In this document: in pieces, positions 1-64,000 of the stretch | Layout of the letters: each line of letters begins with the position of its first letter | Position numbering within the stretch: position 1 is the first letter of the stretch | Source: Acidobacteriaceae bacterium | GTDB lineage: Bacteria; Acidobacteriota; Terriglobia; Bryobacterales; Bryobacteraceae | Assembly (NCBI GenBank): GCA_019240405.1 | Contig: JAFAYL010000035.1 | Coordinates: 1 to 64,000 of the forward strand | DNA: 64,000 bases | Reading direction: 5' to 3' | The notes under the pieces: generated by a model | Databases searched by the model: none | Told to the model about the DNA's origin: nothing | Seen by the model: the letters and a program-made list of their open reading frames with translations, nothing else | Made by a program: the position numbers and the translations under genes

Positions 1-1461
1 CAATACGGGATCCTGGCGACGCACTGGTATTGGATAGGCGCCATCCCCGCGATGCTGTTTCTGGGTCTGGTGATGATGCCGTTCTACTACATCTCCAAAA
101 CCCATTCGGTACCCGGCTATCTCCGGCTGCGATTCGGTGAATCCAGCCGCGCGCTCTCGGCGATCTGTTTTGCGTTCATGACCATTCTCATGAGCGGCAT
201 CAACATGTATTCCATGGCGCTGGTGATGAAGATCATTCTCGGCTGGGATATTCATTTCAGTATCTGGATGTCTTCCCTTACGGTGGCAGTTTATGTGTTT
301 TTGGGCGGCCTTTTGTCGGCTATTTTTAACGAAGTCCTGCAGTTCTTTCTCATCTGGCTAGGCGCGCTTTTGATCCCCATTCTTGGTCTTATCGAAGCGG
401 GAGGCTGGAGCGGGATGGTCCATCGCATTGCGGCGCGATTTCCCGGACAGGAATATACCCACTTGTGGAGTGGACTCGGCTCTTTCAGCACTAATCCGAT
501 GGGCATCCATTGGACCGGTATCGTTCTGGGTCTCGGATGGGTAATCTCATTCGGCTACTGGACCACCGACTTTCTAGTGGTTCAGCGCGTGCTCTCGGCT
601 CAGGATCTCCGCAGCGCGAAGATGGCGCCCATCATCGGCTCTGTCTTCAAAATGGCCCTTCCCTTCATCGTCATTTTGCCTGGACTTTTAGGGCTCGCCG
701 TTTTACCCGAGAAGCTCGTCGGAGAATCACAGGCCCTTCATGGAGGAGGTCACACCTATAACGAAGTGCTTCCGCTGATGCTGGCGCGCTATTGCGGTCC
801 GGGCCTATTGGGATTAGGCATAACCGCGCTGATTGCGGGATTCATGTCCGGAATGGCGGGCAACGTCAGTGCATTTGCGACCGTCTGGACCTATGACATC
901 TATCGGGCGTTTATTCGCAGGCGCGCTTCCGACGAACACTACGTTGCTATGGGGCGCTGGTGTACCGTGCTCGGCGTGCTCGTCAGTATCGGTACAGCGT
1001 ATCTCGTGATGCAATTCCTCAGCATCATGGATTATGTCCAGGCTCTCTTCAGCTTTTTTGTCGCTCCTCTATTTGGAACAGTGTTGCTCGGTATGCTCTG
1101 GAAGCGCGCAACGCCCGCAGCGGGATTCTGGGGCCTGCTCGCAGGGACGGTTTCGTCGATCGGCATGTTCTTGTGGGTGCAGCGCGATCCGGCTGCGTTG
1201 CGCTACATCGCGCTGTCACCGGCCGCAAAACAGATGGCCGAAAACATGTACCGCGCTCTGTGGTCATGGCTCATCTGCGTCATTGTCACTGTGCTGATCA
1301 GTTTTCTGACAAAGCCCAAACCTGAAACCGAGCTCGTAGGCTTGGTTTACGGAGCAACCGAAATACCGTCAGAAGGGCGCCTGCCGCTGTACCACCGTCC
1401 AATGTTTTGGGCCGCAGTCGTGATCGTGATCTTCTTTGTGTTGAATATCATTTTCTGGTAG
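1..1461 (+). CDS. Sodium:solute symporter (SSS family), 5' end outside window
   Basis: The reading frame is open to the first base of the window, so the N-terminus is missing; the first visible codons read QYGILATHWYWIGAIPAM and run straight into the body of the protein. About 487 residues are visible, nearly all in hydrophobic helices separated by short loops, as in the LeuT-fold SSS family (SGLT/PutP-like sodium-coupled importers). The segment after the start, with PFYYISKTHSVPGYLRLRFG, is the typical SSS loop following an early helix. It lies at the head of an isomerase-kinase-epimerase operon, which makes a pentose or related sugar the likely substrate; that is inference from context. A small membrane protein follows after 9 bases. 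Confidence 0.9.
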   Translation, partial: QYGILATHWYWIGAIPAMLFLGLVMMPFYYISKTHSVPGYLRLRFGESSRALSAICFAFMTILMSGINMYSMALVMKIILGWDIHFSIWMSSLTVAVYVFLGGLLSAIFNEVLQFFLIWLGALLIPILGLIEAGGWSGMVHRIAARFPGQEYTHLWSGLGSFSTNPMGIHWTGIVLGLGWVISFGYWTTDFLVVQRVLSAQDLRSAKMAPIIGSVFKMALPFIVILPGLLGLAVLPEKLVGESQALHGGGHTYNEVLPLMLARYCGPGLLGLGITALIAGFMSGMAGNVSAFATVWTYDIYRAFIRRRASDEHYVAMGRWCTVLGVLVSIGTAYLVMQFLSIMDYVQALFSFFVAPLFGTVLLGMLWKRATPAAGFWGLLAGTVSSIGMFLWVQRDPAALRYIALSPAAKQMAENMYRALWSWLICVIVTVLISFLTKPKPETELVGLVYGATEIPSEGRLPLYHRPMFWAAVVIVIFFVLNIIFW

Positions 1462-1470
1462 GAGCGGAGG

Positions 1471-1689
1471 ATGCACGGCACGCATGGTTCTCTTTCGATC
1501 TGGTTCTTCATCGGTCTCTTACTAACAATCTATGGTCTGCTGATCACGGGAACAGGGCTCTACGAGCTCACGTCGCCTCCTGAACACGCCGTCGTACTTG
1601 CAAACCTGCACGCGCCCGTCTGGTGGGGCGCCACCCTGCTCGCCGTTGGTCTCTTCTATTTCATTCGATTTTTTCCAAGGAAGCGCTAA
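1471..1689 (+). CDS. Small two-helix membrane protein in sugar operon
   Basis: 72 residues with two clear hydrophobic segments, about 10-30 (WFFIGLLLTIYGLLITG) and 48-66 (VWWGATLLAVGLFYFIRFF), ending in a basic tail (PRKR), which suggests that the C-terminus is cytoplasmic. GGAG lies just upstream of the ATG. Its stop overlaps the isomerase start (TAATG), so the gene is embedded in and translationally coupled to the sugar operon. I do not recognise a family. It could be an accessory subunit of the symporter or a small membrane protein of unrelated role; function is unknown. Confidence 0.75.
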   Translation: MHGTHGSLSIWFFIGLLLTIYGLLITGTGLYELTSPPEHAVVLANLHAPVWWGATLLAVGLFYFIRFFPRKR

Positions 1690-3146
1690 TGCCAACATCG
1701 AATTCGCATCGAACTACGCTCGGGCTTATCGTCGGGAATCGCGGTTTCTTCCCGGATCACTTGGCAGCAAGCGGCCGGGAGGAAATGATCCGTGTTCTCA
1801 AAACCGCTGGCGTGGAGGTGGTCGCGCCGACCCCACAAGGCTCAAACACCGATCCTGCCCTCATCGCCAACGAGTCCAAATTTGGCGCAGTCGAAACGTT
1901 TGCAGAAGCAAAGCGCTGCGCCGATCTGTTCAAGCGTCACCGGGAGACCATCGAGGGCGTCCTCGTTTCTCTGCCGAACTTCGGCGACGAGCGTGCCATC
2001 GCCGACACAATGCGATTGTCCGGTCTGAATGTGCCCGTGTTGATACAGGCCACGCCGGATGATCCTCAACGCATGAGCATCCGCGACAGGCGCGACAGCT
2101 TCTGCGGAAAAATGTCAGCCTGCAACAATCTGATGCAGTACGGAATCCCATACTCGCTCACGACACTGCACACGGAGGCCCCCGGTTCTGCGGAGTTCAA
2201 ACAAGATCTCGAATGGTTCATTGCCGTTTGCAAAGTAGTTCGGGGTATGCGCAGGCTGCGTGTTGGCGCGATTGGAGCTCGGCCGGCGGCCTTCAACACG
2301 GTGCGGTACAGCGAAAAGCTGCTGGAGGCGAACGGTATTTCCGTCATCACGTTGGATCTGTCCGAGGTTCTCGGCCGGATCAGCCGCATGAATGATAACG
2401 ATGCTGCGGCTCAGAATAAGCTTCGAGACATCAAGGGCTATGTTTCGACCGCGGATGTGCCATCCGAATCGCTCATGAAAATGGCGAAGCTGGGGGCCGT
2501 AATCGATGGCTGGATGCGCGAGGAGGAAGTGAGTATAAGCGCCGTCCAGTGCTGGACGTCTTTGGAAGAAAATTTCGGTGTGGTGCCTTGCTCGGTCATG
2601 AGCATGATGAGCGAAAGTCTCATGTCGAGCGCTTGCGAGACTGACATCGCCGGCGTGCTCAGCATGCATGCCTTGCGATTGGCATCGGGAACACCCAGTG
2701 CCCTTCTGGATTGGAATAACAACTACGGAGACGATCCGAACAAAGCCGTGTGCTTCCACTGCAGCAACCTTCCGAAGCATTTCTTTGCGGGCGTGAAGAT
2801 GGAATACCAGGAGATCATTGCGGGCACAGTCGGAAAGATGAACACCTTCGGCACGCTATATGGCAAAGTGAAAGCCGCCCCTATGAGCTATGCCCGATTC
2901 TCTACTCGCGATCGCGAAGGTAAGATTCGAGGCTACGTCGGTGACGGCCGCTTCACCGACGATTCGCTCAACACCTTCGGCGGCGCTGGCGTTGTCGAGA
3001 TCCCGCGCCTTCAGGCTCTTCTACGCTACATCTGCGAGCATGGGTTTGAGCATCACACCGCGGCAAATCTCGCGCACACATCCAGCATCGTTTACGAAGC
3101 GGCAACGAAGTACCTGGGCTGGGAGCTGTACTGGCATCAGGCATGA
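1689..3146 (+). CDS. L-fucose/L-arabinose isomerase-family sugar isomerase
   Basis: 485 residues. The start at 1689 is chosen because it overlaps the preceding stop (TAATG) and the protein reads as a complete isomerase from there. The sequence matches the fucose/arabinose isomerase fold: an N-terminal Rossmann-type region (VLVSLPNFGDERAIADTM), a middle domain (VGAIGARPAAFNTVRYS) and a C-terminal metal-site region with DWNNNYGDDPNKAVCFHCSN. It does not resemble classical AraA. Next door are AraB and AraD, which act on L-ribulose and its 5-phosphate, so the likely reaction is L-arabinose to L-ribulose, done by a fucose-isomerase-like enzyme instead of AraA. The family assignment is firm; the substrate is inferred from neighbours. 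Its stop overlaps the kinase start (ATGA). Confidence 0.85.
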   Translation: MPTSNSHRTTLGLIVGNRGFFPDHLAASGREEMIRVLKTAGVEVVAPTPQGSNTDPALIANESKFGAVETFAEAKRCADLFKRHRETIEGVLVSLPNFGDERAIADTMRLSGLNVPVLIQATPDDPQRMSIRDRRDSFCGKMSACNNLMQYGIPYSLTTLHTEAPGSAEFKQDLEWFIAVCKVVRGMRRLRVGAIGARPAAFNTVRYSEKLLEANGISVITLDLSEVLGRISRMNDNDAAAQNKLRDIKGYVSTADVPSESLMKMAKLGAVIDGWMREEEVSISAVQCWTSLEENFGVVPCSVMSMMSESLMSSACETDIAGVLSMHALRLASGTPSALLDWNNNYGDDPNKAVCFHCSNLPKHFFAGVKMEYQEIIAGTVGKMNTFGTLYGKVKAAPMSYARFSTRDREGKIRGYVGDGRFTDDSLNTFGGAGVVEIPRLQALLRYICEHGFEHHTAANLAHTSSIVYEAATKYLGWELYWHQA

Positions 3147-4741
3147 GCACCATCGTGGCCGGAGTAGATTTCGGCACTCTCAGCGTTCGCGTTTCAATCT
3201 TTGATCAGGAGAGGGGAAGACTGGGGGCGGGTGTTGCCGAATACCCGCTACACCGCACGAGAAGTGACCCCGATTACGCGACGCAGAGTCACACCGATCA
3301 CATGAACGGCTTAGCTACTGCAATGAAAGAGGCGCTCCAGGCGGCCGGTCTCGAAGGTGCGGACATAAAAGCAATTGCGCTCGATACAACAGGATCGAGC
3401 GTGATTCCCGTCGGTCGAAATCTGGAGCCTCTGGACGAATACTACTTATGGTGTGATCACCGCGCCGCGCAAGAGGCTGCGGAAATCACGGAGAAAGCGC
3501 ACGAGACCGGACTTGAAGCAATCGAGTGGTGTGGCGGGGTCTACTCGTCGGAATGGGGTTTTTCGAAGCTTCTGCATTGGTTGCGGCACAATCCTGACCG
3601 TCGGCACGAGCTTGTTTCTGCTTTCGAACACTGCGACTATGTTGCTGCCGTTCTGTGCGGGATTAATGACCTCAATGACGCGCCGCGCAGCGTGTGCGCG
3701 ATGGGTCACAAATGGATGTGGAATAAATCGCTTGGAGGTTTGCCCCCGGAAGAGTTCTTGACATCCGTGGATCCGCTCTTGAGTGGAATTCGGGCAAAGC
3801 TCGCCGGAAAATATTCGACATCTGACAAACTAGCTGGGACACTATGCAGCGAATGGGCTGAGAAGCTCGGCTTGGGACCTGGCGTATTGATACCGGTTGG
3901 AGCGTTCGACGCTCACTGGGACGCAATCGGCGCCGGAGTAAAGCTCGGCGACGTAGTAAATGTAATCGGAACGTCAACTTGCATCATTGGGTTGAGCGAC
4001 GGAACAACACTGGTGCCAGGCGTGTGTGGCGTCGTGCCCGGTTCCGTCGATCCTCATCTGACTGGAATCGAAGCCGGCCTCTCTGCAGTGGGTGATCTAT
4101 TCGAGGCAATCGCCCGCCGCGCAGCATCGACGCCCGCAGTTCTGGCCCAGGAGCTTGCGTCTTACAAACCGGGGCAAACGGGTCTGTTGCGTCTTACATG
4201 GGATAACGGTGATCGCACAGTGCTCGTGAATCCGGAGCTTGGTGGAGCGACACTCGGCTGGAATCTCACGAGCACGGCCGCTGACGAGATGTTCGCCGCA
4301 ATTGAGGGCACCGCTTTTCACACACGCATCATATTAGAGCGCATGGAGGAGCATGGCGTGACAGTCCGGCGCATTATTAACGGAGGTGGTATCCCTAAAC
4401 GAAACGAATCTCTGAATCAGATCTACGCAAACGTACTCAACAAGCCGATCCTCGTTCCGCAAGGCGATCTCACGAGCCTTGGCTCAGCAATATTCGCCTT
4501 CATAGCCATGAAAGCTTTTCCTTCGATCGAGGAGGCACAAAGTGCACTTTGTCCCCCTTACCGGACGTTTGAACCGCAACCAGTGAGCGTCGCCGCGTAT
4601 GAGCAGCTTTACCCCTTATATAAGCGCCTATATTTTGCCCTTGGGATCAAGCAGTCAAATCCTGTGGCGATCGGCGATGTTCTTCCCGAACTTCGGAGAA
4701 TCGCTGCCGAGACAAGGCAAGAGGCGGGACAAATCCAATGA
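3143..4741 (+). CDS. araB: Ribulokinase (FGGY family)
   Basis: 532 residues. ATP-dependent phosphorylation of L-ribulose to L-ribulose 5-phosphate in the cytoplasm. Both actin-like halves are visible: the N-terminal phosphate loop region VDFGTLSVR, the substrate-side motif GGVYSSEWGFSKLLH, then GAFDAHWDAIGAGVK and the second nucleotide loop VIGTSTC, with NGGGIPKRNESLNQIYANV near the C-terminal ADP site. Spacing and motifs fit AraB rather than xylulokinase or glycerol kinase. It overlaps the isomerase upstream and araD downstream by four bases each (ATGA), so the three enzymes are translationally coupled. Length is normal for the family, with no sign of damage. Confidence 0.93.
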   Translation: MSTIVAGVDFGTLSVRVSIFDQERGRLGAGVAEYPLHRTRSDPDYATQSHTDHMNGLATAMKEALQAAGLEGADIKAIALDTTGSSVIPVGRNLEPLDEYYLWCDHRAAQEAAEITEKAHETGLEAIEWCGGVYSSEWGFSKLLHWLRHNPDRRHELVSAFEHCDYVAAVLCGINDLNDAPRSVCAMGHKWMWNKSLGGLPPEEFLTSVDPLLSGIRAKLAGKYSTSDKLAGTLCSEWAEKLGLGPGVLIPVGAFDAHWDAIGAGVKLGDVVNVIGTSTCIIGLSDGTTLVPGVCGVVPGSVDPHLTGIEAGLSAVGDLFEAIARRAASTPAVLAQELASYKPGQTGLLRLTWDNGDRTVLVNPELGGATLGWNLTSTAADEMFAAIEGTAFHTRIILERMEEHGVTVRRIINGGGIPKRNESLNQIYANVLNKPILVPQGDLTSLGSAIFAFIAMKAFPSIEEAQSALCPPYRTFEPQPVSVAAYEQLYPLYKRLYFALGIKQSNPVAIGDVLPELRRIAAETRQEAGQIQ

Positions 4742-5433
4742 ACTCAAAAACGCTCCGCGAGGAAGTGTTTGAGGCGAACCAAGCATTAGTCCAGCACGGT
4801 TTAGTCATTTTCACCTGGGGGAATGCAAGCGGGTTCAATCGATCTTCAGGCGTCATCGCGATTAAGCCGAGCGGGGTTCCTTACGCGAAAATGACGCCGG
4901 CGGATTTGGTCCTTACTGACCTCGACGGACACATTATCGAAGGGACGTTGCGGCCATCTTCCGACCTGGCTACTCACTTAGCTCTTTATAGTGCGTTTGA
5001 GGGCGTAAACGGTATCGTGCACACGCACTCACGGTACGCAACGGCCTGGGCGCAGGCCGGTATCGAAATACCCCTATTGGGAACGACACACGCCGACTAC
5101 TTTCGTACTGCAATCCCTCTGACTGCGCCGATGACTCCGGCCGAAATTCAATCCGATTATGAAAAAAACACGGCGTTAGTAATCGTGCGCCGCTTTGCCG
5201 GCCTGGATCCTTTGGATACGCCCGCCGTTCTCGTCTCGGGCCATGGCCCATTCACGTGGGCAACGTCTGCGGCCGAAGCAGCGCACAATGCAGTGGTTTT
5301 GGAAGAACTCGCCCACATCGCTTATCTGACGTTCACCATCAAAGTCGACGTCGAGCAAATTTCGGATACGCTCCGCGACAAACACTTCTTTCGCAAACAC
5401 GGACCTTCGGCGTACTACGGGCAGAAAGCCTAA
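4738..5433 (+). CDS. araD: L-ribulose-5-phosphate 4-epimerase (class II aldolase fold)
   Basis: 231 residues, the usual length for AraD. Converts L-ribulose 5-phosphate to D-xylulose 5-phosphate, feeding the pentose phosphate pathway. The class II aldolase/epimerase zinc site is visible as [14 protein letters not shown], a further His in [10 protein letters not shown] and the third in [10 protein letters not shown]. The substrate-binding segments TWGNASGF and KPSGVPY are also present, as is the C-terminal [15 protein letters not shown] tail typical of AraD. It is the last gene of the operon and overlaps araB by four bases. Its stop overlaps by four bases the stop of the convergent histidine kinase gene, so there is no room for a terminator between them. 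Confidence 0.95.
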
Positions 5434-7748
5434 TTCACAAGAGCACGAAGGTTCCCAGGCACGCGCCAGTTCAAGCAATTTCGGATCGTGGCATCCAGCT
5501 CAGCAGCGCGAATGGGTTTCGAAACATATGCGTCCATACCCGCCGCGAGACATTGTTCCTGGTCCCCCTTCATTGCGTTGGCAGTCATTGCAACGATCGG
5601 AATGTGCCCACCTGTCAATTGTTCCTTCTTTCGGATTGCGGCAGTGGCCTTAAACCCATCCATGTTCGGCATTTGGACGTCCATCAGAACCAAGTCGAAG
5701 GAACTAGTCTCGAGAGCGTCGATTGCAGCTTGTCCGTCTTCGGCAACTGCGATATCGTACCCTCGCTGTTGGAGCAACTTTACTGCGACTTTTTGGTTCA
5801 CGGGATTGTCCTCGGCAAGTAATATCCGCCGCCGCTTCCGGTCCTCTCGTAAGGTATGTCTCGTAATCAGGCGGTCCGGCCTTCTCGTTCTGTTAATCAC
5901 GCTGCAAAGTGATTCGATTAGTTCCCTTTGACGCACCGGCTTAACCAAATAAGCCGAAATACCAAGCTCGCGGCATCGCGCTCCGTCGCCAACGTTGCCC
6001 GCCGAGGTCAGCATCATGATTTCCGTCTCGCTCATCGAACCGTCCTCCCGCATGATCTCTGCCATCATGAAACCATCCATTTCCGGCATGTGGCCATCCA
6101 GCAAGACGAGTGGGAATGGGTGGCCGGTGCTCTTTGCCACTTGAAGCGCCTGGAGTCCAGCCCGCCCACTCTCAACGGCTGTGGCGCGCATCCCCCAACG
6201 AGTTAACATTCCTTCTAATAAGCGCCGGTTCGTAAAATTATCGTCCACAATCAACACATGCACATTCCGCAACTCTTCCGGTTGGATAAGCGCCGGGCGA
6301 GCTGTCGGGCTATCTTGAACCCGCAACTTGGTCGTGAAGTGAAAAGTGCTACCTATGCCCGGCTCGCTTTCGAGCCACATGCGCCCATCCATCAGCTCAA
6401 CGAGACGTTTGCAAATAGCCAACCCCAACCCCGTGCCGCCGTATTTGCGGGCCATGGAACCGTCCCCCTGAGAAAACGCCCCAAAGATCTTTGCCTGATT
6501 CTCCAGCGGAATACCGATCCCAGTGTCTCGGACCGCGAAGTGCAGCTCAGTGCTGTCGTCAGTGCGCGATAGTTCTTCGACGGTTACGACGACTTCTCCG
6601 CGCTCGGTGAACTTAACTGCGTTTCCGACTAGATTAATGAGAATCTGGCGAATTCTGCCAGGGTCTCCGAGCACCGTTTCGGGAACCTCCGGCTGCACCT
6701 CGTAAATGAGCTCCGTGCCCTTCTGATAGGTGCGGATACTTAGCGCCTTCGCAGTTTCGCCTAGGCTTTCGCGCAGATCGAATGCGATGGAATCGAGTTC
6801 AAGCTTTCCAGCTTCGATTTTCGAAAAATCCAGTATGTCGTTAATAATCGATAGCAGCGATTCGGCGGAAACATGCACCAGGTCGAGGCATTCGCGTTGT
6901 TCTTCCGTCAGGTCCGTTTCGAGCGCCAAATTCGTCATTCCAAGAATGCCATTCATCGGAGTGCGAATTTCATGGCTCATGGTGGCGAGAAACGTGCTCT
7001 TGGCCTTGCTCGCCGCTTCTGCAGCTTCCTTTGCCGTGCGCAGTTCTTGTTTTCTCGCTCTTAGTTCGGCCGTGCGTTCCAAGACGGTCTGCTCGGTCAT
7101 CTCGTTTGAGGACTCGAGCTGTGCACGCTTAAGGGCGTGATCCTTCATTTCCGCCACGCTTTGAAAACAGCTCCATAGAAGGAAAACGTCTTCGAAGATG
7201 ACCCACCCGGCGTGTTCGACCCACCGCCATGCGCTGGCCGTCAGTACGCCGAAAACAGACTGCGGCCAGAAAACGCCTCGGATGAGATGATCGCCTGCGA
7301 CCACCAAGGTCGCGGGAATGAACACCCGCCAATCCCGGTAGAAAGCCAGAAAGGCGAGAGATCCGAAGACGTGAAAGTGGGTTTCAATTCTGCCGCCCGA
7401 GAGATGAATCAGCAGGGCGGACATAAGCATCTGGCCCGTGGCAATAGTCATCCGTGTAGCCGTTTCGCCGGCTTTCCACCACGCCAATGCCACCGGGAAA
7501 AGCGTTATCCCGCCGCCGAGAAACAGCGTAACCCAGACATGCAGGTGAACTTGGCTGTACTGTCCCGCCCACGTGCGAGGCGTGATCCACAAGGCCGTAG
7601 CAAGCGCCGCGAGCCACTGAAACGTCATGAGACCGGCAAAGAGTCGATCCGTGCGCCTGTAGATTGCTTGCCGGTTTTCTACGAACAGAGCTGCTGCCCG
7701 CCGTTGAATTCTATCCCCCAGCGCCGCGACCGTTACTCTCTCGTCCAT
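5430..7748 (-). CDS. Hybrid sensor histidine kinase with two receiver domains
   Basis: 772 residues. The N-terminal 200 residues form a membrane sensor of about six hydrophobic segments, with an [17 protein letters not shown] stretch common in membrane sensor kinases. A coiled coil (about 200-248) leads to HisKA with the phosphoacceptor His259 ([13 protein letters not shown]). The ATPase domain has NAVKF, DTGIGI and GGTGLGLAI boxes (about 360-475). Two receivers follow, with predicted phosphoacceptors Asp551 ([11 protein letters not shown]) and Asp690 ([11 protein letters not shown]). No DNA-binding output domain or Hpt domain is present, so an external partner is needed. The start overlaps by 16 bases the end of the upstream membrane redoxin gene, suggesting co-translation and perhaps a thiol- or redox-linked signal; that link is inference. 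Confidence 0.95.
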
Positions 7749-8365
7749 GACTTGTCCTCTTTCAGTGCCTGACGGCTTGGATCGTGAAGCGAGCAGCCGA
7801 ATACGGGTGAATGCGCGATTTCTGATCCATTTCTCCTTACACAGCGGATTACGGCATCCGCCCCCTCGTTGTCGCCTGGGTGTCCGCGACCACTCGTAAT
7901 TCCACCGCTAAAGACGAGCTTGCCCTCGGGCGAATACAACAGAGTTTGGCCTGATACTCGTCCTCCAAAGAGTTGTGTTTCAGTTCCTGCTCTGTCATAG
8001 AGAACCGAAACGCCTGGGATGGATCTGGCTTTTCTCCACAGATCCGATCCTGCTACCTCAGTCCCGTTCGCACCAGGCTTGTAGAACATCACAAAAGTTT
8101 GAATCCTACCTCTCAGTTGAGCCATGATCAGCTCCAATTCAGCGATGGTGGCGCGTGTACAGGGACAATTCGGATGCGCCAGAATCACGAGCGTAGGGAA
8201 CCCACGTGATCTCGAGAGTTTGCTTTCTATCGGCCAGCGCTCTGAAACGCGAGCCGCTTGCGCGGGAGTGTTCTCGTATCTAACAAGGATTCTCGTCCCC
8301 CAGATGATTCCGGCAAGCCAAAGCAACATCAATGCGATTCGGAGATGTTTACCCTTATTCGGCAT
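7733..8365 (-). CDS. Membrane-anchored thioredoxin-fold/redoxin-like protein
   Basis: 210 residues. An N-terminal basic stretch followed by one hydrophobic segment (about 9-28, [19 protein letters not shown]) acts as a signal anchor; the rest should be periplasmic. The central part reads as a thioredoxin-like fold, with [18 protein letters not shown] (a CPC-type cysteine pair after the first strand, in place of CxxC) and a later strand [18 protein letters not shown], where a thioredoxin carries its cis-Pro region. The acidobacterial RedB-like or redoxin-like proteins look similar, but I cannot name a substrate. It is the first gene of a two-gene operon with the hybrid kinase, overlapping it by 16 bases, and may feed redox information to that kinase. 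Confidence 0.75.
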
Positions 8366-8504
8366 GTAGCCCTCAGGCCCGCCTTTTATCGCGCCACAAG
8401 ATACATCGGCTACATAAAGGAAACGCTTGAGGGCCTACTGCGTAGTTCTATCGAATCGTCGTGGTAAGAGTGTTCCTATGGACTAAGCACTTCCGCCGCA
8501 CCAA

Positions 8505-9860
8505 TCACTGCAGTTTCTTAGCCTTGAACTGTCCATTGAAGATCAGGCTTGTGACGTTGTGAGCCGCGTCTTCGACAAACTCGACCTGAGCGCTTCCATC
8601 CTCGGGTTCAAATTTCGTCTCCGACTCGGGGCGGAGTACGAGCGACTCCCCTTGCACGCCGAAGAGTAAACTCTGGCCCTTGACTGAGATGGTAACGATC
8701 ACGTCGGGTGCTTCTTGAACCTGATATCTACCAGCGTACCGATTAAGCTTCGCCGGATCCATGTGAATAAATTGTTGCTCGTGAGGCAGCTCGTATTTCT
8801 CCCCAAAAACAATCGCAGCCAGATCTTTGGAGATCTTGGTAATAGCCGCCGTCTCCAAATTGCTTAGCACGATAATCGTCGTATGCTCGTCGGGAAATCG
8901 TGCAATCTTGCTGACAAACCCTTCTATTCCGCCCTCATGGCTGATCATCTTGCGCCCGAACTGCGTCTCGATTGCCCAGCCATACCCGGCGATCGCTACA
9001 TGCGGCGTAAACATAGCCGTCAACGACTTCTGGCTTACAAGCTTCTCGGTGTACAGCGCCTGATCCCATCGCAGCAAATCTTCGACGGTTGAATACAATC
9101 CACCAGCCGCATAAGGCACTGTCATGTCGATGTAAGTAGCATTGCGAATCGCTCCGCTCTTTCGGACATAGCCTGAGGCGCGATGTTCAATTATCTCGTC
9201 GTTGCTGTCGTACCCGCTATCTTTCATCCCAAGCGGCGTGAATATCTCCTCCTTTAGAAACACAGAGTAGGACCTGTGTGAAACCTGTTCGATGATCAAG
9301 CCCAAAACTGCATATCCCGAGTTACTGTAAGAGAATTTCGCACCGGGAGGGAAATCTAGAGGTTTATCTTTGAAACTATTAACCAGAGCTTCCGGAGTGA
9401 TCGGAAATCTCTCTATCCTCTTATAATCTTGAAAGTCTGTGAAATCGGGAATGCCGGATGTGTGAGTCAAAAGCTGATCGATTGTGATGGGCTGCCAGGA
9501 CGCGGGGCATCCTGCCACATACTTGCACATTCGATCCCTTACCGATAATTGGCCTCGCTCTTGAAGCATCATTATCGCCATCGATGTAAACTGCTTTGTG
9601 ATCGAACCGATTCTGAATTTTGTGTTTGGTTGGTTCGGCGCCGCCCATTCGAAGTCGGCCATTCCATAACCGCGCCTGATTAGCGGCCGCCCATCCTTTG
9701 CAACCAACACCGAACCGCTAAATTGATGAAGCTTCTCGAGCGCTCGCATATACTCTTCCATCTTCGCGGTTACATCTTTAGTGCCGCTTCGCATACATGC
9801 GGAGAGCAGAACACCGGTGAAGAAAACGGAGATATATACAAATCGGAATTTCAGTGACAT
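8505..9860 (-). CDS. Serine beta-lactamase-fold hydrolase, lipoprotein
   Basis: 451 residues. The N-terminus has a lipobox (GVLLSAC, Cys22), so it is probably a lipid-anchored periplasmic protein. The class C beta-lactamase/D-Ala-D-Ala carboxypeptidase fold shows the SxxK motif SITK (Ser86-Lys89), the YxN motif in FSYSNSGYAVLG, and an HEGGIEGF segment in place of KTG, as is common in esterase-like or peptidase-like family members. About 100 C-terminal residues form a separate beta-rich domain of the kind often attached to such proteins. It is a single-gene unit between the kinase operon and tRNA-Leu. Antibiotic resistance should not be assumed; a role in peptide or ester hydrolysis is equally likely. 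Confidence 0.88.
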   Translation of the reverse strand: MSLKFRFVYISVFFTGVLLSACMRSGTKDVTAKMEEYMRALEKLHQFSGSVLVAKDGRPLIRRGYGMADFEWAAPNQPNTKFRIGSITKQFTSMAIMMLQERGQLSVRDRMCKYVAGCPASWQPITIDQLLTHTSGIPDFTDFQDYKRIERFPITPEALVNSFKDKPLDFPPGAKFSYSNSGYAVLGLIIEQVSHRSYSVFLKEEIFTPLGMKDSGYDSNDEIIEHRASGYVRKSGAIRNATYIDMTVPYAAGGLYSTVEDLLRWDQALYTEKLVSQKSLTAMFTPHVAIAGYGWAIETQFGRKMISHEGGIEGFVSKIARFPDEHTTIIVLSNLETAAITKISKDLAAIVFGEKYELPHEQQFIHMDPAKLNRYAGRYQVQEAPDVIVTISVKGQSLLFGVQGESLVLRPESETKFEPEDGSAQVEFVEDAAHNVTSLIFNGQFKAKKLQ

Positions 9861-9918
9861 AGAGAAGTAAACTGCACAGTGGCAGCAAAAGGAGGATGCT
9901 CAGATTGAGCTACGTTGT

Positions 9919-10005
9919 TGGTGCGGATGAGAGGACTTGAACCTCCACTTGGTTTCCCAAACTAGAACCTGAATCTAGCGCGTCTGCCAATTCCGCCACA
10001 TCCGC
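9919..10005 (-). tRNA. tRNA-Leu (anticodon CAG)
   Basis: Read on the minus strand, the acceptor stem GCGGATG pairs with CATCCGC. The anticodon stem-loop is CTAGA-TTCAGGT-TCTAG with anticodon CAG, the variable arm is long as in class II leucine tRNAs (TTGGGAAACCAA), and the T loop is GTTCAAG. The discriminator A and an encoded CCA follow directly. All arms fold without mismatch by eye. Confidence 0.95.
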
Positions 10006-10060
10006 AAGCGCACGCAGACACCAATCTTATCGCACGATCAGTGTCCGTACTTAAAACCTA

Positions 10061-11482
10061 TTAAACGAAAGCCGCCGATTCCGCCGTCTCCTCCAGTACT
10101 GTTGGAAATCCAGCCGCGGCCCACGCATCGTAACCACCAAGAACGTTTACAACATCATCGAATCCTGACGCCTTCAGCAGACTGCACGCAATCGCGCTTC
10201 GATATCCACTTTTGCAATGCACTGCGAATCGTGAACGCTTATCGAGCGCGCCCAAACTCTCCCGCAGCTTGTCGAGTGGACGATGCAGCGCTCCGGCTAT
10301 GTGGCCGTCCTTCCACTCAGGAGCCCGCCGCACGTCCAACACGCAAAGCGGCGAAGCCTCGCGTGCACCTTTCTCTTCTATCTCATCCCGTAGATCTTGG
10401 ACCGTCCACTGATCCACCGTTTCGAGTGGCAGGCCTTGTTTCACCCATCCGGCAATTCCGTCCGCGATGTAACCGGGGACCCGCTCGATTCCGACCCGCG
10501 CAAGCCGGTAGCGCGCCTCTTCAGCCGATCCAGTATCTTCGCAGGCGAGGATTACGTCGCGGTCCAATCCGAGGACCGATCCCGCCCAGGAGGCAAACTG
10601 CCCTCCTAAGCCGATATTGATCGACCCTGGAATATGGCCCGAACAAAACGCATTCGCCGGACGCGTATCTAGAACGGCTGCTCCGCGGGCCGTGAGCGTC
10701 TCGACTTCTCTCGCGATGAGCGGTTTCAATGGAGGCAGCTCGGCCAATGCAGAAGCGCCTTCCCGGTTGATATTCACATCACGGCGAAAGTATTCGGGCC
10801 TTTCCGGCAACCCTTCAGTCACAAGACTTATAAATTGATCGCGTGACATGGGGCGGAGAGCATAGTTCCACTGCCGCTCACGCCCGACCGTGGAGCTCCG
10901 GTCGTTACTGATATTCCTTCCGCACATCGAGCCTGCACCGTGAGCCGGATACACCAGAACACTGTCCGGTAGCTCAAGCAGCTTCTCGTGAATACTCTGG
11001 TAAAGCAGCCCTGCAAGTTCCGCAGGCTTATGCGTTTCGTCAAGATCCGGGCGCCCGACATCTCCGATGAACAACGTGTCCCCTGTAAAGACCGCCCACG
11101 GGCTGTTTCCACGTTCAAGATCCGTCACCACCACGCATACGCTCTCGATTGTGTGTCCCGGAGTCTGCAAAAATCGCAAGATACACTTCCCGAGGTGAAT
11201 CTCATCTCCTTCGCGCACCGCCCGGTGTGCAAATTTCGCGCCCGATCCTTCGCCCAGATAGATAACTGCGCCGGTGCGCCGCGCGAGCTCCAGATGGCCC
11301 GAGACGAAATCAGCGTGTAGATGAGTCTCGATCACGTGAGCGATTCGTACACCGTGCTGTTGTGCCGCTTCTAAATAGATCTCGACATCTCGTTGTGGGT
11401 CCACTACGGCCGCAACGCCTTCAGACCCGACCAGGTACGACGCGTGCGCAAGGCACCCTAAATAGAACTGCTCAAATATCAC
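10061..11482 (-). CDS. ETHE1-like persulfide dioxygenase fused to two rhodanese domains
   Basis: 473 residues. The N-terminal 230 residues are a metallo-beta-lactamase domain with ETHLHADFVSGH, the TPGHTIESV strand with another metal His, FTGDTLFIGDVGRPDL and YPAHGAGSMCG. This pattern is that of ETHE1-type persulfide dioxygenases, non-heme iron enzymes that oxidise glutathione persulfide to sulfite. Two rhodanese domains follow (about 265-350 and 365-465); the second has a complete active loop, HCKSGYRS, the first a less regular ACEDTGSAEEA loop. The fusion would move sulfane sulfur between domains during sulfide detoxification. The GTG start has a GAGAGG ribosome-binding site. It is divergent from the nucleoside hydrolase; the 95-base gap should hold both promoters. 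Confidence 0.9.
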   Translation of the reverse strand: MIFEQFYLGCLAHASYLVGSEGVAAVVDPQRDVEIYLEAAQQHGVRIAHVIETHLHADFVSGHLELARRTGAVIYLGEGSGAKFAHRAVREGDEIHLGKCILRFLQTPGHTIESVCVVVTDLERGNSPWAVFTGDTLFIGDVGRPDLDETHKPAELAGLLYQSIHEKLLELPDSVLVYPAHGAGSMCGRNISNDRSSTVGRERQWNYALRPMSRDQFISLVTEGLPERPEYFRRDVNINREGASALAELPPLKPLIAREVETLTARGAAVLDTRPANAFCSGHIPGSINIGLGGQFASWAGSVLGLDRDVILACEDTGSAEEARYRLARVGIERVPGYIADGIAGWVKQGLPLETVDQWTVQDLRDEIEEKGAREASPLCVLDVRRAPEWKDGHIAGALHRPLDKLRESLGALDKRSRFAVHCKSGYRSAIACSLLKASGFDDVVNVLGGYDAWAAAGFPTVLEETAESAAFV

Positions 11483-11577
11483 TGGTGCACCTCTCTTCTA
11501 CGCTCTCACCCGCCGAACTCCCAACCAAAACAAGCTTTTCGGACATGATACGGTATTTCTCAGTCACGCGGGAAAAC

Positions 11578-12597
11578 ATGTTTCGCTCGCTGTTGCTTGC
11601 TCTCATCCTATTAACCCTTGCATGTAGCGGGCGGAGCCTCGCTGCTGAACCGGTACGTTTGATCTTAGATACCGACATTGGCAACGATGTTGACGACGCA
11701 CTTGCACTTGCCATGATTCACGCGCTCGAAAATCGTGCCGAGGTCCGCCTGCTTGCGGTCACCATCACAAAAGACAATCGCTACGCTGCCCCGTTCGTGG
11801 ATCTACTCAACACGTTTTACGGACGGCCCGGCATTCCCATCGGGGTGGTCCACAATGGCAAAACCCGCGAGGATTCGCCGATGCTCAAAGTACCGGTTGA
11901 GCGCCGCGACTCTTCCGGGCAATATGTTTACCCACGCCACATTCAAGATGGCTCACAAGCCGTCGATGCAGTTGAACTGCTGGCGCGGCTGATACGCGGC
12001 GAACCGGATCACTCCGTCACAATTGCGCAAATCGGCTTTAGCACTAATCTCGTGCGGCTTCTAAAAACATCCGGCGGCCGCGATCTCGTCCGGCAGAAGG
12101 TAAAAGTGCTTTGTCTAATGGCCGGCAATTTCGTTAAAGCTGAGCCTGAATACAACGTCTATACAGATCCCGATTCCGCTAGATCGCTTTTCGAACAGTG
12201 GCCGACCTCTATGATCTTCAGCGGATTCGAAGTAGGACTGAAAATAACATTCCCCTTTGAAGCGATCCAGCGAGACTTCGCCTACGCCGATAAGCATCCG
12301 ATTCCGGAGGCTTACCGCATCTACGTGGGTAAACCCGAGGACCACCCGAATTGGGACTCGACGGCGGTGCTCGAAGCCATACGCCCCGACCGCGGCTATT
12401 TCGACCTTTCTCCGCCCGGCAGGGTCACGTTAGGCCCTAAAGACACTACCGTGTTTACCCCAGATCCACAAGGTAACTGCCGCTATCTGATCATTAGACC
12501 CGACCAGGTGGAGCGCGTGCGGGAGTTGATCGCAATCCTGGTCAGCGAACCGCCACAACGCACTCCGTCCGCCGCTACAAGCCGGATGGTCTTCTAA
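11578..12597 (+). CDS. Secreted inosine-uridine-type nucleoside hydrolase
   Basis: 339 residues from the chosen ATG at 11578; an in-frame ATG at 11545 would put extra residues before the signal peptide. The N-terminus FRSLLLALILLTLACSGRSLAA is a signal peptide, with a possible lipoprotein Cys but better signal peptidase I spacing. The calcium-site signature of nucleoside N-ribohydrolases is clear: DTDIGNDVDDALALAM. It should cleave nucleosides into base and ribose outside the cytoplasm. Secreted members are less studied than IunH-type cytosolic ones, so substrate range is open. It is followed after a few bases by an unrecognised membrane protein. Confidence 0.9.
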   Translation: MFRSLLLALILLTLACSGRSLAAEPVRLILDTDIGNDVDDALALAMIHALENRAEVRLLAVTITKDNRYAAPFVDLLNTFYGRPGIPIGVVHNGKTREDSPMLKVPVERRDSSGQYVYPRHIQDGSQAVDAVELLARLIRGEPDHSVTIAQIGFSTNLVRLLKTSGGRDLVRQKVKVLCLMAGNFVKAEPEYNVYTDPDSARSLFEQWPTSMIFSGFEVGLKITFPFEAIQRDFAYADKHPIPEAYRIYVGKPEDHPNWDSTAVLEAIRPDRGYFDLSPPGRVTLGPKDTTVFTPDPQGNCRYLIIRPDQVERVRELIAILVSEPPQRTPSAATSRMVF

Positions 12598-12622
12598 AAC
12601 CTCTTTGGGCCACAGCACCTCT

Positions 12623-13543
12623 GTGCGAATCCAACTGAAACCATCGCTCGTTTGGGCACTCCTGGCCGTCCTGATTGCCGGACTTGCATTTGTAATCGAT
12701 TATTACCGGCACCGGTTCGTCAGATCAGATTCGGACATGCTGGCATTTCTCCCCTCGTCGGAAGCCACAGTTTTCTTCGCAAATACCTCGGCTCTTCACA
12801 GGGCTGGCGTGCTGAATATGTTTGCTGTGTCCAAGACAAGCATCGAACCCGACTATCAGGATTTTGTGCGCCGAACGCAGTTCGATTACACGAGAGACAT
12901 TCGTGCCATTGCAGGCGCGGTCGACACAAATCGCATTCTGTTGCTGATTCGCGGAAGGTTCGATTGGAACAGGTTGCGCGCGTATGCATTGACCCATGGA
13001 GGCATCTGCAAGGATCCCCTGTGTAACCTTCCTGCGGCGAATCCCGGTCGCTGGATTTCTTTTCTTCCGATTCAACCGGATGTCATGGCTTTGGCGGTGG
13101 CTTCTGATGGCGCGGCCGTTACGGCAGTTTCTACGAATCAAAACCGGACCTTAGAGCGGGTGCCGCCTTATCCAGTTTGGGTCAGGGTGGCGCCGGCTGT
13201 TTTTCGTAAGCCAGTTGCGCTTCCTTTCGCTGTCAGAATATTCGCCATCTCGCTGCAACCGGCTGATCGCGTACTCTTGTCGCTCGATTTGAGCGGAACT
13301 AGCGCATGGCCCTTCGTGCTCCGATTGGATGCTCAATGTCCGAATTTCGCAGCCGCCGAGACGATGAAAGCCCAATTGGAGCTCGAAACACGACTTTTGC
13401 GGATGGAATTAGCTCGCGAGCGTCGGCAACCACGCCCTGACGATCTCACAGGCTTGCTCGTGGCGGGTAGTTTTGCAGTCTCAAAGAAACGTGTCATCGG
13501 AGACTGGCCGATTCGCAAAGAGCTTCTGAAAACTCTCGAGTGA
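12623..13543 (+). CDS. Unrecognised membrane-anchored protein
   Basis: About 306 residues from GTG 12623; a TTG at 12605 is an alternative start and neither has a strong ribosome-binding site. A single hydrophobic segment near the N-terminus (LVWALLAVLIAGLAFVIDY) anchors a large extracytoplasmic part. A segment reading DMLAFLPSSEATVFFANTSA, followed by FDYTRDIRAIAGAVDT and ILLLIRGRFDW, resembles acidobacterial proteins that describe themselves only as hypothetical; repeats of this type occur in periplasmic substrate-free folds. A Lys/Arg-rich helix lies near the C-terminus. Function unknown. It follows the nucleoside hydrolase closely and precedes rel by about 50 bases, with all three on the same strand. 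Confidence 0.7.
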   Translation: MRIQLKPSLVWALLAVLIAGLAFVIDYYRHRFVRSDSDMLAFLPSSEATVFFANTSALHRAGVLNMFAVSKTSIEPDYQDFVRRTQFDYTRDIRAIAGAVDTNRILLLIRGRFDWNRLRAYALTHGGICKDPLCNLPAANPGRWISFLPIQPDVMALAVASDGAAVTAVSTNQNRTLERVPPYPVWVRVAPAVFRKPVALPFAVRIFAISLQPADRVLLSLDLSGTSAWPFVLRLDAQCPNFAAAETMKAQLELETRLLRMELARERRQPRPDDLTGLLVAGSFAVSKKRVIGDWPIRKELLKTLE

Positions 13544-13593
13544 GCCGCCGGACGAAAAACGTGAATGCTGTTCTAACCTAGTAATAAGACGGG

Positions 13594-15804
13594 ATGTCCA
13601 CCACACTCTTGGCGGAACCTCAGATCGATCAACTCTATAAAAGCCTGCAAGAGAAAGTAAGATCTCGCCGGCCTAACGAAGATCTGAGCGGTCTCGAAAA
13701 CGCATATCGCTTCGCATTGCACGCGCACGACGGGCAGAGGCGGGATTCGGGTGAACCTTATATAACGCATCCGCTTGCCGTTGCGGACCTGCTCGCAGAC
13801 ATGCAGATGGATCTGGTTACTCTTGAGACCGGTTTGCTGCATGACGTGCTTGAAGATACGAAGACAAAACCCGACGACCTCAAGGAAAGATTCGGCGAGG
13901 ATGTTGCCCGCTGCGTGGACGGTGTCACAAAACTGACAAAGATCAGTCTCGCGAACCGGGAGGACCGGCAAGCAGAGAGTCTCCGCAAGATGCTGCTGGC
14001 AATGACCAGTGATATTCGCGTCATTATCGTCAAACTGGCCGACCGCCTCCATAATTTGCGGACCATTAGTGCCCTTCCGCGCGACAAGCAGGAAGCTATC
14101 GCGCAAGAAACCATCGATATATATGCGCCCATTGCGCACCGGCTTGGAATGGGCAAGATTCGCGGCGCGCTCGAAGACCTGGCCTTCGAAACACTCCAAC
14201 CCGAAGCTGCGGCTGAGCTGATGCGCGAGATCGAATCAAAAAGACAGGAAAACGAAGAATGGGTACGCCAGATCCAAACCGAAATCGCACAGAGGCTTAC
14301 AAAAGAGACTATTCCAGCCCGGGTCGATGGCCGCGTTAAACGCGCTTACTCGGTCTACTCGAAACTAAAGCGCCAGCGGATCACGCTCGATCAGGTGTAC
14401 GATCTTCTCGCCGTCAGAATTATCACGGATTCGGTGAAAAACTGCTATGCCGCCCTGGGAGTAATTCATAACGAATGGCACCCTATCCCGGACCGCATCA
14501 AAGACTTCATCGCCATGCCGCGGCCTAATCTGTATCAATCGCTGCACACGTCAGTGATCGGTCCCGGTGGGGTCGCCTTCGAAGTACAAATCCGAACGGA
14601 AGAAATGCACCGCAATGCAGAGGAAGGAATCGCGGCGCATTGGAAATACAAAGAGGGCAGCAAAGGACCAGGTCAGGACGATCAGCGCATTGCGTGGCTT
14701 AGGCAGCTCATGGAGTGGCAGCGGGAAATGCGCGATTCGGGCGATTTCCTGTCCACCCTCAAAGTCGATCTATATCCCGAGGAAGTTTACACCTTTACGC
14801 CGAAGGGCCGTGTCATTGTGCTACCGCGAGATGCCACGCCCATCGATTTCGCTTATGCGATCCACACCGACGTCGGAAACAGTTGCGTTGGCGCTCGCGT
14901 AAACGGCGCAATCAAGCCTCTGAAATACGCGCTCCGCAACGGCGACGTCGTCGAGATCCTCACTCAACCGGGACATCAGCCAAGTAAGGATTGGCTGGGC
15001 GTTGTCAAAACCTCACGCGCGCGAAACAAGATCAAACATGTGATCAACACCGCCGAGCGTGCCAAAGCGGTTGAGATCGGCCAGAAATCGCTGGAGAAAG
15101 AGGCACGCCGCCTGGGGCTGAATCTCGGGCGATTTTCGCGCGATGATTTCGAGAACGTCGCCTCTGAATACGGTGTCAGTAAAACAGAAGATTTGCTCGC
15201 GGCCCTTGGCTTTGGCAGATTTTCAGCGCGGCAGGTTTTGCAAAAAGTGGCTGCCGACGACGTTATTCCGGAGCCGCCCGCTGCTCCTGTTCCCTCGCTG
15301 CCGCCTCGCGTACCGCAGCTTCAGCCTGGTTTACCCCCGGGCGATTTGACGATTCACGTCAAAGGGGTCGATGATGTTCTAGTTTACCGGGCGAAATGTT
15401 GTAATCCGATTCGCGGCGAGCAGATTGTCGGCTACATCACTCGCGGCAAAGGCGTTGCCGTGCACTCCGTTCAATGTCCCAATGTGCAAGCCATGCTGTA
15501 TGAGTCTGAGCGTAAGATCGATGTCGAATGGGCGCGCAGCGCAAGCGAGCCACTGCCCGTCAAAGTAGTTATCTTCACCGACGACCGGCCCGGGATTCTC
15601 AATCAGCTCACGTCCATCTTGTCTGCTGAACAGAGCAATATCCGCACGCTTGAGGCAAGGGGCGATCAGTCCCGTACAGATGACAGCGCGATTGTCGACA
15701 TTACCATGGAAGTCCGGGACAAGAAGCAGCTCGAGCGCGTCATCACTGCATTCCGCCGCGTTCCGGGCGTCAGAGACATCGAGCGCGTTCGAAATGTGTC
15801 CTAG
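13594..15804 (+). CDS. rel: Bifunctional (p)ppGpp synthetase/hydrolase (long RSH)
   Basis: 736 residues, full length for a long RSH enzyme. Domains in order: HD hydrolase (about 35-190) with HAHDGQRRDSGEPYITHP and the catalytic His83-Asp84 in LLHDVLEDT; synthetase (about 235-350) with RIKDFIAMPRPNLYQSLHT; TGS (about 395-455) with VYTFTPKGRVIVLPRDATPI; a linker/zinc-finger-like region (KCCNPIRGEQIVGYITRGKG); and a C-terminal ACT domain. The RxKD loop (RIKD) in the synthetase is the form found in bifunctional Rel/SpoT, and the HD pair is intact, so both synthesis and breakdown of (p)ppGpp are expected. It is probably the main stringent-response enzyme of the cell. Confidence 0.96.
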   Translation: MSTTLLAEPQIDQLYKSLQEKVRSRRPNEDLSGLENAYRFALHAHDGQRRDSGEPYITHPLAVADLLADMQMDLVTLETGLLHDVLEDTKTKPDDLKERFGEDVARCVDGVTKLTKISLANREDRQAESLRKMLLAMTSDIRVIIVKLADRLHNLRTISALPRDKQEAIAQETIDIYAPIAHRLGMGKIRGALEDLAFETLQPEAAAELMREIESKRQENEEWVRQIQTEIAQRLTKETIPARVDGRVKRAYSVYSKLKRQRITLDQVYDLLAVRIITDSVKNCYAALGVIHNEWHPIPDRIKDFIAMPRPNLYQSLHTSVIGPGGVAFEVQIRTEEMHRNAEEGIAAHWKYKEGSKGPGQDDQRIAWLRQLMEWQREMRDSGDFLSTLKVDLYPEEVYTFTPKGRVIVLPRDATPIDFAYAIHTDVGNSCVGARVNGAIKPLKYALRNGDVVEILTQPGHQPSKDWLGVVKTSRARNKIKHVINTAERAKAVEIGQKSLEKEARRLGLNLGRFSRDDFENVASEYGVSKTEDLLAALGFGRFSARQVLQKVAADDVIPEPPAAPVPSLPPRVPQLQPGLPPGDLTIHVKGVDDVLVYRAKCCNPIRGEQIVGYITRGKGVAVHSVQCPNVQAMLYESERKIDVEWARSASEPLPVKVVIFTDDRPGILNQLTSILSAEQSNIRTLEARGDQSRTDDSAIVDITMEVRDKKQLERVITAFRRVPGVRDIERVRNVS

Positions 15805-15819
15805 GCAGAGGCGTGTGGA

Positions 15820-16203
15820 ATGCCAGACAGATTAGAAGAAACCGCCGTTGCTGACCCGGAGCATATAGCAATTTCAAAATCCACAGGCATCAAAATAGAT
15901 TGGCGGGACGGACATCATAGCGACTATTCGCTCGCTTATCTTCGCGACGAATGTCCGTGCGCGACCTGCACGGGTGCGCACGGGACGGAGCCGCAAAAAT
16001 CGAGCTATTCAAAACCGGAGCTCTTCCCGATGTTTAAGCCCGCTTTGCGAATGAATTCGGTCGAGCCGGTCGGAAGCTATGCCATCCGCATTCACTGGAA
16101 TGACGGGCACAGCACGGGAATCTACTCTTTCGATCACCTTCGAAAGATATGTCCGTGTGAAGAATGTGAATCGGCAGGCCGGATTACAGCAGCCGGAAGC
16201 TGA
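15820..16203 (+). CDS. DUF971 / GBBH-like N-terminal domain protein
   Basis: 127 residues. The sequence is the DUF971 fold also found at the N-terminus of gamma-butyrobetaine hydroxylase: two similar halves with WRDGHHSDYSLAYLRDECPC and HWNDGHSTGIYSFDHLRKICPC, each giving a strand pair and a Cys-containing turn. Cys pairs CPCATC and CPCEEC could bind a metal or Fe-S cluster; free-standing members are linked with Fe-S protein maturation (ApbC/Mrp neighbours) in other bacteria, but no such partner is here. Starts 15 bases after rel and may be co-transcribed. Its 3' end overlaps by 20 bases the end of the convergent TonB gene. Confidence 0.88.
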   Translation: MPDRLEETAVADPEHIAISKSTGIKIDWRDGHHSDYSLAYLRDECPCATCTGAHGTEPQKSSYSKPELFPMFKPALRMNSVEPVGSYAIRIHWNDGHSTGIYSFDHLRKICPCEECESAGRITAAGS

Positions 16204-17272
16204 CTTCGATGTTAGCTTCTACAGCCACCGGGCGGCCGCCTTTGTAACCAGGCCGAAATCGCCACCGCGAAACAGCTTCAACTGCTTTTTCGTCGAGTCC
16301 GAGCCCAACCGGACGAACGACCTTGATGTCTCGCGGCAACCCGTGCTCGTCGACGATAATCTGAAGGAGGACAGTTCCCGAGTATTTTGCTTTTCGCGCC
16401 TCTTCGGAGTATTCAGGCTCGACTTTTGAAACGAGCTGCGGCATCGAAACATCTCCGCCGGGGCGAAAGACACCGCCTCCGGTTCCTCCGCCGGAACCCG
16501 GCCCATAGCCGTTCCCGTTTCCGCTGCCAATACCGCCTCCTGAGCCAGTTCCAAAACCGCCAGTTCCCGGTCCAGTGGAGAACAGAGGATTCTTCGCCAA
16601 AGGATCGCCGTAGTTATCAGCCACGATCTGCGGCGCGGGCGCGGTGATCGTAGGAACAACCGGCAGCACCGGTTTCGGCACGGCTGCCATGGGCGGCATC
16701 ATCTGTTTAGGAGCGAACTTCGGCGCCTCGCCCCGGCTTACCGGCTTCGGCATCTTATTCCCGCCACCGCCGCCGCCGTGCATCTGCTCTGAAGCGGGAG
16801 GAAGTTTCGGCTTATACGGCTGTATGGGGAAGTAAATGTCCGTTACGTCCTTCATCTTCTTTTTCACGGCAGGAACCTGGTATATGATGAGCGCAAGCGC
16901 TACGATCCCAACGTGAATTAGAAGCGAAACGGCTCCGGTTCTTGTCTCGCCGCCGCGGTAAGCGCCCCAGATCGATTTCACCTCGACCGGTTTGGACGTC
17001 ACCTCCAAGGGCGGCAGCTTAGGCGGCCGGATCAAATCGCGTACATTGCTGACGAGTGATTTGTACCAAGGCACTTCGACCGCGCTCACACCGCCCATCT
17101 CAGCGCCTTCAATGGGTATTGAAGTGATCTCTAACGGTGGAAGCTTCGGCGGGTTAAAAACTTCCCGCATCCGGCGGACCATCGATTTGTAAAGGGGCTC
17201 TTGCAGATCGGCGGGAATGAGTAGCCGATCCAAGTGGGCATCCGGCTGACCGGCGTTCTGATGCTCCGTCAT
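16184..17272 (-). CDS. TonB-family energy transducer with duplicated cytoplasmic motif
   Basis: 362 residues. The C-terminal 90 residues are a classic TonB domain: PEYSEEARKAKYSGTVLLQI, then GLPRDIKVVRPVGLGLDEKA and VSRWRFRPG. One hydrophobic helix (about 124-142, LLIHVGIVALALIIYQV) is the inner-membrane anchor. Between them is a Pro-rich then Gly/Ser-rich linker (GTGGFGTGSGGGIGSGNGNG) that can span the periplasm. Unusually, the roughly 115 residues before the helix contain a motif repeated twice, YKSxVxxxRxxxxPPKLPPLExTSxPxE, at about 29-57 and 71-99. This would sit in the cytoplasm. TonB would power outer-membrane receptors such as the one at 45587; no ExbB/ExbD is in the window. Confidence 0.9.
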   Translation of the reverse strand: MTEHQNAGQPDAHLDRLLIPADLQEPLYKSMVRRMREVFNPPKLPPLEITSIPIEGAEMGGVSAVEVPWYKSLVSNVRDLIRPPKLPPLEVTSKPVEVKSIWGAYRGGETRTGAVSLLIHVGIVALALIIYQVPAVKKKMKDVTDIYFPIQPYKPKLPPASEQMHGGGGGGNKMPKPVSRGEAPKFAPKQMMPPMAAVPKPVLPVVPTITAPAPQIVADNYGDPLAKNPLFSTGPGTGGFGTGSGGGIGSGNGNGYGPGSGGGTGGGVFRPGGDVSMPQLVSKVEPEYSEEARKAKYSGTVLLQIIVDEHGLPRDIKVVRPVGLGLDEKAVEAVSRWRFRPGYKGGRPVAVEANIEVSFRLL

Positions 17273-17497
17273 GTCTTCTCTATCAACTTCACTGGGGATT
17301 GCGGCACGCTATCCGGGCAGACACGCACGCCGGCTGGTATTTATTGGACGCCATGCGAAAAACCAGGTTGCAGCTAATTTCCGTACGCAATCCGCTTGAC
17401 ACCTTCAGTGTATCACCGATTTACAACCTCGCCGTCCAGCCAAAAATTGCGCTCTCGCCAGCCGGTCTAGTACCAGATCACCTCACCGTCGTCCCGC

Positions 17498-20188
17498 TTA
17501 TTCGTACCGCAACGCGATCATCGGATCGATTTTCGTCGCCCGCCGGGCAGGAACATAGCCGGCGAAGAGCGCTACCGCGAGCATCGCAGTAAGTGCCATG
17601 CAAGTAACAACCGGGTCATACGTTTTCAAACCGTACAGTTGGTCTTTGACCATCGGAGAAAATGACATCGCCAAGGGGAACGGGAGGCCAATAACCATAC
17701 CGATGCAGGTCAGCCGCACGACGTCGCGAAGCACCGTCCAAAGTACCGTGCGGCGCTCGGCGCCAAGCGCCATTCGGATCCCGAACTCGTTGGTTCGCCG
17801 CGTTACTCCGTAAGAGACAACCCCGTAAATTCCGATGCAGGCCAGTAAAGCTGCAAGTGCGCCGAAAAGAGTTGAAAGCTGCGTGACAAGGAGTTGATTG
17901 CGCACCGAATTATCGACGAGCTCCGCAAGCGTGGTTGGCTCGCCAATCGGAAGGTTCGGGTCGACAGAATGAATGCTTTTCCTGATTTGCGGGATGAGGA
18001 ATGCTGGATCGGCCGTGTAGCGTACCAGGAAATTATAGAGAAACATTCCATGCTGAGCGCGCGGATAAAAGGCAGCAGGCCTCGAGCGTTCCTGGAGCCT
18101 CATGTATTTCGCGTTTTTCGCGATTCCAACCACTTCGATGTTTTGCCATTCTGGTTCGGGTCCCACAGAGAAGGTTCGCCCGATCGATGAGAGACCGGGA
18201 AAGTAGGCGCGCGCCATCGCTTCATTGATCACAGCGACTTTCTTAGACGCCGCGTTATCGCGCGGGCTCAGCCTGCGGCCCATCACGATAGGCGTCTTCA
18301 TCACGTCTAAGTATTGCGGCCCAACAATGTCGTGAAAGACCTCGGGATCATTGTCTGACCTCGGACGTCCCGGTACGCTCACTGGGTCCGTCCACCCGCC
18401 ACCGAAGATCTCGAAGGCAAAGCTCGCGCCGTGGATACCTGGAAGCGAGCTCACGCGCGTTTCGATAGTGTCCATCATGTTTTCCCAACGCGTGTGCACT
18501 CCATATCCGGCCGCGCTCGGATCCACCGCCACGATAACGACATCTTTCTTGTCGAAACCGGTGTTGACGTTCATCAGATTGCGGAAGCTGCGAAGGAATA
18601 ATCCCGCGCCTGCTAAAAGCATGAGCGAGAGCGCGACCTGACCAATGATAAGGGCGCGTGAAAGACGGCTGCGCACGGAACCGCCCGTCAGACCTCGCCC
18701 TTCCTTCAGCGATGGAGTCAGCTCTATCTGAGTTGCATAGAACGCAGGAGCCATTCCGAACAGCATCACCGTGAGTATCGTCGTTGCCAGTGCAAAGCCC
18801 AATACTTGCGCATCAGGCGCGATATGAATCGGAATCGGCCCAGAATTCGGAGCTGCCGTTGCAAGAAAGAGACGAATAGCGACCCAAGCGAACAGCGCAC
18901 CCAGCAGCGCTCCGGCCGTGCCCAACAGACCGCTTTCTACCAAGAGTTGCCGGATAAGCCGCGCACGTTCAGCACCGAGGGACATGCGTACAGCGACTTC
19001 CCGCTGTCGAGCGGCGGCCCGGGCCAGCAAGAGATTAGCGACATTGGCGCACGCAATGAGAAGCACAAGCGCAACCAGAACCATCAATATCTTCAACGGA
19101 GAAGAAAAGCCGACGCGCAAGCCGGGTAACCCATTGGCAGCGGAAACGAGCTCAATTCGGGCGTGTTCGATATCTTTCACTTGACTACTGGATGGTTGTG
19201 GCCCGGCACATTCGTGCAGAAACTGCTTAAACAGAAGATTGGTATTGGCACTGGCTTGTTCAATACTGACCTCCGGCTTTCTCCGTGCGATGATATAGAG
19301 CGATTGAAATAACCTGTCCTCGAGGCCGTTCCAGCCTGGAGAAATCTGCTTTTCCATCGCAAGGGGAATCCAGAGATCAGGCGCTTGCCCTAAGGTCGTT
19401 CCGGAAAACTCCTGCGGAGCAATTCCGATGATGTTGTACACGGTTTGGTTAATTTCTACACTTGTGCCGACCGCGTCGGTGTGTTTTGCAAGACGCCGCT
19501 GCCACCACGAATAGCTGGCAATGGCGACCGGATGCCCGCCGGGTTTCTGATCGTCGGCCTCAGTCAAAAGCCGTCCGGAAACGGGATTCAAACCAAGCGT
19601 TTGGAAATATGTGCCGGACACCAACTCGACGCTTATCTTTTCGAACTCCGATTCATGGGCGACGCGTCCGTGCGAGTCAAACAGAATGCTGTTGATTGCC
19701 GCGACATTCGCGAAGACCTGATTCTTTTTGCGAAATTCCTTGTAGAACGGATAGGAGAAGAGCTGCCAGCTTCGATCCGGTAGAGTATTCTGGCTGCCCA
19801 CCCACATGCCGTGGCCGAATAGAACGAGCTGCTTCGGATGAGGCACTGGCAAATTACGGAGTAATACGGTATTCAGTAGGCTGAATATAGCCGTGTTTGC
19901 GCCAATCCCCAGCGCGAGCGTCAGGATGGCGATAGCTGTTGAACCGGGAGTTTTCCCAAGTACTCGCAGTCCAAACCGGATATCTTGCACCAATATATCG
20001 ACTAACAACCACCGGTGCGATTCGTACTGCCGCTCGCGTGCGCGAGTCACGTTTCCGAAATTGCGGCGGGCCTTCAGCCGCGCTTCGTCCTCAGTGAGTC
20101 CTTGCTCCTTCAAACGGTCGATTTCCAACTGCAGATGAGATTCAATCTCCGCGGCGAAATCAGCCGGCTTTCTTCGGTGTCCGAACAT
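17498..20188 (-). CDS. ADOP-family MacB-like permease
   Basis: About 896 residues from ATG 20188, chosen because GAGGG lies directly upstream and the start falls 4 bases after the padR stop. A cytoplasmic N-terminal segment of about 60 residues (AAEIESHLQLEIDRLKEQGL, then ARRNFGN) is the ADOP-type leader. It is followed by a MacB/FtsX-like unit duplicated in one chain: helix TAIAILTLALGIGANTAIFS, periplasmic MacB domain, three FtsX-type helices (about 390-480), a second helix plus periplasmic domain, and terminal FtsX helices with IGIYGVVSYGVTRRTNEFG. No ATPase domain is present and no ATPase gene is nearby. These duplicated permeases are abundant in Acidobacteria; function is unknown, with efflux or lipoprotein handling inferred from MacB. 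Confidence 0.92.
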   Translation of the reverse strand: MFGHRRKPADFAAEIESHLQLEIDRLKEQGLTEDEARLKARRNFGNVTRARERQYESHRWLLVDILVQDIRFGLRVLGKTPGSTAIAILTLALGIGANTAIFSLLNTVLLRNLPVPHPKQLVLFGHGMWVGSQNTLPDRSWQLFSYPFYKEFRKKNQVFANVAAINSILFDSHGRVAHESEFEKISVELVSGTYFQTLGLNPVSGRLLTEADDQKPGGHPVAIASYSWWQRRLAKHTDAVGTSVEINQTVYNIIGIAPQEFSGTTLGQAPDLWIPLAMEKQISPGWNGLEDRLFQSLYIIARRKPEVSIEQASANTNLLFKQFLHECAGPQPSSSQVKDIEHARIELVSAANGLPGLRVGFSSPLKILMVLVALVLLIACANVANLLLARAAARQREVAVRMSLGAERARLIRQLLVESGLLGTAGALLGALFAWVAIRLFLATAAPNSGPIPIHIAPDAQVLGFALATTILTVMLFGMAPAFYATQIELTPSLKEGRGLTGGSVRSRLSRALIIGQVALSLMLLAGAGLFLRSFRNLMNVNTGFDKKDVVIVAVDPSAAGYGVHTRWENMMDTIETRVSSLPGIHGASFAFEIFGGGWTDPVSVPGRPRSDNDPEVFHDIVGPQYLDVMKTPIVMGRRLSPRDNAASKKVAVINEAMARAYFPGLSSIGRTFSVGPEPEWQNIEVVGIAKNAKYMRLQERSRPAAFYPRAQHGMFLYNFLVRYTADPAFLIPQIRKSIHSVDPNLPIGEPTTLAELVDNSVRNQLLVTQLSTLFGALAALLACIGIYGVVSYGVTRRTNEFGIRMALGAERRTVLWTVLRDVVRLTCIGMVIGLPFPLAMSFSPMVKDQLYGLKTYDPVVTCMALTAMLAVALFAGYVPARRATKIDPMIALRYE

Positions 20189-20192
20189 GAAT

Positions 20193-20549
20193 TCATCCCT
20201 CTTCTGCTTCCGGGCCGAGAACGCGCCCGATCGCGGTCGCAAGCCGCCGCCATTTCGTCGTCTCTTTGACAAGCTGCTTGCGTCCCGCCTTCGTCAGTGT
20301 GTAGAAGCGGGCCTTGCGATTGTTGCTCGAAGTGCCCCATTCTGCAGCAACCCAGCCTCGATCCTCCAGGCGTTGAAGCGCTGGATATAAAGCGCCGTGT
20401 TCAACCAGCAGTTCATTTTGAGAAACTTCTTGAATCGCGCGCGCGATACCCTGGCCGTGCTGTGGTCCGAAGATGAGTCTCCTTAAGATTAGGAGATCGA
20501 GCGTTCCCTGAAGTAACTCAAGCCGTTCCCTTTCCTCTTGGGTAGACAT
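20193..20549 (-). CDS. PadR-family transcriptional regulator
   Basis: 118 residues: a winged helix of the PadR type with [20 protein letters not shown], then [10 protein letters not shown], the recognition-helix/wing region [17 protein letters not shown] and a C-terminal dimerisation helix ([14 protein letters not shown]). The usual role is repression of the adjacent transporter operon, relieved by a ligand. Its stop is 4 bases before the ADOP start, so the two form one operon. It is closely similar in layout to the PadR at 28871, also followed by an ADOP gene. It is divergent from the ADOP pseudogene at 20683. Confidence 0.93.
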
Positions 20550-20553
20550 TTCA

Positions 20554-20575
20554 CCTAAGTATCAGTGAACTTGGG
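20554..20575. promoter_or_regulatory. Possible operator dyad upstream of padR
   Basis: CCTAAGT and ACTTGGG arms separated by 8 bases form an inverted repeat with one non-Watson-Crick position. It lies immediately upstream of the padR start in the 133-base divergent gap. PadR regulators often bind such sites to control themselves; the arms differ from the dyads near the second padR, so this is a weak call. Confidence 0.3.
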
Positions 20576-20682
20576 AGACATGTCAACCCATCCGTCCGTC
20601 GGAAGGAGTCGAGTCTTTCATCGCCAAGCGGGCGACCGCCCAAAAATGTGAACTCTGCCGGGCTGGTTCTCGTATACAGAAC

Positions 20683-23132
20683 ATGCTCGAGGCGCTCTGG
20701 CTAGATATCCGGTTTGCGGTCCGAACTCTCCGGAAGAATGCCGCATTCACTGTCGTCGCCATCGCTACACTTGCGCTCGGAATTGGGGCGAATACCGCCA
20801 TATTCAGCCTTATCGATCATGTGATTCTGCGGCCGTTGATGTATCGCGATTCCGAACGGCTATACGTGATTCACGAGCATCTCGGCGGCATATCCGCGAA
20901 GGTGCCTCCCCTTTTGCCGGTAAATGCGATGCACTTCGAGGAGTGGCGTACAAATCTGCGGTCGTTCGATCAAATGGCCCTGATTGACGGTATATCGCTG
21001 AACCTTACTGGTACATTCGCGCCCGAGAGCGGCTCTACGGCGCACGGGTTTCCTCCAATTTGTTTCAGATGCTGGGGGTCAATCCTCTCTTGGGCTGGAC
21101 GTTTTCCCGAGAGGAAGACGCGCCCGGCCGGGATCACGAAGTGGTCCTGAACTACGATCTATGGAAAAGTCGATTTGGCGGCGATCCGGGTGTGATTGGG
21201 CGAAAGATTCTGCTCGATGGCGAACCTTACGAGATTATCGGCGTGCTTCCGAAAACCTTCCGGCTCCCGAAACTCAGCCAGCTTTTTGCGATGGACTTGC
21301 CCGAAGAACGGGCGCGCTTCTGGAAGCCGTTCGCGCTGCGTAAGGAAGAATTATCCCAACTCGGCGACTTCAATTTTGCGTGTATTGCACGCTTGAAGCC
21401 GTCTGCTGGCTTCTTCCAGGCGCAGCAAGAATTAAATGCGCTCCAAACCAACATCGCGAAGCGAGCTCCGATTCACATAACGCTGTCGGCAGCCATGGTT
21501 CCGTTAATTGAGCAGATCACACAGCGAGTACGGTCGGGATTGGAGCTGGTTTTTGGAGCCGTGACACTGCTATTGCTGCTTACCTGTGTCAATCTGGCGA
21601 GCCTCTTACTGGCCCGAGCGACCGCACGCAGGACGGAGATGGCAATTCGGAGCGCTATAGGGGCGAGCGCTACGCGACTGTTGCGCCAGATGCTTGCGGA
21701 GAGCTTGACATTGGCACTTGCGGGCGGAGCACTCGGCATCGCCGTCGCTTACGCCGCAGCCCGGGTGATCGTCGCCGTAGCGCCGCTGGACGTGCCAAGA
21801 CTTGAGGATGTTCGCATCGACGGCCATGTGCTGTTGTTCACGTTTGCCATTTCCGTCATGGCCGGGATACTTTTCGGACTTATGCCCGCACGGAGCGCCG
21901 CACGCGAAGATGCCCAGCAAGCGATGAGAGCGGGCGGACGCGGAAGCACGGAAGTAAGGGCTGCATGGCGCTCACGCTCCTTTCTGATCGGCGCTGAAGT
22001 TTGTTTAAGCGCCATGTGCCTGGTCGGCGCCGGATTACTGGTGCACAGCTTTGTGAAGCTCTTGAGCGTAGACAAGGGCTTTCAGACCTCCCGGCTCATT
22101 ACAGCGGATGTTGAGTTCCCGGAGAAAAGCTATCCCAACAAGGAAAAGCGATCCGCCGCTCTTGAGACGATCCTAAATCGCTTGCGCGAGCTGCCGGACG
22201 CAGAAAGCGCGGCAGCCATAGATCGGATTCCTTTGTCCGGTGAAGGTAATAACAACGTATTTACCGGCGCAGATCATATTGTGCCCTTGGGAGAGCGGCC
22301 GCTTGGGGATATGCGCGCGGTTAGCCCTGATTATTTCCGCGCGTTCGGCATTCCATTACAAGCGGGACGAACCTTTAGGGATGCCGATCGCAGCCACCCT
22401 GTAGCACTACTATCAGTGCTGGCAGCGGAAAAGCTTTGGCCTGGCAAAAATCCGATTGGACGCGAGATCGTGCTGGGCGATGACGAGAAGAATCGAATAC
22501 AGATTCTGGGAGTTGTCCGCGATGTGCGCGGAGCCAGCCTGGACAAGCAGCCAACCATGACGGTCTACCTGCCGTATTGGCTACGGTCTGACAGTGACAT
22601 GACGTTCGTGTTGAAAACCTCAGTCAGCGCGAGTGCTGCAAGTAGGGAATTGCGCGCCGCCGTCAGGCAAGTGGACGCGGAGCTTCCACTCGAGCATTTC
22701 CAGAGCATGGCCGAGCGCCTAAACGAATCCGTGGCGCAACGGCGCTTTCAAACGCAATTGGTTACATTGTTTGCGATCTGTGCGCTGTTACTGGCGAGTC
22801 TGGGGATTTATGGCGTCGTGGCATATTCAGTAGCGCAGCGCACGAGTGAGATCGGAATACGAATGACGCTCGGAGCCGGCAAATCGAGTATTGCAAGCAT
22901 GGTTCTGAACCAAAGCTTGCGCCCCGTGATGGCGGGGTTAGCTGTCGGTTTGATGAGTTCGTTAGCGGTGAGCCGTGAGCTCGAGGCTTTGCTGTTCGAT
23001 GTGAGACCGGCGGACCCGCTAGCTCTTCTGGGTGTAGTCGCTCTGTTGGCGGCCGTCTCGATAGCGGCAATGCTGATCCCCACCATTCGCGCAACCCGCG
23101 TCAATCCAGTCGAAGCGTTGCGCTATCAGTAG
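20683..23132 (+). pseudogene. ADOP-family permease broken by a two-base frameshift
   Basis: Two frames together encode one ADOP permease. The first (20683 onward) begins DIRFAVRTLRKNAAFTVVAI and includes LALGIGANTAIFSLIDHVI, but lacks the usual ADOP cytoplasmic leader. The second frame takes over near 21026 and reads RLYGARVSSNLFQMLGVNPL, then continues through both FtsX-type membrane blocks to VNPVEALRYQ at 23132. The break sits at GCCCGAGAGCGGCTC: removing one AG pair restores PERLYGARVSS. This is a frameshift, not an in-frame stop, so selenocysteine readthrough does not explain it. It may be a real mutation, a programmed slip (unlikely, no slippery motif) or an assembly error. The rest of the gene is intact. 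Confidence 0.82.
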
Positions 23133-23224
23133 AGGAGCAATTAGGCTTCCCTCCTAATTTTTCGAGTCCGCTGGTGTGACCGCGATAGCCTTACATAGGC
23201 AGTGTAGGCAAAAGGGAGAGCCAC

Positions 23225-25032
23225 ATGCTTTCGCAACAAAAGATTTCCCCCTCCACACCTCTTGGCGCGACTCTCAATTCGAGGGGAGCTTCGTTTCGCG
23301 TATGGGCGCCCCGCGCCACGGCCGTCTACCTTCTCGGAACCTTCAATGGAACTACTTTTGACCAGCCGACCGGCGACAGGCTGCTTGAAAGGGATAAGCT
23401 TCGTATCCCTGGCACGATAACGGATTTCTCACGCCCGATTTTTCACAGTTGGTAATTTATCAGCTTCACGTAGGTACCTACTCGATACGAACTCCGGGCG
23501 TGGCCTCAAACTTTCTCGACATAGTCGGCAAGATCCCCTATCTCGAAGCGCTCGGATGCAATATGCTGCAACCGCTTCCGATCGATGAGCAGGAAGACAA
23601 CCCCGGCATGGGTTACGCGGGTGCCGATCTCTTTTCACCCGACTTCCCTTACGTCTGCAGAAACACTACGCAGCTCGCGACCTATCTGGCAACTATCAAC
23701 AGCCTGCTTGCTAGCAAACAACAACCCGAGTTGCGGCTAGAGCACATTCGATCAGGCCCGAATCAGCTCAAGGTTTTGGTCGACCTCTGTCATTTACATG
23801 GCATTGCGGTCGCATGCGATGTTGTTTACAACCACGCAGGAGGCTTCTCCTCAGGCGGTAAAGCGGACGACAACTGCCTGTACTTTATGGACCGGCTCCA
23901 AAACCTCGGCAACAACAACGATAGTCTCTATTTCACCGACCAGGATCGTGGCACAGGCGGATTAGCGTTCGCCCTTTGGAATGACCCTGTCAGTCAGTTC
24001 CTTCTGGATAACGCCCGGTTCTTCATCGAGGAGTATCACGTTGACGGCTTCCGCTATGACGAGATCAGTATCCTGCTCTCTACGAATCAAGGCAATGGCT
24101 GGGACTTCTGTCGAAAGCTCACCAATCAAAATCGCCAGCTACGGCCGCGGCTCCTCCAAAACGCCGAGTTCTGGCCGGGAGAATTCCCGGACATTCCGAA
24201 TTCAGTGCTCCCGATAATCGCGCCCGCTTCGACCGGAGGCGCTGGTTTCGATGTTGTGCAGCACGATACGCTTCGATACGCTTTGCGGCGCGCGGTCCAG
24301 GCAGCTTCATTCGGAGCGGCGTCTGCTGTTTCCATGACGGCTATAGCGGACGCCCTGTATCCCCCCAACCTGGACCATGCCTGGCGCGCCGCAACATGTA
24401 TCGAAAATCACGACATCGTGAAAGCTGGACGCGACCCCAGAGTTCCGGTACTTGCCGATCGGTCCGATCACAGATCCTGGTACGCGCGCAGCCGCACACG
24501 TGTCGCGATGTCCATTCTCTTGACTGCCCCTGGCATCCCTCAGCTTTTTATGGGGCAGGAGTTCTTGGAGGACCACCCGTGGGATGAAAATCCAGCCGGA
24601 CCGAACCTTCTTGCCTGGGACCGGCTAAATGATCTGTCGGACCACACCGCGAAAGATCATCTCCGCTTCACACAGGATTTAATTTGCCTCCGGAATCAGC
24701 AACCGGCGCTTCGCGCAGATTGGGTTCACGCCTTCTATTCGAACGACCAGGATCGTGTTCTTGCCTTTCACCGTTGGCTAGAAGGCACGGGTCAAGATGT
24801 GGTCGTAGTCGCCTCGTTTGCGGAAAGCACGTATTGGGAATACGACGTCGGATTCCCCGCGGCTGGGTTCTGGAAAGAGATCTTCAACAGCGATGTCTAC
24901 GATCATTTTGTAAACCCCATCGTCGCAGGAAATAGTAGTGGCATATCGGCTAATGGTCCGGCAATGCACGGCTTCAGTGCCTCCGCCTCAATCGTCATAC
25001 CCGCAAATGGCGTCGTGGTCTTCGCGCGATAG
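23225..25032 (+). pseudogene. GH13 alpha-amylase-family enzyme with disrupted N-terminal region
   Basis: The first part, from ATG 23225 (upstream AAAGGGAGAG), encodes half of a CBM48-like domain: GASFRVWAPRATAVYLLGTF then NGTTFDQP. Near 23396-23401, at AAGCTT, this frame loses sense. The next frame then reads SYPWHDNGFLTPDFSQLVIY and continues as an intact GH13 barrel to 25032. Catalytic pieces are present: VACDVVYNHAGG, the nucleophile region VDGFRYDEIS, the acid region NAEFWPGE and CIENHDIV. Compared with branching-enzyme or trehalohydrolase relatives, roughly 50-60 residues between CBM48 and the barrel are missing, with a frame change, so it looks like an internal deletion. A shorter protein starting at TTG 23449 is possible but would have no CBM. 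Confidence 0.78.
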
Positions 25033-25048
25033 AACCGCGAAGAGGCTC

Positions 25049-25618
25049 TCACGCTGTGGAGAGGGAATACGATAACTCAACAAATCCGTTCCTGTAGGCA
25101 ACCACGTTCTTCAAAGCCCATCTCTGCTCCGTCAGAGAACCACCGAATAGCCGCAGTCCGTCACCCAATAGGACTGGGGCTATGGTCAACCTGATTTCGT
25201 CCACCAAGCCGAGTTCGAGAAAACGCTGGGATAACATCGCTCCGCCCACGAGCCAGATATTTCGATATCGAGGCGCGAGCTTCTCATAAAGGAGTGTCTT
25301 GAGATCCCCCGAGTAGAATTCGACAGTGTTCCTAATCGACGGCAATTTCGTTCCTGTCACCACGACGGTCGGAGTGTCGCCGTAAGGCCAGCCCAGTTCA
25401 AGTGCGTGTTCGTAGGTGCGAGAACCGAGCACATAACAATCTATGGCTTTGAGGAAGGTTGCGGCTTCTTCCTCCGAAATGGAAACTCCGGCTTCATAGA
25501 CGCTTCCCTTCGCTTCTAGCCAGGAGACACTGTTATCCTTCCTCGCGATGAACCCATCAAGGCTTGAAACCACGTGCAAGGTTACTCTTGATCGTGTTGC
25601 ATTTCCTTCGCTCGACAT
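25049..25618 (-). CDS. Dihydrofolate reductase/RibD-C-like protein
   Basis: 189 residues from ATG 25618, which has a strong GAGGAGG ribosome-binding site 5 bases upstream. The protein follows the RibD C-terminal/dihydrofolate-reductase fold: VTLHVVSSLDGFIARKDNSV at the start, VLGSRTYEHALELGWPYGDT in the middle, and the cofactor loop region NIWLVGGAMLSQRFLELGLV followed by DEIRLTIAPVLLGDGLRLF. Such stand-alone proteins are NADPH-dependent reductases of unknown substrate (often annotated YyaP/YwjB-like). It is convergent with the GH13 gene (16-base gap) and divergent from the sigma-factor operon. Confidence 0.88.
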   Translation of the reverse strand: MSSEGNATRSRVTLHVVSSLDGFIARKDNSVSWLEAKGSVYEAGVSISEEEAATFLKAIDCYVLGSRTYEHALELGWPYGDTPTVVVTGTKLPSIRNTVEFYSGDLKTLLYEKLAPRYRNIWLVGGAMLSQRFLELGLVDEIRLTIAPVLLGDGLRLFGGSLTEQRWALKNVVAYRNGFVELSYSLSTA

Positions 25619-25771
25619 AATTCCTCCTCGTTTTCCCCGGCATCGATCTGCACGTGAGGGGGCGGACTGGAACACGCCTCTTTGCCCAAGAAAAATCGTA
25701 CAAGCATCCAGAAAAATTGAGCGAGCGCCGTATCTTTTTCGCCTTGCCATTGAATAGTGTGTAGGGCGTGG

Positions 25772-26356
25772 ATGGAGAGCGAAGACGAAGCAAGACTTCT
25801 AGGACGAGCCGCGAAAGGCGATACAGAAGCGTTCCGAAAAATCTTTGAAGATCATCATTTGGCCATGTTCCGCTTCGCCTATCGCCTTGCCGGAGCCGTG
25901 GATATTGCGGAAGACGTTACACAAGAGTGTTTTCTTCAGTTAGTGCGAAAGCCGGGATTCAATCAACAACGCGGATCGCTACGCCAATATCTGTACGGCA
26001 TAGTGAGGAATCTCGTACGGCAGCGCCAGAACGCGAGCGACCGTGAGGTCAATTGTGATGACCTCCCTATAGATGATCAAAAGTTTACGGCCGCGGGCTG
26101 TCCGGATTCGATAACCTCCGTCGAGTTAAACGCCGTCGTGCAGGCGGCGATCTCAGCTTTGCCGCCTCTACAACGTGAAGCGATCGTGTTGTGCGAGTTC
26201 GAGGAACTATCGCTTCGCGAAGCTGCCGCGATCGTCGGGACCGATGTCGGCACTATTAAGTCACGGCTGCATAGAGCGCGGGAAAGACTCCGATGCCAGC
26301 TCGCGCCATACCGGAGCCAACTGCGAACACCGCTATCAAGAGGAACTATTCTATGA
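25772..26356 (+). CDS. ECF sigma factor
   Basis: 194 residues from ATG 25772. Sigma region 2 shows AYRLAGAVDIAEDVTQECF and RGSLRQYLYGIVRNLVRQR; region 4 shows LPPLQREAIVLCEFEELSLR, then EAAAIVGTDVGTIKSRLHRA. There is no region 3, as expected for group 4 (ECF) factors. It directs RNA polymerase to a small regulon in response to an envelope or other signal. The next gene starts at ATGA overlapping the sigma stop and encodes a single-pass membrane protein that fits the anti-sigma role. No clear autoregulatory ECF promoter could be identified upstream. Confidence 0.93.
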   Translation: MESEDEARLLGRAAKGDTEAFRKIFEDHHLAMFRFAYRLAGAVDIAEDVTQECFLQLVRKPGFNQQRGSLRQYLYGIVRNLVRQRQNASDREVNCDDLPIDDQKFTAAGCPDSITSVELNAVVQAAISALPPLQREAIVLCEFEELSLREAAAIVGTDVGTIKSRLHRARERLRCQLAPYRSQLRTPLSRGTIL

Positions 26357-26772
26357 GTCCATTGAATGATGACGAACTAAATTCTTTGCTTCAACAGGCA
26401 AAAAGCAAACCACTCGAGCCGAGTTCTGATTTAACAAGACAGGCCGTCTCTGCTTATCGGCAGAGCGTAGCCAGCCGGCAAAATTGGCGCGCTCTCCTGC
26501 GCCCTGTTTCCATTCCTTTACCGGTTGGACTACTGGGCGCAGTGTTCCTGGTCGCGATCGGAGCGCTAGGCGACCACAGTTTGCGCCGGCTTTCCAACAC
26601 CCGCGATAACCATACTTTGGAAGCGCGGACTGCGCGGGATTACGTTATTTCTCGCGATTGCCTGGCCCCCGGGCAAGAATCGAGCCCTCCAGTCGCCAGC
26701 CTTTTCAAAGAATTTCAACCCGTGCGGCAGATTACGCCGCGCGTAGTAGGGAGCATTCGCGATGGCCAATAG
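26353..26772 (+). CDS. Probable membrane anti-sigma factor
   Basis: 139 residues, overlapping the sigma gene by four bases (ATGA). The N-terminal 65 residues are cytoplasmic and helical (DDELNSLLQQAKSKPLEPSS), followed by one membrane segment (PLPVGLLGAVFLVAIGAL) and about 55 residues outside. This single-pass layout directly after an ECF gene is that of an anti-sigma factor. It has no His-Cys zinc motif of the ZAS type, so the assignment rests on context and topology. The gene overlaps the next, secreted protein by 11 bases, making a three-gene coupled unit. Confidence 0.7.
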   Translation: MSPLNDDELNSLLQQAKSKPLEPSSDLTRQAVSAYRQSVASRQNWRALLRPVSIPLPVGLLGAVFLVAIGALGDHSLRRLSNTRDNHTLEARTARDYVISRDCLAPGQESSPPVASLFKEFQPVRQITPRVVGSIRDGQ

Positions 26773-27718
26773 CAAAAATACGTTCTCCACGTTACTCGTG
26801 GCGAGTCTCCTTGTTGGATCTGCCCACGCTCAGCACGGCATCTTGGGAGGAGCAGGGACATATTGCAGCGATGGGTGGAAGTTCAGCGCCTCGTACGTGC
26901 TCGAACCGTGGTCGCCCGGGCAGCACATTAGTATCGAAGGCGTAACTGACGTGATGCACACGGATGCGAAAGACGGCAGGCCGGACACTTTCCATCGCGT
27001 CTTTGTGGACCCGGCGGCTCAGACCTACTGGGGATACGACGTCGAAGTGGAACCGGTCGGCGAAACGGGCTCGGCCCGGCTGCGATTCAGGCCTTTCAGT
27101 CTTCGTGCCGATCAACTGCCCAAGGACTACCATCCCATTCAAGTCCCCAATGTCGCGAATTTTCGGGAGCTTCCGCCCCCTCAGTTTCCGGCTGGGACAT
27201 TTCAATCGGGACAAGTGATCGCCATTGATGTGCTGAAAAATGCCGCCACCGGTCAAAAGGTAGTGGACTACATCGAAGTAGAATTCGAACCAACCTCTGT
27301 TCCCAGCAAAGCTGAACCCCGAGACTTCGAGGCCTCCGACGTGCTTCTTCACATCTTCCTGCCCTCAGTGCGCGTGAATGGTAAAGACATCCTGGTGTCC
27401 GTAAGAGTCGCGGATCGGTCGCTCCACAGTAAACTGATTTGGCTGTCGCTTCCGGGCCGCGCACGATTTCTCTTCTCTCTATCGCCGCGCGCCGGACATC
27501 CATTTCAAAAAACAGGAACGATAAGCGGGTCTAAGCTCTCATTTTCTTCGAATGGTGCGCGGTACGAGTTGTCTTCAAGTAAACAAATCACGGAATCCAA
27601 CGGAAACTGGAATCTCTATGTGCTCGCCGCGCCCCCAGGGCCAGTCGATCCTAGCGATTCGGGATTCTCGTATGGAGAGGTGAATACCGTAGAGGAGTTT
27701 TTGTCGAAACTGCAGTGA
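26762..27718 (+). CDS. Secreted protein of unknown function in sigma-factor operon
   Basis: 318 residues with a clear signal peptide (TLLVASLLVGSAHAQ, cleavage after AHA). The mature part is beta-rich with few cysteines: GTYCSDGWKFSASYVLEPWS, YWGYDVEVEPVG, and later VNGKDILVSVRVADRSLHSK. I recognise no family. Overlap with the anti-sigma gene by 11 bases ties its production to the ECF system, so it is a good candidate for the target or the sensed component. A similar arrangement (sigma, anti-sigma, secreted protein) is frequent in Acidobacteria. Its stop is 12 bases from the end of the convergent esterase gene. Confidence 0.75.
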   Translation: MANSKNTFSTLLVASLLVGSAHAQHGILGGAGTYCSDGWKFSASYVLEPWSPGQHISIEGVTDVMHTDAKDGRPDTFHRVFVDPAAQTYWGYDVEVEPVGETGSARLRFRPFSLRADQLPKDYHPIQVPNVANFRELPPPQFPAGTFQSGQVIAIDVLKNAATGQKVVDYIEVEFEPTSVPSKAEPRDFEASDVLLHIFLPSVRVNGKDILVSVRVADRSLHSKLIWLSLPGRARFLFSLSPRAGHPFQKTGTISGSKLSFSSNGARYELSSSKQITESNGNWNLYVLAAPPGPVDPSDSGFSYGEVNTVEEFLSKLQ

Positions 27719-27730
27719 ACAGTGTCACCC

Positions 27731-28738
27731 TCAATCCGGGATCATTCGAATTGTTTTGAGCCACCTCTCGAATAACAGCGGCCATTCCGTTATCGGATAT
27801 TTCGTTGGCCGCAGCCCAAACGCGTGTCCGCCCTGCGCATACACATGCATCTCGGCGGGAACACCGGCCTTCTGCAGCGCGATGAAGTAAGCCAGCGAAT
27901 TATACACGCTGTCGACGGGGTCATCCTCGGCTTGCAGCAGAAAGGTCGGCGGTGTCCGCGCCGTAACGTGCAGGTCGGGGTTCAGCGCAAGATTTGCATC
28001 CGTTGACGACTCATGCCCAGAATGAGAAATCGCAAATTTCTTCGTGCCTTGCCTGGCATCCCATTCTGCAGCGGCCAACGACAGGTGCCCGGGAAAAATA
28101 GGGACCGCGAAATCCGGACGGCAGCTTTCTTTGTCGGCAGCATCCATCAGGGGGTAAAGCCGCCGCTCGAAGTGGTTGCTAATCGCTGCGGCGAGATGCC
28201 CGCCCGCGGAAAACCCCAACACTCCGACCTTGTGCGGATCAATGTGCCACTCGGCTGCATGCAAATGCACCAACCCCATCGTTCTCTGCGCGTCCTGCAG
28301 CGCCATTGCCGATTCTGGATATGGTCCCGACTTCGGATACGGACCCACATCGGTGACCCGGTATTTCAATAGGACGCACGTGATTCCCTTCGATGTCATC
28401 CGGTCACAGGCTTCCGTGGCTTCCAGATCGATTGCAAGAGTCTGGTACCCTCCACCCGGGAAGACGATAACCGCTACGCCGGTATTCTTCCCCTTTGGCG
28501 AATAGACCGTCATGGTAGGTCGCGTCACATTGCTCACTCCAATTACCTGCTTGCCTGCAACTAGAAACGTATTCCCCGAGGGCTCGACCACCTCTGGCCC
28601 CCTGACTGGTTGTGGATCGGGAGCAGCGTTGGGCCAGATGGGGACCTGCACGTGCCCAGGCGGTTGCCAGCCATTTGTTTCCGCTCCCACGTCGGCCATT
28701 GCAAACGCGCCCAGGAGAGCAATTTTGAAGAAGTTCAT
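27731..28738 (-). CDS. Secreted alpha/beta hydrolase (acetyl-xylan-esterase-like)
   Basis: 335 residues from ATG 28738; a GTG three codons earlier is an alternative. A signal peptide (FFKIALLGAFAMADVGA) precedes an alpha/beta hydrolase. The oxyanion-hole segment is FPGGGYQTLAIDLE, the nucleophile elbow VLGFSAGGHLAA (GxSxG), the acid in LLQAEDDPVDSVYN and the catalytic His in YAQGGHAFGLRP. This pattern is that of the BD-FAE/esterase group (PF20434-like), enzymes that deacetylate or deesterify plant polysaccharides. With the GH13, GH39 and GH78 genes in this window it fits a plant-polymer-degrading lifestyle. It is divergent from padR at 28871; both promoters and the PadR dyads lie in the gap. 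Confidence 0.88.
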   Translation of the reverse strand: MNFFKIALLGAFAMADVGAETNGWQPPGHVQVPIWPNAAPDPQPVRGPEVVEPSGNTFLVAGKQVIGVSNVTRPTMTVYSPKGKNTGVAVIVFPGGGYQTLAIDLEATEACDRMTSKGITCVLLKYRVTDVGPYPKSGPYPESAMALQDAQRTMGLVHLHAAEWHIDPHKVGVLGFSAGGHLAAAISNHFERRLYPLMDAADKESCRPDFAVPIFPGHLSLAAAEWDARQGTKKFAISHSGHESSTDANLALNPDLHVTARTPPTFLLQAEDDPVDSVYNSLAYFIALQKAGVPAEMHVYAQGGHAFGLRPTKYPITEWPLLFERWLKTIRMIPD

Positions 28739-28817
28739 TACAGTCACTCGGCTAATATGCTAGACCCCGATAGAATTCCGTTCGCGAACTGCGTTCACTG
28801 GTCCACGCCCCCGGTTT

Positions 28818-28832
28818 GGTAGAAGATCTACC
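28818..28832. promoter_or_regulatory. PadR-type operator dyad 1
   Basis: GGTAGA-AGA-TCTACC is a perfect 6-base inverted repeat around a 3-base centre, 38 bases before the padR start and in the gap shared with the divergent esterase. A second copy follows 32 bases further (centre to centre), about three helical turns. Confidence 0.55.
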
Positions 28833-28849
28833 ATCCCCGGCTGAATTTG

Positions 28850-28864
28850 GGTAGAATATCTACT
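28850..28864. promoter_or_regulatory. PadR-type operator dyad 2
   Basis: GGTAGA-ATA-TCTACT repeats the preceding dyad with one mismatch in the last base, and ends 6 bases before the padR start. Occupation here would block the ribosome-binding region or the start of transcription, fitting autorepression. Confidence 0.55.
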
Positions 28865-28870
28865 AACCAG

Positions 28871-29227
28871 ATGGCGAAAAGCTCTTCAGATCGCATTGAG
28901 CTATTGCAGGGCACTCTCGATATGCTCATACTTCGCACACTGCTGTTCGGCCCCGCTCACGGTCATCAGATCGCGAAGCATATCCAGCGAACTACGGAAG
29001 ATCTGCTGCAGGTGGAGCATGGATCCCTCTATCCGGCGCTGCACCGCCTGGAGCGCCAGCGTTGGATCGTCGCCAAATGGGAGCCCGCCGGAAAAGATCT
29101 AAAGCGCCAGTTCAAGTACTACAGACTCACTCCGGCCGGAAAGAAACAACTCGTGGCGGAAGAGTCGAAATGGAAGCAATTAACCACCGCGATCGCGCGA
29201 ATCATGTGGCCGGTGGAGGAAGAGTGA
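28871..29227 (+). CDS. PadR-family transcriptional regulator
   Basis: 118 residues from ATG 28871, preferred over an upstream in-frame start that would lie inside the operator dyad. The PadR winged helix is clear: [51 protein letters not shown] and a C-terminal helix KWKQLTTAIARIMWP. It is similar in length and layout to the PadR at 20193. The ADOP permease begins one base after its stop, so the two are one operon, probably controlled by this protein through the two dyads just upstream. Confidence 0.93.
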   Translation: MAKSSSDRIELLQGTLDMLILRTLLFGPAHGHQIAKHIQRTTEDLLQVEHGSLYPALHRLERQRWIVAKWEPAGKDLKRQFKYYRLTPAGKKQLVAEESKWKQLTTAIARIMWPVEEE

Positions 29228-29228
29228 C

Positions 29229-32200
29229 ATGCGTTGGTTCCGCAGACGAGAACGCGACAAGGATCTGGAGCGCGAGTTGCGTTCCCATCTGGAACTCGAG
29301 GCCGAAGAGTTGCAGCAGGACGGTGCCTCTGCGGAAGAGGCTCGCTATGCAGCACGGCGCTCCTTCGGCAACCCGACCCTAATCAAAGAAGACACGCGCA
29401 GCATCTGGACAGGAATATCGATCGAGCGCCTTTGGCAGGATACTCGCTTCGCACTGCGCACGACGCGAAACCATCGTGGTAGCACCGCTATCGCAGCGCT
29501 CACGCTCGCGCTCGGGATCGGCGCGAACACCGCAATTTTCAGTGTTGTAAATACAGTTCTCCTTGCGCCTCTGCCATACAAAGACGCTGATCGGCTGATG
29601 ACAGTGTGGGGTTATAACCGGTCGCGCGGATTTAACACCGATCAAGTATCAGCGCCGGATTTCGCGGATTGGAGGTTGCAAAATCACGTCTTCGAAGACT
29701 TGGCTGCTTCCACCGATGTCATGTACACGCTGACCGGCTCCGGGGAACCGATGGCCATTATCGGTTATCGCTTCTCGGCAAACTTCTTTCACGTTCTCGG
29801 AGTCGCGCCTCTGCACGGCCGCACGTTCTTTCCAGCGGAACAGCAACCCGGAAAAGATCACGTCGTGGTGTTGGGTTATCAGCTATGGCAGAGCCGTTTC
29901 GGCGGAGACCGAAGCATGGTTGGAAGGACAGTCAGGCTGGATGGCGCGCCGTACACCGTAATCGGCGTCATGCCGCGGGGAGTCGATTACCCCGGGACAG
30001 TTCAACTATGGACCCCACTCACCATCCCGCCCGAAGCTATCCACGATCGCGCTTACCGTTTCCTCCGCATGCTGGGCCGGTTGAAGCCGGGCGTGAGCAT
30101 CAACCAGGCCCAGACCGAGATGAACGCCATCGCACGCCATCTTGCGCGCGAATATCCGAAGACGAATAAAGAAGAAGACGCCATCAATATCATCAGCCTT
30201 CGACAGATGATCAGTGGCGATATTCGTCCCGCTCTGCTCGTACTGATGTGCGCTGTTGGTTTCGTGCTGTTAATCGCATGCGCGAATGTTGCCAATTTGT
30301 TGCTCGTGCGAGCCGTGGACCGGCGCAGGGAAGTCGCTATTCGGGCGGCTCTCGGGGCTGCAGGCCCGAGACTCATACGCCAGTTCCTGACGGAAAGCAT
30401 TCTGCTCGCCCTCGCTGCCGGAGCACTCGGCTTATTGCTCGCCTTCCAGGGCACAAGAGCGTTGGTTGCGCTCTTTCCACCAACCATTGCGAACCTCAGC
30501 ATCCCGCGAATAGATCAAATCCCGATTGACTCCCATGTGCTTGGTTTTTCGCTCCTCGCTTCATTGCTCGCCGGCACCATCTTCGGGTTGATCCCCGCAT
30601 TCGAAGCGATGCGCTCAGATACAGGCGAGTCATTGAAGGAGTCATCCCGAACGTCGACCGGCACCATCTCGGGACGCCGTTTTCGAAGTGTGCTCGTAAC
30701 TCTTGAAATTGCGCTGTCTCTCATCTTGCTGGCTGCCGCGGGCGTGACCTTAAAAAGCTTTGCCCAGCTACTACGAGGCAATTTAGGCTTCAATCCTCAA
30801 AACGTGCTGACCGCGCGTCTCATGCTGCCGCCCTTGAAGTATGAAAGTGAAGCGCAACAGCTTGCCTTTGGCAACCAGGTTGCCGATCGCGTTTCATCGC
30901 TGCCGGGTGTCCAATCGGCAGGAACCGTCACGTTTCTTCCTCTCAGCGGATGGTGGGGGACTCGTAACGTGTCAATAGCCGCCGGATCAGACGCCAATCA
31001 GCAACGAGACGCAGTGTGGAGTTCAGTAACGCCTGACTACTTTCGCGCCATGGGCATTCCGCTGATTGAAGGCCGTTCCTTCACGAAATACGATGACGCA
31101 GCCGCCGTGCCAGTTGCGATTCTCAGCATAACGTTTGCGCGCCGGCTCGTATCGAATGAGAATCCCCTGGGCAAGCGCCTCAAAGTAGCCGGCCTCAAGT
31201 CTAACGTCGAGGTGATCGGCGTAGTCGGCGATGTCCATCAATTGGGAATGACTTCCGATGTGACATCAGAAATCTATTTCCCGTTTTCGCAGGTTCCAAC
31301 TCCGCTCCTCTGCTTCGCAATCCGGACTGCTGGCTATCCAATGAACTTGGCTAATGCCGTCGAGCGGCAAATCTGGGCGATAGACAAAGACCAGGCAGTC
31401 TCGTTCGTAATGCCCATGGCCGACCTGGCCTCAGAGTCGCTCGCGCCTCAGCGCGTGATCAGTATTCTTCTCGGAATTTTCGCTGTGATGGCCCTGATCA
31501 TGGCTGCGGTTGGTATCTACGGAGTTATCTCCTTTGCGACCGCTCAGCGCACGCAAGAAATTGGTGTGCGGATCGCCCTAGGAGCTCACTCCGGTGATGT
31601 CCTGAAACTCATCGCAGGACAAGGGCTGCCGTCCGTCGCAGTCGGCTTGGCGTTGGGCCTTGCAGGGTCAGTTGGATTGATGCGGTTTCTTTCCAGCCTG
31701 CTGTACGGTGTGCGTCCGGCAGATCCGTTGATTCTGGCGATTGCTGCGGCGGCCCTCGTTACATCCGCCTTATTGGCCAGCTATGTTCCAGCTCACCGAG
31801 CGGCCAAACTCGATCCGACAGTTGCGTTGCGACACGAATACGATCTCCCTGTTATAATCCACTTTCGAATGTTCTGCTCCAAACTCACTTTAAGCTTCTT
31901 GCTCATCTTCGGGATCGCCAACGCTGCGCCTGCAGAAGAACGAAAAACAATCACTGGCTGGGTTTTAGATTCAGCTTGTGCCTTCACGAAAGGCCTCGAT
32001 AAACCGATCAGCCGCGATTGCGCGCTTGCTTGCGCCCGAAAAGGTTCGCCTCTAGTCATTCTTCAAGACGACGGAACCGTCTTCTGGCCGATCTCCGAAT
32101 CGATGCCGGCTGCCGGCCAGAATGATCGGCTTCTGCCATACGCAGGCAAACGCGTCACCGCGACCGGGAAGGTCTACTCGAAAGGTGGGTCGCAAGCCGT

Positions 32201-32234
32201 GGTGATTGAGAAGCTAACTGCCGCAAATCAGTAA
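29229..32234 (+). CDS. ADOP-family permease read through into a secreted domain
   Basis: 1001 residues. The first 870 form a complete ADOP permease: cytoplasmic leader (ELRSHLELEAEELQQDGAS), RGSTAIAALTLALGIGANTA, two MacB-like periplasmic domains and two FtsX-type helix blocks, closing with the usual family end KLDPTVALRHE at 31838. Instead of a stop the frame goes on (TAC at 31839) through 10 residues into a small exported protein (FCSKLTLSFLLIFGIANAAP and onward) with its own ATG at 31869. The simplest reading is a lost stop codon that fused two genes; the extra domain would then be periplasmic after the last helix. Start is one base after padR. Confidence 0.88.
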   Translation: MRWFRRRERDKDLERELRSHLELEAEELQQDGASAEEARYAARRSFGNPTLIKEDTRSIWTGISIERLWQDTRFALRTTRNHRGSTAIAALTLALGIGANTAIFSVVNTVLLAPLPYKDADRLMTVWGYNRSRGFNTDQVSAPDFADWRLQNHVFEDLAASTDVMYTLTGSGEPMAIIGYRFSANFFHVLGVAPLHGRTFFPAEQQPGKDHVVVLGYQLWQSRFGGDRSMVGRTVRLDGAPYTVIGVMPRGVDYPGTVQLWTPLTIPPEAIHDRAYRFLRMLGRLKPGVSINQAQTEMNAIARHLAREYPKTNKEEDAINIISLRQMISGDIRPALLVLMCAVGFVLLIACANVANLLLVRAVDRRREVAIRAALGAAGPRLIRQFLTESILLALAAGALGLLLAFQGTRALVALFPPTIANLSIPRIDQIPIDSHVLGFSLLASLLAGTIFGLIPAFEAMRSDTGESLKESSRTSTGTISGRRFRSVLVTLEIALSLILLAAAGVTLKSFAQLLRGNLGFNPQNVLTARLMLPPLKYESEAQQLAFGNQVADRVSSLPGVQSAGTVTFLPLSGWWGTRNVSIAAGSDANQQRDAVWSSVTPDYFRAMGIPLIEGRSFTKYDDAAAVPVAILSITFARRLVSNENPLGKRLKVAGLKSNVEVIGVVGDVHQLGMTSDVTSEIYFPFSQVPTPLLCFAIRTAGYPMNLANAVERQIWAIDKDQAVSFVMPMADLASESLAPQRVISILLGIFAVMALIMAAVGIYGVISFATAQRTQEIGVRIALGAHSGDVLKLIAGQGLPSVAVGLALGLAGSVGLMRFLSSLLYGVRPADPLILAIAAAALVTSALLASYVPAHRAAKLDPTVALRHEYDLPVIIHFRMFCSKLTLSFLLIFGIANAAPAEERKTITGWVLDSACAFTKGLDKPISRDCALACARKGSPLVILQDDGTVFWPISESMPAAGQNDRLLPYAGKRVTATGKVYSKGGSQAVVIEKLTAANQ
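31829..31858 (+). promoter_or_regulatory. Possible internal promoter before the fused secreted domain
   Basis: GCGACA (four of six bases of the -35 consensus), an 18-base spacer and a perfect TATAAT at 31853-31858. It lies inside the 3' end of the ADOP frame and 10 bases before ATG 31869, which would give an almost leaderless transcript for the secreted domain and the selenoprotein behind it. Sequence match only. Confidence 0.3.
31869..32234 (+). other. Secreted-domain segment inside the ADOP fusion
   Basis: From ATG 31869 the same frame encodes 121 residues that would stand alone as an exported protein: signal peptide LTLSFLLIFGIANAAPA, then TITGWVLDSACAFTKGLDKP, ISRDCALACARKGSPLVILQ, and RLLPYAGKRVTATGKVYSKG. 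Three cysteines (DSACAF, SRDCALACA) are spaced for a metal or disulfide site. Small secreted proteins of this pattern occur in Acidobacteria without known function. It ends 12 bases before the selenoprotein, so it may share a redox role with it. Whether it is made alone, as a fusion, or both cannot be told from sequence. Confidence 0.6.
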
Positions 32235-32246
32235 AGTTACGCTCCT

Positions 32247-32993
32247 ATGGCAAAGTCTTCAAAGTCAACACTCGCCGGTCGGCTCCTGAAAATCGCCACT
32301 TTCGTCCTGTCGGCCTATTTCATCTTGATGGCCGGTTTCGCGTTTGCCATGCGCCAGCCGCCTGAAACATTCGCTCGCGTAATGAAGCATGTGGGCCCGG
32401 CGCCTTTTCTGCTGTTTCCCTTCGAAAGCATGTGGAAGAGCGCCCGTCAAGGACATGTCCACGTCGGAAACACAGCCCCTGATTTCACGCTTCCTCTGCT
32501 CGATCATTCAGGTCAGGTCACGTTGTCATCCTTCCGCGGCGTGAAACCGGTGGTTCTCGTCTTCGGAAGCTACACTTGACCGCCATTTCGCCGGGAGGTT
32601 CCCGCGCTCAACAAACTCTACACCGATTACAAGGATCAAGCCGCCTTCTATGTCGTGTACATTGCTGAGGCGCATCCCACCGACATCTGGCAGATGGAAA
32701 GCAATGTGAAAGAAGGCGTCCTGTTCCGCAATCCGACCACCAACTCCGAGCGCGAACATGTCGCGGACTCTTGCGTTCGCAAGCTCCACATCGCATTTCC
32801 AGCTCTGATCGATTCCATCGATAATCACGTCGAGAAAGCCTATACCGGCTGGCCCGATCGGCTGTTCCTCGTAGGCACGGATGGACGAGTGCGCTTCAAG
32901 AGCGAACCCGGACCCTTCGGCTTCAATCCCACCAATCTCGAAAAAGCTCTGTCAAGCGAGATACCGCGGCCAACATTGGCCAGCGCTCGTTAA
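32247..32993 (+). CDS. Deiodinase-like selenoprotein (in-frame UGA = Sec111)
   Basis: 248 residues when TGA 32577-32579 is read as selenocysteine. Both sides are in the same frame and both are conserved: VVLVFGSYT before it and PPFRREVPALNKLYTDY after it. The resulting GSYTUPPFR matches the iodothyronine-deiodinase active site (GSCTUPPF), and VYIAEAHPTDIWQM matches the deiodinase-specific EAH segment. A signal-anchor helix (about 16-34) and a redoxin opening (VHVGNTAPDFTLPLLD) come first, so the active site should face the periplasm. Bacterial members are likely thiol-dependent peroxidases or reductases; true deiodination is not implied. A hairpin follows the UGA and a tRNA-Sec is at 53827. 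If UGA were a stop, a 110-residue fragment without an active site would result. Its end overlaps the convergent gene by four bases. Confidence 0.9.
32577..32606 (+). promoter_or_regulatory. Candidate bacterial SECIS hairpin after the UGA
   Basis: Directly after UGA (32577-32579) the mRNA can form CGGGA-GGU-UCCCG (stem 32592-32596 with 32600-32604), extended by two pairs (32589-90 with 32605-06) past a bulged C at 32591. The GGU apical loop starts 18 bases from the UGA, the distance and loop type known for SelB-binding elements such as fdhF. Within a coding region, so some pairing could be chance. Confidence 0.6.
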
Positions 32994-34237
32994 GCTCCAG
33001 GTTTCAGGCGAAGCCGGAGAAAAATGTTACCGCCAACCGGTCGGTCGCCGTAGTACGGCTTGAGCGAACCTGGCAATGAGTAGAGCTCTAGATTCGCTCC
33101 GATCCCAGTCTCAACGTTCCAGAACACCCCAAGATCGCGCGTGTAGCCAATCGTGTAAGCTCCGATTCGGAAGGTACTCCCGTACGCTGCATCCAAGCGT
33201 TGCTCTGTCTCCGGGTCATCGTGAAAAAGATCATCTTTATCAACCAGTTCTGCCCTTCCTGTAATGAAATTCCCGCGGCGTATCGGATAAACGGACTCAA
33301 CCAGATAAGAATTCGTGTTGCGCTTTGTTGCCGTCTCGTGTTTCCGGCCCCAAATCAGACTGGATGACCAGCTTCCGCTCTGAATCTGTTTTGTGTACTC
33401 GATTGATGCCGTGCTCCGCACTTGATCGCCGGGCTCGAGTGCCTCCGGGTGTGTGAGCCGTCCTACCGAAACTTGTGCCGCCCACTGTTCAGTCGGAAAC
33501 CACCACAACCGCGTCGACCAGGAATTAATCGGACCGGCTGCAGTCGTCCAGCGGTTCTCACCAGGCTCTGAGCCATAAAACCCGCTCGCCTCGACCTTGA
33601 CCTTTTTGTAAGCAATGCCTGCCGTGATCACCTCATCCGAGATATGCGTTGAATCTTGCCAGTGATGAGATAACGTGGCCTGTGGCAATTCGAGCGCGGA
33701 AGCGCGATGCGGGTAAGCGACTGGTCCAAGCGCCGGATCCCCAACTGGCGCGAAATAGAGTTCGAGCGTCGTACTCTTGCTGAGATTCCGGGCGTAATAA
33801 AATCCCAGCGCCATCACAAAATTGTGCGGATGTTGACCGTCTACAATCGGCTTTCCGAATGCTGTCTCTCCAGTCTGAAATAGAAGCGGATATCGCCGGT
33901 CCGTAATCGTGGCCGGCTCGAGGCTGAGCATCACCTGCGCCTCGAACGCACCTGTCTTTCCCAAGCTATGCTCGACGCTTGCCATGAATAGATTTGGAGA
34001 ATAGAGCTTATCACCTCCTCTTGGCCCCGATTGCTGTATCTCGACTAGAAACGCCTGCCCCATCAGCATCGCGTTCCAAGAGCCGAGCGATTCCATAATC
34101 ATCGGCATGGATGCGCTCTCCGGGTTAACGGACGTTCCCGACGACAAATTCATCAGGAACATCTCCGTATCTTGTGCAAATGCACCGATATTCGAGAGCT
34201 CGCAAGTGAATGCGATCCACAATATCTTTCGAAACAC
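32990..34237 (-). CDS. Probable outer-membrane beta-barrel protein
   Basis: 415 residues. A signal peptide (LWIAFTCELSNIGAFA) is followed by a sequence of alternating polar and hydrophobic strands with many aromatic residues (VKVEASGFYGSEPGENRW, STRLWWFPTEQWAAQVSVGR), which fits a beta-barrel porin-like fold. The end, GGNIFLRLRLKPGA, does not close with the usual terminal Phe. The N-terminal part has a Met-rich stretch (ASMPMIMESLGSWNAMLMGQ) and an HPHN segment, possibly metal related. It sits 51 bases after a small Cys/His-rich exported protein on the same strand. I cannot name a substrate. Its stop overlaps the selenoprotein stop by four bases. Confidence 0.7.
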   Translation of the reverse strand: MFRKILWIAFTCELSNIGAFAQDTEMFLMNLSSGTSVNPESASMPMIMESLGSWNAMLMGQAFLVEIQQSGPRGGDKLYSPNLFMASVEHSLGKTGAFEAQVMLSLEPATITDRRYPLLFQTGETAFGKPIVDGQHPHNFVMALGFYYARNLSKSTTLELYFAPVGDPALGPVAYPHRASALELPQATLSHHWQDSTHISDEVITAGIAYKKVKVEASGFYGSEPGENRWTTAAGPINSWSTRLWWFPTEQWAAQVSVGRLTHPEALEPGDQVRSTASIEYTKQIQSGSWSSSLIWGRKHETATKRNTNSYLVESVYPIRRGNFITGRAELVDKDDLFHDDPETEQRLDAAYGSTFRIGAYTIGYTRDLGVFWNVETGIGANLELYSLPGSLKPYYGDRPVGGNIFLRLRLKPGA

Positions 34238-34288
34238 AAAACCTCCTTCGAAGCTGCGTCAAAAACGTTAAACAGCCCGAGGAGGATT

Positions 34289-34648
34289 TCAGATGCGTAG
34301 GACGATATGAGACGAGTCAGCGAGATGAGGAGGGGAAAGACTCTCGAGCGTTATTCCTGACTCAACAACAAACGGCCGAGATCTTAGAAGAGCGGCGTTA
34401 TCGGAAGTCAGGATTGAAAAACCCTGAAACAGCGCGTCTGCATGCCCCCGTCCGGCGCGGGCCAACAGGGTATCGTGCGAGCAGATGCTGCCGCTCTTCT
34501 GCGCGGGGCCATGTTGATGTCGATGACATGGGGGAGCATTCGCTTTGGTTTCGCAGCCCGAGGCGGCGCATGATATAGCGCATTGCACGGCGAAAAAGGC
34601 CAATGTAATTGTCAGCCAAACACTGACCAAACGCGAGCGGGCGCCCAT
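34289..34648 (-). CDS. Small Cys/His-rich exported protein
   Basis: 119 residues. A hydrophobic signal sequence (LVSVWLTITLAFFAVQCAIS) is followed by a short Cys/His-rich patch: CAASGCETKANAPPCHRHQH and SICSHD. The rest is low in features. Such short proteins with a HRHQH-type cluster precede outer-membrane proteins in Acidobacteria and suggest metal binding, perhaps copper. It starts 6 bases after the GH39 stop and lies 51 bases before the barrel gene, all on one strand, so GH39, this protein and the barrel may be one transcript. The protein at 45163 has the same design next to a TonB receptor. Function is not established. Confidence 0.65.
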   Translation of the reverse strand: MGARSRLVSVWLTITLAFFAVQCAISCAASGCETKANAPPCHRHQHGPAQKSGSICSHDTLLARAGRGHADALFQGFSILTSDNAALLRSRPFVVESGITLESLSPPHLADSSHIVLRI

Positions 34649-34654
34649 CCCGCT

Positions 34655-36175
34655 TCATCGTAACAACTCAAGAATCAGGAGCTCGTTCGGCGAGAGAGCA
34701 ATGTCAAATGAGCCGTTTTGAAGTTTCGTTTCTGACGGAGGCGGTAATTCGGCTGCGCGATTGAGCTCATCAATCTGTGCGCGTGTTGGGTATCTCGGCT
34801 TACCCATTGCCTCGTACGCGGTGAGTGTATTTCCGTGCTTCTCATCAAGACTTGAGAGCTCAACGGTTGCATTGGGCTTTACCCCTTTGAACTGCAATTT
34901 CAGATGGACCGTACTGCCTGTCTGAGGCGGATCTACCAAATTCCACGCCGCCAGAACTAAATTGTCGCCCTCACGCGTCACCAGCAAATTCGCCGAGTCA
35001 AGCGCGATCCGCTGATGGCCGAGTTTGTGGAGCAAAGCAAATCCGTTAAAACTAGGCTTCTTGATCCCGCCGGCCGCGATCAGTCCGAAACCGCCATGAA
35101 AGGGATCTTGAACCACTCCGGTCTCTTCGAACACATCATCAAACGTCCAGAACGACATCATATTGACGAACCCATCGCACTGCCCGATGTCACTCGCCAG
35201 TGCTGCGCCCACATAAATGGTGTCCCGCGCATTCAACGGACCGAACGACGGCACGTTCCACTCAGTCCACATCAGCGGTAACTCGGGACGGCTCGATGAT
35301 GCAATCTGCCCATGCACCATCTGGATTGCCCGGCAAACACGCTCGTCCATCGGAATGTTTTCATGCGAGTGGAAAAGATTTTCGACCGTATCGTCGGCGT
35401 ATCCATGCGTCGAAACAAAATCAATCGGAATTCCGGTGCTCGCGCAGTGCTTCAGAAAGTCAACAACCCATCCCGCTGCGGCAGTAGCGGGTCCGCCGAT
35501 ACGCAGCCGCTGGTTTACCGCTTTCAGTGACCGCGCCGTGTGGTCGTAAAGCTCGAAATACGTCGCTTGCTTTGGTTCGCCCGCCCAGAAATCAATATTC
35601 GGCTCATTCCAAACCTCGAAGTACCACTGAGACACCTCATCCATTCCGTATCGATCTACCAAATGCTTCCCGAAAGCGCTGATCAGCGCGTCCCATTTCG
35701 CGTAGTCTTTCGGCGGTGCGACGTTCTGCTTATACCAGAACGGGTGAATCGCCGAAAAAGCCGCCAGCTTGTTCGGCATGAAGCTGATCTCGACAAAGGG
35801 CCTGACCCCGTTCTCGAGCAAGCCGTCGTAAATCTGATCTACATAAGAAAAGTTGTAGACCGGTTTGCCGCTCCGATCCTCGTCATACACGCCCACCTCA
35901 TCGTGAAGGATCGCGTGGAACCGCACGTAACGGAACTCCGTGACTTTCTTCAATTCCCGAAGGTCGCGTCTGTAGCTCTCTCGGAGTGAAAGGATGGCCC
36001 GTCCCGAGCCGAACGTCTGCTCCCAGAAGTGCGGAAAAGGTTTTACGGCAGCGTCAGCGTCAATCGTGATGATCTGTCCTGAAACCTGAAACCCTAGCGC
36101 AAATAGGGCGAATACCGCGGCGCACTCACGGTAAACTAGCAAGCGAGTCCGTTGTTCCACCCGTTCTTCGCCCAT
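34655..36175 (-). CDS. GH39 family glycosidase (beta-xylosidase-like), secreted
   Basis: 506 residues from ATG 36175, or about 495 from TTG 36142, which would put the signal sequence (LLVYRECAAVFALFALGF) at the very start. A TIM-barrel glycosidase of family 39: WYFEVWNEPNIDFW holds the acid/base Glu, and PLMWTEWNVPSFG the nucleophile Glu. HPFWYKQNVAPPKDYAKW and STHGYADD are further family landmarks. GH39 enzymes release xylose or similar sugars from plant polymers, fitting the arabinose operon and the GH78 and esterase genes here. The start overlaps or nearly overlaps the start of the divergent TPR protein, an extremely tight divergent arrangement. Confidence 0.9.
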   Translation of the reverse strand: MGEERVEQRTRLLVYRECAAVFALFALGFQVSGQIITIDADAAVKPFPHFWEQTFGSGRAILSLRESYRRDLRELKKVTEFRYVRFHAILHDEVGVYDEDRSGKPVYNFSYVDQIYDGLLENGVRPFVEISFMPNKLAAFSAIHPFWYKQNVAPPKDYAKWDALISAFGKHLVDRYGMDEVSQWYFEVWNEPNIDFWAGEPKQATYFELYDHTARSLKAVNQRLRIGGPATAAAGWVVDFLKHCASTGIPIDFVSTHGYADDTVENLFHSHENIPMDERVCRAIQMVHGQIASSSRPELPLMWTEWNVPSFGPLNARDTIYVGAALASDIGQCDGFVNMMSFWTFDDVFEETGVVQDPFHGGFGLIAAGGIKKPSFNGFALLHKLGHQRIALDSANLLVTREGDNLVLAAWNLVDPPQTGSTVHLKLQFKGVKPNATVELSSLDEKHGNTLTAYEAMGKPRYPTRAQIDELNRAAELPPPSETKLQNGSFDIALSPNELLILELLR

Positions 36176-37738
36176 AAGAGAGCCTCACGTTCGATCCTTT
36201 TCCTAATTGGGTTCGTTTCGTATTTTTGCCTCGCATGCCTCGCTTTTTCTCGCGACCGCTGGATCGAACTGAATATCGGTCCTTTTTACATCGATTCTCA
36301 AGATCCGGGCAGCGCTCGTGAAGCTCTTACTCAACTCGAACAGCTTCGTTGGGTGTTAGGCGGCTTACTCGAATCGAAGGACCTCGCCAGCGTGTGGCCG
36401 ATTCGCGTGATTTTGACTGCCAATGAAACAGCAAACCCAAATGATGGCGGCGACCGGTTCGTCTCGCAAAAAGGCCAGTACGTCTTCATCCTCGCACCGG
36501 GTCAGAAACTTCCGCTGGGCGAGATTGCAGGGATTCTGCTCGATGAAAATACGCCCCGGTTGCCGCCCGAAGTGGAGTCCGGGCTTCGTCAGTTGTTCGA
36601 CACGCTTCAGGCGCATGGAAGTCACGTCACCTGGGGAGGTCCTCCCGCTCACCCCGATCTCGATTGGGCCCGCATGCAGTTGCTCGCCACTAAATTCGAG
36701 TACGAATCCAGCTTTCACATCTTTTTGACTGCGCTACGCGGCGGCAGCACGCTTCGCGTTGCCGAGCGAAACGCTTTCGGCAAAGACTCAACTGCGCTCG
36801 AAGCGGAAGCGAAGTCGAATCTCGCTGCAGGAAACTGGCAGCCCGTTTCCGTTTCTGGCCGCCCGCTCGATCCCAAGCGCGATTTCGGCGAGCATTCCAT
36901 CGACGGCGAAGCCGTGACCGCATACCTTGTCGGGAATTCCCACTCGAGGTCTCCCGAGGATGAAATCAGAGCCGGTACTAAGAACCCGATAATGTATGTA
37001 CAAGCTGCGCAAGGCCGTCCGCCCGAACAAGCGCTTCCTCTGCTCAAAAAGGCCGCGCAGCTAAATCCCCTTTGGGCCGAGCCCATTTTTCTTGAAGCGC
37101 AATTGACATCTGACCTGAAAGAACGCGAGGCGCTGCTAAAGAAGGCGCTCCAGCTCAATCCCCGATCTACCAAAGCGTGGATTGCTTTGGCGGACACACA
37201 AATGAACGATGGGCACGCGCTCGAAGCACAAGGAACGTGGCTGTGCGCTGAAGATTCCGCTGCGCCCGGTCCTGAGCGGGAGGCTATTCATCGGCAGCGG
37301 CTCAAATCCGAGCAGGAGCGCCTCGATGCTGCTGAAGCTGCTCGCCAAAAAGAGCGCGAAGCGGCACGGCTTGATGATGAGCGGGCGCAACGAGCTGAAG
37401 AGGCGCGCATACACGCTGCAGAAGCGAAGGCCAATCAACAGCTCGATGAGACAAGCGGCGGTGTCAAACCCGAGAAAGTAGTCCCTTGGGACGAAACCGT
37501 TCGGCAAAGAAAGATGCAGGGCACATTGGTCCGCGTGGATTGCTTGGGTGGACATGAACGCCTTTGGCTGAAGGATAAGTCTGGTCAAAGCATCCAACTT
37601 TTTTTGAAAAACCCGGCTGAACTCGATGCTCGTTGCGGACCCCAGCAGCAACCACGCCGCGTTTCAGTGGCCTACTCGCCCCGCGATGACGATCGTCTTA
37701 ACACCTCCGGAGATGTTGTGAGCATCAACTTCCAGTGA
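36152..37738 (+). CDS. TPR-repeat protein with coiled-coil tail, probably exported
   Basis: 528 residues from TTG 36152, the only start codon after the upstream in-frame stop. An N-terminal signal or anchor (SILFLIGFVSYFCLACLAF) is followed by a region with RWIELNIGPFYIDSQDP and VFILAPGQKLPLGEIAGILL, similar to secreted peptidase-like or TPR proteins of Acidobacteria. Then TPR-like helices (about 290-360: ALPLLKKAAQLNPLWAEPIF, LLKKALQLNPRSTKAWIALA), an Ala/Glu/Arg-rich coiled coil (about 375-430) and a small C-terminal beta domain (GTLVRVDCLGGHERLWLKDK). Function unknown; possibly scaffold. The next gene, rimI, overlaps its stop by four bases (GTGA). Confidence 0.78.
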   Translation: MFHPFFAHKRASRSILFLIGFVSYFCLACLAFSRDRWIELNIGPFYIDSQDPGSAREALTQLEQLRWVLGGLLESKDLASVWPIRVILTANETANPNDGGDRFVSQKGQYVFILAPGQKLPLGEIAGILLDENTPRLPPEVESGLRQLFDTLQAHGSHVTWGGPPAHPDLDWARMQLLATKFEYESSFHIFLTALRGGSTLRVAERNAFGKDSTALEAEAKSNLAAGNWQPVSVSGRPLDPKRDFGEHSIDGEAVTAYLVGNSHSRSPEDEIRAGTKNPIMYVQAAQGRPPEQALPLLKKAAQLNPLWAEPIFLEAQLTSDLKEREALLKKALQLNPRSTKAWIALADTQMNDGHALEAQGTWLCAEDSAAPGPEREAIHRQRLKSEQERLDAAEAARQKEREAARLDDERAQRAEEARIHAAEAKANQQLDETSGGVKPEKVVPWDETVRQRKMQGTLVRVDCLGGHERLWLKDKSGQSIQLFLKNPAELDARCGPQQQPRRVSVAYSPRDDDRLNTSGDVVSINFQ

Positions 37739-38169
37739 GCCCGGTCATTCGCGACGCGACGGTAGCCGACGTCGCATTTCTCATTGAAATAGAGCAGCAG
37801 TCCTTCTCGAATCCCAATTGGGATGTCCACACTTTCGAGAAGTATGCCTGTATAGTTGCAGAAATTGACGGTCGCGTCGCCGGGTTCGTTGTATCGCGTG
37901 AAACTGCGGCCGCTCTCGGTGGGGCTCCCGCAGAACGCGAAATCTTGAATCTTGCTGTTGCTCCCGAATTTCGTCGTTCGGGAATCGCCACTGCGCTGCT
38001 GAATCACGAGTTGACCCGCGAAGCGATTCACTTTCTTGAAGTTCGCGAATCCAACATCGCGGCCCAGGCCCTCTATCGCAAGTGCGGATTCGTCGAGGTT
38101 GGCCGCCGCCCAGAATACTACGAGCTCCCTGCCGAAAGCGCTATTGTCATGAGAGTGAGAAAATGTTAA
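37735..38169 (+). CDS. rimI: GNAT acetyltransferase, RimI-like
   Basis: 144 residues from GTG 37735, overlapping the upstream stop. The GNAT fold is complete: motif A is LNLAVAPEFRRSGIATALL with the acetyl-CoA-binding RRSGIA loop, and the last part is VRESNIAAQALYRKCGFVEV, the pattern of RimI, which acetylates the N-terminal Ala of ribosomal protein S18. Length is right for RimI. Other substrates for this family exist, so the name is likely but not certain. Its link with the TPR protein is positional only. Confidence 0.85.
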   Translation: MSPVIRDATVADVAFLIEIEQQSFSNPNWDVHTFEKYACIVAEIDGRVAGFVVSRETAAALGGAPAEREILNLAVAPEFRRSGIATALLNHELTREAIHFLEVRESNIAAQALYRKCGFVEVGRRPEYYELPAESAIVMRVRKC

Positions 38170-38298
38170 GGTTTGATTGCGGCCGGCCGCTGGTGACCGT
38201 CCGCGAGTGAATTCATGCACTCATACCCACCGGGCCAGATTCTTTTCTCAACCCCCAGAACCCGACTCGGCGTGGTTACTCAAAGAGGAGAATCCTTG

Positions 38299-38538
38299 AT
38301 GGAGAATCACACGCAAGACGAAGAGCTGAAAGCGCATCTGCTCCAGACTAATGAAGAATTTCGGACGCTTGCCGGGCAGCATGCGCAATTGAAGCAGCAG
38401 ATAGAGGAAATTGAGTCCAAGCCGCACGTTACACCGGCGGACGAGCTGGAAGAGCAACGCCTCAAGAAGTTGAAATTACGCGTCAAGGATCAAATGAACG
38501 AGATCCTCGCGCAGAACAAGCACGCAAGCGTCCAGTAG
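38299..38538 (+). CDS. YdcH/DUF465-like small coiled-coil protein
   Basis: 79 residues from ATG 38299, with AAGAGGAG upstream; longer in-frame starts lack such a site. Highly charged helical protein: DEELKAHLLQTNEEFRTLAG, QHAQLKQQIEEIESKPHVTP, LEEQRLKKLKLRVKDQMNEI. The pattern HLLQTNEEFRTLAGQHAQL is that of the YdcH family (PF04325), small proteins of unknown role. Single gene, flanked by about 160 bases downstream with no clear feature before the cytochrome gene at 38701. Confidence 0.85.
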   Translation: MENHTQDEELKAHLLQTNEEFRTLAGQHAQLKQQIEEIESKPHVTPADELEEQRLKKLKLRVKDQMNEILAQNKHASVQ

Positions 38539-38700
38539 GCTTCTAGTTAAGTCAGGGACACGGACTGCTGTCTCTGGTGCCGGTTCTATCCGCACAAAGC
38601 GTTCTGAAACCGGACGCAATGGTCGCTTCTTTGCGTGCTGGCCCACGCTCGTGAAACCCACATACAGGCGTCTCATAATATAAGGACGAGGAGTTTTGCC

Positions 38701-40080
38701 GTGACGGCAAAGAGCGTCGGATTTGCCCTTTATTTTTTGTTGATGGCAGGTGTTGCCCTGAGTGCGCAGGATGCGGATGCGGCGAAAGAAATTACCTTCA
38801 ACAAAGATGTCGCTCCTATTTTCTATGAGAACTGTGTCACCTGCCATCATCCGAACGATATCGCGCCCATGTCGTTGATGACTTATAAAGAAGCGCGCCC
38901 TTGGGCGGCTGCTATCCGCGAAGCCGTGGTGCAGCGAATTATGCCGCCTTGGCATGCCGATCCGCACGTTGGGGAGTTCATGAACGACGCTCGTTTATCA
39001 GATGACCAGATCGCAACCATTGTGGCCTGGGTAAAGGGCGGAGCGAAGGAGGGCGATCCGAAAGACCTGCCTAAAGCACCTGTTTTCCAAGCTGGCTGGC
39101 ATATCAACCCGGACATTATCTTTACAATTCCCGAAACCAATGTGGCTGCCGGCAACCAGGATGATTACGAATACATTTACGTACCTACTAACTTCAAAGA
39201 AGACAAATGGGTCCAAGCGGGTGAGGTTGTTCCTGGGGATCGCCGCGTTGTTCATCATGCGACTGTGAGTATTGTTAACGCTGATGAGGTTCCAAAGCTG
39301 CGGCAAAGTCACGCCGATCAATCGAAGGCGGATAGTCCATATTACTACCGGACCGGTCAGGTAAACCACTTGAGACCGGAAGTGATGGTGCTGGATGACG
39401 GGTGCTCAGTGCCGAACGGCGGTGGCTTGCCCGGCCAGCCTTCCGGAGGCGTGAATCACGTACCGGCGATTTACTTGCCAGGACATTCGCCGGAAGTGCG
39501 TCCTCCCGGATATGCACTGAGGGTTGCGGCGGGATCTTACCTTCAGTTCCAGATTCATTACAGTAACCGGCTGAGCCAGCCTGTGAAAGACCGCACGAGC
39601 GTTGGACTGGTATTTGCAAAAGACCCGGTGAAGTATGAGGTAGCACAGTACGAAATTTGGAACAACTTATTCCTCATTCCGCCGGGCGACGGAAATCATC
39701 GCGTCACGTCCTGTTTTGTGCTGCCCAAAGATGTGACTGCGGTGGCATATACCGCGCACATGCACTTCCGCGGTAAGAGCATGAAGACGGAAGCAATTTA
39801 CCCTGATGGCCGTCGTGAGTTACTGTTCGATGTACCTAAATATGATTTTCGCTGGCAGGAGACTTACTTTCTGAAGCATCAATTTCTGCTGCCGAAGGGT
39901 ACAACCCTATTTACAACGGCCTACTTCGATAACTCCCAAAATAATCCTTTGAATCCCGATCCGACCAAAGCCATTCGGTGGGGTGAACCAAGTACCGAGG
40001 AAATGATGGGATTCTGGTTAGCTTACGCGGATGTAACTCCTGTCGACGCGAGTGCAGCGGAGGCAAAAATAGCGCATTAA
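38701..40080 (+). CDS. Exported cytochrome c / copper-monooxygenase-like protein
   Basis: 459 residues from GTG 38701, which has GGACGAGGAG upstream. Signal peptide SVGFALYFLLMAGVALSA. A c-type heme site CVTCHH (Cys45, Cys48, His49) is followed by MSLMTYKEARPWAAAIREAV and RIMPPWHADPHVGEF, typical of the small cytochrome domain that precedes copper type II ascorbate-dependent monooxygenase-like domains. That second domain is visible as VVHHATVSIV and AYTAHMHFRGKSMKTEAIYP, His-rich segments at the positions of the copper ligands of PHM/DBH-fold enzymes. Catalytic activity is inferred, not shown. It heads a plus-strand group with a propeller and a heavy-metal-domain protein, spaced by 19 and 5 bases. 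Confidence 0.82.
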   Translation: MTAKSVGFALYFLLMAGVALSAQDADAAKEITFNKDVAPIFYENCVTCHHPNDIAPMSLMTYKEARPWAAAIREAVVQRIMPPWHADPHVGEFMNDARLSDDQIATIVAWVKGGAKEGDPKDLPKAPVFQAGWHINPDIIFTIPETNVAAGNQDDYEYIYVPTNFKEDKWVQAGEVVPGDRRVVHHATVSIVNADEVPKLRQSHADQSKADSPYYYRTGQVNHLRPEVMVLDDGCSVPNGGGLPGQPSGGVNHVPAIYLPGHSPEVRPPGYALRVAAGSYLQFQIHYSNRLSQPVKDRTSVGLVFAKDPVKYEVAQYEIWNNLFLIPPGDGNHRVTSCFVLPKDVTAVAYTAHMHFRGKSMKTEAIYPDGRRELLFDVPKYDFRWQETYFLKHQFLLPKGTTLFTTAYFDNSQNNPLNPDPTKAIRWGEPSTEEMMGFWLAYADVTPVDASAAEAKIAH

Positions 40081-40099
40081 GCGGGGAAACGGTGGGATT

Positions 40100-41143
40100 A
40101 TGAGTCAATCGCGCCGCGGATTTCTAACCAGCATCGGTACAGGACTTGGCGCGCCTCTGATCCTCAAAGCCGCTAATAAATCCGGCACCAAGAAGCCCGT
40201 TATTGGAGAAGGCGAACACACCTACGAAGTCACGCACGATTGGGGAGACCTGCCGGCCAGTATCCAATATGGCAACACTCACGGAGTGTGCGAGGACTCG
40301 AACGGCCGTATTTACATTCATCACACGGTCCACGCCACAAGCGACAGCTCCGATACGATGGTTGTCTTTGATCACAAAGGCAAATTTATAAAGAGTTGGG
40401 GCAAGGAATTTAGGGGTGGCGCACACGGCCTCTACATTCGCAAAGAAGGCAACCAGGAGTTTCTCTATCTTTGCGATATCAAGCGTGGACTCGTAGTGAA
40501 GACCACGCTCGAAGGCGAAGAAGTATTTACGCTGGGGTATCCGAAGGTTTCGGAAGTCTATGCGCAACCAGGACCGGATGGTAAACCACTGAAGTACAGC
40601 CCAACGAACCTTGCGGTCGCGCCCAACGCTGACATTTATGTAGGCGACGGATATGGTTCCAGTTATGTCATCCAGTACAACAGGAAGGGCGAATACATTC
40701 GCACTTTCGGCGGCCCGGGAGCTGAAGCAGGCCGCCTGAGGTGTCCACACGGAATATTTGTGGACACCAGAGGATCCGAGCCGATTCTCACAGTCGCGGA
40801 CCGCAGCAACAAACGCATTCAGCGCTTCACACTGGATGGGAAACACACTGACTTTATCTACGGAACGCTTGCGCCTTGCCATTTCAATGTTTACAAGAAT
40901 GGCGATATGGTTGTTCCCGACCTTTTTGCGCGAGTCACGCTGATGGATCGTGATAACAAAATCATCGCGAACCTGGGCGATGATTCACAAAGCGATTACA
41001 TGACGACGCGCAAGTTGACAAGAGACCATTTCAAGCCCGGTAAGTTTGTCTGCCCTCACGGAGCGTGCTTCGACCACAAAGGCAACATCTACGTAGTCGA
41101 GTGGGTGGAAGTCGGCCGCGTGAGTAGATTGCAGAAAGTATAG
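40100..41143 (+). CDS. TAT-exported six-bladed beta-propeller (NHL/peptidylglycine-lyase-like)
   Basis: 347 residues. The N-terminus SRRGFLTSIGTGLGAPLIL is a twin-arginine signal. The mature protein is an NHL-type propeller: GNTHGVCEDSNGRIYIHHTV, GAHGLYIRKEGNQ, LAVAPNADIYVGDGYGSSYV, RCPHGIFVDTRG and VCPHGACFDHKGNIYVVEWV give repeating strands with PHG turns. The pattern of His residues at the blades recalls the lyase half (PAL) of peptidylglycine-amidating enzymes. That is notable because the preceding gene has a PHM-like domain; whether the pair works like PHM and PAL is inference. Co-transcription with neighbours is likely (19 bases upstream, 5 downstream). Confidence 0.85.
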   Translation: MSQSRRGFLTSIGTGLGAPLILKAANKSGTKKPVIGEGEHTYEVTHDWGDLPASIQYGNTHGVCEDSNGRIYIHHTVHATSDSSDTMVVFDHKGKFIKSWGKEFRGGAHGLYIRKEGNQEFLYLCDIKRGLVVKTTLEGEEVFTLGYPKVSEVYAQPGPDGKPLKYSPTNLAVAPNADIYVGDGYGSSYVIQYNRKGEYIRTFGGPGAEAGRLRCPHGIFVDTRGSEPILTVADRSNKRIQRFTLDGKHTDFIYGTLAPCHFNVYKNGDMVVPDLFARVTLMDRDNKIIANLGDDSQSDYMTTRKLTRDHFKPGKFVCPHGACFDHKGNIYVVEWVEVGRVSRLQKV

Positions 41144-41148
41144 GCGGC

Positions 41149-42024
41149 GTGTCGAAGCAGGTCAGCCGCCGTGCCTGCCTGGGCGTGCTGTTGCTGTCCA
41201 GCGGGTTTCCCGTTTTTTCGCAGCTAAAGGATGTGGCGCCTCCGGACGACTGGGTTTGTCCGATGGACCCGGATTATCATTCTGCGAAGCCGGGGAAATG
41301 CCCGCGCTGCGGGATGACGCTGGTGTTGCACGTTCCCGATCGTGTGGAATACCCTCTCGAGGTCTCACATACGCCTGAACTACTACGTGCAAACCAAACG
41401 GCGATACTAAATTTTCGCGTGATCGATCCGGCCACAAATCGGGCGGTGGAGCGATTTGAAATTGTGCATGAGAAGCTGATGCACGTGTTTCTGGTGAGTG
41501 GCAATCTGGAGTACTTCGCGCATGAGCATCCGGTAGCCCAGAAAGATGGGTCCTTTCAGCTCCCTGTTGTTCTCCCTCTGGGCGGCATGTATCGTATGCT
41601 GGCCGACTTCTATCCGGCTGGTTCCGTTCCGCAATTGGCGCTGAGCACCTTTTTCGTTTCCGGGCCACAATTGCCAGCAAATATAACGGAATCGCTGGCC
41701 CCTTCAAAAGGCGCCAATTTGATAGCTTCGTTGCGAATGGATCCTGAACAGCCTCGGGCAGGATTGGAAACAAAGCTCTTCTATACGCTTGATCCCTCAG
41801 AAGGGTTAGAGCCGTACCTTGGTGTTTGGGCGCACATGCTGATAGTCAGTAGCGATCTCATCGACATGCTTCATGTGCATCCACTTTTAAAGGATCAGAG
41901 CTCGACGATTCAGTTTAATGTCGTCTTTCCGCGTAGCGGGTTTTACCGCATCTGGAGCCAATTCCAAAGAAAGGGCGTTGTAAATACGACAGTATTTACC
42001 GTGCCGGTGAAGGACTTGGCTTAG
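41149..42024 (+). CDS. Exported protein with heavy-metal-binding domain
   Basis: 291 residues from GTG 41149. A signal-like N-terminus with a RRACLGVLLLSSGFP stretch is followed by WVCPMDPDYHSAKPGKCPRC and GM, the short heavy-metal-binding domain (Cys, His, Met ligands) seen in copper and silver resistance proteins. About 200 residues of beta-sandwich follow (HVFLVSGNLEYFAHEHPV and DMLHVHPLLKD), each with clustered His, which resemble the repeats of CopC/YtfE-free copper-handling domains. It ends the plus-strand metal/redox cluster and overlaps by 29 bases the end of a convergent cytochrome-like gene. Confidence 0.82.
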   Translation: MSKQVSRRACLGVLLLSSGFPVFSQLKDVAPPDDWVCPMDPDYHSAKPGKCPRCGMTLVLHVPDRVEYPLEVSHTPELLRANQTAILNFRVIDPATNRAVERFEIVHEKLMHVFLVSGNLEYFAHEHPVAQKDGSFQLPVVLPLGGMYRMLADFYPAGSVPQLALSTFFVSGPQLPANITESLAPSKGANLIASLRMDPEQPRAGLETKLFYTLDPSEGLEPYLGVWAHMLIVSSDLIDMLHVHPLLKDQSSTIQFNVVFPRSGFYRIWSQFQRKGVVNTTVFTVPVKDLA

Positions 42025-42742
42025 TGCGGATTTGGGGATCCAAAGCCGGAACTTCGAGCGCGAACTCAAGCGGAGTTGACGATTCCACGATGGTGCCGGC
42101 CGGCAGTGCCAGCGTTTTGCGGAACGAGAATGTGATTTTCGTTTTTGGATCGAAGTGATAAAGCCAAACGAGTGGTTCGATGCGCCCATCCGGCAGACGG
42201 GCAGTGACTTGCACTGAATCCACAATCCTCGTGACCACGGGCCTTACGCCGGCCACGCTCACGGACTTTGTCAGAGTGGTTCTCGAATGGACCGAGAACC
42301 CATCTTTTAACGCAGGCGGGTTCGCAACAGGAGCCGGCTGCGACTTTGGAAGCAGCGCAGGATCGCCCTTCGGCGCCCCGCCAACCACCCAGGAAGATAG
42401 GATCACGATCTCTTCCTGCGTTAAGGCATGGTCAGGCGATAAGTCTCCAAACCCTTTCACTGCTCCCCATGGAGGCATCGACCGGGAAAGAACCTGTTCC
42501 TTGATATCGACAGCCCAAGGGCGAACCTCTTCGTAAGTTGTCAAAGGGACAGACGACGACGGCCCGTGACATTCCATGCACCGGCGTGCGAGGATTCGCG
42601 AGACATCCCGAGTGTAGCTCAGGTTAGTCGTGATGATGTCATGAGCGAACAGAGTACTTGCAAAGACGATTGACAACGTGAGCGCTTGTACGTCGATGTT
42701 CTGCCAACCGCTGGACAACCGTTGGCGAAACCCAAATCGCAA
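41996..42742 (-). CDS. Exported c-type cytochrome-domain protein
   Basis: About 248 residues from TTG 42742; later in-frame TTG codons are also possible. Signal segment VQALTLSIVFASTLFAHD. The heme site CMECHG is followed by VPLTTYEEVRPWAVDIKEQV and SMPPWGAVKGFGD, clearly homologous to the cytochrome part of the protein at 38701. It then has ILSSWVVGGAPKGDPALLPK and a C-terminal beta region, but lacks the second, copper-type domain. It is separated by 3 bases from the M48 protease upstream on the same strand, so it is likely co-transcribed with that gene. Role unknown. Confidence 0.75.
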   Translation of the reverse strand: MRFGFRQRLSSGWQNIDVQALTLSIVFASTLFAHDIITTNLSYTRDVSRILARRCMECHGPSSSVPLTTYEEVRPWAVDIKEQVLSRSMPPWGAVKGFGDLSPDHALTQEEIVILSSWVVGGAPKGDPALLPKSQPAPVANPPALKDGFSVHSRTTLTKSVSVAGVRPVVTRIVDSVQVTARLPDGRIEPLVWLYHFDPKTKITFSFRKTLALPAGTIVESSTPLEFALEVPALDPQIRTKPSPSPAR

Positions 42743-42745
42743 AGA

Positions 42746-43840
42746 CTAGTTGTTGCTGCCCGGGCCGGGTGTACTGCTCGGATTGCTCGTGTTCGGATCC
42801 GAGGTCGTTGGATTATCGCCCGTATCGGACGGACGACGCTTCAGCTTCGGACGATCCTCATCGTCACCCTTCGATTTCTTCGAAGGATCCGTTTCATCTT
42901 CAATGGGCGCATTAGAGTTTGGATTGCGGCGCAGGGTTGGTTTATTGGGATCTTCGTTCGCTTGATCGGGCCGCCGCTGATTCTCGAGCATCGCCAGCCG
43001 GGCCTTCACATCGTTGAACTCGGACGTAGTAACTACATACTCCGGCCTTGCCTTAAGATCTGAAATCTCTTTTTGAGATTTCACAATGCGGTCGTCCGTG
43101 ATGGGGTGAGTCGAGAAAAGCTTTGAGACGCTGCCGGGCTTACGCTTTTCAAGCGTCTGTATTTTCTCGAAAAAGTCAACGAACGCGGTGGGATCGTATC
43201 CTGCCTTATACATGTACTGGACGCCTAGATAATCCGCCTCGGCCTCGAACCCGCGCTGGAATTTCAAAAAGGTCATCGGCACTAACAGACCCGACGCTTC
43301 ATAAATTCCGTACGCCGCCGCTCCTCCCATGAAGATCAGCGGAATGGTCGCGAGTTGCGCGATTTCACCGCGCGTAGCCTGACGTGTCCCGTGACGCGCA
43401 GCAACGTGCGCAATCTCATGCGCCATAACACCTGCAAGTTCCGCCTCCGTATCGGCCTTCAGAATCAAACCTGAGTCAACGAAGAAAAAGCCGCCCGGCA
43501 GCGCGAACGCGTTCACGGTTGGATCTTCAATGACCTTGATCGTAAAAGGCACCTTAGCATCGGAGTTCCGCACCAGGTTCTGGCCGATGCGATTCACATA
43601 TTCCGATACAACGGGATCATTGATAATTTTCGATTGGCGCTCCACCTGTTGCGCCAATTGCTTGCCGATTGCAATTTCCTTCTCGAGCGAATAGAAGTTC
43701 ACCTTGCCTGAGACGTTCCGGTCGCCAATGGCATCCGGGTCCTTTTCTTTGCTGTCGCCCGCAAACGCAGTTACCGGGAGGGTCAACGCCAGCGCCATCG
43801 TGATGCTGGTGAGAGATTTGAGGTGGGTCAGTGGCCGCAT
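42746..43840 (-). CDS. Periplasmic M48-family metalloprotease
   Basis: 364 residues with AAGGAG before the ATG. Signal peptide SITMALALTLPVTAFA. The zinc site HEIAH (His141, Glu142, His145) is followed by a Glu-containing EAEADYLGVQYMYKAGYDP that supplies the third ligand, the pattern of the BepA/YfgC and Ste24-like M48 enzymes. These act on misfolded outer-membrane proteins or their assembly intermediates. The C-terminal third is a low-complexity Asn/Pro/Asp-rich tail (NPNKPTLRRNPNSNAPIEDE), not found in E. coli BepA. It precedes the cytochrome-domain gene by 3 bases. The divergent gap to 43974 should contain its promoter. Confidence 0.92.
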   Translation of the reverse strand: MRPLTHLKSLTSITMALALTLPVTAFAGDSKEKDPDAIGDRNVSGKVNFYSLEKEIAIGKQLAQQVERQSKIINDPVVSEYVNRIGQNLVRNSDAKVPFTIKVIEDPTVNAFALPGGFFFVDSGLILKADTEAELAGVMAHEIAHVAARHGTRQATRGEIAQLATIPLIFMGGAAAYGIYEASGLLVPMTFLKFQRGFEAEADYLGVQYMYKAGYDPTAFVDFFEKIQTLEKRKPGSVSKLFSTHPITDDRIVKSQKEISDLKARPEYVVTTSEFNDVKARLAMLENQRRPDQANEDPNKPTLRRNPNSNAPIEDETDPSKKSKGDDEDRPKLKRRPSDTGDNPTTSDPNTSNPSSTPGPGSNN

Positions 43841-43973
43841 AGAACTCCTTTTACGATCACGCGAACTAGGTGTGAAGACAGCCGGAACACGAATCCCTGT
43901 CTGTTCTTAGTATAAGGCCAAATTAAAGGCATGGATGCGCACCCAAACAGGAGAGATTCATAAACCTTAACGT

Positions 43974-45137
43974 ATGCTCGGAAGCATGGGTTACGAAAAA
44001 CTGAGCGGAGTTTTGGAGGAGCCGCTCTACGCCCGGTATCGCGATCAATTTCCGGTCGCCGATAGGCTGATTTACCTGAACCATGCTGCAGTGGCGCCGC
44101 TTTGCCGTCCGGCTGCCACCGCCATGAAGGCTCTGGCCGATGACGTCTGCGAATACGGATCGCTCCATTACGACCAGTGGCTGGAAACGTATGCGGGCCT
44201 ACGCCAAGCTGCGGCGCGTCTGATCAATGCCGCGCCCGTTGAGATCGCGATTCTGAAAAACACCTCGGAAGGAATCGCGACAGTAGCCGAGGGTCTCGAC
44301 TGGAAATCCGGCGACCGGCTGATCGCGTTTGAAGAGGAGTTTCCCGCCAATTACAATCCATGGCACCGGCTCGCCCGGCGAGGCGTCGAAGTGACTTGGC
44401 TTTCGATTTACGATCCGCCTGACAGGATCGCCGCCAACATCCGAGGCGCCCGGCTGCTTGCGATCAGCTACGTGAACTATCTGAGTGGATATCGAATCGA
44501 TTTGCGGCAACTCGGAAAGTTGTGCCATCAGCATGGATGCTTCTTCTTTGTCGATGCGATTCAAGGCCTGGGCGCATTCCCTCTGGATGTCGAAGCTTGC
44601 CATATCGACGCGCTCGCGGCCGACGGGCACAAATGGATGCTCGGACCAGAAGGAAACGCCTTTTTGTACATTCGTGAGAAGTGGCTGGACGCGGTGAAAC
44701 CAATCGAGTTCGGCTGGACAAATACGGCTCACTACGCCGATTACAGCTCGCGCGATATGACTTTGCGCCCCGATGCGGGCCGTTTTGAATGCGGCACCTT
44801 GAACACCGCCGGCTGTTTTGGTTTGAAAGCGGCAATTGAGTTCTTGTTAGAGGTTGGGATTCGAAACATAGCTGAGGCCGTGGAGTCTCGGGCAAATCAA
44901 TTGGCGACAGGTCTCGTCCAGAGGGGATACGAGCTGATGATCGAACGTACACCCGAGCGTGGGTCGGGAATCGTAACGTTCCGGCATCCCTCCATCAATT
45001 CCCACTCCATTGCAAACGACCTCAAACGGAATCACGTTGTAGTCGCGACCCGGCAGAACTGGATACGGATGTCGCCGCACTTTTATATCAGCCCGGAGGA
45101 TATTAACCATGTCCTCGAATTATTGCCGCCGGTCTGA
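43974..45137 (+). CDS. Class V aminotransferase-fold PLP enzyme
   Basis: 387 residues (ATG 43974; ATG 43986 also possible). PLP-dependent fold with RLIYLNHAAVAPLCRPAATA at the start, FFFVDAIQGLGAFPLDVEAC with the cofactor Asp, and the Schiff-base Lys in ALAADGHKWMLGPEGNAFLY. The pattern is that of the cysteine desulfurase/isopenicillin-N-epimerase branch; a cysteine loop for desulfuration is not clear, so the substrate is unknown. The start of the downstream Cys/His-rich gene lies near its end, with only about 25 bases between, so they may be one transcript. Confidence 0.9.
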   Translation: MLGSMGYEKLSGVLEEPLYARYRDQFPVADRLIYLNHAAVAPLCRPAATAMKALADDVCEYGSLHYDQWLETYAGLRQAAARLINAAPVEIAILKNTSEGIATVAEGLDWKSGDRLIAFEEEFPANYNPWHRLARRGVEVTWLSIYDPPDRIAANIRGARLLAISYVNYLSGYRIDLRQLGKLCHQHGCFFFVDAIQGLGAFPLDVEACHIDALAADGHKWMLGPEGNAFLYIREKWLDAVKPIEFGWTNTAHYADYSSRDMTLRPDAGRFECGTLNTAGCFGLKAAIEFLLEVGIRNIAEAVESRANQLATGLVQRGYELMIERTPERGSGIVTFRHPSINSHSIANDLKRNHVVVATRQNWIRMSPHFYISPEDINHVLELLPPV

Positions 45138-45162
45138 TTGCTACACTGAAGCGAACTTTCAG

Positions 45163-45549
45163 ATGATTACGGGCGGACAACCGTCGCGAATCGCGCGAAA
45201 TCGCATTGCAGCCTTTCTGCTACTGCTATGCGTTGCTCTCGCGCCTTGCGCTCCCGATCTCGTTCCGGCAACCCCAGGCGCCCAGTCCTGCTGTCGTCGT
45301 GACCACGCCTGTTGTTGCCACCGGCATTCATCTAATGGGCAACCTAGCTGGTCTTCCGTCCCGAAGTGTTTAGATGATTGCAATCGACAAGCTCGTGCAG
45401 AGGGCCAGAAAACCGGAATCACTCAGGCGCTCTTGCCTTTTGCGATTGAGCTCTCAACCCGCGACATCCTGGTTCGCTATCAGCCACAGCGGATAAAGCT
45501 ACATCTCGATACTTCGCTTTGGCAACGCCCCCCGCCCACCAACTCGTAA
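45163..45549 (+). CDS. Small Cys/His-rich exported protein next to TonB receptor
   Basis: 128 residues from ATG 45163; an earlier in-frame ATG at 45109 overlaps the aminotransferase and leaves an extra N-terminus before the signal. A strong hydrophobic signal (IAAFLLLLCVALAPCAPDLV) is followed by a dense metal-ligand patch: SCCRRDHACCCHRHSSNG, with five Cys and several His within 18 residues, then KCLDDCNRQ. The tail is featureless. Design and position resemble the protein at 34289: export signal, short Cys/His cluster, directly before an outer-membrane protein. A metal chaperone or sensor for the receptor that follows 38 bases later is plausible; function is unproven. Confidence 0.68.
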   Translation: MITGGQPSRIARNRIAAFLLLLCVALAPCAPDLVPATPGAQSCCRRDHACCCHRHSSNGQPSWSSVPKCLDDCNRQARAEGQKTGITQALLPFAIELSTRDILVRYQPQRIKLHLDTSLWQRPPPTNS

Positions 45550-45586
45550 GAACTAATTCACAAAGTTCAGTTTTAGGGGGTGTATT

Positions 45587-47821
45587 GTGCCTGTGTCCTT
45601 CTTGAGGCCTGCGCGCCGATTGCGGCTTGTTTTCGGATCGGCGATGTTTGTGGCGTGCGTGGCTTTCGCTGCGTCGCTTGGCTCCATTCGCGGAGTCGTG
45701 CACGATCCGAGCCATCTCCCAGTTTCGGGCGCCAGAGTTGTCTTACAATCCGTCACGTCTTCCTATGAGCTCACGTCCGAAACTGGCGCGGCGGGTGATT
45801 TCCAGTTCACTGCTGTGCCGGCCGGCGAATATCTTGTCACAGTCGAGCGCACCGGATTTGTTTCCCAGCGACAGCCCATCACAATCACAAGCACATCAGC
45901 GCCCATTCTTCACTTCGCACTCAGGATTGCGCAGCGGACGGAAACTGTACAGGTCTCAGAAAGTGGCAGTGTCGCGGGCGCTATGTCTACCACTCCGACC
46001 ACGACGGTGGACCGGCTGGATATCAGTCGCACGCCCGGAGCCGATCGGGCAAATAGTCTTGCTATGATCACCGATTTCGTGCCCGGGGCGTATCTCGCGC
46101 ACGATCAACTGCACGTCCGCGGAGGCCACCAAGTCGACTGGTTAATCGACGGCGTGCCCGTGCCGAATACAAACATCGCTACTAATGTGGGGCCGCAGTT
46201 CAATCCGGATGACATCGACACTTTAGAAGTCGAGCGCGGCGGCTACTCGGCTGATCTTGGTGAGCGGACGTACGGTGTATTCAACATCATGCCTCGCAGC
46301 GGCTTCGAGCGGGATAACGAGGCGGAGATCGTCGCAAGCTACGGCAACTTCAACCAGACAAATGATGAATTCAGCCTCGGCAACCACACCGAGAAGTTCG
46401 CCTGGTATGGCAGCATGAATGGAAATAGAAGCGATCTGGGGCTGATGACTCCCACCTCCGCAATCCTTCACGACAGTGAATATGGCGCGGGCGGATTCGG
46501 GACCTTGTTCTATAACCTCAGTCCACAGGATCAACTACGGATGATTGTTTCGGCGCGGCGCGATGACTATGAAGTCCCTAATAGTCCCGAAGAACAGGCC
46601 GCTGGAGTCCGGGATAGCGAGTTGGAACGCGATGTCCTGGCTAATTTCTCATGGGTGCATACCGTATCTCCAGGCCAGTTGCTGACGATTTCGCCCTTCT
46701 ATCACTTCAATCAGGCCAATTACGAAGCGGGCCCAAACGATCCCGGCGTCAGGACAGTGGACAAGCAACAGTCCCAATATGAAGGCGCGCAGATCGCCTA
46801 CAGTGCGGTGACCGGGCGCAACAATGCCCAAGCGGGCGTGTACGGATTCGCCCAGCAGGACTCCCGATTATTTGCGCTAAGCTCGGCCAATCCGGGCAGC
46901 ATGCCGCTTGAGCAACATACCGGCCCCACTGGGTTCCTTGCGGTCGCATTTCTTGAAGATCAGTTCAAGGCAACGGAATGGCTAACGCTCACAGGCGGAG
47001 CGCGGCTTACGCATTTCGCCGGCTCGATTGCAGAAAATGCGGCCGATCCGCGGGTTGGAGCAGCGATTCAACTTCCAGGGGTACATTGGGTTTTGCGCGG
47101 CTTTTACGGCGCCTATTACCAACCGCCCCCATTGTCGACGATTGCCGGGCCCCTGCTCGAATACGCAGTCACGCAAGGCTTCGGTTTCTTGCCGTTGCGC
47201 GGAGAGCGGGATGAAGAATATCAGTTCGGGGTTGCAATGCCCTGGCGCGGCTGGCTGCTCGATGGCAATCACTCGCACATGCACGGGACGAACGTGTTCG
47301 ACCACGACGCTCTCGGTAACTCAAATATCTTTCTTCCGCTGACGATCAGCGCGGCGACGGTGGACGCCTGGGAAGTAACATTGCGCTCTCCCGTGATGAT
47401 GAGGCGCGCTCAGTTTCATCTTGCCTACTCAAGCCAGAAGGCCGTAGGTTCAGGTAATGTGACCGGAGGCTTGACGAACTTTTCACCCCCGGTGAACGGC
47501 CTCTTCCTGCTGGATCATGATCAGCGGCACACGCTAAACGCAGGAGGATTCGCTAATCTACTATGGCGAACTTGGCTCGCGGGAAATGTGTATTACGGCT
47601 CAGGATTTCCGGACAATGGCGGGCCGGCCCGCCTGCCGCAACATACAATGGTCGACCTCGCGCTAGGCAAGAATTTCGGAGAGAGCTGGACGTTTTCCGT
47701 GGATGCGGTGAATGTCGCGAACCGGCATTTTCTGCTCGACAACAGCCTGACATTTGGCGGCACGCACTATTTCAATCCGCGCGAGATCTACGGACAAGTG
47801 CGGTACAGGTTTCACTTTTGA
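45587..47821 (+). CDS. TonB-dependent outer-membrane receptor with carboxypeptidase-like N-domain
   Basis: 744 residues from GTG 45587, preceded by TAGGGGG. Signal SAMFVACVAFAASLG, then a carboxypeptidase-regulatory-like domain (GSIRGVVHDPSHLPVSGARV, GDFQFTAVPAGEYLVTVERT), a plug (LAMITDFVPGAYLAHDQLHV, VDWLIDGVPVPNTNIATNVG) and a 22-strand-type barrel to the end (YGQVRYRFHF, closing with aromatic Phe). Such receptors take up polysaccharide or metal complexes, powered by TonB (a transducer is at 16184). The adjacent Cys/His-rich protein hints at a metal, but the ligand is unknown. A long gene without frame damage. Confidence 0.93.
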   Translation: MPVSFLRPARRLRLVFGSAMFVACVAFAASLGSIRGVVHDPSHLPVSGARVVLQSVTSSYELTSETGAAGDFQFTAVPAGEYLVTVERTGFVSQRQPITITSTSAPILHFALRIAQRTETVQVSESGSVAGAMSTTPTTTVDRLDISRTPGADRANSLAMITDFVPGAYLAHDQLHVRGGHQVDWLIDGVPVPNTNIATNVGPQFNPDDIDTLEVERGGYSADLGERTYGVFNIMPRSGFERDNEAEIVASYGNFNQTNDEFSLGNHTEKFAWYGSMNGNRSDLGLMTPTSAILHDSEYGAGGFGTLFYNLSPQDQLRMIVSARRDDYEVPNSPEEQAAGVRDSELERDVLANFSWVHTVSPGQLLTISPFYHFNQANYEAGPNDPGVRTVDKQQSQYEGAQIAYSAVTGRNNAQAGVYGFAQQDSRLFALSSANPGSMPLEQHTGPTGFLAVAFLEDQFKATEWLTLTGGARLTHFAGSIAENAADPRVGAAIQLPGVHWVLRGFYGAYYQPPPLSTIAGPLLEYAVTQGFGFLPLRGERDEEYQFGVAMPWRGWLLDGNHSHMHGTNVFDHDALGNSNIFLPLTISAATVDAWEVTLRSPVMMRRAQFHLAYSSQKAVGSGNVTGGLTNFSPPVNGLFLLDHDQRHTLNAGGFANLLWRTWLAGNVYYGSGFPDNGGPARLPQHTMVDLALGKNFGESWTFSVDAVNVANRHFLLDNSLTFGGTHYFNPREIYGQVRYRFHF

Positions 47822-47874
47822 ACCAGCGGGTATATTGGGGGATGGACGGCGCCTCCTGATAATCGCCACATTGA

Positions 47875-48630
47875 TCAGTGCGGGACTTGGGCTTTGCTCC
47901 TTTCATACGCCTTATCAGCAGCCGCCGCGCCGCCGCTTTCTCCGCCTCCGCCCTTGATTCTGGCGGCTTCGGCAAAGACCTCGCTAGGCTTTCTCTCGGT
48001 GAAGTCGGAGGGCACCGTAAACATCCAAGCCGGCGGCGATTGCAGGTGTACGGAATTTGCCGTTCGAATTTCCAGAGTCCCCTTCTCAGCCGGCGTGTGT
48101 TCAACCGTCTTCTCGATACGTAGCGGTAAACAGTTCAACTGGGCGCTGCGCCAGACCCGAGACGTAAAGCGTCTCGAAGGAGTTGTCTGGACGTGGTCTT
48201 GGCGAACCACCGAAAACCCGAGTATCGAATTGTCCGATTTGCCCGAGCAATTCTCAGAAATCTGGAACATTGGATCGGCTCCCCTGGATCCAGAGGGATA
48301 CGTGGTCGTGGACCGGGTTAGCTGATCGACAACCGTGAAACGGCTTGACTCCAGATCTAGGATGCGTATGACAAACAGTCGCTCGCTGTTTGGCACGGTG
48401 CTAACCCGAACATGCGGACGCGCGATAGAAATCGATCCATCGGATCTCATGGCAAGCGTTTCAGCTATTGTCTGGAACGGTTTCGTCGGATCCGACTTCT
48501 CGAAAAATGAGTCCGTGTACGAAATAATGACGGGCTTGAAAGGCGTGACCTGCCCGTAGGCGAGCTGAGTCATGGCGAGCAACAGGCAACCAGCCGGGTA
48601 GAGACATGGAAGATGAAGACGGTCCAGCAT
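47875..48630 (-). CDS. Secreted protein of unknown function
   Basis: About 251 residues from ATG 48630 (GTG 48639 is an alternative). Signal peptide LYPAGCLLLAMTQLAYGQ. The mature part is mostly beta (KPVIISYTDSFFEKSDPTKP, GSISIARPHVRVST, FTVVDQLTRSTTTYPSG) with a short Gly-rich tail (IKGGGGESGGAAAADKAYER). No family recognised. It lies directly after the Cys-rich protein at 48640 on the same strand, overlapping or abutting it, so the two are probably co-expressed. Confidence 0.65.
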   Translation of the reverse strand: MLDRLHLPCLYPAGCLLLAMTQLAYGQVTPFKPVIISYTDSFFEKSDPTKPFQTIAETLAMRSDGSISIARPHVRVSTVPNSERLFVIRILDLESSRFTVVDQLTRSTTTYPSGSRGADPMFQISENCSGKSDNSILGFSVVRQDHVQTTPSRRFTSRVWRSAQLNCLPLRIEKTVEHTPAEKGTLEIRTANSVHLQSPPAWMFTVPSDFTERKPSEVFAEAARIKGGGGESGGAAAADKAYERSKAQVPH

Positions 48631-48639
48631 ACAGCCCAC

Positions 48640-48972
48640 TCACGCGATCCGGCAGTCATAGCAGGCAGGGTAGTCTCCGTAATAATCGATGTCAATGCAA
48701 TAGGCGTAAATCCCTGTTCCCGTTGGCTTACATTGCCGGCTCGGATTACACTGGTCTACCTCACAGACTGTATTCTCAATATGGGATGAACAATACGTGC
48801 TTTCGCGGTCGATGTAGGAGTCCGCATACGGACCATTCTGATATCCGTAGCTGAAAAAGCAGTCGTTTTCTTGGGGATTTATCGGTTGCAGTGACACGAA
48901 TACCCCACATCCCACGCCGAAGATTGCTAATGTTACTCGCTCGCCCAATATTCGCCTCAGTAGTCTCGACAT
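48640..48972 (-). CDS. Small secreted Cys-rich protein
   Basis: 110 residues from ATG 48972, with GAGGGACAGAG upstream; a GTG at 48990 is an alternative. N-terminal membrane/export segment ERVTLAIFGVGCGVFVSLQP. The mature part has about ten cysteines and many Tyr and Asp: DCFFSYGYQNGPYADSYIDR, YCSSHIENTVCEVDQCNPSR, QCKPTGTGIYAYCIDIDYYG, DYPACYDCRIA. That pattern is of a disulfide-rich secreted domain; I recognise no family. First of a two-gene minus-strand unit with the secreted unknown downstream; divergent from the GH78 gene. Confidence 0.62.
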   Translation of the reverse strand: MSRLLRRILGERVTLAIFGVGCGVFVSLQPINPQENDCFFSYGYQNGPYADSYIDRESTYCSSHIENTVCEVDQCNPSRQCKPTGTGIYAYCIDIDYYGDYPACYDCRIA

Positions 48973-49036
48973 TCTCTGTCCCTCCCCCACCGGGTACCCG
49001 TTCGGAAAACAACCGATCGCATAATATCAGATTTTT

Positions 49037-51514
49037 ATGTCAGGGGATGTTGGCCATTTCTCCGGCGCCGATTACTTCACGCCATGCGAGACCGTACGGG
49101 CAAATTCGGCATTGGTTTCATTGTTGTTGAGGCTGGAGGCCAGAACGCTGATCGCTTGTAGTCTGGCGTTCTTAGGAGCAATGCCTGTCGAGGCTCAACA
49201 GCAGGAGTTACTCAACCTTCCGTGGCCGGCGAAATGGATTGATGTGCCCAACACTTCGACGCAAGACTACGGCATCTACCATTTTCGGCGAACCTTCGAC
49301 CTGCCGTACAAGCCAGAGCACTTCGTGCTTCACGTCTCCGGAGACAACCGCTATCAGCTTTACGCAAACGGCAAGCGCGTCTCGTGGGGTCCGGCTCGCA
49401 GCGACCTCACGCATTGGCGTTACGAAACGGTAGATATTGCTCCGGAAATGCGCTCGGGAAGAAACGTCCTTGCCGCCGTAGTCTGGAACGACGGCATCTA
49501 CAGAGCGGTTGCCCAAGTCACGAACCAAACCGGTTTCGTCTTGCAAGCGGATGGAGCCGAGCATGCGTTCGTAAACACGGGAGCTTCCTGGAGGTGCATC
49601 CAAGATACGGCGTACTCGCCTCAGCCTCTGCCATCCGATCAGGACACGGGTTATCACGCTTTGGGTCCGAACGAGAGACTAAACGCCAATCTGTATCCGT
49701 GGGGCTGGGAGCGCGTCGAGTACGATGATTCCGCTTGGCTTCGCGCGCATGAGAGCACCGTCGCTGCTCCACGCGATTCGCGTGACTCGCCGAACCGCTG
49801 GATGCTAACGCCGCGCCCGATTCCCCTGGAAGAGCTGAAGCCGGAGCGGATTTCGAAGCTCCGCAAAGCAGGGGGCGTCACTCCGCCGGACGGCTTTCCT
49901 GAGCGGCATTCGCCTTTCACTATTCCGGCTCACACGCGAGCATCGATGTTACTCGATCAGGCCCGCCTCACGACCGCTTACCCGGAGCTGATGGTGAGTG
50001 GAGGAAAAGGCGCCACTATCACGCTGCGCTATGCCGAAACGTTGTACATCGGCAAGACTCCCGTCAATAAAGGGAACAGAAATGATGTCGAAGGCAAGGT
50101 TTTTTATGGCTACGCGGATACGTATATATCGGATGGCGGATTGCAGCGCATTTATCGTCCCCTGTTCTGGCGTACGTATCGCTATCTTGAGCTGAATGTA
50201 GAGTCCGCGAATGAACCCATCGTAATTGAAGACATCCATGGTGTTTTCACGAGCTATCCCTTCGAGAGGCGAGCGACTTTTGAAGTTGACAACCCGGCAC
50301 TAAATCGAGAGCTCGACGAAATTCTGTCTACGGGATGGCGCACCGCCCGCCTCTGCGCTCATGAAACCTATATGGATTGCCCTTACTACGAACAACTGCA
50401 ATATGCAGGCGATGCCCGTATTCAAATGATGATTTCGCTCTATATGTCCGGTGACGCGCGGCTAATGAAAAACGGGATTGAGCTGCTCAACTCGTCGCGC
50501 ACTGCCGAAGGCGCTACTTACAGCCGGGCGCCTTCGTATTTAGAGCAATATATCCCGCCATTTTCGCTTTGGTGGATTGGCATGGTCCACGACTACTGGA
50601 TGTATGTCGACGACCCGCAGTTCGTCAGAGAGATGCTTCCCGGCGTCCAAGCCATTCTCGCGTTTTACTCTCAATTCCAGAAAGACAACGGCTCGCTGAA
50701 ACACATGCCTTGGTGGAACTTTGTCGATTGGGTGAAGGAATGGCCAAATGGCGAGCCCCCGGCGAATAGCGATGGCTCTTCATCTGCGGCCTTGGACCTG
50801 CAACTCCTTCTCGCTTACCAGTGGGGTTCAGAGCTCGAAAACACATTCGGTAGCAAAGCTCTTGCTGATGAATACAAGGCGCAGGCTAAAAAACTGGAAC
50901 ACACGATTCTCGACACCGATTGGGACTCAGCGCGCGGTCTATTTGCCGATCAACCCGAGCATCGCACCTACTCGCAGCAGGTGAACACGTTGGCCGTGCT
51001 CGCCGGGATCGTACGTCGCGAACGAGGCACCCAAATTGTGCAAAAAGTGCTAACCGACCGATCGCTCGCACAGTGCTCGATTTACTTTCGTGCCTACATG
51101 GGGGCGGCATTACGGAAAATCGGCCTCGGCGATTCCTACGTGGATATGCTGAGTCCCTGGCAGGAAATGCTTGCGCAAGGGCTGACCACGTGGTCAGAGT
51201 GGAGCGGCCCGGATGCGCGTTCCGATTGCCACGCCTGGGGTGCGAGTCCAAATTATGAGTTGTTCCGAACCGTTGCCGGAATCGAATCCAGCGCACCCAC
51301 CTTTGCGCGTGTTCGCATCACGCCAAATCTAGGCAAACTGAACCATCTTCGTGCCACGATGCCGCACCCCAAAGGCGAGATCCGCGTCGATTTGAAGCGG
51401 GAAGGGAAAAAACTGACGGCCGAAGTCGACCTGCCGCCTGATACCCAAGGTGAATTCGGCTGGGCGGGGAAAGCGCACGTCCTGAAACCGGGCAGGAACC
51501 ATCTGGAATTCTGA
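49037..51514 (+). CDS. Alpha-L-rhamnosidase (GH78-like), secreted
   Basis: 825 residues from ATG 49037; the signal-like segment TLIACSLAFLGAMPVEAQ about 35 residues in suggests that a later start may be used. Beta-sandwich domains come first (HFRRTFDLPYKPEHFVLHVS, VSGDNRYQLYANGKRVSWGP), then the (alpha/alpha)6 catalytic barrel with HETYMDCPYYEQLQYAGDAR, the GH78 landmark near the general acid, and SEWSGPDARSDCHAWGASPN near its end, followed by a beta C-terminal domain. It should release L-rhamnose from plant pectin or glycosides. No rhamnose catabolic genes are seen nearby. The next gene, DinB-like, begins about 30 bases later. Confidence 0.9.
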   Translation: MSGDVGHFSGADYFTPCETVRANSALVSLLLRLEARTLIACSLAFLGAMPVEAQQQELLNLPWPAKWIDVPNTSTQDYGIYHFRRTFDLPYKPEHFVLHVSGDNRYQLYANGKRVSWGPARSDLTHWRYETVDIAPEMRSGRNVLAAVVWNDGIYRAVAQVTNQTGFVLQADGAEHAFVNTGASWRCIQDTAYSPQPLPSDQDTGYHALGPNERLNANLYPWGWERVEYDDSAWLRAHESTVAAPRDSRDSPNRWMLTPRPIPLEELKPERISKLRKAGGVTPPDGFPERHSPFTIPAHTRASMLLDQARLTTAYPELMVSGGKGATITLRYAETLYIGKTPVNKGNRNDVEGKVFYGYADTYISDGGLQRIYRPLFWRTYRYLELNVESANEPIVIEDIHGVFTSYPFERRATFEVDNPALNRELDEILSTGWRTARLCAHETYMDCPYYEQLQYAGDARIQMMISLYMSGDARLMKNGIELLNSSRTAEGATYSRAPSYLEQYIPPFSLWWIGMVHDYWMYVDDPQFVREMLPGVQAILAFYSQFQKDNGSLKHMPWWNFVDWVKEWPNGEPPANSDGSSSAALDLQLLLAYQWGSELENTFGSKALADEYKAQAKKLEHTILDTDWDSARGLFADQPEHRTYSQQVNTLAVLAGIVRRERGTQIVQKVLTDRSLAQCSIYFRAYMGAALRKIGLGDSYVDMLSPWQEMLAQGLTTWSEWSGPDARSDCHAWGASPNYELFRTVAGIESSAPTFARVRITPNLGKLNHLRATMPHPKGEIRVDLKREGKKLTAEVDLPPDTQGEFGWAGKAHVLKPGRNHLEF

Positions 51515-51546
51515 ACCCAGACAAGCGGATCTATCATCGATTCCAT

Positions 51547-52023
51547 ATGAATCCGTACGCATCCGCATTAGGAAATCGCGATCCTTTTCAAGTCGTGGCG
51601 AACACGCCTCAACAACTGGCCCGCCTCTTCGATTCGCTCGGTCCGGAGCGCATCGAGCAGTCTTTGGTTCCCGGAAAGTGGAGCCCGCGTCAGATCGTTT
51701 CTCACCTCGCCGATGCCGAAGTGGCATTTGCGTTTCGCTTGCGCCAGGCGCTAGCGGAAGATCATCACGTTATCCAGCCGTTCGATCAAGATAAGTGGGC
51801 GAATACGTACATGGGTTACGAAGCTCGTACCGCGCTCGATACCTTCTCTTCGCTTCGCAACTGGAACCTCGCCTTCATTCGATCAGTTCCGAAAGAAGCA
51901 TTCTCGAAGCCGGTAACGCATCCTGAGCGCGGCCACATGACGTTCCGCACCCTGGTCGAGACCATGGCGGGCCATGATCTGAATCACGTGCGCCAACTTG
52001 AGGCGTTTGCGTCGAAATCCTGA
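51547..52023 (+). CDS. DinB-family four-helix protein
   Basis: 158 residues. Four-helix bundle with a metal triad: IVSHLADAEVAFAFRLRQAL carries the first His and MAGHDLNHVRQLEAF the last pair (HxxxH). Many such proteins serve as thiol transferases (bacillithiol- or mycothiol-type) or are DNA-damage-inducible with unknown role. Stand-alone, ending about 145 bases before rplU. The chemistry cannot be specified from sequence. Confidence 0.9.
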   Translation: MNPYASALGNRDPFQVVANTPQQLARLFDSLGPERIEQSLVPGKWSPRQIVSHLADAEVAFAFRLRQALAEDHHVIQPFDQDKWANTYMGYEARTALDTFSSLRNWNLAFIRSVPKEAFSKPVTHPERGHMTFRTLVETMAGHDLNHVRQLEAFASKS

Positions 52024-52167
52024 ACGGAGAAAAGATTCTGTTGGCAAGTGACAGACCACCAGCCGGTTCGGTATCATAAAAGAGTTCTGGCTGGAGTCAA
52101 GAGGCGCTTGTAGTGTGCGCGCGATTATTGACTTCAGAGCCAAAAAGCTAAACAAAGAGTTAACGTT

Positions 52168-52479
52168 ATGTATGCCGTAATTGAAACTGGCGGGAAGCAG
52201 TATCGCGTGATGCCCGGTCAAACAATTGAAGTAGGCACGCTCCCCGGCGACATCGGCGCCGATGTCGAGTTCGACCGCATTCTTGCCATCTCAAATGATT
52301 CGAATGAGCTTTTGCTGGGCGATGCGCTCAAGAATGCTCGCGTGCGGGCGAAGATTGCCGCCCATGGGCGGGGCGATAAGGTCATCGTGTTTAAATTTAA
52401 GCGCAAGAAGCAGTACAAGCGCACGATCGGCCATCGTCAGAATTACACGCGAGTTGAGGTGCAGGAGATTCTGCCGTAG
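52168..52479 (+). CDS. rplU: 50S ribosomal protein L21
   Basis: 103 residues, standard length. Starts YAVIETGGKQYRVMPGQTIE and contains KVIVFKFKRKKQYKRTIGHR, the basic 23S-rRNA-binding part, with NYTRVEVQEI at the end. It heads the conserved rplU-rpmA-obg gene order, with GAG upstream of the ATG. Highly conserved and undamaged. Confidence 0.98.
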   Translation: MYAVIETGGKQYRVMPGQTIEVGTLPGDIGADVEFDRILAISNDSNELLLGDALKNARVRAKIAAHGRGDKVIVFKFKRKKQYKRTIGHRQNYTRVEVQEILP

Positions 52480-52509
52480 GCTCGCGCCGCGCTTGAAAGG
52501 TATTTTGTA

Positions 52510-52767
52510 ATGGCACATAAAAAAGGCTTAGGCAGTTCGAAGAACGGGCGCGATTCCAACTCGCAGCGGCTCGGAGTGAAAGTATTCTCGGGCGAGTTTG
52601 TGACCGGTGGATCCATTATTGTCCGGCAGCGTGGTACGCGCTACAAGCCGGGTAAGAATGTCGGGCTAGGAAAAGACGATACCCTATTCGCAACGGTACC
52701 GGGCACCGTCGAGTTTCGTGATCGAGGGCGACTCGGAAAATTCGTCAACATCATCGCGCAAAGCTGA
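52510..52767 (+). CDS. rpmA: 50S ribosomal protein L27
   Basis: 85 residues: [60 protein letters not shown] and the closing GKFVNIIAQ. The N-terminal tail reaching the peptidyl transferase centre begins directly with AHKKG, so no cleaved leader is expected. Thirty bases after rplU. Confidence 0.98.
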
Positions 52768-52809
52768 TCCTCTGAAATTGAAGCCGCGGAAATTGCGGCG
52801 ATCCTCTAC

Positions 52810-53835
52810 GTGTTCATCGACGAAGTCACAATCACCGTCAAAGCGGGCGACGGCGGGAACGGGTGTCTCGCGTTTCGGCGTGAAAAATATGTCCCGCGAG
52901 GTGGTCCGAGCGGTGGGGATGGCGGTCGCGGCGGTGACGTCGTTCTGGTTTCGAGCGAGCACTATAACACGCTACTTCATTTCCGCTTCAATCCCGAGCA
53001 CATGGCGGAGCGCGGGCGGCATGGTGAGGGAAGTAACCGAACCGGCCACGACGGCGCCTCGATTGAAGTGCCCGTCCCGGTAGGCACAATAGTTTATGAC
53101 GCGGCTAGCGGTGAGCAGCTCTTCGACTTTACTGCTCCCGGGCAACGTTTCACAGCGGCTCGCGGCGGGCGCGGAGGACGTGGCAACGCGCGATTCGCCA
53201 CTTCGACGCACCAGGCCCCAACAGAGCACGAACAAGGGCATCCGGGCGAATCCTTCAAATTGCGCCTTGAGCTGAAACTACTCGCGGACGCCGGGCTCGT
53301 CGGATTCCCGAACGCCGGTAAATCGACGCTCATCTCGCGACTTTCCGCCGCGCGCCCGAAAATTGCAGATTATCCGTTCACCACGCTCGAACCCGGTTTG
53401 GGAGTTGTTCAGGCCGGAGATCACAGCTTTGTGCTCGCCGACATTCCAGGGCTGATCGAAGGCGCGCACGAAGGCCATGGCTTGGGAATTCAGTTCTTGC
53501 GGCACATTGAGCGCACGCGATTGCTTGTGCACCTCGTCGATGTTTCCGATTTCACCGGACGCGACCCAGGTGAAGACTTCGACATCATTCTTCGCGAGCT
53601 TGCGGAATTCAGTCCCGAGCTTGCGAAGAAGCCCATGATTGTAGTGGCCAACAAAATAGATGCTTGTCAGGATGCGTCGCGAGTCGAAGCGGTGCGCCCG
53701 AAAGCCATCGAGCACAATCTACCGTTCTTGGAGATCTCGAACGTAACAGGGCAGGGAATCGACGAACTTCGTTATGCCATCAGCTCTGCGCTATTGGGAA
53801 GCACCACGCAGGATACAATCTCGGTCGGAAGCTAA
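52810..53835 (+). CDS. obg: Obg GTPase
   Basis: 341 residues from GTG 52810. The Obg fold, with Gly-rich [20 protein letters not shown] and [20 protein letters not shown], is followed by the G domain: Walker [32 protein letters not shown] with the G3 DxxG site, and NKID ([10 protein letters not shown]). It binds the large ribosomal subunit and links (p)ppGpp level to ribosome assembly, fitting the Rel gene in this window. No C-terminal OCT domain is seen, so it is the short form. Its last codons GGA AGC TAA are the first 9 bases of the tRNA-Sec gene. Confidence 0.96.
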
Positions 53836-53920
53836 ACTCTGCCGGTGCAGGGCCCGGTCTTCAAAACCGGAGTGCGGCACATTTGCTGTTGCGGGTGGGT
53901 TCGACTCCCATTAGCTTCCG
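53827..53920 (+). tRNA. selC: tRNA-Sec (selC), anticodon UCA
   Basis: Acceptor GGAAGCTA pairs with TAGCTTCC (8 bp). The D arm has a 6-bp stem closed by a CGGT tetraloop (CTCTGC/GCAGGG), longer than in normal tRNAs. The anticodon stem-loop is CCGGT-CTTCAAA-ACCGG with anticodon TCA; the variable arm is long, with GCGGCA and TGCTGT as strands; the T loop is TTCGACT. The 8+5 acceptor/T arrangement is that of bacterial tRNA-Sec. G is the discriminator and CCA is not directly encoded (CCCA follows). It begins inside the obg stop region and matches the UGA-containing gene at 32247. Confidence 0.95.
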
Positions 53921-54050
53921 CCCAGCTCTCGGCTTCGCGGCTCACAACGGCGTTCAAAGAGGCGCTGCGGTTTTCCAGAGTTCGACTGCGAGAGATGTTT
54001 GTTCTCGCGAGTCTCACTGCGCTACGGCTTCCACACGCGTCGCGAATACT

Positions 54051-56831
54051 TTACGGCCGCTGATCGGCAGATCCTTCGGCTTTGTCGTTTTCCAAGACGA
54101 CCGCAACTCCGTCGCGGCCCCAATGCATTCGCTTGAAATCGTCGCTTCGATTGCGTAGTGTGTCCGTCGCGCGGGCAGTTTCGAGCGGTGAATTGCCGGC
54201 GTACACGGCAAGCATGTGGCGTGGATCGAGCGGATTCTTCGCCGCATAGACGATTGCATTCCGCTCGGAGGCATACGTCTCACCGTCTACCTTGAAAACT
54301 GCGCCGTGGTAATCCAGCCCAATTTTGTCGCTCCACATGGCGAGCGCCGAGTTCGTTTCCGGGCGGCCGATGAAGATCACATCGTTGTGAGCTAAGGCGG
54401 ATTCAGGGACCTCGAAATCTTTGTAGATTGGTATTTCGCGCTGTCCATATTCGCGGAACCCAGCTTGCACCTGCTCAGCCACATACCGGTTCGTTCCCGC
54501 CTCGCGCTCTGTTCCGTACACGATCAAAGTTGGTGAGAGCCTCCGTACAGAATCGCCGGGAATATAGGCAGGCCCTTCACCAGGATCGGGAACTTCATAT
54601 TTCACTCGCGCCATTTCGAGAAACGACTGTGCCGTAACAGTCTTCATTGTGTTGGCGTCGAAATAGCGCTTCATGAGTGCGAAAAAGGCATCGTTGCCCA
54701 TCTTGCGCCGTAGAGAGTCAAGGAAAAGCGTGCCTGCGGCTTCCTGGAGGTGGAAGCGATAGAAAGGCGTATCCACCGAAAGTTTAAGTCTTCGATAGGC
54801 AATCTTCTTTGCCTCAATCGCTTCATTGATGTCATCAGATTGCAGCAGCCGGTAATAAGCGGCCGAGCCCGCCACAAACCAGGTGTCGCCATCAGAGGCA
54901 GGCAGAACCCACCCTTTCCAAAGCTTGTCCGTTCGGTCTTTCCATGAAACGGCTGCCTGTTTAGAGACTTCTTTTTTGGCGTTTTGAGCCGCCACGCGCG
55001 CCCGCTCATTGGCAGCAACCGAAGCGGTTAGCGCTTCAGTTGCCTCTGCGCTGAGCAGATAGTAGCCACCCGGGAAAAGCCCATAATTGCTGTCATGCGG
55101 AGGTGCGACGCTTTCGTTAGGCCGCCCGAACTCGGCCCACACCATCATGTGATTCGCCATGTCCGAGGTAGCGATCTTCGCGTCCATCGTGCCCGAAGAG
55201 ATCAGTGGTGTCTGATCGAATGCCTTGAACCCGAACTGCAGGTCAATCTGGCCTTTGTACTTGTTGTAAAGATCCATCCACGCCAGATCGCGGACGTCCG
55301 CCACATAGGGGATGTACTCAGGCGCGCCATGTGGGTCGGGTAGGTATTCCAGATTGATTGTCAAATCTTTCGCGTTGTTGTCTCCCCAGTAGAAGCCTGG
55401 CGTATCGCCGAACCATTCATCTTTCGAGCTGCGCCACAGCTTCGTGTGGTTCGTGCCGAGCTCATACATGGCGATCTCATTGTTCTTCGCGTCGCCGATA
55501 ATCCACTCATTTGTGTACAGGCCGTTGTTGCGAGTTCCGAGCTGCTGAACCACTTCATCTATATTTCCGCCATATTGGATCGCCATCCGAGCGCGGAATG
55601 CAACCGGCGTGCCTTGGGCATTGAACGGTGTCTGGCGGATTGTGGTTTCGGTGAGTATGACGCCCGCATCATTCTGATACCAATCGGTTCCGCTTTCGAT
55701 GCCCCCAGGATAACTTTGGATCAACATCCGGTGGCCCGCTTCCGGCTTAATATCGAGCATGATATTCGTCTGCTCCGCGAGGGTCTGGGGCCACCACGTG
55801 ACATGGCCGACGATGATTTTGCCGTCGCGCGTGGCTGATCCCGTGGCAGCGAAAGCGCTGCAGTGATCCATCACCGAATCCCGTCGTTTTCCGTACGACG
55901 GAATATCGAAGTGAATGGACTCCAGGCCCGTAGGCGTCATGGGCATCGCAGATGCAAGCTCACCCATTTCGACGGTCGTATTCGCGAGCACGATATCGAT
56001 TAGGTCGAGCTTGCCATCCAGAAATTTCGCGCCGGCCGCATTTGCCCCATCTGCGATGCCGCGCATCTCCTCGAGAATTTCACGATCAAAGCCTCGTAGG
56101 AACAGTGCGTCCGCGCTAGTACGATAAGCGTCCCAGCTTTGTTTGTCCGCCTTGCCGGCGAGCTCGATAGCGCAACGCGTGAGGTATTCGGGAATTTCCT
56201 TTGCCATTAAATAACCGTGCTGATAACCGCGGTCATATGGCTTGCCTTCAATATGCAAATAGATCCATCCAGCAGCGGGATAGCGGTATGCTGGGCCGAA
56301 GGTGCGCACTGCCTCCCGCGACGGCCAACTTGCTGCCGGGGATGCTTCATCGATACTGACGTGTTCAAACCATGCTTTCCCTTGAAGCGCGCCGCCATTC
56401 CCTGCACTAAGAAGGATGTGATCCTCGGAACGGCTCGCCACGAAACGAAGCGAAAGCCGCGTCCAGTCATGAGTGCCGCCGACCGATGCGGAATGCACAT
56501 CAAACGGCATCGACTCCATCGTGAGTGTCGCGCCTGATGCGATTGGGGAGCGGTCGAGATCCTTTACACTGAGATTTTCCGTTCTCACCCAGCCGCTAAC
56601 CTCATACGTCTTTCCAATACTGAGTTGAACGGCAGCAGAGCGCGCGCCGGCGTTTGGACTGAAGTCCGTCCGTTCGAGGCGCAGTGATTGCGCGTCCTTC
56701 TGATGGACTGATGTGTCGATCACTGCCGAGCCGTGTACCGCTGTCCAGGAGTGATCCGATTGGGCTTGGAAAAGAGTTACGCCCGCCGACACGGTTACAG
56801 CGCCGCACAAGCAGATGACGAGACGCATCAC
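54051..56831 (-). CDS. Secreted C45/Ntn-type hydrolase with CBM-like N-domain
   Basis: 926 residues from GTG 56831 with AAGGAG upstream (ATG 56828 is next). Signal RLVICLCGAVTVSAG. Residues about 25-165 form a carbohydrate-binding-like beta domain (GKTYEVSGWVRTENLSVKDL, HDWTRLSLRFVASRSEDHIL). The central part has the C45/phospholipase-B-like core: YDRGYQHGYLMAKEIPEYL and MDHCSAFAATGSATRDGKI with the nucleophile candidate Cys324, then VGHVTWWPQ. The last part includes helices like the C-terminal domain of M1 peptidases (LRRKMGNDAFFALMKRYFDA). Such Ntn hydrolases free the catalytic Cys by self-cleavage and act on amide bonds. The mixed architecture is unusual; substrate unknown. Confidence 0.8.
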   Translation of the reverse strand: MMRLVICLCGAVTVSAGVTLFQAQSDHSWTAVHGSAVIDTSVHQKDAQSLRLERTDFSPNAGARSAAVQLSIGKTYEVSGWVRTENLSVKDLDRSPIASGATLTMESMPFDVHSASVGGTHDWTRLSLRFVASRSEDHILLSAGNGGALQGKAWFEHVSIDEASPAASWPSREAVRTFGPAYRYPAAGWIYLHIEGKPYDRGYQHGYLMAKEIPEYLTRCAIELAGKADKQSWDAYRTSADALFLRGFDREILEEMRGIADGANAAGAKFLDGKLDLIDIVLANTTVEMGELASAMPMTPTGLESIHFDIPSYGKRRDSVMDHCSAFAATGSATRDGKIIVGHVTWWPQTLAEQTNIMLDIKPEAGHRMLIQSYPGGIESGTDWYQNDAGVILTETTIRQTPFNAQGTPVAFRARMAIQYGGNIDEVVQQLGTRNNGLYTNEWIIGDAKNNEIAMYELGTNHTKLWRSSKDEWFGDTPGFYWGDNNAKDLTINLEYLPDPHGAPEYIPYVADVRDLAWMDLYNKYKGQIDLQFGFKAFDQTPLISSGTMDAKIATSDMANHMMVWAEFGRPNESVAPPHDSNYGLFPGGYYLLSAEATEALTASVAANERARVAAQNAKKEVSKQAAVSWKDRTDKLWKGWVLPASDGDTWFVAGSAAYYRLLQSDDINEAIEAKKIAYRRLKLSVDTPFYRFHLQEAAGTLFLDSLRRKMGNDAFFALMKRYFDANTMKTVTAQSFLEMARVKYEVPDPGEGPAYIPGDSVRRLSPTLIVYGTEREAGTNRYVAEQVQAGFREYGQREIPIYKDFEVPESALAHNDVIFIGRPETNSALAMWSDKIGLDYHGAVFKVDGETYASERNAIVYAAKNPLDPRHMLAVYAGNSPLETARATDTLRNRSDDFKRMHWGRDGVAVVLENDKAEGSADQRP

Positions 56832-56898
56832 GGCAGATCTCCTTATTTGTCAGCATAGGATATCCAGCACGATTGGCTGGCTAGATCGAACGAGGACG

Positions 56899-57606
56899 TT
56901 GGGCTGGTCGGCAGACGCCGCTCGTTCCATTTCTCGTAAATTTGATAAACTGGCTTGCGTATTAGAGGCTCCCATCAGCAAAAAATGGTACAACCTGTTC
57001 GTTTCGGTTGATCCGGCGTCGAACGCAACGGATCCGAAGCAAGGGCAGAGTGTGGCAGAGATCGCGTCTTCGGTTCCCGCTGTCGAGCCCCATTTCGATG
57101 CTGCCCTAAGCACAACCGGCGATTTCGAGGAGATTTACCGGGCTGCGGAAATCCAGCCGCCTGATCACGGCTACACAATAATGAAGATCGCCGAAATGCT
57201 GCAAAGCGAACGCATTCGATCACTTCCCGTGGATGTAAAGAGAAACTCGATCCTGCTCGCGTTGGATGCTGCCGGAGTAAAGATCGAACAAGTGATAGAG
57301 GATGCCGTCAAGCGCGACCGCGCACTGGATGCTTTCGAACGCGTTCAGCAGCGGGCGCTCGATGAACTCGAGGCAAGAAAAGAAAAAGAAAACAATGCCA
57401 TCCAAGCTGAGCTGGACCGCTTAGTGCAGGAGCACAATCAGCGTATTCAAGCCAACAAGGAAGAGGTGGCGAAGGAGAAAGAACGCTTCTACGGCTGGCG
57501 GTTACGGAAGCAACAGGAGGAGCAAAAAATCGCCGATTGCGTTTCCCCTTTTGTGACAGAAAATCCGATAACAACCGGCAAAGTAGCAGACCCCGCCCGA
57601 GTCTAA
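56899..57606 (+). CDS. Coiled-coil protein heading the PspA/ABC/AAA cluster
   Basis: 235 residues from TTG 56899. Conserved-looking sequence begins later at KKWYNLFVSVDPASNATDPK, and the best Shine-Dalgarno (AGAGG at 56964) is 5 bases from an in-frame ATC at 56974, so the true start is uncertain. No signal peptide. A helical part (MLQSERIRSLPVDVKRNSIL, LALDAAGVKIEQVIEDAVKR) is followed by a highly charged coiled coil (LDELEARKEKENNAIQAELD, NQRIQANKEEVAKEKERFYG), ending with CVSPFVTENP. I know no family name. The pspA gene follows after 31 bases on the same strand, and its role is presumably tied to that membrane system. Confidence 0.65.
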   Translation: MGWSADAARSISRKFDKLACVLEAPISKKWYNLFVSVDPASNATDPKQGQSVAEIASSVPAVEPHFDAALSTTGDFEEIYRAAEIQPPDHGYTIMKIAEMLQSERIRSLPVDVKRNSILLALDAAGVKIEQVIEDAVKRDRALDAFERVQQRALDELEARKEKENNAIQAELDRLVQEHNQRIQANKEEVAKEKERFYGWRLRKQQEEQKIADCVSPFVTENPITTGKVADPARV

Positions 57607-57637
57607 GGGCTCGTAGTAGAGAAGAGGAAAAACTCTT

Positions 57638-58369
57638 ATGTTTAGAAGATTTTCGCGCATGTTGCGCTCGTTCTTCGGATTCTTTATCTCGGTCGCAGAA
57701 AACCCGGAACTCATTCTCGAACAGAACATTCGCGATATGAACGACCAGGTTCCACGGATGAATGAGAGCATTGCGATGGTCAAAGCGAATGTTACGCTGC
57801 TCGAAAGGGAAGAAGGCAAATACAAGAACGATCTCAACGATTTGACCGCAAAAGTGAAGGCTGCCATTCAGGCTGGCAGAGACGACCTCGCAGGCAGCTT
57901 TGCAATTCAACTCGAGCAGCTTCGCGGCGCTCTGGCCCGCACGCAAGGACAACTCACCACAGCCCGCGCCGCTTTTGACAAAGCAAGTGCGGTGAAAAGA
58001 GCGTTCATGCTCGAAAAGGAACGCAAAACTCAAGAGGCGCTAAAAGCGATTGCGGATTATCGCCGTTCGCAATGGCAAAAGAAGGTCGCCGATGTGATGG
58101 AGCAGTTCGAGGTGACTGGTATCAGCGCCACGCATGACGAGATGGTGCGCAAGATTGAGGAAACCACGGCCGTTAATGAAGCGCGCATGGAAATGGCGCT
58201 AGGCAATGTGGATCAGCAAAAAATCAAAATTGAGGAAGAAGCAGAAAAATTGCGCGCCAACGAGTTAATCAAGCAATTCAAGGTAGAAATGGGTCTTATC
58301 TCGCCACAGCCTGCACCAGAGCTGGCGGAGAAGACCATTGGCGCCCGAGAAGCGCAGAAGGGCATGTGA
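57638..58369 (+). CDS. pspA: PspA/IM30 family membrane-remodelling protein
   Basis: 243 residues. All-helical ESCRT-III-like protein: the amphipathic membrane helix at the start (RRFSRMLRSFFGFFISVAEN), then NPELILEQNIRDMNDQVPRM, KANVTLLEREEGKYKNDLND and later coiled coil (AMEMALGNVDQQ-type region, EEEAEKLRANELIKQF). PspA proteins polymerise on damaged membranes and stabilise them. Its place in an operon with an ABC transporter and an AAA+ ATPase, rather than with PspBC/PspF, is unusual and echoes ESCRT-III working with the AAA+ Vps4. A purine-rich AGAGGAAAAA lies before the start. Confidence 0.9.
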   Translation: MFRRFSRMLRSFFGFFISVAENPELILEQNIRDMNDQVPRMNESIAMVKANVTLLEREEGKYKNDLNDLTAKVKAAIQAGRDDLAGSFAIQLEQLRGALARTQGQLTTARAAFDKASAVKRAFMLEKERKTQEALKAIADYRRSQWQKKVADVMEQFEVTGISATHDEMVRKIEETTAVNEARMEMALGNVDQQKIKIEEEAEKLRANELIKQFKVEMGLISPQPAPELAEKTIGAREAQKGM

Positions 58370-58393
58370 GGAGGGAGAGATCAACAGTCACAT

Positions 58394-59995
58394 GTGACGG
58401 GGATCGCTCACAAAGTCATGGCGTTGAAAATCGAAAAAGGCGGGTGGGCACTGATTTTCTTGATCGGCCTGGGGCTCGTCGGCTATAGCCTCGACAAATA
58501 TCGCATTTTCGATATACGTGGCTGGTTCGGATCAAAATCTCGGGCCGCGGCCAGTGCCCCGGTCGACACATCCAAGCCGCTCGCATTGCCTGTATCCTCG
58601 ACAAGCGAGTCCAGTTGTGGAGCGGTGCGAGTTCGCGTGAACATATGGGTCGGGTGCGCCGCAGGCCTGGTCGCGAATGGAGGACTCGATACAGCATCTG
58701 ACTCCATTTACGACAAGAAGGGCATGAAGGTCAGCTTCAAGATCATAGACGATTGGACCGAAGGCGCTACGGCTCTCGCCACCAACAACGTCGACGTAAT
58801 GCTCACCACAGCCGATGTCTGGGCAAAAGACTATTCGCAGTTTCAGGACAAGGGTGTGGGCGCACACGCATTTTTCATGGTCGACTGGTCGCGCGGAGCC
58901 GACGGTGTGATCGGGAAACAGGGCATCAACAGCATCGAAGATCTGGCAGGCAAGACGGTCGCCTTCGCGCCTTATACGCCGTCTCATTTCCTTTTGTGGA
59001 ACGGGCTGAAGAGCTCAGGCCTTGATACTGAGCAGCGTCACGAGATATTTGCGAAGGCGGTACATACGAAGGACGGCATCGAACCCGCAACGTTATTTGC
59101 TCAGCAGAAGGTGGACGCGGCAGTGGCCTGGGATCCCGATATGAGCGATGCGGTCACCAAACGCGCCGGCTCAAAGAAAATTTATGACACGCGGATCGCT
59201 AATCACTTGATCGCGGATATTCTGGTCGTCAGCGATAGATTTGCATCCCGCTGTCCACAGGCTGTAGTGAATCTTGCTGAAGGCTGGCTGGGCGGCGTCG
59301 AATTCATCAAAGCGCAGCCCAATCGCGCGTATACGCTAATCGGCACCATCAAAGATTTCAACATCCCCGAGGATCTTGCCAAGACCATGCTCGGGGGCGT
59401 CAAACTCGCGGATTACGCTGACAACAAAGCGTTCTTCGGAACACGTGGCTCGGATTCCGATTACAACAACATTTTCAAAATGGCTCAAGAAATGTATCGC
59501 GAGGAGCGCATTATTAAGCGCAACTCCGATCCGGAATCAAGTGTCGACCGCCGCTTCCTCGACCCGCTGAAGGGCAAATTCGCCTCAGCCTCATCCGAGC
59601 CGCCGACTGAGTACCGCGAACCCGCAAGGAATGCAGTGCCCATCGCTACTCAACGCCGCTCCATTTACTTCGATACCGATTCGGCAAACATGGGTGTCGA
59701 TTCACGAGCGGTTGTCGATGAAATCGGCGTTTTCATGAAAGCTTACGAAAACACAGTCGTAGATATTGACGGCAACACGGATGCGACCGGCTCACGCGCT
59801 CACAACATCCAGCTTTCCAAGGAGCGTGCGGAAGCGGTGAGGCACTATTTGATCGAAAAATACGCCTTTCCCGCAGCTCGTATGCGTGCTGTTGGAAACG
59901 GACCCGACCGGCCCGTTGCCGACAACTCGAGTCCGGAGGGCAGAGAAAGAAACCGCCGGACCGACATTAAGGTGTACCCCAATCCCGCCGGTTAG
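58394..59995 (+). CDS. Membrane-anchored NitT/TauT-type binding protein fused to OmpA domain
   Basis: 533 residues from GTG 58394 (ATG 58418 is also possible). One anchor helix near the start (GGWALIFLIGLGLVGYSLDK) keeps it at the inner membrane. Residues about 75-370 are a type 2 periplasmic binding domain of the NitT/TauT kind: VRVNIWVGCAAGLVANGGLD, DDWTEGATALATNNVDVMLT, IEDLAGKTVAFAPYTPSHFL, VDAAVAWDPDMSDAV. The last about 115 residues are an OmpA-like peptidoglycan-binding domain with SIYFDTDSANMGVDSRAVVD, DIDGNTDATGSRAHNIQLSK and GRERNRRTDIKVY. The protein could thus be tethered both to the inner membrane and to the cell wall, an unusual design for a binding protein. Permease and ATPase genes follow. 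Confidence 0.88.
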   Translation: MTGIAHKVMALKIEKGGWALIFLIGLGLVGYSLDKYRIFDIRGWFGSKSRAAASAPVDTSKPLALPVSSTSESSCGAVRVRVNIWVGCAAGLVANGGLDTASDSIYDKKGMKVSFKIIDDWTEGATALATNNVDVMLTTADVWAKDYSQFQDKGVGAHAFFMVDWSRGADGVIGKQGINSIEDLAGKTVAFAPYTPSHFLLWNGLKSSGLDTEQRHEIFAKAVHTKDGIEPATLFAQQKVDAAVAWDPDMSDAVTKRAGSKKIYDTRIANHLIADILVVSDRFASRCPQAVVNLAEGWLGGVEFIKAQPNRAYTLIGTIKDFNIPEDLAKTMLGGVKLADYADNKAFFGTRGSDSDYNNIFKMAQEMYREERIIKRNSDPESSVDRRFLDPLKGKFASASSEPPTEYREPARNAVPIATQRRSIYFDTDSANMGVDSRAVVDEIGVFMKAYENTVVDIDGNTDATGSRAHNIQLSKERAEAVRHYLIEKYAFPAARMRAVGNGPDRPVADNSSPEGRERNRRTDIKVYPNPAG

Positions 59996-60049
59996 TTGTG
60001 TGGCGGTAGACGTTCCCCCCGGGTTTTACCAACAAGTCAATCTTTTGCA

Positions 60050-60910
60050 ATGCGGAATCTGCTCACAATTCGCAAGGGTGTCTCACGCCGCACGAGTCTC
60101 ATCCTTTCAGTTTCTGCTTGGGCGATCATACTGTTCCTCTGGTTTGCTCTTACTCATTGGCAGTTTCTCCCACCGTTTTCCGTACCAACTCCGATCGGCG
60201 TAGTACGCGCTTTCGTAAGACTTTGGACAGAGTACGATCTGCTCGGAAACGTGATGCAGAGTTGGTGGCGCATTGCACAAGCGTTTCTTTGGAGCGCCCT
60301 AGTGGCCATTCCGCTGGGCCTGCTGATGGGAAGCTTCCGCTGGATACATGATTTTGTCAACCCGATTGCGGCGCCTATGCGCTCCATGCCCATCACTGCT
60401 TTTCTACCCGCCTTCATCGCGCTGTTCGGAATGGAGGAGGCAATGAAAGTAGCGTTCCTCTGGTTCGGCATGTTCTTCTATCTGCTCGCGGTAGTAGTGG
60501 AAGAGGTCAATAAAGTGGACGATAGCCTGCTTGAAACCGCTTGGACGCTCGGCGCAAAGCGGCGAAACATACTATGGCTGCTGTATCGCGCCTCTTTCCC
60601 CGGCATCTTCGGCTCGTTCCAGATTCTTTACGATATCGGCTGGACATACGTCATCTTGGCTGAAATGGTGAATGCGCGGAAGGGCGTCGGCTACATGGTC
60701 GAAGCGGCGCGGAAGGTGCTGGATTTCGAGCGCGTTTACGCAGGCATAATCGCGATAGGCATCGCTGCTTTCTTATTCCGTTTCCTGCTCGCGTCCATGG
60801 AAAGTTGGCTGTTTCCGTGGCGTAGAGTTTCGCGGCCTGCCTCCGAACCGGTCGCCGCCGTCGCTACCGGCGCTCCGGCGAAAGTTCACGTCCGTGCCGA
60901 ATCCAACTAA
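60050..60910 (+). CDS. ABC transporter permease (NitT/TauT type)
   Basis: 286 residues from ATG 60050; an earlier in-frame start at 59996 has no support. Six hydrophobic segments, with FLWSALVAIPLGLLMGSFRW, the conserved EAA loop DDSLLETAWTLGAKRRNILW and ILAEMVNARKGVGYMVEAAR. Fits the SsuC/TauC-like permease of nitrate/sulfonate/taurine transporters. Substrate unknown. It overlaps the ATPase start by 17 bases, so the two subunits are coupled, and 54 bases separate it from the binding-protein gene. Confidence 0.9.
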   Translation: MRNLLTIRKGVSRRTSLILSVSAWAIILFLWFALTHWQFLPPFSVPTPIGVVRAFVRLWTEYDLLGNVMQSWWRIAQAFLWSALVAIPLGLLMGSFRWIHDFVNPIAAPMRSMPITAFLPAFIALFGMEEAMKVAFLWFGMFFYLLAVVVEEVNKVDDSLLETAWTLGAKRRNILWLLYRASFPGIFGSFQILYDIGWTYVILAEMVNARKGVGYMVEAARKVLDFERVYAGIIAIGIAAFLFRFLLASMESWLFPWRRVSRPASEPVAAVATGAPAKVHVRAESN

Positions 60911-61718
60911 AATCAGCGTTTGCGAAGTATCGCGCTGTTTCAGGGATCCGCAAGGCAAGCGCATCGAGGCACTTCACAACGTAAATTTTGAGGTGGAGGA
61001 CGCCTTCTCTCAGGAGGGCCGCGATATCGGAGAGTTTCGCGTGCTGCTTGGCCCAACCGGCTGCGGAAAATCAACCCTGCTGCGGCTCATAGCGGGTCTT
61101 GATCGGCCCGACGCGGGCCAGATCCTCGTAAACGGACAGCCCATTCATGGCCCGAGCCGTGAACGAGGTATGGTTTTTCAAAAGTATACTTCGTTTCCCT
61201 GGCTGACGGTTGCGAACAACATAGCATATGGACCTGCGATCAATGGCATCGGGTCCGCCGAGCGTGCCAAAGTCGTTGCCCACTTGATTGAAGCGGTCGG
61301 CTTGAGCGGTTTCGAAAACTCCTATCCCGATACACTCTCCGGCGGAATGCAGCAACGCCTTGCCATCGCGCGCACACTCGCAAACCGCCCTCAAATCATT
61401 TTGATGGACGAACCGTTCGGCGCGCTCGATGCCCAGACGCGCTCCGACATGCAGCAGCTTCTTCTGCGTGTTTGGGACGAAACAGCGAGCACTATTCTCT
61501 TTGTCACTCACGACGTTGATGAAGCGATCTATCTGGCCGATCGCATCTTCGTCTTCAGCGCCCGTCCAGGTACCATTGTGGAAGATCTTCCCGTTCCATT
61601 CCGCCGGCCGCGCGATCCAGACGTCCGGCAATGCGCAGAGTTTCATGAATTACAGCAACACGTACTGGCCATCTTACGGCGCGCGCCCGGAAAGGGTCAA
61701 GTTAGAGTAAGCATTTAA
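60894..61718 (+). CDS. ABC transporter ATPase (NitT/TauT type)
   Basis: 274 residues from GTG 60894. Walker A LLGPTGCGKSTLL (about 53-60), Q-loop GMVFQKYTSFPW, signature TLSGGMQQRLAIARTLAN (about 147), Walker B IILMDEPFGALDAQTR and H-loop VTHDVDEAIYLADR are all intact. Like SsuB/TauB and NrtD. It powers the permease of this cluster. Its stop overlaps the next gene start (TAATG at 61716-61720), so the coiled-coil protein is translationally coupled to the transporter, which is a strong hint of a shared role. Confidence 0.93.
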   Translation: MPNPTKISVCEVSRCFRDPQGKRIEALHNVNFEVEDAFSQEGRDIGEFRVLLGPTGCGKSTLLRLIAGLDRPDAGQILVNGQPIHGPSRERGMVFQKYTSFPWLTVANNIAYGPAINGIGSAERAKVVAHLIEAVGLSGFENSYPDTLSGGMQQRLAIARTLANRPQIILMDEPFGALDAQTRSDMQQLLLRVWDETASTILFVTHDVDEAIYLADRIFVFSARPGTIVEDLPVPFRRPRDPDVRQCAEFHELQQHVLAILRRAPGKGQVRVSI

Positions 61719-62599
61719 TGCCCCAGGATGATTCCAGCAGATCGGATATCAATTACCTCAAAGAAGCCGCCAAACTGCAATACAATTGGATCGCTCTGGC
61801 CGGAATCGCGGGCTTCGCGCTGGTGTCGGGCAGCGCTCTCCCCATACTGCTTGGCGCAGGTCTTGAGCTCATGTATCTGAGCGTCGTACCGAACAACAGC
61901 CGCTTCCAACGTCTGGTCCGTTCTTGGAAATTCGAGGAAGAGAAGCGTCGGCTCGATCTTCGTCTTTCCGCCATGTTTCAGGAAATCCCGCCGGAGATGC
62001 GGCTCCGTTACGGCAACCTGGATACGATATGCCGCCGCATCCGCGAAAATTACGGCCGGCTGTCCTCGACGTCACAAATCTTTGCGCGCCAGACTGAGGA
62101 TAGGTTACAGGGCCTGCTCGAAGGATATCTGAGATTGCTGCACTCGGCCTGGCAGCATCGCGAATACCTGAAGACGACCGATCTCCGCAACGTGGAACAT
62201 GAACTAGCCCAGCTTAAAGGGCCTCGTGAGGCGGAAACGCCGAAGCTCCAGGAGATCAACAGCAGGCGAATCGAAATTCTGAAAAAGCGCATCGACAAAT
62301 TCAATAAGATTCATGAGAATTGCGAAATCATTGATGCGCAATGCGCGGCCGTGGAAGACGTGCTCGGCCTGATACGCGATCAGTCCGTTACTATGCGAGA
62401 CCCTCAAGAAGTAACCGAACATATCGAGGGTCTAGTTCGCGATGTAGAACAAACTGAGGACACTGTGCGGCAGATGGAAGACATTCTCGGAACCGTTTCG
62501 GATCTCAACGGAATATCGAGCGAGATCGCGCCCCTTCCGCCCAGCACTGGTAAGACCGTCAGCGACGCGCCACAACCGACAAGAAACCGCACGCGCTAG
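61718..62599 (+). CDS. Membrane-hairpin coiled-coil protein of unknown function
   Basis: 293 residues, starting inside the ATPase stop. A hydrophobic stretch at about 23-55 (WIALAGIAGFALVSGSALPI, LLGAGLELMYLSVVP) could be a hairpin in the membrane. It is followed by a long helical part with coiled coils: LVRSWKFEEEKRRLDLRLSA, HELAQLKGPREAETPKLQEI, NSRRIEILKKRIDKFNKIHE, EGLVRDVEQTEDTVRQMEDI, and a Pro/Ser tail. No family recognised. Long helices on a membrane base fit an adaptor between membrane, PspA and the AAA+ ATPase 32 bases downstream. Function unknown. Confidence 0.75.
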   Translation: MPQDDSSRSDINYLKEAAKLQYNWIALAGIAGFALVSGSALPILLGAGLELMYLSVVPNNSRFQRLVRSWKFEEEKRRLDLRLSAMFQEIPPEMRLRYGNLDTICRRIRENYGRLSSTSQIFARQTEDRLQGLLEGYLRLLHSAWQHREYLKTTDLRNVEHELAQLKGPREAETPKLQEINSRRIEILKKRIDKFNKIHENCEIIDAQCAAVEDVLGLIRDQSVTMRDPQEVTEHIEGLVRDVEQTEDTVRQMEDILGTVSDLNGISSEIAPLPPSTGKTVSDAPQPTRNRTR

Positions 62600-62631
62600 A
62601 TGTGGAGCAGGGGTTTTTCAACTGCACCTTG

Positions 62632-64000
62632 ATGCCAATAACAACCAACACCGGTCTCCATGTTCAATTGCCCCCTTGGGCGCAGTTGTTTTCTGAAAAG
62701 TATTATTCGCGGACGTTTTCTGTTTTCGTTTTGCACGGCAACGTGCACGATCTGGTTCCGCTCGATCACGCCGACTCGGGCGAGCACGTTTCTCTGCTGC
62801 AATTTCTCAAAGAGGCTCTCTTCGGACTACGCGATCTTGTACTGATTTACGATCGCGGTGGTATTAGTTTCGCCAATTCCGATGTTCAGGCCGATTTCCA
62901 AAGTGCCCTGGCCGGATATGACAGTTTTCACCAGACCACGTATTCGAAGGCATTGCCGCGCAATCCCGATGGCGTCTTGAATATTCTTGATAATTATCTC
63001 CGCCTCCGCATTGCTGATGGAAAGAAAATCGCCCTCATCATCGATTTCGCGGAGACCATTGCGCCTGCAGGCGATGTGTCCACCATGTCTGCCGAGGATC
63101 GGAACGCGCTCGTCATCTTGAAGCGCTGGGCGCAAAATCCAGTATTCCTGAATGCCGATGTCACCATCTGTCTAATAGCGGAAAATCGAATTGAGCTGAA
63201 CCAAAGCATCGTACAGAATCCGGGTGTGGCCTCAATCCAGATTCCTTTGCCTGATGAAGGCGAGCGGTTGCGATTCGTCCGCGCACAGCTTCGCACCACG
63301 AGCCTTCCCCTCGGTTCCGATGTCACCGACGTTACGCTGGCGAAGCTCGGATCGGGACTCAAACGACTTCAAGTGCAGGGACTGATTTCCCATGCTGTGC
63401 AGAACCGGCATCCCGTCACGGTGAAATTTCTTGGTGAGCGCAAGAAGGAGCTGATCGAGGCCGAATCCGGCGGGTTGCTCGAATTCATCCAAAGCCGCTT
63501 CGATCTATCCATGGTTGCCGGTCATGAGCACGCCAAAACCAAACTGCAAAATGCGGCAGCAGCTATTCGCTCCGGCAACACGGATGTGGTTCCCATGGGA
63601 TACGTGATCTGCGGGCCGGTGGGTACCGGCAAAACGTTTCTCACCACATGCTTTGCCGGTGACCTCGGCATTCCGGTAGTCATGCTGAAGAATTTCCGCA
63701 GCATGTGGCAAGGTGTCACGGAAGGCAATCTTGAACGCGTGCTCAATCTTCTTCAAGCCATGTGCCCGATTGCGGTAGTCGTGGATGAGGCCGACGCGCA
63801 GCTCGGAAATCGCTCCATGTCCGGAGACAGCGGGGTGGGCAACCGCATCTTTGCCCAAATAGCGCAGTTCATGGGTAACACCGAGCTGCGCGGGAAAGTC
63901 ATCTGGTTTCTGCTGACGAGCCGCCCGGATCTGTTACCCGTCGACCTGAAGCGTCAAGGCCGGGCCGAGGAGCACATCGCGCTCTTCTATCCTGAAACAC
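62632..64000 (+). CDS. Two-part AAA+ ATPase, 3' end outside window
   Basis: The frame is open from ATG 62632 to the last base, so at least 456 residues are visible. The C-terminal half is a classical AAA+ module: Walker A GPVGTGKTFLTT (about 328-339), the pore-like MLKNFRSMWQGVTEGNLERV, Walker B AVVVDEADAQLGNR (Asp385-Glu386) and FLLTSRPDLLPVDLKRQGR, with an SRH-type Arg region. The N-terminal half (VFVLHGNVHDLVPLDHADSG, LVLIYDRGGISFANSDVQ, KIALIIDFAETIAP) looks like a degenerate AAA-type fold without a Walker A motif. The combination of one active and one inactive module and a place beside PspA recall Vps4-like or Cdc48-like partners of ESCRT-III. Substrate unknown. Confidence 0.88.
   Translation, partial: MPITTNTGLHVQLPPWAQLFSEKYYSRTFSVFVLHGNVHDLVPLDHADSGEHVSLLQFLKEALFGLRDLVLIYDRGGISFANSDVQADFQSALAGYDSFHQTTYSKALPRNPDGVLNILDNYLRLRIADGKKIALIIDFAETIAPAGDVSTMSAEDRNALVILKRWAQNPVFLNADVTICLIAENRIELNQSIVQNPGVASIQIPLPDEGERLRFVRAQLRTTSLPLGSDVTDVTLAKLGSGLKRLQVQGLISHAVQNRHPVTVKFLGERKKELIEAESGGLLEFIQSRFDLSMVAGHEHAKTKLQNAAAAIRSGNTDVVPMGYVICGPVGTGKTFLTTCFAGDLGIPVVMLKNFRSMWQGVTEGNLERVLNLLQAMCPIAVVVDEADAQLGNRSMSGDSGVGNRIFAQIAQFMGNTELRGKVIWFLLTSRPDLLPVDLKRQGRAEEHIALFYPET

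Follow-up and report, generated by a model that had tools for sequence, protein, structure and literature searches.

Deiodinase-like selenoproteins of bacteria were first described in 2005 from the Sargasso Sea as Sec- and Cys-containing proteins with a bacterial SECIS, and their describers expected a redox role outside thyroid hormone metabolism (PMC1088965). The GOS survey of 2008 counted 22 Sec and 21 Cys forms in a table that we read as listing no second-Cys motif (PMC2398784), and a 2026 review includes bacterial deiodinase-like selenoproteins with their motif given as UxxC (PMC13188914). The animal deiodinases themselves are composed of a membrane region and a catalytic core (PMC11592359). 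We found no open-access paper that combines deiodinase, Acidobacteria and selenocysteine, and no description of a deiodinase-like selenoprotein from Acidobacteriota in that literature. The protein described here is encoded in a 64,000-nucleotide stretch of an Acidobacteriaceae genome (henceforth the window) and shares with the Sargasso Sea and GOS proteins the PF00837 domain, an active-site Sec with Cys homologs, a bacterial SECIS and, as far as the GOS table goes, the lack of a second-Cys motif. However, those proteins are known from marine metagenome reads, whereas the clade of the window's protein comes from Acidobacteriota genomes and has a conserved N-terminal anchor; its UPPF motif also differs from the UxxC of the 2026 review. 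The family has thus been known since 2005, and what is new here is a clade from Acidobacteriota that is anchored in the membrane, has a frozen SECIS and lacks conserved gene neighbours.

The source assembly (4.45 Mb, 96% complete) has Terriglobia/Acidobacteriaceae MAGs as its closest named relatives. Translated with TGA as selenocysteine, the gene is a complete coding sequence of 248 residues at 32247 to 32993 of the forward strand that ends with a TAA stop and has full-length homologs. Its sole interruption is the TGA at 32577 to 32579 (forward strand; codon 111) in the motif GSYT-U-PPFRRE, so that the unbroken frame as well as the GSYT-U-PPFR and EAHPTDIW segments reported in an earlier note on this DNA are all borne out by the translation. 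Under translation table 11, the gene is split into an ORF of 110 aa (32247 to 32579) and another of 112 aa with a GTG start (32655 to 32993), exactly the two fragments that the note had expected from standard gene finding, and this supports its concern about mis-annotation. A 100-aa antisense ORF overlies the selenoprotein gene (32526 to 32828, reverse strand), and in 11 relatives of the gene-order comparison antisense ORFs outrank the broken sense frame; automatic annotation may therefore choose the wrong strand.

Upstream, a MacB/FtsX permease frame (29229 to 32234, forward strand) continues without a stop into a 121-aa tail resembling a secreted protein, which has an ATG at 31869 and a Cys-rich DCALAC segment, lacks any family match and ends 12 bases before the selenoprotein start; this tail may be a fusion, the result of a lost stop or a separate gene. 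The 415-aa gene downstream of the selenoprotein gave no family above cut-off in a profile search. Across the 19 loci compared for gene order, no partner gene is common around the selenoprotein, not even within the genus, and gene order therefore gives no hint of the substrate.

The case for decoding of the UGA is primarily comparative. Among loci from relatives and a phylum sample, TGA stands at the identical codon in 28 distinct sequences (including the window), and the homologous loci of Acidobacteriota keep it; Cys takes its place in more distant homologs (FGSYTCPNFR and similar), and Gly in one. Compared to 17 relatives, pN/pS is 0.23 to 0.46 after the TGA and 0.20 to 0.65 before it, indicating that both sides are under coding selection and that the downstream half is under purifying selection. 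Alternatively, the gene could simply be broken, with the TGA as a true stop followed by a decaying remnant or as a sequencing error that altered a Cys codon, and it is indeed true that the ORF is formally interrupted and that one relative has Gly at this site. Yet homologs keep both the TGA and a conserved downstream half, its recurrence in 28 distinct sequences excludes a sequencing error at 32577, the SECIS is conserved and covarying, and the Sec machinery is present in the genome (see below for both). We thus consider a broken gene to be extremely improbable and refuted by the comparative data, and the UGA of this Terriglobia (Acidobacteriota) gene is, judging from the sequence comparison, almost certainly read as selenocysteine, as the earlier note had proposed. 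Two individual loci deviate from the common pattern. One (L033/L091 of G025) reads GGA (Gly) at the Sec codon although its SECIS hairpin is intact, which suggests either that the catalytic residue was lost recently or that the MAG contains a base error. The other (L093/L038 of G029) has a frame shift soon after the UGA, so that the sense half goes on in a different frame, and may be a pseudogene or the product of an assembly error.

Bacterial SECIS elements form a hairpin directly after the UGA with a G in the apical loop, and this loop lies 16 to 37 nt away from the codon. A hairpin had been claimed within 20 bases of the UGA, and we find it at 32592 to 32604 (forward strand) with the stem CGGGA/UCCCG and a GGU loop (32597 to 32599) that starts 17 nt after the UGA. 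Codons +5 to +8 (CGG GAG GTT CCC) show zero synonymous change in 18 aligned sequences, of which one has GCT (Ala) instead of GTT; elsewhere, the mean heterozygosity at comparable conserved codons of four- and six-fold degeneracy is 0.61 (permutation P = 4e-5). More divergent loci carry compensatory stem changes, e.g., L097 has C-G for the A-U pair of 32596 and 32600 and L099 has C-G for a G-C pair, and none of 500 shuffles reached the observed stem covariation. Sliding the stem by +1 raises the covariation score slightly, but the share of paired cells is then 54% compared to 88%. L101 to L103 have GGUC loops at 17 nt, and in L100 the GGU loop lies at 21 nt on an entirely different stem of 7 bp, although the minimum-energy fold of the whole segment differs. 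When the window's sequence is folded singly, the hairpin does not stand out from shuffled sequence (z = -0.22), resampling of synonymous codons per sequence gave a weak signal (median P of about 0.16), and Rfam has no relevant match at the hairpin. It is therefore the cross-species comparison, i.e., freezing and covariation, and not single-sequence folding that decides the case, and by this comparison the hairpin behaves as expected of a bacterial SECIS that is frozen at synonymous sites and covaries in distant loci.

The decoding machinery is encoded in the same genome. A tRNA-Sec with TCA anticodon had been placed 21 kb from the gene and was found by ARAGORN at 53827 to 53922 (forward strand), and selA (508 bits), selB (363 bits) and selD (349 bits), whose absence would have spoken against a selenoprotein, are all present above their cut-offs. 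Among 16 genomes with the Sec form, selB was not found in 4, all of them fragmented MAGs; since 50 of 60 relatives have selB, its co-occurrence with the gene says little. On another contig of the window's genome (G000:C47:3051-5855, L104), a formate-dehydrogenase-like gene contains a UGA in frame within ENQARIUHSS and, 18 nt behind it, a hairpin with the loop GGUCU. Although it scores below the cut-off of the Fdh-alpha family, this gene is by its sequence a probable second selenoprotein. Other genomes encode a second family that is distantly related and about 520 aa long (L042 and L044 in G040 and G047); its redoxin-like domain carries the motif NGCLT-U-PPFIRNV, and an EF hand lies at the C-terminus. 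Similar matches occur in G041, G044, G045, G049 to G051 and G055, and those of several genomes have one in-frame TGA; the family was not found in the window's genome.

The assignment to the deiodinase family made in the earlier note is right at the family level. PF00837 (T4_deiodinase) matches with E = 5.7e-27 and 95 bits against a gathering cut-off of 27, ahead of AhpC-TSA and Redoxin, and the best phmmer matches among solved structures are Dio3 (1.3e-16) and Dio2 (9.2e-15). The AlphaFold2 model (pLDDT 93.9, pTM 0.89) combines an N-terminal helix of 30 residues and three further short helices with a domain of thioredoxin fold, for which Foldseek and VIA-align give as closest folds mouse Dio2 and Dio3 (PDB 9h48 and 4tr3; Z 21.0, rmsd 3.0 and Z 20.7, rmsd 3.2, respectively, each with 171 aligned residues), followed by ResA (Z 18.5) and AhpE (Z 18.0). 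The catalytic domain spans residues 73 to 235 (32463 to 32951, forward strand) according to the PF00837/AhpC-TSA matches and these structure comparisons. The hydrophobic helix at residues 6 to 35 (32262 to 32351, forward strand) is a probable signal anchor, and Lys/Arg in front of it suggest that the N-terminus is most likely inside and the catalytic domain outside, facing the periplasm. NF038285 (deiodinase_rel) matches each of the 18 members that were tested, but the window's protein scores 205.3 bits, below the cut-off of 250, and covers only positions 177 to 340 of the 347 in the model; that name would therefore not be assigned even to the joined frame. NF038285 and the Cys homologs of Acidobacteriota share the catalytic domain and the FGSYT[U/C]P and EAH motifs with the window's protein, but the latter homologs have Cys in place of Sec and mostly longer frames (many about 480 to 580 aa) with other sequence in front. 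Taken as a Sec-containing redox enzyme of the deiodinase family, the protein is classified with high confidence.

The active site retains much of what is known from animal deiodinases. The EAHPTDIW segment (residues 141 to 148; 32667 to 32690, forward strand) contains Glu141 and His143, which match the loop-D edge residues of Dio proteins in the alignment with Dio3, and E141, A142 and H143 are invariant in 38 Sec/Cys homologs. The network of Dio2 consists of Ser127, Thr129, Tyr157, Glu160, His162 and a sixth member, His182, and roles of the loop-D His and of an Arg/Lys substrate clamp in Dio2/Dio3 have been described (PMC11592359). In the phmmer alignment with Dio3, Ser108, Thr110, Tyr138, Glu141 and His143 correspond to the first five of these network residues and are conserved in homologs. 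However, Dio2 His182 (Dio3 His219 by the numbering of the alignment) corresponds to Thr165, the clamp Arg275 of Dio3 (Dio2 Lys241) to Pro221 and Phe258 to Pro203, while the proximal and distal deiodinase Cys align with Tyr109 and Pro185. Pro203 is invariant in homologs and sits at what we take to be the position of the thioredoxin cis-proline. Compared to Dio2/Dio3, the window's protein thus has the same layout of N-terminal membrane helix and thioredoxin-fold core but lacks these substrate-site residues and both Cys at the Dio positions, and its SECIS is bacterial and lies within the coding sequence. On sequence grounds, the machinery for selenol activation is kept and the hormone-binding features are not, so that the term deiodinase-like of the earlier note holds for ancestry and fold but not for the residues with which Dio2/Dio3 bind iodothyronine. 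Deiodination of thyroid hormone, the reaction of the animal enzymes, is therefore not supported by the predicted site and should not be assumed. A true reductive dehalogenase that would reduce C-I or C-Br bonds of small halogenated aromatics in the way of animal deiodinases could be proposed from the nearest fold, the kept Ser/Thr/Tyr/Glu/His proton relay and a UPPF motif identical to Dio3, but the three replacements, the lack of recognised dehalogenation genes beside the selenoprotein gene and the commonness of same-family Cys homologs in the phylum make this unlikely.

From the kept activation machinery and the lost hormone-binding features we infer a membrane-anchored, periplasm-facing selenol reductase or peroxidase of the peroxiredoxin/ResA type. 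Through recognition of the hairpin whose GGU loop lies 17 nt behind the UGA, SelB with Sec-tRNA(Sec) would have selenocysteine inserted at residue 111 instead of termination. The product would be anchored in the cytoplasmic membrane by its single N-terminal helix, and its thioredoxin-fold domain would most probably lie on the periplasmic side, where the Sec111 selenolate, activated by the Ser/Thr/Tyr/Glu/His network common to deiodinases, may attack a small oxidised substrate such as a hydroperoxide or another selenol-reactive oxidant. The resulting selenenic acid or selenenyl-sulfide might then be reset by an outside thiol or, in the window's clade, perhaps by the conserved Cys176. This residue hardly varies within the clade and among Cys homologs but is missing in the outer Sec forms L100 to L103, and its resolving role is therefore uncertain. 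We give a substrate of the peroxidase type about an even chance. A ResA/TlpA-type thiol-disulfide reductase acting on periplasmic protein disulfides, e.g., in cytochrome c maturation, would fit the membrane anchor, the invariant Pro203 and the next-best structural matches to ResA and DsbE-like proteins (Z of about 18). However, ResA has a CxxC motif (and AhpE is a soluble 1-Cys peroxiredoxin), whereas every Sec form of the clade has UPPF with Phe at +3 and neither CxxC nor UxxC, and no common neighbour genes point to such a role. Lacking the CxxC partner, the protein is not a classical disulfide exchanger of the thioredoxin type, and we regard the ResA/TlpA function as rather unlikely.

In a tree of 165 columns, the window's clade holds together with 22 rows of Sec forms and the one with Gly (support 91/87), 24 Cys proteins form another group (83/70), and 4 changes are required to explain the distribution of Sec and Cys. 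The two mouse Dio cores are placed beside L100 among the Sec forms of Acidobacteriota (93/69) on a very long branch, and because of the weak support and this long branch their placement is only a hint. That the Acidobacteriota Sec clade would be both a living relative of the stock of animal deiodinases and a membrane-bound reductive dehalogenase of environmental organohalides seems very unlikely to us. The locus encodes a selenoprotein with good support whose gene is cut into two by gene finders, and its bacterial homologs, which are full-length, membrane-anchored and from sequenced genomes, form a base on which the origin of animal deiodinases and the ancestral chemistry of the deiodinase selenium site could be tested.
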